From the IMG/VR virus record IMGVR_UViG_3300042261_000928, positions 1 to 20,415 of that record: a stretch of DNA of 20,415 nt, one strand, 5' to 3'. Position numbers and translations under genes: made by a program. Source of the DNA: a virus. How positions within the stretch are numbered: position 1 is the stretch's first letter; each line of letters starts with the position of its first letter. Below, in pieces: positions 1-20,415 of the stretch. The notes under the pieces were generated by a model. That model did not search any database. It was not told the origin of the DNA and was given only the letters and a program-made list of their open reading frames with translations.

Positions 1-40
1 TGCAGGAGCCTTGTGCTCGATTCAAACTATATGAAACTAA

Positions 41-244
41 CTAGCGCATGATCATTCGATTAGATGGCGGCACTGGCGGGTCACCAGGTTTCCATTCAGC
101 CTTGGCCTTCCACCAGGCGGCTTCTATACGCTCATTTTCTTTTTCGCATCGTTTGCTCGTAACCTCAATGTGAATAACCATCACGATGACATGAACCATA
201 AAGCCAACAAAGGTCACTAGACACACGATCTGCTCAATGCTCAT
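41..244 (-). CDS. Small membrane protein downstream of head gene
   Basis: This 67-residue protein has one hydrophobic segment at about residues 4-26 (rich in V, F, M and I), followed by a charged tail with a Trp-Trp pair and a Pro-rich end. That layout suggests a single-pass inner-membrane protein with its C-terminus on one face. The ATG at 244 has a GGGGAT ribosome binding site about 6 bases upstream and lies 12 bases after the head-protein stop, so it probably belongs to the late operon. Small one-TM proteins in a late operon can be holin-related or superinfection-exclusion factors, but nothing here shows either, and a holin normally sits beside an endolysin, which is not seen. Function unknown. 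Confidence 0.6.
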   Translation of the reverse strand: MSIEQIVCLVTFVGFMVHVIVMVIHIEVTSKRCEKENERIEAAWWKAKAEWKPGDPPVPPSNRMIMR

Positions 245-256
245 ACTGAATCCCCA

Positions 257-1066
257 CTACTCTACTACTGGCTGCTCTTCACCCTTCGGCACCTTGTAGA
301 CGCTTGGATCAACTGCCGGGGCACCCCAGCGCTCCTTGCCCTTCACCTTTGCGCGCAAGTGACACTTGCAGTTGGTCTTGCACTTGGTAGAACCGTCACC
401 GGGAACACGTCCACGCTCCTTGTATGTAAGCGCTGACTTTGCCGACTCTTCCCGGCAGGTGATGCAGTGCTCTGCAGGGCTCATAACCCAGTCAAACTTG
501 GTGCCAGCGGGCATATGAGCGGCCCAAGAATCATTCATTTCGCCCTGGAGCGCGTCGGCATACATCTGAGCCCGCCACCTGATACGAGCATCGCGCTCTT
601 CTGGTGAAAGCTCGGCATACTTGCCGCGGACATCGGCAACAAACTCTTTTAGGAACTTGTAGTCTTCGCGCCGCTCCTTATCCACTGCCCGCACATCAGC
701 CGCGGAAAGTGACTCAAACTTGCCTCGCGCTTTGGCTTTGCCGAACCGCGCCGCTGAATCGTAGGCTTCGCGCATCTCCTTGCGCATAGCCTTCTCGAAC
801 TCTTCGGGCGTAATCTTGCCAAACGAAAGCGCCTGAGCGTGGAGCTCAACGCGCGCCTTGACCTGCCCGTGAAGCCCACGGAACGCTTCATCACAGGCTG
901 CCTCGACAGCTTCCCGGCTGACGGCCCGCACTTCCTCGTTTTGCTTCTCGTAGTAGTCGCGCCACTTGTTGGACCGGCGAGTCTGGCTTCCACGCTGGCT
1001 TGCGACCTTGCGGGCAACTGAGCTTTTGGCAGCGAAATTGACGATTTCGGAACGTGTGATGGTCAT
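257..1066 (-). CDS. Phage head morphogenesis protein (Mu gpF-like minor head protein)
   Basis: The protein is 269 residues from the ATG at 1066. Its N-terminal two thirds are charged and helical. The C-terminal part has the Cys pattern typical of phage minor head proteins: C201-x2-C204, then C229, C233 and C235 in a KCKTNCKCHL stretch. Members of this family (Mu gpF, SPP1 gp7) bind the portal inside the procapsid. Its position directly after the portal gene supports the call. The start is uncertain: ATG 1066 lies 7 bases beyond the portal stop, with GAGGT a rather long 11 bases upstream. An in-frame ATG at 1120 has a better spaced GAGG but would overlap the portal gene by 47 bases and add 18 residues. 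No protease or other domain is fused to it. Confidence 0.8.
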   Translation of the reverse strand: MTITRSEIVNFAAKSSVARKVASQRGSQTRRSNKWRDYYEKQNEEVRAVSREAVEAACDEAFRGLHGQVKARVELHAQALSFGKITPEEFEKAMRKEMREAYDSAARFGKAKARGKFESLSAADVRAVDKERREDYKFLKEFVADVRGKYAELSPEERDARIRWRAQMYADALQGEMNDSWAAHMPAGTKFDWVMSPAEHCITCREESAKSALTYKERGRVPGDGSTKCKTNCKCHLRAKVKGKERWGAPAVDPSVYKVPKGEEQPVVE

Positions 1067-1073
1067 TCCGGCA

Positions 1074-2447
1074 TTATACCTCATCTTCAGGCTGCTTGCC
1101 TGAACCACCATCCCTGCCATTTTTCAGCGCCTCGAGTTGCGCCGCTTTCTCTTCTTCGGCCTTGGCTTCCTCTTCCTCAATAGCCCGCGCAATCTCCTCC
1201 GGCATCGGAGGCATTCCAAGGTCTTCCCTGATCCAGGGCTCAGACTTGTGAATAACGCCCTGCGTCAGCATCTTGTCCATAATCTCGGCAAGGGCGGCCA
1301 AATCCCGCTCATCAGGCGGGGCAAGGACGATATCCGGGTAAAGATCGGTTGCGAAGTTGTAGTTGACCAGCCGCTTTACAAGCTGCTCTTTCAACACCTG
1401 CTCGGCAATCTCTTTCCTGAGCGAATCAAGGAACATCCCGAGTATGCCGCGGTGGATCTTCGCCTGAGCGTAACTTCCGGCCCCATCCGTTCCCTCATCG
1501 GTCGCCAATGTCTGGCCGAATATCGCCTTGGCGATACCCTTGTTGCACGCCTCAATGGAGGAGTCGTAAGGTGCCATTACGCTGCCGGTCTTCGGGGTAA
1601 GGAGCTCGACTTCAACCGTGTTCGGCACTATGATAGCCGTGTCGGTGTGGAAGCTCTGGAGCGCCTTCAAGAGGTCATCCTGCTGCTTCTTAGGCAAGCT
1701 TCGATCATACTTGCCAAGCGGGGTAGGGGCTGCAAACTTCTCAGCTGCAACGGCACTCCACCTGAGCATAGCTTCCTTGCGCCAGTAGTGCCGGTATGCC
1801 GCCCGAAGATCGCTCACCCCTTGGGGAAGCCCCGTTGCCTGAGGGTCGTAGGTATAAAGAAGCACTTTTTCAAGCGGAACAGGGGTTTCACGGCTCGTGT
1901 CGATTGTCTGCAAGAGGCTGTTGACGTTGCCGAACTCGTCCATATCAAACGTGATCGTAGAAACGGGCTTAGGCTTGATCGACGCAATCCCGATCTTGCC
2001 AGCGTCGGGTCCACGCTCAATGTATCGCCAGTTGACTTCCTGAACACTGAATCCTCCAACGATTGCGTGAGCAATGTTCATCAGGATTGACTCAACCGAG
2101 CCCTGCATCTCGAGAAGTTGACGCTCGACGAAGTCGGCAATCTCAAGAGCCTCTTCGTAGCCGTCTTCGCCTTCTCCAACTGCAGGCTGCACAGCCCACC
2201 CGCCGATCACAACCCCGAGCTTCTTGATCTGCACGCAGGCCTTGACCTGATCATCGGCCATCATATCGCGGGTGTAGAGCATAATGCCCTTGGATGCGAG
2301 CACCTTGTCAACGTCGGGGTTTGCGTTCCCCCACCGCCATGCCCATACCTGCATCAACGATGCGATGCGTGCAACTTCGCCCATATCAGGCGCGCCCTGC
2401 GCCTGCGGCGCGCTCTTTGGTTGTCTGGGGAAAAATGGGATTCTCAA
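1074..2447 (-). CDS. Portal protein, DUF935 / Mu gp29-like
   Basis: The protein is 457 residues, close to the usual size of Mu gp29-type portals. Recognisable family segments are the mid-protein YDPQATGLPQGVSDLR followed by the Tyr/Trp-rich YRHYWRKEAMLRW, the EKFAAPTPLGKY stretch, and FGQTLATDEGTDGAGSY near residue 315. The portal forms the dodecameric ring at one capsid vertex through which DNA is pumped and to which the tail attaches. The start is a TTG at 2447 that directly abuts the TAA stop of the terminase gene in the same frame; an AAGGA ribosome binding site lies 7 bases upstream, which decides the start. The highly acidic C-terminal tail (rich in E, K and A) is likely disordered. The neighbours terL and the F-like head protein match the usual late-gene order. 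Confidence 0.93.
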   Translation of the reverse strand: MRIPFFPRQPKSAPQAQGAPDMGEVARIASLMQVWAWRWGNANPDVDKVLASKGIMLYTRDMMADDQVKACVQIKKLGVVIGGWAVQPAVGEGEDGYEEALEIADFVERQLLEMQGSVESILMNIAHAIVGGFSVQEVNWRYIERGPDAGKIGIASIKPKPVSTITFDMDEFGNVNSLLQTIDTSRETPVPLEKVLLYTYDPQATGLPQGVSDLRAAYRHYWRKEAMLRWSAVAAEKFAAPTPLGKYDRSLPKKQQDDLLKALQSFHTDTAIIVPNTVEVELLTPKTGSVMAPYDSSIEACNKGIAKAIFGQTLATDEGTDGAGSYAQAKIHRGILGMFLDSLRKEIAEQVLKEQLVKRLVNYNFATDLYPDIVLAPPDERDLAALAEIMDKMLTQGVIHKSEPWIREDLGMPPMPEEIARAIEEEEAKAEEEKAAQLEALKNGRDGGSGKQPEDEV

Positions 2448-3845
2448 TTACCAGTCCTTGTAACTGTCACGAGTAACTCCGGCTCCGCGGAAAGTAAGGC
2501 CTGCAGGGTCGCCCCCTTGTGCAAAAGCAAGCGCAACCGCGTCCGCTTCATCAGGAGAAGGCAAGCCCCGCTTCTTCATATCTTCTTTGCGCTCGAGCGC
2601 TATCTTGCCCTTGACGGTCATTGAGTAGTGGCGGGTTGAAAGCTGCGCAATCAGGTCCTCATTGTCGGGAATCTCAAGCTCACCGCGAAGGAGCATATCC
2701 TTGAGCGCACCCCACCATACGCCCGACGAGTTGTGGTAGTATTCATCACCTTCGCCCCCAAAGTTGCAGGGGATGATCGCGATATCGGAGAGCATCTGAC
2801 TTGAGTTGTCCTGAAGGATATCCGTCACACCGCCCCCGACCCCGGTATCGTCAACCTTGATCGCGGTTACGCGGTTATCAATCGCCATTCGCCAGGCAAT
2901 GCCTGCGGTTTCAGTGGTCGGCAGTCCGTGATAGCCAACGAGCTTTTCAACCCGACTTCCACAGCGTAGCGCGAAGACTGTCTTGTCGTCGCCAAAGCGA
3001 GCTACATCAACCCCGAGCTCTCGAACTCCATCCTGCTCGCTTCCATCGTGCCAACGGGCGGCTGCGGCCTCTACTATGTCGAGCGGGATAAAGCTGTTTG
3101 ATTCAGCGCTCGGGAAGTCACCAAGAACGCGCACGCGGTAGACGTCTGAATCGCGGCCCCACTTGGTAGCCATCTCCGCGGCATACTTCTCGGTAACCCT
3201 GGGCGAGTTCTCAGAGCTTACGTGAATGGTGTGCCACAAGCTCCTAGCTTTGTGGTGCGAATCGTAGAAGTAGCCCGAGAGCCTGGTCGGGTTGCCAGCC
3301 ATTATGATCTGCGAGTTTTCACCTGTGAGCGCCCCGTCGACGGTCGCCATAATCTCATCGGGAACGCCCGAGGCTTCATCAACCACGTAGAGCAGGTGGT
3401 CAGCGTGGAAGCCTGCAAGGTTCTCGGGTTTGGCACACGATCGGGCAACAGCAAACCACGTCTCTTCGGCACCGACGATCCCAACCCGCGTTGCAGTCCA
3501 GTTGACGATCTTGGATAGTATCGGGCTTCGCCCGAGCCACAGGCTGATCTCGGCCCATAGCAGGTCGTGGAGCTGGTGCTGAGTCGGGGCTGTGCAGGGT
3601 ATCTTGCAGTATGGCCGGGTTGCTAGGAACCATAGCACCGTCCACGCAAGCGCTGCGGTTTTGCCTACGCCGTGGCCCGACCTCGTTGAAGCGTTCTCAC
3701 CACGGGCAAGAGCATTAAGCGACTCCGCTTGCCAGGGGTCGGGCTCGGCCCGAAACATCTGGTAAACAAACCTGCAGGGGTCATCCCGAAGGGCGCTCAG
3801 CAGAGTCGCGAGCTGTTGCACTTGGCTTGTCGGGAATGATTGCAT
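2448..3845 (-). CDS. terL: Terminase large subunit (ATPase and nuclease)
   Basis: This is the DNA-packaging motor, 465 residues. The N-terminal ATPase shows Walker A RSGHGVGKT at 55-63, Walker B LLYVVDEAS ending in D156 E157, and a coupling motif MAGNP at about 182-186. The C-terminal RNase H-like nuclease shows GVDVARFGDDKT at 278-289 (D280), KVDDTGVGGG at 330-339 and a late acidic SPDEADA near residue 430, the expected third metal ligand. The ATG at 3845 has GAGG 6 bases upstream and overlaps the 3' end of the small-subunit gene by 65 bases, suggesting translational coupling. The gene looks intact. The packaging type (cos or headful) cannot be told from this sequence alone. Confidence 0.95.
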   Translation of the reverse strand: MQSFPTSQVQQLATLLSALRDDPCRFVYQMFRAEPDPWQAESLNALARGENASTRSGHGVGKTAALAWTVLWFLATRPYCKIPCTAPTQHQLHDLLWAEISLWLGRSPILSKIVNWTATRVGIVGAEETWFAVARSCAKPENLAGFHADHLLYVVDEASGVPDEIMATVDGALTGENSQIIMAGNPTRLSGYFYDSHHKARSLWHTIHVSSENSPRVTEKYAAEMATKWGRDSDVYRVRVLGDFPSAESNSFIPLDIVEAAAARWHDGSEQDGVRELGVDVARFGDDKTVFALRCGSRVEKLVGYHGLPTTETAGIAWRMAIDNRVTAIKVDDTGVGGGVTDILQDNSSQMLSDIAIIPCNFGGEGDEYYHNSSGVWWGALKDMLLRGELEIPDNEDLIAQLSTRHYSMTVKGKIALERKEDMKKRGLPSPDEADAVALAFAQGGDPAGLTFRGAGVTRDSYKDW

Positions 3846-4284
3846 TGATAGCCTCAGCTAAGGCCGCGCCAAAGCCGCTTATCTCGATTGCTCCGCCATC
3901 CTTGCCGGTGTGTTCGTTCTTGGAGCGCTCGGCATAGACATCGGGCTTAAGGGCTTTCAACCTGAAGATAAGAAGGGTGTCTGAGTATTCGCGCTCTTCA
4001 TATTGCACGTTAGTTACAGGATCAATGACAGGAATGCCCTTGTCAAACTTCTTGCGAACGCATCCCTCCACAGCGCGGCGGTCCGCTTCGTCTTCAAGTC
4101 GCTCGGCATACTGAAGGAGTGCATCATCCCAGGCAGCAGCAAACGCAGGATCAGACCGCTTCAGCTCATATACAAATGGGCGAGCAGTAGACGCATATTC
4201 AGCCGATTTGCTGACGTTCCCAGTCAAGGCAAGGTGCTCAAGAAACCGTTCTTTTTTTCTAGGTGTCAGTTTTGAAGAGCACAT
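3781..4284 (-). CDS. terS: Terminase small subunit
   Basis: The protein is 167 residues. The N-terminal 60 residues (KLTPRKKERFLEHLALTGNVSKSAEYA...) form a helix-turn-helix-like DNA-recognition region. Residues about 95-120 carry the segment YSDTLLIFRLKALKPDVYAER, which I recognise from phage small terminases of the phBC6A51 type. The small subunit binds the packaging start site and regulates the large subunit. Its 3' end overlaps terL. The ATG at 4284 has only a weak GGTGA site upstream. It is the first gene of the late packaging block and is preceded by a structured 206-base intergenic region, which could contain the recognition site. Confidence 0.87.
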   Translation of the reverse strand: MCSSKLTPRKKERFLEHLALTGNVSKSAEYASTARPFVYELKRSDPAFAAAWDDALLQYAERLEDEADRRAVEGCVRKKFDKGIPVIDPVTNVQYEEREYSDTLLIFRLKALKPDVYAERSKNEHTGKDGGAIEISGFGAALAEAINAIIPDKPSATARDSAERPSG

Positions 4285-4321
4285 TTCACTTCACCATACT
4301 CGAGATATCATTTGAAAAGGG

Positions 4322-4366
4322 TGCAGGCCCGTAGCGCCTGAGGGGATGCCAGCGCACGGGCCTGCA
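4322..4366. other. Strong hairpin in the intergenic region upstream of terS
   Basis: An 11-bp perfect inverted repeat (TGCAGGCCCGT at 4322-4332 with its complement at 4356-4366) is extended by GCGC/GCGC after one bulged base, leaving a 14-base loop. On the minus strand it is followed by CCCTTTT, a weak U-tract, so it could be a leaky terminator, an RNA element in the terS leader or a packaging site. A second imperfect inverted repeat (GCCGGA 4409-4414 with TCCGGC 4432-4437) lies on the upstream side. Confidence 0.55.
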
Positions 4367-4490
4367 AAGCGTGTTACAGCACATACGGGAGGACGAAAGG
4401 AGATACGGGCCGGACTATCCTACAAGGCCCCTCCGGCTGGGGGAGTGTCAAAAATCTCGAAGAGAAAACATTCCCTTCTATAATAAGCAC

Positions 4491-4997
4491 TCAAACACCG
4501 ATTTTGGGGGGTATTCCTGAGCTCTTTCCACGATTGACACGCTCCCTCTGAGACTCTGGCAATAACTTTTTTTCAAGCGCAATCTGCCAACTTTCGTCTG
4601 CCAATTCGTGCTTGGGGGTGTTTATGTCTGCTCGCTCAGATAGGAGCTCCCTGGTAGCCTTGATTCCGCATTCCTCGATCATCACGGTGAGAACACCCCT
4701 CACCTTGACTCTAGCCGCTTTCGCCTGTGCTATCTTGAGATGCTGACGTATGGTTGACCGATCCTTAGCAAATGCAAAAGCGATTTCGGGCACACTTACT
4801 CCTCGCAACCACCACTCCCACACAGTGGCTTGCCAGAGCGTCATCTTGACCGCTTTCTCCATACGCCTGATCTCCATCCATAGCAATTGCTCGAATGGGC
4901 CACCGTCGTGGACGCAACTAACGCGCCGTGGATTGTGCGGTAGCTGTGGTGCCGCAACATCGTGTAGTATATCAAGGCTGAGTGCTCGCATCCTCAT
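4491..4997 (-). CDS. Sigma-region-4-like HTH protein, candidate late-gene regulator
   Basis: This is a 168-residue protein. Residues about 52-96 read MTLWQATVWEWWLRGVSVPEIAF... then DRSTIRQHLKIAQAK, which has the layout of a sigma factor region 4 or LuxR-type helix-turn-helix (helix, G-x-S turn, recognition helix with R-x-T-x-x-x-H). It has no visible region 2, so it is not a complete sigma factor. Phages often place such proteins just before the terminase genes as late transcription activators, so I infer that role here. The ATG at 4997 has AAGGAAGGA immediately upstream; an in-frame ATG two codons later has better spacing. The stop is followed by the structured terS leader. The C-terminal 70 residues are not recognised. 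Confidence 0.65.
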   Translation of the reverse strand: MRMRALSLDILHDVAAPQLPHNPRRVSCVHDGGPFEQLLWMEIRRMEKAVKMTLWQATVWEWWLRGVSVPEIAFAFAKDRSTIRQHLKIAQAKAARVKVRGVLTVMIEECGIKATRELLSERADINTPKHELADESWQIALEKKLLPESQRERVNRGKSSGIPPKIGV

Positions 4998-5036
4998 TCC
5001 TTCCTTATCGTGAACGAATTGTTATAATCTCGAATA

Positions 5037-5234
5037 TCAGCCCCGGTCATCGCCGGGGCGTCGTTGCTGATCTTTGCCTTGCCTATTTGTAAGCCTACTA
5101 GCTGCCTCTATCATCACGACATCGTAGAGGCAGTATCCCGCATAGTAATGTTCTTCTGACAGCGCTAGAAGATGGTCGGAAAGTTCTTTGTTGCTCATTG
5201 CCGCCAGTTCTTCGGCGGTCTTTTCATTCCACAA
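5037..5234 (-). CDS. Small acidic hypothetical protein
   Basis: About 65 residues, rich in Glu, Leu and Ala, with a helical core (AEELAAMSNKELSDHLLALS) and a Tyr-rich middle. Not recognised. No ATG gives a convincing start. I prefer the TTG at 5234 because GGGGTGAT lies 3 bases upstream, the same kind of site used by several neighbours. A TTG at 5252 or the ATG at 5198 are alternatives. The last codons overlap a GC-rich hairpin at 5040-5059. Confidence 0.45.
   Translation of the reverse strand: MWNEKTAEELAAMSNKELSDHLLALSEEHYYAGYCLYDVVMIEAASRLTNRQGKDQQRRPGDDRG
5040..5059 (-). terminator. GC-rich hairpin at the end of a small gene, possible weak terminator
   Basis: A 7-bp perfect stem (GCCCCGG / CCGGGGC) with a 6-base loop spans the final codons and stop region of the 65-residue gene. 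On the transcribed minus strand it is not followed by a U-run, so it may act only as an RNA-stabilising or Rho-aided element just upstream of the HTH gene. Confidence 0.35.
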
Positions 5235-5300
5235 GACATCACCCCATTTCAACTGTCAAGGATTGCTTGACGGATCGGTTGTTCGGAAATGGCGAATGGT

Positions 5301-5543
5301 TCACTTTGTTTCCTCTTTCCACTCGCCACCACACAGCCAGAATTGCCACCACCTACGGCCAGGGTGATCCTCAACCCAAACGAATCGGCGTATTACCTCC
5401 TGCCATACTTCGTTTCTATTGAACGATCCGGCATCGGCTCCACACTGGGGGCATACTTGGTCATATGCTGTAAACTGCATCCATATTGACTCGTACCCAC
5501 AGTGTCTACAGCGAGCTATCGACTTCCAAGACGTTGTTTTCAT
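5301..5543 (-). CDS. Zinc-ribbon protein, unknown function
   Basis: An 80-residue protein with two CxxC knuckles, C12-x2-C15 and C31-x2-C34 (RCRHCGYE and VCPQCGAD), the layout of a small rubredoxin-like zinc ribbon. A Trp-rich C-terminal half follows (RRWWQFWLCGGEW). The ATG at 5543 directly follows the TAG stop of the upstream gene, with GAGAGG 8 bases upstream, so translation is probably coupled. Such ribbons can bind nucleic acid or a protein partner; the sequence does not say which. Confidence 0.65.
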   Translation of the reverse strand: MKTTSWKSIARCRHCGYESIWMQFTAYDQVCPQCGADAGSFNRNEVWQEVIRRFVWVEDHPGRRWWQFWLCGGEWKEETK

Positions 5544-5738
5544 CTACTCATCCTCTCCCCCGGCCTCAGCCGGGATGTCATGCGCAATCCTCACAATCTC
5601 TTTCGCCGTGGCGTGGCTTGACGCATATCCAAAAGCCAGAGCGTGAACGAATGAATCCATATTGCTTCCCTCCACTGTAAGGACGGGCACACACAATCCC
5701 GGCCCATCTATCCTTATCATTACAAGCTTGTGTGTCAT
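5544..5738 (-). CDS. Small hypothetical protein coupled to the TGT/DpdA-like gene
   Basis: A 64-residue protein starting TMHKL-like (MTHKLVMIRIDGPG), with a beta-rich N-terminus, a helical AFGYASSHATAKEIVRIAHD segment and an acidic end. The ATG at 5738 overlaps the stop of the DpdA-like gene in an ATGA, with GGGAG upstream, so both are likely translated together. No family recognised. Confidence 0.55.
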   Translation of the reverse strand: MTHKLVMIRIDGPGLCVPVLTVEGSNMDSFVHALAFGYASSHATAKEIVRIAHDIPAEAGGEDE

Positions 5739-6346
5739 AGTAGCAACTCCCTGAATCCATACTGTCTAGCGGTAAGTGCCTTGATTGCAAGCGGTCTGTA
5801 CGCATCCCGGAACGCGCTCCACTGCCACCCGTCAACCGAATCACACCCAATGTTAGCGGCGTAGGTAATCCTCTTGATTGAGTTGACCCGCCCCATGTGA
5901 ACCCACTTTTCGCGGGCTTTAGCTTCCTGCACAAGTGCAACTGCCGCACGTCCCAGCTTCCACTCTGTTGAGCCTCCTACAAAGAACGCCTCAAACCTGC
6001 CCCAAGGAACGGGCAAGTCCTCCTGCCCGTCCTGTCCGACAAATGCGACGGGTAAACCCAGATAGTGCATCGCAGGCTCCCATATTTCAAAGCGCTTGAG
6101 TGTAGCCTTGGCATCGGCGACAACATCGGGTGCGACCACGAATAGCAGGTTAGGCTTACCACGCACCCGCATTAGGAGTCTCATGAACGCCTCTCGGTCA
6201 AGACAGGTGAAGCAACCGTTGTCAGCCGCCCACGGTCGTCCACTTGTAGCCATCCACTCGATTGAATTGCGGCTCACTGGGTTCGTGAACCACCCGACGT
6301 TAGGCACGTCCTCCCATCCCTGCGGCCCCGAAACCAAGAATAGCAT
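5735..6346 (-). CDS. TGT-fold protein, DpdA-like (candidate 7-deazaguanine DNA transglycosylase)
   Basis: A 203-residue protein whose motifs line up in order with tRNA-guanine transglycosylases: AADNGCF at 40-46 (compare TGT DSGGFQ, substrate Asp), VAPDV 71-75, FVGQDG 102-107, FVGGSTEWKLG 122-132 (compare GGLSVGE), HMGRVNS 150-156 (compare MGVGTP) and GCDSVDG 167-173 (compare GIDMFDCVLPTR, where the Asp is the nucleophile; here D172). It lacks the TGT zinc-site Cys set. From memory it resembles the short phage DpdA-family proteins, which exchange guanine in DNA for a 7-deazaguanine such as preQ0 and so block restriction. No preQ0 synthesis gene lies in this window, so the base would come from the host or from phage genes elsewhere. 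The ATG at 6346 has AAGGA 10 bases upstream, and the stop overlaps the next start by ATGA. The fold assignment is fairly firm; the substrate is inferred. Confidence 0.68.
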   Translation of the reverse strand: MLFLVSGPQGWEDVPNVGWFTNPVSRNSIEWMATSGRPWAADNGCFTCLDREAFMRLLMRVRGKPNLLFVVAPDVVADAKATLKRFEIWEPAMHYLGLPVAFVGQDGQEDLPVPWGRFEAFFVGGSTEWKLGRAAVALVQEAKAREKWVHMGRVNSIKRITYAANIGCDSVDGWQWSAFRDAYRPLAIKALTARQYGFRELLL

Positions 6347-6348
6347 CG

Positions 6349-6543
6349 CTAGTTAGTCCTTCTCTCCGGGCACTTCCCCACCATCCACACCCAGCAGTGG
6401 TGTCCAAAATCAGCACTCAGTCCCTGCTCCCAAGCGGTTGACTTCTTGTGCGTGCAGCAGTCGTTGAGCGCGAGTAAGCAGTTCTTACACCGCTCTATGC
6501 GTGCGATGATCTCAGTGAGGGTTGGCATTGAGTCCACAGCCAT
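6349..6543 (-). CDS. Small Cys/His-rich protein
   Basis: A 64-residue protein with a helical start (MPTLTEIIARIERCKNC) and many Cys and His (CKNC, DCCTH, GHHC, GKCP), suggesting metal binding. It begins inside the 3' end of the C5-methyltransferase gene, in another frame, and ends 2 bases before the DpdA-like ATG. I chose the ATG at 6543 (GAGAG about 9 bases upstream); an ATG at 6528 is possible. The open frame extends further upstream to 6639, but that part is a shadow of the methyltransferase. Function unknown. Confidence 0.5.
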   Translation of the reverse strand: MAVDSMPTLTEIIARIERCKNCLLALNDCCTHKKSTAWEQGLSADFGHHCWVWMVGKCPERRTN

Positions 6544-7463
6544 TGATTCATACTCTCGATTTCTGCGATTGCCGCAAGTATCGGGTAGACCTGCTGGGGC
6601 ACTACGGCGTTTCCGAGTGCTCCAATTCGGTCCACGCATCCGGGAAACCCATGAACCATTCGCACCACTGCGGGTTCAGAGTCAAACCGCTCAACTCCTG
6701 ATTGCCTTCCTTTAGAAATTCGCAGGCCAAAAAATCCTCTATCTGCCCACGGTGTTGACCCGCCCTGGCACGTTTCCAGCAAACTCCGTCTGTGCCTACA
6801 GACTTTCTGAGAGTTGGTATCAGCCTGTGCCTGGCATCGTGGTGCAGAATGTGAGTTAGTGATACTGAGTGCCGCCCCCCCCCCCTGTCTAGATTCGAAT
6901 CTGCTCGTGGATTCGACACGTTGTATTTGTCGAATCTTACAAGAGTGGGCAACAATGAAGATTCTCTCTCTCTTGTGCCACGCCCCCACGTCAGCAGCTT
7001 CCAACAAGAATGGCCACCCTTGGTAACCCGCATCCTCCAACCCGTCGAGAACCCTGTCAAGTCCTCTACGCACGAGCTCACCAACGTTCTCAGCAATAAC
7101 CCAAACTGGCTGTAACTCTCGTATGACTCTGAACATCTCAAACCACAGTCCTGAGCGTTCCCCGTCGAGTCCGGCGCCTTTCCCTGCGATGCTAATGTCC
7201 TGACAGGGGAACCCGCCCGAGAGCAGCGTGATTCCCTGGATTCCTCTTCTCCGAACAGACTCTCCTGTAACTTCATGAATATCACTCCATCTCGACACGT
7301 CGGGCCAGTGTTTGGCTAACACTTTCTGGCAGAACGGGTCAATCTCACACTGCCCGACTGTTTCAAATCCCGCCCATTCAGCAGAGAGGTCTATTCCACC
7401 TATGCCGGTGAACGTTGAAAAATGGGTCAACCTCTTTGGTGAATGATTCTCAGTGGTTGGCAT
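6495..7463 (-). CDS. DNA (cytosine-5) methyltransferase
   Basis: A 322-residue m5C methyltransferase that moves a methyl group from SAM to C5 of cytosine. Motifs in order: I HFSTFTGIGGIDLS at 14-27, IV GGFPCQDIS at 83-91 with nucleophile C87, VI ENV 125-127, VIII KRERIFIVA 164-172, and X IGALGNAVVPQQ 280-291. The start is ATG 7463, because AAGGTGAT lies 5 bases upstream; the GTG three codons earlier has no good site. It overlaps the previous gene by 14 bases. The target-recognition part (about 173-262) is interrupted by an 11-G tract at residues 193-197. A second frame on the same strand across this half also carries methyltransferase-like motifs (see findings), so its C-terminus may vary. 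No cognate restriction enzyme is adjacent; self-protection of phage DNA is the likely role. Confidence 0.9.
   Translation of the reverse strand: MPTTENHSPKRLTHFSTFTGIGGIDLSAEWAGFETVGQCEIDPFCQKVLAKHWPDVSRWSDIHEVTGESVRRRGIQGITLLSGGFPCQDISIAGKGAGLDGERSGLWFEMFRVIRELQPVWVIAENVGELVRRGLDRVLDGLEDAGYQGWPFLLEAADVGAWHKRERIFIVAHSCKIRQIQRVESTSRFESRQGGGAALSITNSHSAPRCQAQADTNSQKVCRHRRSLLETCQGGSTPWADRGFFGLRISKGRQSGVERFDSEPAVVRMVHGFPGCVDRIGALGNAVVPQQVYPILAAIAEIESMNQWLWTQCQPSLRSSHA
6875..6885 (-). repeat. Homopolymer tract of 11 G (minus strand) inside the C5-methyltransferase gene
   Basis: Eleven uninterrupted C on the plus strand, read as Gln-Gly-Gly-Gly-Ala in the annotated frame. Removing one base joins the upstream frame to the alternative downstream frame ending at 6602. 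Tracts of this length are prone to replication slippage and also to sequencing error. Confidence 0.9.
6891..6936. repeat. Palindrome and inverted repeat beside the G tract
   Basis: AGATTCGAATCT at 6891-6902 is a perfect 12-bp palindrome. Next to it, GATTCGACA (6910-6918) and TGTCGAATC (6928-6936) form a 9-bp perfect hairpin with a 9-base loop. All share the core ATTCGA. On the transcript they lie just 5' of the G tract. Confidence 0.7.
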
Positions 7464-8040
7464 TGGGATCACCTTCGCTCGCCAGGTCGCTGATGAGGTC
7501 GAGGACTTTATCTAGAGCCAGAACACTCCCTATCGCTCGATTCATCGCTATGGAGCGCTCACAACGTTGTGCAGTTGCCGACTCTTTATCAGCCTCGTCC
7601 CACATCGCCTCGACATTGGCGCGGAGGGATTGCACGAACGCGACCTTGCGCTGCACTTCGGCGACGGCAGGGGAGGGGTTGGTGAGAGCAGCTTTCGCAC
7701 GACCGATCATGTTGGAAAAGAATATCGGAACGTGAACATAACCGAGTCCAATACGAAGTTGAAGCCCATCCATTACCTCCACATCAGCTAAGCCACTCAA
7801 AGCCTCCCTCAGCACCGCCGCCTCAGCAGTCGCCGCGTCCCTCTCCTGCTGTAGGCTCTCGGCACGTGCGACGGCGGCGGTGAGCTTCGTTTCTAACTCA
7901 CGTGCCTTGCAACAACAGCTTTGACGGACGTATCCATCAGAATGGCGTTGTGCTGTCCCACATCCCCAATGCCTCCATCCTTTGCGATTGTTGAAGGTCA
8001 TATCAGATCCGCAACGCGGACACTTGCTCTGCTCACTCAT
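7450..8040 (-). CDS. Zinc-ribbon plus coiled-coil phage protein (Lar/Ead-type)
   Basis: A 196-residue protein. The N-terminus has CPRCGSDMTF then WRHWGCGT, a small zinc ribbon like that of phage restriction-alleviation (Lar-type) proteins. Residues about 45-85 form an Ala/Glu/Arg-rich coiled coil (ELETKLTAAVARAESLQQERDAA). The rest is helical. Proteins of this build are common in phage accessory regions and poorly understood. ATG 8040 is chosen because AGGAGTGAT lies 4 bases upstream; the GTG at 8049 is part of that site. It lies just upstream of the C5-methyltransferase, so a shared anti-restriction role is possible but inferred. Confidence 0.6.
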   Translation of the reverse strand: MSEQSKCPRCGSDMTFNNRKGWRHWGCGTAQRHSDGYVRQSCCCKARELETKLTAAVARAESLQQERDAATAEAAVLREALSGLADVEVMDGLQLRIGLGYVHVPIFFSNMIGRAKAALTNPSPAVAEVQRKVAFVQSLRANVEAMWDEADKESATAQRCERSIAMNRAIGSVLALDKVLDLISDLASEGDPNANH

Positions 8041-8051
8041 CGGTATCACTC

Positions 8052-8249
8052 CTATTGTTCGTATCCTACGGCATAGCTTCGCCTGCCGTGCGATGAGCTA
8101 CCTGTAGGCATCCCAATAGTTCCACCTGTCTTTACAGCCATAGTAGGTTTTGGCGTATCACCCATACACCGACTACACAAAACCGGCACACCAGCCCATT
8201 CTATTCCTATCGCTTTTGGAACCGGTCTTCCACACTTATTGCAGTTCAC
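8052..8249 (-). CDS. Small zinc-finger protein
   Basis: A 65-residue protein with two CxxC pairs, NCNKCGRPVPKAIG and VLCSRCMGD, spaced as in small zinc ribbons, followed by a Gly/Ser-rich basic tail. It starts with GTG at 8249, overlapping the previous stop as GTGA, with AAGGAGA about 10 bases upstream. Function unknown; the DksA/TraR-like CxxC layout is only a loose resemblance. Confidence 0.6.
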   Translation of the reverse strand: MNCNKCGRPVPKAIGIEWAGVPVLCSRCMGDTPKPTMAVKTGGTIGMPTGSSSHGRRSYAVGYEQ

Positions 8250-8674
8250 TTCTGCTCACTCTCCTTCGGTGCTGCGTGCGCGGCAAGGATGCTATCCGCA
8301 TCCGCAATCGTTTCCTTCAGATATTCCATAAACTCAGGGGTGTTGGAGCCATCGACGCACATCGCCACTCCACCAAGTTTGCTCAGTGCCCCCTCCAACT
8401 CCTCCACCCGCGTCCTCAGTGCCTCGTGGCTGGCGATGAGGCGGGGGATGTCGGTGCGGGAATTGGCTATGAGCTGACAATTTGCTTCTACAGGTTGTGA
8501 TTGATCCCCGGCAGCCGATACAATTGTTACTCGCTTGCTACCCCGCAATTGACGAACAGTGCGAACGCGGTGAACAAGTGCGTCTGGAGCGACTTCCCAC
8601 GGTCCCTCCGTAGCTCTATCAGCTCTCTCCCCCATCTCCGCGATCTCCTGCGCGGTCAGGATGTCAGTCGCCAT
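8246..8674 (-). CDS. Ead/Ea22-like coiled-coil phage protein
   Basis: A 142-residue protein. It contains ATEGPWEVAPDA near residue 20 and then ANSRTDIPRLIASHEALRTR and VEELEGALSKL, a helical segment repeatedly seen in phage Ead/Ea22-type accessory proteins. No catalytic motif is seen. ATG 8674 is clear from an ideal AAGGAGG site 9 bases upstream, and it overlaps the previous gene by 11 bases. The open frame continues upstream to 8755, but that part is a shadow of the preceding gene. Confidence 0.65.
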   Translation of the reverse strand: MATDILTAQEIAEMGERADRATEGPWEVAPDALVHRVRTVRQLRGSKRVTIVSAAGDQSQPVEANCQLIANSRTDIPRLIASHEALRTRVEELEGALSKLGGVAMCVDGSNTPEFMEYLKETIADADSILAAHAAPKESEQK

Positions 8675-8876
8675 TGGTTTCGGCCTCCTTGTCGTCGGAC
8701 AAGAGTATGGTTTCGATGATACCAAACACATTATCCAGCCTTTTCTTAATGTCATCGCGCCTATTCCGACTCAGGTTTGTTAGCTTGAAGTCAACAGACC
8801 CCGCTACACCATACTCATTCTTGTGTGGCCTTGGGTCATATGTAACCGGTCTTACGATTTTGACCTTTCTATCCAT
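8664..8876 (-). CDS. Small hypothetical protein
   Basis: A 70-residue protein with a beta-rich N-terminal half (DRKVKIVRPVTYDPRP), a middle SVDFKLTNLSR and a helical end (RDDIKKRLDNVFGIIETILLSD). Not recognised. ATG 8876 follows AAGGAGG by 10 bases. An in-frame ATG at 8930 would overlap the previous stop (ATGA) but has no ribosome binding site, so I prefer 8876. Confidence 0.55.
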   Translation of the reverse strand: MDRKVKIVRPVTYDPRPHKNEYGVAGSVDFKLTNLSRNRRDDIKKRLDNVFGIIETILLSDDKEAETNGD

Positions 8877-8926
8877 AATCCTCAATCCTCCTTCTTCTGT
8901 GCCGGGTCCGATACCCGACCGTATAA

Positions 8927-9472
8927 TCAAACGGAAGTGCCGCCAGGCACTTCAACCCGTCTGAGTAGTCCCATCAGTGCATCGTCAAATGGCCTGAGCC
9001 ATTTCTCATAATCCTGCTGAAAACCGCTTCGTGAATCCCATCCCTCCTTTGGTGTATAATCAATCACTAACCGGCCACTCAACCCCTTGGTTATTCTCGC
9101 GCCCCAGGCGCGAAAGCCGTACAGCAGGCCGTGCAGTTTCGGGTTCTCTTCGCGAATCGAAGTAAGCACCAATTCCCACAATGGATGATCTTTCTCCAAA
9201 TCGGGCCGGGGGTCTGCCGTGCTTTGCAGCTCCTCAAGATCGACAGGCATAAGATTGTTGACGGCCTTGGCTTCATCCACGATGGATTCAACAGTCTTGC
9301 CGGAAGCAATCTGTTGGAGCTCGGTAAGTATTTGTGCGCGGTAGCGCACAATCTGCTTGCGCAGAGTCTCAGTGATCTTCTCTTTCGGCCCCGCTGAAAA
9401 CGTTGTGCCATCACTTGACAGTTCAACCTTGATACCACGGGCAATCAGAAATGGAAGGTAGGCAGTAGCCAT
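8927..9472 (-). CDS. Protein with TubC-like N-terminal module, unknown function
   Basis: A 181-residue protein. Its first 50 residues (LPFLIARGIKVELSSDGTTF, then PKEKITETLRKQIVRYRAQILTELQ) have the layout of the TubC-type docking module: helix, short beta hairpin, then two helices with a K/R-x-x-I/L-L end. Such modules occur on megasynthases and, from memory, also beside primases of mobile elements. The remaining 130 residues are not recognised. The ATG at 9472 shares one base with the primase stop (TGATG) and has GGAGGT 7 bases upstream, so the two are translationally coupled and may act together in replication. Confidence 0.6.
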   Translation of the reverse strand: MATAYLPFLIARGIKVELSSDGTTFSAGPKEKITETLRKQIVRYRAQILTELQQIASGKTVESIVDEAKAVNNLMPVDLEELQSTADPRPDLEKDHPLWELVLTSIREENPKLHGLLYGFRAWGARITKGLSGRLVIDYTPKEGWDSRSGFQQDYEKWLRPFDDALMGLLRRVEVPGGTSV

Positions 9473-12030
9473 CAAAATACCTCCATATCGTGGTCTTCCG
9501 CCCACTGGGCGAAGTCCTCTTCTGTTGTTAACTTGTTGTCGAGTGACGCAAGTGACGCAATTTGGGCTGTTTTGGAAAAGTCTTCTGATTCATTTCTTAC
9601 ATGAGGGGACTTTTCAAAATTACCCCGATTTGCGTCACTTGCGTCACTATTGAGCGTGGAGCCATCCCATAGATTGCCAGTTGAACCATTTCTTAAGGCA
9701 ATACCTTGAAGCATTCTGATGCCACCAGTGCCCCTTGCAAGGTCGATATCATCCCTCTGTGTCAGGCTTTTCGAAAACCACTGTGTTGCTTTAAACGCCG
9801 GACGACGAACCTCAATGGAGCACCACTCCAGATATTCACGCCAGAGCTTGTTGACTTCGATAGATTCATCCAACCCGAGCACACACTTCTGGTCGATGAA
9901 CTCGGCAAGCGGGTCCTGTTCGTCAAAGAGCCTGTTTATCTCCCTACGAATCGCAGGCGGCACCTGCAGGCCATTCTTCTGCCATTCCAGACAGCCCCGC
10001 ACGGCCCAGGCAAAGATACCTTCAACCTCACTTGTCAATTTCTCCCACAGCCGATCATCCTTGATCGGAAGCTTGCCCTCTTCAGGATCATAGAACCGCT
10101 GCCTGAAAGGCACTATCTTGACGCGCCGCTTCATCGCGAAACTCTGCGACCTGATTCTTGGCACGTCGTTTGTCGAGAAGACAACCTTGAACGTCGGCAC
10201 GTAGGTGAAGAAACTCTTATAGAGATGCCGGCAGGTGACTGGGTCGCGGCCTGATATACGCTTTAGAAGCGGCTCGTTGAACGCCTGGTGTTCGTCGGCT
10301 TCCGATGCGGTTACAAGGCGGCTGCCGACGAGTGATGCAAGGTCTGCGGTTGACGTGTCGTTGCGCTCAACGAAGGTCGTAACCGGGGTGTTACGCACGT
10401 AGTCCCCGAGCACGCGGCAGATGATCTCGACGAACTTGGATTTGCCGCACTGCCCGCGCCCGTAGAGGATGAATATGGACTCTTCACGGGTATCGCCTGT
10501 CAGGCAGTAGCCGATCATACGCTGTGCAAAGCTCGCGATGTCGGAGTCCCCGACGAATACCTCGTCGAGGAACTGAAGGAAACGCGGACATTGTGCCTCC
10601 GGCACAAAGTTGATCGGTGCCATCTTGGCGATCATATCGCTTTGGCGATGCTCGTGCAGCATGCCCGTGCGAAGGTCTACGGTTCCGTTCTGGCAGTTGA
10701 TGAGCCAGTGATCGGCATCGAGCTCGCTTGATCGCACGGGTATGCCGGGGCAATACTGAGCAAGCCCTATCATCGCTTCAAGTCGGGGTTTGGATTCGCT
10801 TTTGCGGATATGACCGAACATCTGCTTGGCTTTGTCTGGGTCGGTTATGTCCTTCAGGAGGTCATACATGCTGCGCACGGTGTCCCTTGCGATGCGCTCT
10901 ATCTCGCCGGTTGTATCATACTGCCAATGACTTCCACACCAGTGCAGCCACTGGCGTGCGTCTACATCGAAGCGAAGCTCAGCACCGTAGATGTCGATCA
11001 TATACTCGGCATTGCCGAGGTCCGTCAGGTGGGTAAGGTTGGGGATATAGTCCACCTCGCCCGTATTGGGGTTAACGCCCGTCTCTTGGGCGCGGGCGAC
11101 CCGCTGAGGGCCCGTGTAGGCGTTCCTGGTGTCGTGTATGGCTTTTGTGATCGTGCGCTCGCGGTAGTCGTCACGGTCCCACTTGTCACGGTAGAGTCCG
11201 GACATCCGGAACAGCCTGTCGATTCGTTCGGCGTCGCCAGCAGTCCAGAACGCAAGGTGATTGCATAGTGCCTGGTCGGCGGCGCTCCAGTCGTTGCCAT
11301 ACTCGGAAATGTTGCCGTTCCAAAGAAGGCAGAATGCCGCCCCGTTCCGTGGCGAGGATATCGCCTTGGTTATGAGCTCTTCATCGGTCAGGGTCATCGG
11401 GGTGACCTGATTCTGTGTCACGCGGCCCTTGCGATGCTTCCTGCCGCCTGCGGCGACAGCCGCATCTTCCGGGATGTCGGACGGGAAGAGCTTGGCATAG
11501 AGCCCGGCAATCTCGTTTGCCGCGGGCTGAATACGTCCGTTTGTGCCCGGCACAAGGTCTCCGGTCATCACGATTGGTCGTGAGTGATCATAAAGCTCAA
11601 TCTGCGGGAACTCTTTGATGTTCCGGCAACGCGCGCCCGGCTTCTTGCCCTGGCAGATGATATGGATACCTTCGCCGGAGCGCGAAAACTCGGTATAGGA
11701 GTCGAAGTCGTTTATGATGGCTTGCGCCCACTCTTCGATTTTGCCTGCATCGTCCACGCAGTGGTCCAGATCGACGAACGTGTAAGGGTCTTCGCCCCAC
11801 AGCATATACTCGACGCCGTCATATCGAGGCGAAGCCTCGACTGCCGCATCGAAGGTGTCCCATCCGTCCGGTTCGTTTATCTTGGCACGAGCGCCGCCGT
11901 AGGGTTTGCGCGGGATCTTGGTAAGCTCTCCTGAGCCCTCAGCGGGCTCGAGCGAGTAGCAGACCCATTGAGCGCGTGCGCGCATCTCCTCCGGTATGTT
12001 CATCCATTGTGTTGTGGCTTTTGGTTTCAT
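9472..12030 (-). CDS. Primase-polymerase / SF3 helicase (D5-type replication protein)
   Basis: An 852-residue replication protein. N-terminal archaeo-eukaryotic prim-pol: FVDLDH 85-90 (metal-binding Asp pair), SRSGEGIH 116-123 and RPIVMTG 151-157. A linker domain near 268-300 (ERIDRLFRMSGLYRDKWDRDDYRERT) matches the helical PriCT-like part seen in phage NrS-1-type enzymes. C-terminal SF3 helicase: Walker A GRGQCGKS 524-531, Walker B region RLVTASEADE 571-580, motif C KVVFSTND 615-622, with the arginine-rich SFAMKRRVKI following. It would both make primers and unwind DNA at the phage origin. No other DNA polymerase is in the window. ATG 12030 has AGGTGGT upstream. Its last 150 bases contain a long inverted repeat (9542-9648), and the encoded tail (SDASDA ... 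ASLASL) looks shaped by that DNA rather than by protein function. Confidence 0.92.
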   Translation of the reverse strand: MKPKATTQWMNIPEEMRARAQWVCYSLEPAEGSGELTKIPRKPYGGARAKINEPDGWDTFDAAVEASPRYDGVEYMLWGEDPYTFVDLDHCVDDAGKIEEWAQAIINDFDSYTEFSRSGEGIHIICQGKKPGARCRNIKEFPQIELYDHSRPIVMTGDLVPGTNGRIQPAANEIAGLYAKLFPSDIPEDAAVAAGGRKHRKGRVTQNQVTPMTLTDEELITKAISSPRNGAAFCLLWNGNISEYGNDWSAADQALCNHLAFWTAGDAERIDRLFRMSGLYRDKWDRDDYRERTITKAIHDTRNAYTGPQRVARAQETGVNPNTGEVDYIPNLTHLTDLGNAEYMIDIYGAELRFDVDARQWLHWCGSHWQYDTTGEIERIARDTVRSMYDLLKDITDPDKAKQMFGHIRKSESKPRLEAMIGLAQYCPGIPVRSSELDADHWLINCQNGTVDLRTGMLHEHRQSDMIAKMAPINFVPEAQCPRFLQFLDEVFVGDSDIASFAQRMIGYCLTGDTREESIFILYGRGQCGKSKFVEIICRVLGDYVRNTPVTTFVERNDTSTADLASLVGSRLVTASEADEHQAFNEPLLKRISGRDPVTCRHLYKSFFTYVPTFKVVFSTNDVPRIRSQSFAMKRRVKIVPFRQRFYDPEEGKLPIKDDRLWEKLTSEVEGIFAWAVRGCLEWQKNGLQVPPAIRREINRLFDEQDPLAEFIDQKCVLGLDESIEVNKLWREYLEWCSIEVRRPAFKATQWFSKSLTQRDDIDLARGTGGIRMLQGIALRNGSTGNLWDGSTLNSDASDANRGNFEKSPHVRNESEDFSKTAQIASLASLDNKLTTEEDFAQWAEDHDMEVF
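9542..9648. repeat. Long inverted repeat with tandem 9-mer arms (candidate origin or operator)
   Basis: Outer arms 9542-9560 and 9630-9648 are a perfect 19-bp inverted repeat; each arm is two tandem copies of AGTGACGCA plus one base. An inner 8-bp inverted repeat (GAAAAGTC 9575-9582 with GACTTTTC 9608-9615) sits inside, with equal 8-base internal loops and a partly paired GGG/CCC step. Four 9-mer sites in a symmetric array inside the 3' end of a primase gene resemble iterons or an operator. Confidence 0.85.
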
Positions 12031-12052
12031 CCGTGTTGACCACCTGTGTCAA

Positions 12053-12253
12053 TCAATGCGCCCAGTGATCTGGCCGCCTGCGTCTTGGTGTGAACCTTAC
12101 TGTGCCTGCTTCAGACCGCGGGCTGATGAGCTGCTTCTGCCCCCGCGTGCGTTGCACTGAAGCGGCGAACTCTTTCGGATCGGCAGATGCTGAGCTTGGC
12201 TGCTTCTGATCCGATGTGAATGCGCCGGTGTCGGCAAGGTGCTCGGGTATCAT
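12053..12253 (-). CDS. Small basic, probably disordered protein
   Basis: A 66-residue protein rich in Ser, Ala, Gln and Arg, ending in a basic FTPRRRRPDHWAH tail, with no hydrophobic core. Not recognised. Evidence for translation is good: the ATG at 12253 shares one base with the upstream helicase-methyltransferase stop (TGATG), with GAGGTG 5 bases upstream, and it fills the only gap between that gene and the primase. It could be a nucleic-acid-binding accessory, but this rests only on charge. Confidence 0.5.
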   Translation of the reverse strand: MIPEHLADTGAFTSDQKQPSSASADPKEFAASVQRTRGQKQLISPRSEAGTVRFTPRRRRPDHWAH

Positions 12254-14607
12254 CAGGCCACCTCATCAAAGAGTGACTCCTGTCCATTGTTGCGCTTGGC
12301 GGACTCCAGATTGCGGCACGCAGTTTCGTAGTAGCTTCGCTTCAGCTCTATGCCGATGAACTTGCGGCCAAGTCTGATGGACTGGTAACCTTCACTGCCG
12401 ATGCCCGCGAAGGGACTGAGCACCGTTTCACCGGGGTTGCTCCAGAGCTTGACGGCGCGTTCGATGACCCCAAGCTGAAGCGGGCAGAGGTGGCGCTCAT
12501 CGTCAGGTTCGCGGGCTACCGCGACGTTGAGCACGTCGGTTTCCTTGATTCCTCTAAGAGTTTCAGTGCTACCGTCGTCATTTTGGCGATACTGAAGCGC
12601 CTCCATATGCAGCGATGGGTATGATGGCTGTGTTTCAGCGAACGCTCCCCCAAACGATGCGTGCCTATACCAGACAGGCGCAGCCCATTCCACCCATTCA
12701 GATTCCGTTATCCACCCATTTGGATTGTTATATTTCTCGGATATGCCCGCTCGAATCGGAGTATGGTTATCACCGGGCTTACGGAACAACAGCAGGTAGT
12801 CGGCAAGTGCCATTCTCATAACACTCGAGTCAGTGGCAAGACTCTTGAAAAGTAGTCCGCGCTCCTTGTTGCGCGTCGCCTGTATCTGTGGGTTCTTATC
12901 TATGCAGACCTCCCCTGCATAAATCCAACCTTCTTCCTCCATCATCTGAATGACCCGTCCTCGATAGTCCTTGATACCGATGTAGCCGTCCCTGCTCTGC
13001 ATCGCAGTGATCTGCATAAGGTGAACACAGTGGAGTCGTCCAGGACGTAGAACACGAAGAAGTTTGTCCTTTACGACCAGGAACCGGTAGTGTTCGATCA
13101 TTTCATTTACTGCTGTGCAGTTGCCGATATCGCGGGAACTGTTGGAGTAGGCATACATCCCAGGAAATGGCGGACTGTAGATGATGAGATCAACCGACTC
13201 GGTTGGAATCTTGTCAATCATCTCAACCGAGTCACCAAGGTGAAGCGTCCAATCTTTCCCGGTTGCTGTATCTGATGCGTAAGCCATTTCCTGGCGCGCC
13301 GCTCGGTCAAGCTGCAAGCCCTGCATATGCTCCACAAGTCCATCCATCATTTCTTCAAACTGCCTCCGCTTTCGGTTGATATTGTCGATAACCGCGCCTT
13401 CGGTTTCTGCCGTGATAATGTAGGCGTTCACTTGCTCCTTTTGCCCATAGCGGTCAAACCTGCTGATCGACTGGTGAAGATCCTCAAACGAATCAGAGAG
13501 CCCGACGTAAGCTGTATTGTGGCAGTGCTGCCAGTTAAGCCCGTATCCAGCGATTGATGGCTTGGTGACAAGCACTCGGATGTTGCCCTCAGCAAAGTCA
13601 ACAAGTTTCCGCTCCTTTGCGTCGACAGTCTCATTTCCGACGATCTCAACCGCGCCCGGTATCGTTTTGGCAAGCGCCGCGCTTTCAACGTTCAGGTTGC
13701 ACCAAAGGACCCAGCAGTCATTAGAGCCGTTTACCAGGTCAGCACAGGCCTGCACGCGGTCTTTGGTGGAATTCCTGCGGGCTGAAAGCCTCTCACTCAT
13801 AGTCCGGGCCTCGACGTGAAACAGCCGGTCACTGGTGGCTTCAGTGAGTTCAACTGTCACCTGCTGCCAGTTGACCGGCGGGCGGATGAACCCTTTATCG
13901 GAGAATCCGAGATCGGAAGGACGCCTGAGCGCAACGCTCCAGGTCGCAAGCCACTTGTAGAAATCGCTCACCGCGTGGCGTTTGAGTCTCCACGCGTGCG
14001 TGGTGTTCCCGTCCTGTTTGAAGTAGAGCGCTATGATCTCCTTGCCGCGCATAATATCGAGGAACTCTGCGTGGTTGATGATCTCGATAAGATCGTTGGG
14101 TGCCGGCGTCGCAGTGCAGGCAAGCCGGTAAGGTATGTTCTTGGCAAACTCAGTGATAGCCGCCCGCATCTTGCCCGAAAACGCTTTCAGGATGCTTGAC
14201 TCGTCAAGGATGATGTAACTAAAGTCCGACGCGTTGAACTTGTGAAGCATCTCATAGTTGGTGATGTTCAGTCCGTCGCCTACGTCTTCTCCACTTCGGC
14301 AATGAGTGATGGTGATGTCGAGCTTTTCCACCTCTCTGACTGTCTGAGTAGCGACTGCAAGCGGAGCAAGGATAAGCCCGCGCCCCTTTGTGTGCTCGCC
14401 GATAATGCGGCCCCATTCAGCCTGCATAAACGTCTTGCCGGTCCCTGTCGCTGTAAAGAGCGCCGCCCGCCCACGATTGACAGCCCATTTGACGATTGCT
14501 CTCTGATAGTCAAAGAGCATCGGGTTGATCAGATCGTCAGCAACTTCGAAGCCGACAGGCTTGAGATCGGTTGTCTTGCTGTTCAAAAACTCGCTGTAAC
14601 TATTCAT
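12253..14607 (-). CDS. SNF2-like helicase fused to a DNA methyltransferase
   Basis: A 784-residue fusion. Residues 1-430 form an SF2 helicase: motif I TATGTGKT 52-59, motif II LDESS 134-138, motif III CTATPAPND 164-172, and motif VI HQSISRFDRYGQ 378-389, as in SNF2/DEAD-box translocases. Residues 450-784 form a beta-class amino methyltransferase, with catalytic motif IV SPPFP 478-482 before SAM motif I SPFAGIGSEG 731-740 and a FIGIELKRSYYETA end. SPPF fits N4-cytosine or N6-adenine methylation; the target is unknown. No nuclease domain is seen, so it is not a full Type I or III restriction enzyme. It probably protects phage DNA while moving along it. I chose ATG 14607, which overlaps the RecD stop in an ATGA; a TTG at 14625 behind GAGG would add six residues. 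Confidence 0.87.
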   Translation of the reverse strand: MNSYSEFLNSKTTDLKPVGFEVADDLINPMLFDYQRAIVKWAVNRGRAALFTATGTGKTFMQAEWGRIIGEHTKGRGLILAPLAVATQTVREVEKLDITITHCRSGEDVGDGLNITNYEMLHKFNASDFSYIILDESSILKAFSGKMRAAITEFAKNIPYRLACTATPAPNDLIEIINHAEFLDIMRGKEIIALYFKQDGNTTHAWRLKRHAVSDFYKWLATWSVALRRPSDLGFSDKGFIRPPVNWQQVTVELTEATSDRLFHVEARTMSERLSARRNSTKDRVQACADLVNGSNDCWVLWCNLNVESAALAKTIPGAVEIVGNETVDAKERKLVDFAEGNIRVLVTKPSIAGYGLNWQHCHNTAYVGLSDSFEDLHQSISRFDRYGQKEQVNAYIITAETEGAVIDNINRKRRQFEEMMDGLVEHMQGLQLDRAARQEMAYASDTATGKDWTLHLGDSVEMIDKIPTESVDLIIYSPPFPGMYAYSNSSRDIGNCTAVNEMIEHYRFLVVKDKLLRVLRPGRLHCVHLMQITAMQSRDGYIGIKDYRGRVIQMMEEEGWIYAGEVCIDKNPQIQATRNKERGLLFKSLATDSSVMRMALADYLLLFRKPGDNHTPIRAGISEKYNNPNGWITESEWVEWAAPVWYRHASFGGAFAETQPSYPSLHMEALQYRQNDDGSTETLRGIKETDVLNVAVAREPDDERHLCPLQLGVIERAVKLWSNPGETVLSPFAGIGSEGYQSIRLGRKFIGIELKRSYYETACRNLESAKRNNGQESLFDEVA

Positions 14608-16856
14608 TGCTCCATCCCCATCCAAGTCCGCCTCTTAGCCGCCGCGGTTGCTCCCATAGCTCGGCGGATGCCGAGCTTATCCCCAAGCACAACGCTTGTT
14701 TTGCGCGCTCGAGTGACCGCGGTGTATACGATGTTTCGTGAAAGCATATAGGTATGCTGCTTGTGAACGATGCTCACCACGCAGGGCCACTCAGACCCTT
14801 GTGCTTTGTGGCAAGTGATCGCGTAAGCGAGCACGATATCCTTCGCTTCGTCGCTCCCGACCTCCACTGCCGTAGGCAGTGGCATATCATCAAACTGTAT
14901 GATGATATGGCCGGGGTCCTTCCCAATGCCGTCAGTCACGTCAACGACAATGCCCTGCGTGCCGTTCATCACTCCGAGCTGGTAGTTGTTACGCGTCTGC
15001 ATCACCTTGTCGCCGGGGTAGAAACGCGTGCGAATGGCCTTCTCTTCAGCAGGAACGGGCGGAAGCTTGCGCCCCTGAGCATCCTGCCATATGCGCTGCA
15101 TCTCGGCGTTGATTCGAATAACCCCGAGAGGTCCCTTGTTCTGAGGAGTGATGATCTGGCACTCGTTTGCCGGATGAAACCCCCACTTGGCGAACTGCTC
15201 GCGCATCAGCATCCGCAAACTTTCGAGGACTAGCTCAGGATCTTCCATGTTGTCGATGAGCCACCATTCACGCCCCCCTGCAGGGAGCGTAGGGGTAGAT
15301 TTGGGAACGTCCCCATCTAGGACCTTGTTACAGTTCTGGGCAAGCGCCCCCGCTGCGCGGTGGCAAACATCCAAAATATGGAAAGGCACGGTCCTGTTCG
15401 TAAGAGCATCGCGAAGCGTGTTCCCCGCGCCGATCGGCGGAAGCTGGTTATGGTCGCCCACCATCAGCAGTTGCGTTTTCGAGAAATCGATGGCACTCAT
15501 CAGACTCCAGAGTAGCCTGATATCGCACATGCTGACCTCATCCACGATCACAAGCGAGTGTGGAAGTTGGTTGTCGGCGTCGTAGATGAACCGCCCTTCA
15601 AACGGGCTATACTCAAGCAGCCTGTGGATAGTCTGTGCGGTCGCTCCGCCCGCGTGCTGGCTCATTCGCTTTGCGGCTTTGCCCGTTGGGGCACACATCG
15701 CGACCTCAAGACCCATATTGGTGAAAACGCGGCGTGCCGCCGCGATGGTGAAGCTCTTGCCGGTTCCCGCCGCGCCTGAGATTATGGATACTCTGCTTCG
15801 CAGCACCATCGCTATTGCGGCGCGTTGGGAGTCAGTCGGCTGAGAGCCGACTGAGGATGCAATTGCCTGCTCTATTTCCGAGTCTTCGCGAAGCGATTCC
15901 TTCTTGCCGGAGGCAAGCCAGTTGATGATATCCTGCTCTTTGCGGTAGAGATCGCGAAGGGCGATGCGCACTGTGCCATCGGTTTCATCCTCGATGGCTA
16001 TCACTTGCGGAACATTGTCATCACATAACACCTGCAACTCGCACCGGATGAAGCCGTCTGCCTGCAGGCTGTCAAGGCAGAGCTTTGCCATCGCAAGCTT
16101 AACCAGGTCGCTTCGAAGTATCCACGTGTGGCCGCTTTCATCAGCCTGTTTGCAAAGCAAGTCAAGCAAGCAAGCGCGGATGCGGCCGGGATGGTCCTTC
16201 GGCACTCCGATCTTCTGTGCAACCTCGTCGGTTCGCGCAAATGCCCAGCCGTGAATCTCCTCACAGAGCACGTAAGGGTTATCCTCGAGCACGGCACGCG
16301 CCCGGTTACCGTAGCGCTCTGCGATCTTCTTGATCTGGCCATGAGTGAGCCCGAAACCGGCAAGCCAGGTTGATATGGCGTTTACGTCGGCGTGCTCTGT
16401 CCAGGCTGCCGCTATCGCGGCAACAACACCTTCGGTGAGCTTGGCTGCCTGTGCAATTCTGTGAGGCTCTTCCCGGATGATGCGGTCAAAGTCACATCCA
16501 CACTCTGCTGCTACCAGCTTGGCCTTGGCCGGGCCTATGCCCTTGAAAGCTGGGTTGTTCGCAAGGTAGCTTGCAAGTCCTTCTTCGGTCGCCTCCGGTT
16601 CCGGGTAGCTGATGCAGCTTGCCTCAAACTGCGGCCCAAACTTCGGATGACGGGTCCAGTTGCCGTGCAGGATGATCTGCTCATCACGCTGCACCCGCGA
16701 CTTGATAGAGAACTTCACGTCCCTGTCAAGGAGCGGCCCGCTGTCTGCAATGAGAACCCCCGCGCTGAACGCGTCTGAATCGTAGTATAGGTGGGACACG
16801 CGCCCGGTGATCTCGGTTTCGCCTGCCCGATCTCGTTGCTCAAGAGCGACTTCCAT
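14604..16856 (-). CDS. recD2: RecD2-like DNA helicase
   Basis: A 750-residue SF1B helicase, close to the usual length of RecD2. In order: an N-terminal OB-like region (GRVSHLYYDSDAFSAGVL), a helix-hairpin-helix near GIGPAKA 106-112 with a second helical repeat region to about 300, Walker A SGAAGTGKS 360-368, Walker B VIVDE 436-440, motif III MVGDHNQLPPIGAG 465-478, and C-terminal motifs CHKAQGSEW and YTAVTRARK. It unwinds DNA 5' to 3' and in phages supports recombination-dependent replication. ATG 16856 has AGGGG 8-9 bases upstream and overlaps the nuclease gene by 17 bases. The gene appears intact. Confidence 0.9.
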   Translation of the reverse strand: MEVALEQRDRAGETEITGRVSHLYYDSDAFSAGVLIADSGPLLDRDVKFSIKSRVQRDEQIILHGNWTRHPKFGPQFEASCISYPEPEATEEGLASYLANNPAFKGIGPAKAKLVAAECGCDFDRIIREEPHRIAQAAKLTEGVVAAIAAAWTEHADVNAISTWLAGFGLTHGQIKKIAERYGNRARAVLEDNPYVLCEEIHGWAFARTDEVAQKIGVPKDHPGRIRACLLDLLCKQADESGHTWILRSDLVKLAMAKLCLDSLQADGFIRCELQVLCDDNVPQVIAIEDETDGTVRIALRDLYRKEQDIINWLASGKKESLREDSEIEQAIASSVGSQPTDSQRAAIAMVLRSRVSIISGAAGTGKSFTIAAARRVFTNMGLEVAMCAPTGKAAKRMSQHAGGATAQTIHRLLEYSPFEGRFIYDADNQLPHSLVIVDEVSMCDIRLLWSLMSAIDFSKTQLLMVGDHNQLPPIGAGNTLRDALTNRTVPFHILDVCHRAAGALAQNCNKVLDGDVPKSTPTLPAGGREWWLIDNMEDPELVLESLRMLMREQFAKWGFHPANECQIITPQNKGPLGVIRINAEMQRIWQDAQGRKLPPVPAEEKAIRTRFYPGDKVMQTRNNYQLGVMNGTQGIVVDVTDGIGKDPGHIIIQFDDMPLPTAVEVGSDEAKDIVLAYAITCHKAQGSEWPCVVSIVHKQHTYMLSRNIVYTAVTRARKTSVVLGDKLGIRRAMGATAAAKRRTWMGMEQ

Positions 16857-17268
16857 AGTATTTATCCCCTTGCTTTAGCATCTGTGTCACAAGCGCATGT
16901 GCGTGCCCTCTGTCGTGGGCGAAGACCACGTGCACGGGATGGTAAGCCTGCATAATGCCGACGATGATTCCAAGTAGCGCCGCTGGCGCTATGTCTGACG
17001 TGTAAGTGCCTGAGAGGATATCCTCAAGGCTCCCTTCGATCACTACCGCAGCGAACTGGTATGATTGCAGCTTCTGTAGCTCTCTGGTGAACCGTCGCCG
17101 CCCGCGAAGCACTGTGTGGATGAGGTCTTGCACACTCTTGCGCTCGATTGCGAAGCTTTCCTCAAGCCCGGCGAGTGAGTAGTCGCCAGCAGGAAGAGCG
17201 CGGCGCTCGCAGTCGAACTCTTCGAACGAGTAGGGGCGCTGTTCGCGCGTATCGATCACTACGCGCAT
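16840..17268 (-). CDS. ERCC4-domain (XPF/Mus81-type) nuclease
   Basis: A 142-residue single-domain protein. It starts MRVVIDTREQRPYSF, then shows ALPAGDYSLAG and FAIERKSVQDL: the ERCC4 nuclease signature D-x-R-E, GDY and ERK-x-x-x-D. The family cuts branched or flapped DNA. The C-terminal helix-hairpin-helix domains of cellular XPF are missing, as is usual in phage versions. ATG 17268 has AAGGG 9 bases upstream and overlaps the upstream gene by 10 bases. Next to RecD2, the Sak4-like ATPase and the DUF669 protein, it likely resolves recombination or replication intermediates. Confidence 0.88.
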   Translation of the reverse strand: MRVVIDTREQRPYSFEEFDCERRALPAGDYSLAGLEESFAIERKSVQDLIHTVLRGRRRFTRELQKLQSYQFAAVVIEGSLEDILSGTYTSDIAPAALLGIIVGIMQAYHPVHVVFAHDRGHAHALVTQMLKQGDKYYGSRS

Positions 17269-17456
17269 TTTGATAGCCCTTCCATTCTCGCGATGAGTGA
17301 CTTGACAGTAACAATGGCCCTGCATACTCCGTTTGGCCTTGCGCCGGGACTATCCACCCAAACCCAGGGCAGTTTGGCCGGGCACTTCTCATCGTTGCCC
17401 TTGTTCGCGCACTTGTCGCACTCCGGAAGCCAGTAACCCCCGTATCTGATTCTCAT
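17259..17456 (-). CDS. Small Cys-rich protein
   Basis: A 65-residue protein with C13, C16, C25 and C45 (PECDKCANKGNDEKCPAK then NGVCRAI). The first three resemble a zinc-binding knuckle. Not recognised. The GGAGGAGG site just before the ATG at 17456 is strong, and the gene follows directly after the hairpin cluster at 17492-17572, so it may be the first gene of a transcript controlled by that element. Confidence 0.6.
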   Translation of the reverse strand: MRIRYGGYWLPECDKCANKGNDEKCPAKLPWVWVDSPGARPNGVCRAIVTVKSLIARMEGLSKCA

Positions 17457-17491
17457 TTCCTCCTCCAGCCTGCCCGCTTACGAGTCACGAA

Positions 17492-17532
17492 AAAAGCGCC
17501 TCTGGGATTCCCTGCCGGAAAGAGGCGCTTTT
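17492..17532 (-). terminator. Rho-independent terminator (hairpin A)
   Basis: A 12-bp perfect stem (AAAAGCGCCTCT 17492-17503 with AGAGGCGCTTTT 17521-17532) has a 17-base loop and, on the minus strand, ends in a run of six T. It lies 59 bases downstream of the DUF669 gene stop. It overlaps hairpin B, so only one of the two stems can form fully. Confidence 0.75.
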
Positions 17533-17542
17533 CCGGCAGGGA
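17509..17542 (-). promoter_or_regulatory. Competing hairpin B (antiterminator-like)
   Basis: A 13-bp perfect stem (17509-17521 with 17530-17542) with an 8-base loop, GAGGCGCT on the plus strand. Its loop contains most of one arm of hairpin A, so forming B hides the arm needed for the terminator, as in an attenuator. The loop could instead pair downstream as a pseudoknot. Confidence 0.5.
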
Positions 17543-17547
17543 TGCAA

Positions 17548-17572
17548 GTAACGCAAGCGATGTGAGCGTTAC
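17548..17572. repeat. Third hairpin of the cluster
   Basis: GTAACGC (17548-17554) and GCGTTAC (17566-17572) form a 7-bp perfect stem with an 11-base loop, 19 bases after the DUF669 stop codon and upstream of hairpins A and B in the transcript. Its left arm region, AAGTAACGCAA, differs by one base from the 9-mer context of the inverted repeat in the primase gene. Confidence 0.5.
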
Positions 17573-17590
17573 AGAAGGCAGCGCCGCCGC

Positions 17591-18088
17591 CTATTCCTCA
17601 GCAAAGGGGTCGAAGTCGCCCTCGTCGCCGCCTGCGGCGGCAGCCGCTTCCTCTGCCATATCCGCTGACGCGAGGCTCTTGAGGTAACAGTTGGTCTTGG
17701 TCGGGTCGTTCTTCTGCAGAACGACGGTTGCGATGCATTCCACATCGAGGAGCTTATTCAGGTTCTTGTCGAGGAACGAGGAGAGCTTGAACCGGGCATC
17801 ATCGACGTTGACGCCCATAGTCTTGAGATCCTTCTTCAGGTAGCCCAGGTTCTGGTTCGTGGTCAGCATATTGTTGCGGAAAACCTTCCACCCGTCATAC
17901 TGACCGCCTACCACGTGCCACTCCTGGGAGAGCATCAGATCCCCCGCCTTGGAATAGCCCAAGTTTAGACTGTAGAGCTTGATTCGATATTCGCCGGGGG
18001 GAACCCCGCCACCGCCAGCGGGTATAGGTTCATCCCGGAACGGATCGTCAAGCCCTCGTAGATCGGCAACGTTCACTGCTGTCGTCAT
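17591..18088 (-). CDS. DUF669-type single-stranded DNA-binding protein
   Basis: A 165-residue protein with the DUF669 pattern PPGEYRIKLYSLNLGYSKAG, then LSQEWHVVGGQYDGWKVF and LGYLKKDLKTMGVN. The C-terminus is Ala-rich then strongly acidic, ending DEGDFDPFAEE, like the protein-docking tail of SSB proteins. The family is routinely found beside Sak4-like ATPases in phage recombination loci and is thought to bind ssDNA. ATG 18088 overlaps the ATPase stop by ATGA, with AGGTGAG upstream. The gene is followed by a terminator-like hairpin cluster. Confidence 0.83.
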   Translation of the reverse strand: MTTAVNVADLRGLDDPFRDEPIPAGGGGVPPGEYRIKLYSLNLGYSKAGDLMLSQEWHVVGGQYDGWKVFRNNMLTTNQNLGYLKKDLKTMGVNVDDARFKLSSFLDKNLNKLLDVECIATVVLQKNDPTKTNCYLKSLASADMAEEAAAAAGGDEGDFDPFAEE

Positions 18089-18846
18089 TTCTTCTCACCT
18101 GTCCTTGTAGTTTTTGCGGGCGCATCTTTCGCGCCCAGTCCTGCCGCAAGCGCGGCAGCAAATGCGTGGTAGTCAAGCGGAAGCGGGTCGGGAATCGCGA
18201 ACTGAGAACGGTTACCCGCTTCGTAGATAGTCGTGGGTTGACAGTGAATCACTCTTTCTGTTCCGACTATTGCACCGGTTTCGTTGTCAGTCACGTCCTC
18301 AAGACCCGCATAGAGAATGAAGTCAACCAAATCCATAACTACACGGGTAGCGCCATCGCTGAGCGTGGGGGTAATTTTCGGCACCTTTCCCAGCCGCGTT
18401 TTGACCTGTTTCTCTTTCGCGTGACTGATCAGTATCAGCCCATAGGGCAGTAGCGCCAGCCCGGTCAACATACGATTCAGGAGCTTGTTGGTTGTGCCGT
18501 AGATGTCTGTCGAATCTCCTTCGCTCGGAGTCTTGACGTTGAACTGCTTGCAGGTGTGTTCTAGACACATCCGGTAGAGGTTATCAATCGTGTCAATAAC
18601 CACCGTGCGATAGTGATGGTCTCCTTGTTTGATCTCTACACACAATTCAAGGAACGTAGACCATGTGTGGCAGGGCACTTGAAATACTTCGAGACTGTTC
18701 AACCCCGGCTCGGTGGATATGAATATCGCACCTTCGGCTTGTGATGCCCACGTGCTCTTTCCGATCTTGTTTTCGCCGTAGAGCAAGATTGAGAAATCCC
18801 GTATGTCCCGCTTGATAGGTGTCTTCTCGGTAGGCAGCAGTCCCAT
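18085..18846 (-). CDS. Sak4-like RecA-fold ATPase (AAA_24)
   Basis: A 253-residue P-loop ATPase. Walker A GENKIGKS 24-31, Walker B VVIDTID 82-88, and a sensor-like LILISHAKEK 138-147 place it in the AAA_24 / Sak4 group of minimal RecA-like phage annealing or recombination ATPases, which load onto ssDNA with the DUF669 partner. ATG 18846 follows an AAGGAGG site by 10 bases. The open frame runs on to 18915, but that part is a shadow of the preceding gene. The C-terminus is Ala/Lys-rich (KDAPAKTTRTGEKK) and probably disordered. Confidence 0.85.
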   Translation of the reverse strand: MGLLPTEKTPIKRDIRDFSILLYGENKIGKSTWASQAEGAIFISTEPGLNSLEVFQVPCHTWSTFLELCVEIKQGDHHYRTVVIDTIDNLYRMCLEHTCKQFNVKTPSEGDSTDIYGTTNKLLNRMLTGLALLPYGLILISHAKEKQVKTRLGKVPKITPTLSDGATRVVMDLVDFILYAGLEDVTDNETGAIVGTERVIHCQPTTIYEAGNRSQFAIPDPLPLDYHAFAAALAAGLGAKDAPAKTTRTGEKK

Positions 18847-18848
18847 AG

Positions 18849-19193
18849 CTATGCCGCCTCCTTCCGCACCTGCACAGCAACCGGGCAGGTGCAGGGCTTC
18901 GATTCCTCCACACACTGCCAGCTGTCAGGGCGCGCCTCGTGCCCGTCAAATCCTGCGAAGCTTCCACGCGCTGCTGCCTGATGGTTCCATGCAAGGTTGT
19001 AACCGAGCTTGACGAGCTCAACCTTTGCGGCCAGTTCCGCATCCTTGACTATCGTCTGGTTGCCCTGCTCGTCGGTTATCACAAATCCGGTGATACCTCC
19101 ACACGCGGGGCATCCGGTGAAGCTCGGGAACTTGATGGAAGCGGCCCCGCCGATGGTCTGGTTCGTGAACTGGATTGCTTCACAGAGTTCCAT
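18849..19193 (-). CDS. Hypothetical protein with two Cys pairs
   Basis: A 114-residue protein. It has CPACGG near residue 28 and CTCPV near the C-terminus, so it may bind zinc, and an acidic helical middle (VKDAELAAKVELVKLGYN). Not recognised. ATG 19193 shares one base with the upstream stop (TGATG), with GAGGTG 5 bases upstream; a GTG just before it has poor spacing. It sits between the coiled-coil protein and the ATPase and is likely part of the same recombination operon. Confidence 0.6.
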   Translation of the reverse strand: MELCEAIQFTNQTIGGAASIKFPSFTGCPACGGITGFVITDEQGNQTIVKDAELAAKVELVKLGYNLAWNHQAAARGSFAGFDGHEARPDSWQCVEESKPCTCPVAVQVRKEAA

Positions 19194-19723
19194 CACTGCA
19201 CCTCGGATGCAACTTCGACGCCGTAGAACTTGGAAAGGTCGGTTGCGATCTGCGCGCGCGGTTCCTCTCTTGCCGCTACAAATGGGGGCCGCGTGGAGTC
19301 GTTCTTGCAGATTCCGTTGAACGCAGTCTTGTCGAGCTGGAGAGCCATCCTGTGGTCAACAGCCCAGATAAGAGCTTCTCCAGCATCGTAGTCGTAGACG
19401 TTGAATATCTTGACTTCACCGCCTGCGACGGGCTTTTTGTCGCCTGTAGCCTTGTAGCGCTCAAGCAGCGCTTCGCGCATAAGTCCCTCAACCTTGGCAA
19501 GCTCTTCGTCGGCTTTCTTTTGAGCGTCGAACAGCTCGGGATGGTCCTCTCGGACCTGTTCGAAGAGCATGTTGACATCGGATTTTGCGTCAGCTGCTTC
19601 ACGCCTGGCACGGGCAAGTTCGATCATCAGGTTTTCTAGTAACACTTTTGAGGCTCCCACCTCTTGTGCAACTGTTTGGGTTACCGGAACTTGCACCGCA
19701 TCTGAAACCGTGCTATCATTCAT
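19193..19723 (-). CDS. Conserved coiled-coil protein of phage recombination cluster
   Basis: A 176-residue protein. Residues about 20-90 form a charged coiled coil (ENLMIELARARREAADAKSD ... EELAKVEGLMREALLERY). A compact domain follows, with KIFNVYDYDAGEALIWAVD, LQLDKTAFNGICK and a late AQIATDLSKFYG. From memory, this second pattern (DYD..EAL.WA....ALKLDKTAF) is widespread in phage recombination operons but has no firm function. ATG 19723 is chosen for its AAGGGTGA site 5 bases upstream; the GTG at 19732 overlaps the previous stop (GTGA) but lies inside that site. Confidence 0.68.
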   Translation of the reverse strand: MNDSTVSDAVQVPVTQTVAQEVGASKVLLENLMIELARARREAADAKSDVNMLFEQVREDHPELFDAQKKADEELAKVEGLMREALLERYKATGDKKPVAGGEVKIFNVYDYDAGEALIWAVDHRMALQLDKTAFNGICKNDSTRPPFVAAREEPRAQIATDLSKFYGVEVASEVQ

Positions 19724-19728
19724 CTGAT

Positions 19729-19839
19729 TCACCCTTTCGTGATTTTCCGTAGGAAACTATTGAAGCCTGTGAGCGCTGTAACGTTCGCAGGCTCAAACCT
19801 CTTCGAAGTGTTGACCTTGATATCGTCTATGTCTCTCAC
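19729..19839 (-). CDS. Possible 36-residue peptide, unknown
   Basis: This ORF fills the only gap between two genes. It starts with GTG at 19839, overlapping the upstream stop as GTGA, and its TGA overlaps the start region of the next gene. The peptide reads VRDIDDIKVNTSKRF, then EPANVTALTGFNSFLRKITKG. A strong GGGGAGG lies directly against the GTG, which is too close for ideal spacing; no better start exists in frame. The perfect tiling argues that it is real. Part of it can fold as an imperfect hairpin (GCCTG/CAGGC). Confidence 0.45.
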   Translation of the reverse strand: MRDIDDIKVNTSKRFEPANVTALTGFNSFLRKITKG

Positions 19840-20117
19840 CTCCCCTGAGCCCAGTCACCGATCAACCATATCGACCCGTAGACCATCCCGGTGATGAGGA
19901 GCAGGAACCCCACATTGACCGCTGTATCAACCTTCCTGCCGCGCTCTATCCGTCGCTCGCGCCTGCGATCAATGCTCCTCTGGATAGCCTCATCCACAGC
20001 GCTCATTCCTGCCGCCGAACCTACCTGTGGACGCCGCATCTGGCACCACTCACTGCACGGGCAGCTGGAACAGTGTTTGCGCAAGCAGATGGCTTCCTTG
20101 TCAGTCCGCTGAATCAT
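19836..20117 (-). CDS. Small protein with Cys cluster and C-terminal membrane segment
   Basis: A 93-residue protein. The N-terminus has CLRKHCSSCPCSEWC, a five-Cys cluster that could bind metal. A very basic helix (SIDRRRERRIERGRK) leads into one hydrophobic segment (VGFLLLITGMVYGSIWLIG) at the C-terminus, as in a tail-anchored membrane protein. ATG 20117 has GGGAGTGA 5 bases upstream and overlaps the end of the preceding gene by 17 bases. An ATG at 20132 is possible. Function unknown. Confidence 0.6.
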   Translation of the reverse strand: MIQRTDKEAICLRKHCSSCPCSEWCQMRRPQVGSAAGMSAVDEAIQRSIDRRRERRIERGRKVDTAVNVGFLLLITGMVYGSIWLIGDWAQGR

Positions 20118-20415
20118 CAGATTCACTCCCATCAGCCGATCCTGAACTGGCTTTAGCATCAGACACGCCTTCTCCGCTTCCGGCAACTCCAGGGGTATCT
20201 CTGAGCGTAACGAAGAGCTCAACATAGGCGCGATACTCGGCAATCTGTTCGGCTGTGTAACCTTCGTCTATGGCTAGTCTTTCGCCGTTCTCAAGCCACC
20301 AGTCAATGGGATGACACTGACAACCAATTGCAATCCAGCCACTCTTGCAGGCATTCAGACTGTGGAAGCTGCCCTGTATATAAAGCGGGGAAACGACCCA
20401 GGCGTTGCCTGTGAC
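20101..20415 (-). CDS. C-terminal part of a VxGNA beta-helix repeat protein (cut by window edge)
   Basis: The frame is open from the window edge for 104 codons and ends at TGA 20101-20103. It begins VTGNAWV, one unit of the V-x-G-N/D-A repeat that builds a beta-helix, then SPLYIQGSFHSLNACKSG and IAIGCQCHPIDWW, LENGERLAIDEGYTAEQIAEY. The last 30 residues are Ser/Gly/Asp-rich and disordered. From memory, many phage proteins pair long GNARV repeats with this kind of IGC..H / EGYT..Q..EY ending; the function of the group is not known. The start and most repeats lie outside the window. Confidence 0.65.
   Translation of the reverse strand, partial: VTGNAWVVSPLYIQGSFHSLNACKSGWIAIGCQCHPIDWWLENGERLAIDEGYTAEQIAEYRAYVELFVTLRDTPGVAGSGEGVSDAKASSGSADGSESDDSAD

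Follow-up and report, generated by a model that had tools for sequence, protein, structure and literature searches.

Mirrored 9-bp iterons within the 3′ end of a phage prim-pol/helicase gene: a probable replication origin embedded in its own initiator gene

A symmetric repeat in the 3′ end of a phage prim-pol/helicase gene is, in our reading, the phage's iteron-type replication origin, or the core part of one to which the initiator would bind, a proposal that draws on sequence comparison and to which we assign a probability of about 0.86. The window, i.e., the whole stretch of DNA analysed, is a virus record of 20,415 bp. What the analysis shows is how the element is built, that its position is constant, that its 9-mer changes in concert among relatives, that its core is A+T-rich, and what fold is predicted. 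Most phage origins are unknown. Searching the 3′ ends of primase-helicase genes for short tandem repeats, mirrored about an A+T-rich core, would pinpoint many of these with no data beyond the sequence.

Structure of the element and its host gene

The element is bounded by two 19-bp arms, which the original prediction rightly described as perfect: they are exact reverse complements, each made of AGTGACGCA twice in tandem plus one A (Table 1). The repeat period is 9 bp only. All four exact copies of AGTGACGCA in the record lie within the element, and a scan for scatter of the 9-mer through the record found no exact copy outside it; with one mismatch allowed, the whole record gave 7 matches against 5.3 expected and therefore holds no other enrichment. 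A nested 8-bp inverted repeat is also present between the arms (GAAAAGTC at 9575-9582 and GACTTTTC at 9608-9615), and its arms lengthen to those in Table 1 given one bulged base. The internal loops that had been called matching do exist (9561-9569 and 9620-9629) but are only partly complementary. Compared with an A+T content of 45% for the window, the core falls in the top 0.25% of the window's 69-bp stretches, a feature that the original prediction did not mention.

Table 1. Features of the element, its host gene and the following gene, in window coordinates.
Feature	Position	Strand	Remarks
Left iteron pair	9542-9560	+	AGTGACGCA AGTGACGCA + A
Right iteron pair	9630-9648	-	same two AGTGACGCA 9-mers, inverse orientation
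Core between the arms, proposed melting region	9561-9629		69 bp, 62% A+T
Nested imperfect inverted repeat inside the core	9570-9619		arms 9570-9582 / 9608-9619
Prim-pol/helicase, D5/P4-alpha-type primase, proposed initiator	9472-12030	-	852 aa; repeat in 3′ end
Predicted winged-helix domain, proposed iteron-binding	9694-9906	-	residues about 709-779; AlphaFold pLDDT 91-97
Primase tail reading through the repeat	9472-9670	-	residues about 788-852; predicted disordered; missing from most homologues
Next gene	8927-9474	-	probable ATG overlaps primase stop (TGATG)

Predicted folding of the strand gives -52.6 kcal/mol for RNA (z -8.5) and -34.1 for DNA (z -8.9), and in neither case did any of 200 shuffles equal it. 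Comparison with shuffled codons had been put forward as a check: when protein and codon usage were kept, 2 of 1000 synonymous shuffles reached the folding energy and none of the 1000 regenerated the mirrored 9-bp tandem, which was likewise absent from 300 shuffles of the whole window. A GC-skew switch had been suggested at 9.5-9.7 kb; there is a weak level change near 10 kb, from about -0.12 on the left to -0.02 on the right (window about 9500-10000), but no clear switch, and we kept it out of the evidence because gene content also shifts near 10 kb.

As predicted, the repeat lies inside the primase coding sequence, whose frame reads it as SDASDA ... ASLASL (residues about 795-829 of 852). The protein matches the Pfam profiles D5_N, NrS-1 HBD and DUF5906, phrog_1829 (DNA primase) and, above cut-off, TIGR01613 primase_Cterm. 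Its relatives in the PDB, by sequence, are 7ola (the best, which we take to be SaPI5), NrS-1 (6k9a/6a9w), ASFV C962R and poxvirus D5. In homologue alignments, the conserved part ends at about residue 787 (9670), at a conserved GIxL, 22 bp before the repeat. The winged helix modelled just before this point found two modest Foldseek matches, to the C-terminus of ASFV PrimPol (E 3e-3) and to the RFX DNA-binding domain 1dp7 (E 5e-3, TM 0.70 by target), and we propose it as the putative iteron-binding domain. Over most of the tail that follows, pLDDT is about 43-51.

A Sak4-like annealing protein, a candidate SSB, an ERCC4 nuclease and a RecD-like helicase are encoded in the same module as the primase, which we therefore regard as the replication module of the phage. 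The window also encodes a Mu-type portal (Pfam), and the adjoining ORF (2448-3845) is probably the terminase, though without a Pfam match. The ERCC4/XPF-type nuclease of the module is a separate gene (16840-17325), unlike in the relative L201, where such a domain is fused to the N-terminus of the primase (8286-11285). One 790-aa ORF of the window (12253-14625) unites a SNF2/DEAD-type helicase region with an N6/N4 DNA methyltransferase domain.

Position, composition and alternative readings

We gathered 80 primase homologues by protein, ignoring repeats, and scored the 64 primase-stop windows left after redundancy removal for a 7-mer present at least twice in each orientation within -150 to +350 of the stop. 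Such a mirrored 7-mer was found in 35 of the 64, compared with 119 of 5052 windows (2.4%) elsewhere on those contigs and with 3.3% of shuffles. Along the homologue contigs, the detection rate has its maximum exactly at the primase stop codon (52% versus 3-10% elsewhere). This strict detector missed about 40% of homologues, several of which, read by eye, show more variable iterons. Iteron similarity tracks primase similarity (r 0.35-0.39, Mantel p<0.002), and in a domain-by-domain comparison the C-terminal domain showed no stronger co-evolution with the iteron than the other domains did. These homologues came from an alignment-based search; searching IMG/VR with the single primase protein gave none, and DNA-level BLAST of the element against phages returned weak unrelated matches only. 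The suggestion that other phage primases carry repeats near the C-terminus was right, with one refinement as to place: in most primase relatives, the repeats are just past the stop codon, mostly at 0-100 bp, rather than in the gene.

A second collection was chosen by the repeat itself. The mirrored GTGAC pattern GTGACNNNNGTGAC-N45-75-GTCACNNNNGTCAC matched at least 120 stretches in IMG/VR and at least 120 in GTDB genomes, and a control with reversed core matched 15 stretches in the whole of IMG/VR. Among the matches listed that have a D5 helicase in the locus, the repeat is at -300 to +100 of the helicase stop in 34 of 41 viral and 16 of 19 genomic cases; 28 and 12 of these, respectively, lie at 0-100 bp, where 0.5 and 0.3 were expected. 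The nearest gene, in the same matches, belongs to DUF5906 in 37 of 66 cases, to D5_N in 30 and to VapE-like proteins in 8, these families overlapping. As far as such comparisons reach, the layout of the element is a recurrent one at replication-helicase gene ends, across phages and mobile elements from many groups of bacteria.

This fixed place bears on the possibility of an operator or autoregulatory site, at which the primase or another phage protein would bind the iterons and regulate transcription of the next gene or of the replication operon. Iterons often serve as control sites as well, and the element does lie upstream of the next gene; however, it sits at a gene 3′ end and not at a promoter, and the following gene overlaps the primase stop. 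Since the probable ATG of that gene overlaps the stop, there is no promoter or terminator gap between the two. Over very diverse phages, moreover, the position is constant with respect to where the helicase gene ends, not with respect to any promoter, and we consider an operator very unlikely.

Among the matches listed, 195 distinct loci could be compared. The variable four bases agree at 71% between arms, at 57-59% between tandem copies and at 31% between loci, and an A+T-rich core is found here too. In 43 of 160 inverted repeats (matches listed), the neighbouring ORF takes its TGA stop from the outermost GTGAC, GTGAC having a background of 6% per strand. A structured RNA or hairpin, selected as a stem-loop of the mRNA (acting in termination, decay or the control of translation) or as a DNA cruciform, would agree with the strong fold as RNA and DNA and with a spacer whose self-complementarity, taken alone, slightly exceeds that of Markov shuffles (mean z -1.0); pRN1, too, requires stem integrity (PMC4234260). 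Yet a hairpin needs no tandem repeat in each arm, whereas tandem copies agree (58% vs 31%, matches listed), and the arms differ in copy number at 22% of the loci listed. The window's stem, which has no T-run after it, is located inside a translated gene with a coupled gene downstream. A hairpin as the selected feature is, in our view, very unlikely.

The nearest relative, L383 (primase 54% identical), has ATTGACGCA instead of AGTGACGCA at each of the four copies, at the same position and with the dyad intact; its arms are TTGACGCAATTGACGCAA and TTGCGTCAATTGCGTCA, a single base of the 9-mer having been altered. Four copies changed in concert between L383 and the window, which therefore indicates evolution in place. 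In phi105 (primase 34%), pairs of AGTAACAAA with a 9-bp period are inverted 82 nt apart, a layout as in the window. The 9-mer, in other words, varies while the dyad stays, the outcome that the proposed comparison of homologues called for. Other iterons occupy the same site in A2, PSA, Enterococcus and Staphylococcus phage relatives and one Bacillus plasmid. An exact 18-mer search returned 4 loci only, one of them (L004) a coding match in an unrelated gene, and the 9-mer AGTGACGCA itself is therefore not conserved.

Among the aligned homologues, the reading frame runs through the element only in the window, L383 and L201/L384. Selection at the protein level, with the SDASDA/ASLASL peptide mattering and the DNA symmetry secondary, would fit L383, where the same frame gives DAIDAN ... 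ASIAS. It is at odds with L201, whose peptide is different (VTLVTDVT ... HARAHARARAR), with the many homologues (the majority) that terminate before the element, some at the TGA of the first GTGAC, with a symmetry that synonymous shuffles never recreated, and with a tail predicted to be disordered. We judge it highly improbable; the homologue alignment bears out the earlier view that the peptide follows the DNA and not the reverse. A mobile palindromic insertion (REP/MITE-like), also raised at the outset, has next to no chance of being correct: elements of this type do occur in very many phages and prophages, but mostly in one place, replication-helicase gene ends, with a 9-mer that differs by lineage, four copies that shift together between L383 and the window, and one element copy in the record.

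Proposed mechanism and known systems

Under the preferred reading of an iteron-type origin, the primase-helicase encoded by the gene would bind the 9-bp iterons, probably via its C-terminal winged helix, and the two mirrored pairs would seat two helicase hexamers face to face across the A+T-rich core. The facing hexamers would melt this core, after which the prim-pol domain would prime both strands. The scheme is modelled on SaPI Rep, Cch2, PICI origins and the pRN1 model, from which we infer binding, melting and a bidirectional start. Most relatives have the same element just downstream of the primase stop; in the small clade of the window, the frame continues through it, and the origin would therefore be embedded in its own initiator gene, with the SDASDA/ASLASL peptide as a by-product of read-through. 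What appears to be a low-complexity phage protein tail would thus be explained as an origin that the ribosome translates. Both suggestions of the original prediction in this direction, a phage origin and binding of the primase within its own gene, are supported. The record being a fragment, the phage may have a second origin elsewhere.

It is already known that origins are found at primase-helicase gene ends and that an origin can be embedded in an initiator gene, as in lambda O (PMC7466680). The closest precedent is SaPI/PICI, where Rep or pri-rep has its ori immediately 3′, functional in plasmids (PMC6092414, PMC7581432). PICI origins have iterons flanking an A+T-rich region and work in a plasmid (PMC6092414); in SaPI Rep and Cch2, the C-terminal domain binds repeats directly 3′ of the gene, and two hexamers were proposed (PMC7581432). 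Features of this kind of origin found in the window are the location at the initiator 3′ end, the 2 x 2 nine-mers round an A+T-rich core and a helicase of the same class with a predicted C-terminal winged helix. The window differs in that the element belongs to an apparent full phage (portal, complete replication set) and occurs in its phage relatives, and in that its iterons are of a 9-bp GTGAC type, in perfect mirrored pairs and within coding sequence. We rejected a PICI satellite identity, which would imply a small element reliant on a helper phage for particle genes, given the Mu-type portal, the broad phage replication set and the probable terminase. The PICI layout was said to be common to no other known replicon (PMC6092414), and our finding contradicts such confinement.

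Lactobacillus phage A2 has a homologous primase, and its record (AJ251789) annotates a rep_origin at 32208-32717 that begins within the primase 3′ end and has inverted short-repeat clusters; its iteron is ACGGGAGGAT, with less regular spacing and mostly downstream of the stop. The putative origin of SCCmec Cch2 also belongs to a D5-type helicase, the C-terminal domain of which, on its own, binds short direct repeats immediately past the Cch2 gene, but these are three 5-nt AAGTG repeats in one cluster, and the Cch2 inverted repeats are dispensable for binding (PMC7581432).

The pRN1/BPP-1 model describes an essential symmetric element of about 100 nt, low in sequence and high in symmetry conservation, on the 3′ side of a prim-pol/SF3 helicase that has a winged helix at its C-terminus; in contrast to the window, iterons were not recognised in it, and the pRN1 replication protein showed no specific binding to the pRN1 stem-loop (PMC4234260). 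We did not assign the window to an iteron-less stem-loop class of the pRN1 type, since its element is symmetric but built of iterons. BPP-1 itself has a mirrored pair of 9 bp (AAACGAGGC) that lies some 460-570 bp past the primase 3′ end, away from the proposed stem-loop, at which the GTGAC pattern is absent. The pair reads TTGCCTCGTTTGCCTCGTTT ... AAACGAGGCAAACGAGGC at 2608-2713 of L376 (BPP-1, NC_005357); a different stem-loop was proposed for BIP-1/BPP-1, with the mirrored 9-mers unmentioned (PMC4234260).

In lambda/Stx phages, iterons and an A+T-rich tract are likewise embedded in the initiator gene O (PMC7466680), but the initiator is unrelated and 4-6 iterons stand on one side of the tract, mid-gene. 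A lambda-type ori was set aside, as the window has a prim-pol helicase for initiator and iterons on both sides.

Mirrored GTGAC arrays at other helicase genes

It is possible, at somewhat less than even odds, that mirrored 9-bp GTGAC/GTNAC iterons are one widespread origin class, at the helicase 3′ end in many phyla and with several helicase classes (D5/DUF5906, VapE-like and RepA-like AAA_25), in which the variable four bases would be a replicon-specific address. If so, origins and their cognate initiators would be readable directly from metagenomic phage sequence. Our literature search, which was incomplete, found no description of mirrored 9-bp GTGAC iterons at helicase-gene ends across phyla as a class; we take this novelty as a lead, not proof. 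Among the matches listed, AAA_25 accounts for 32 of 53 nearest genes at genomic loci without a D5 helicase; we call this family RepA-like from its consensus.

In Clostridia genomes (L257, L264, L266, L273, L274 and others), helicase genes of this AAA_25 type (~385 aa) have mirrored GTGAC arrays at their 3′ end, and the TGA stop of the helicase is often inside the first GTGAC; a second class of helicase here shows the layout. A phage contig (L003, 600-920) presents several GTGACGCA arrays, in both orientations, in one intergenic stretch, with no helicase in the 3.8 kb examined. Pattern matches in high-G+C chromosomal genes (L262, L304, L317 and L325) look like chance and were rejected as origins.

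A long alternating purine-pyrimidine run in the core, e.g., CGCGCGCACACGCG, is present in 26% of the matches listed versus 1% of shuffles, including L128, L137, L140, L178 and L201; runs of this type can form Z-DNA. The window core is without the run, which is found in about one quarter of mirrored GTGAC elements. In two bacterial contigs (L265 and L286), two mirrored GTGAC elements occur at most ~3 kb apart, each at the end of its own ORF.
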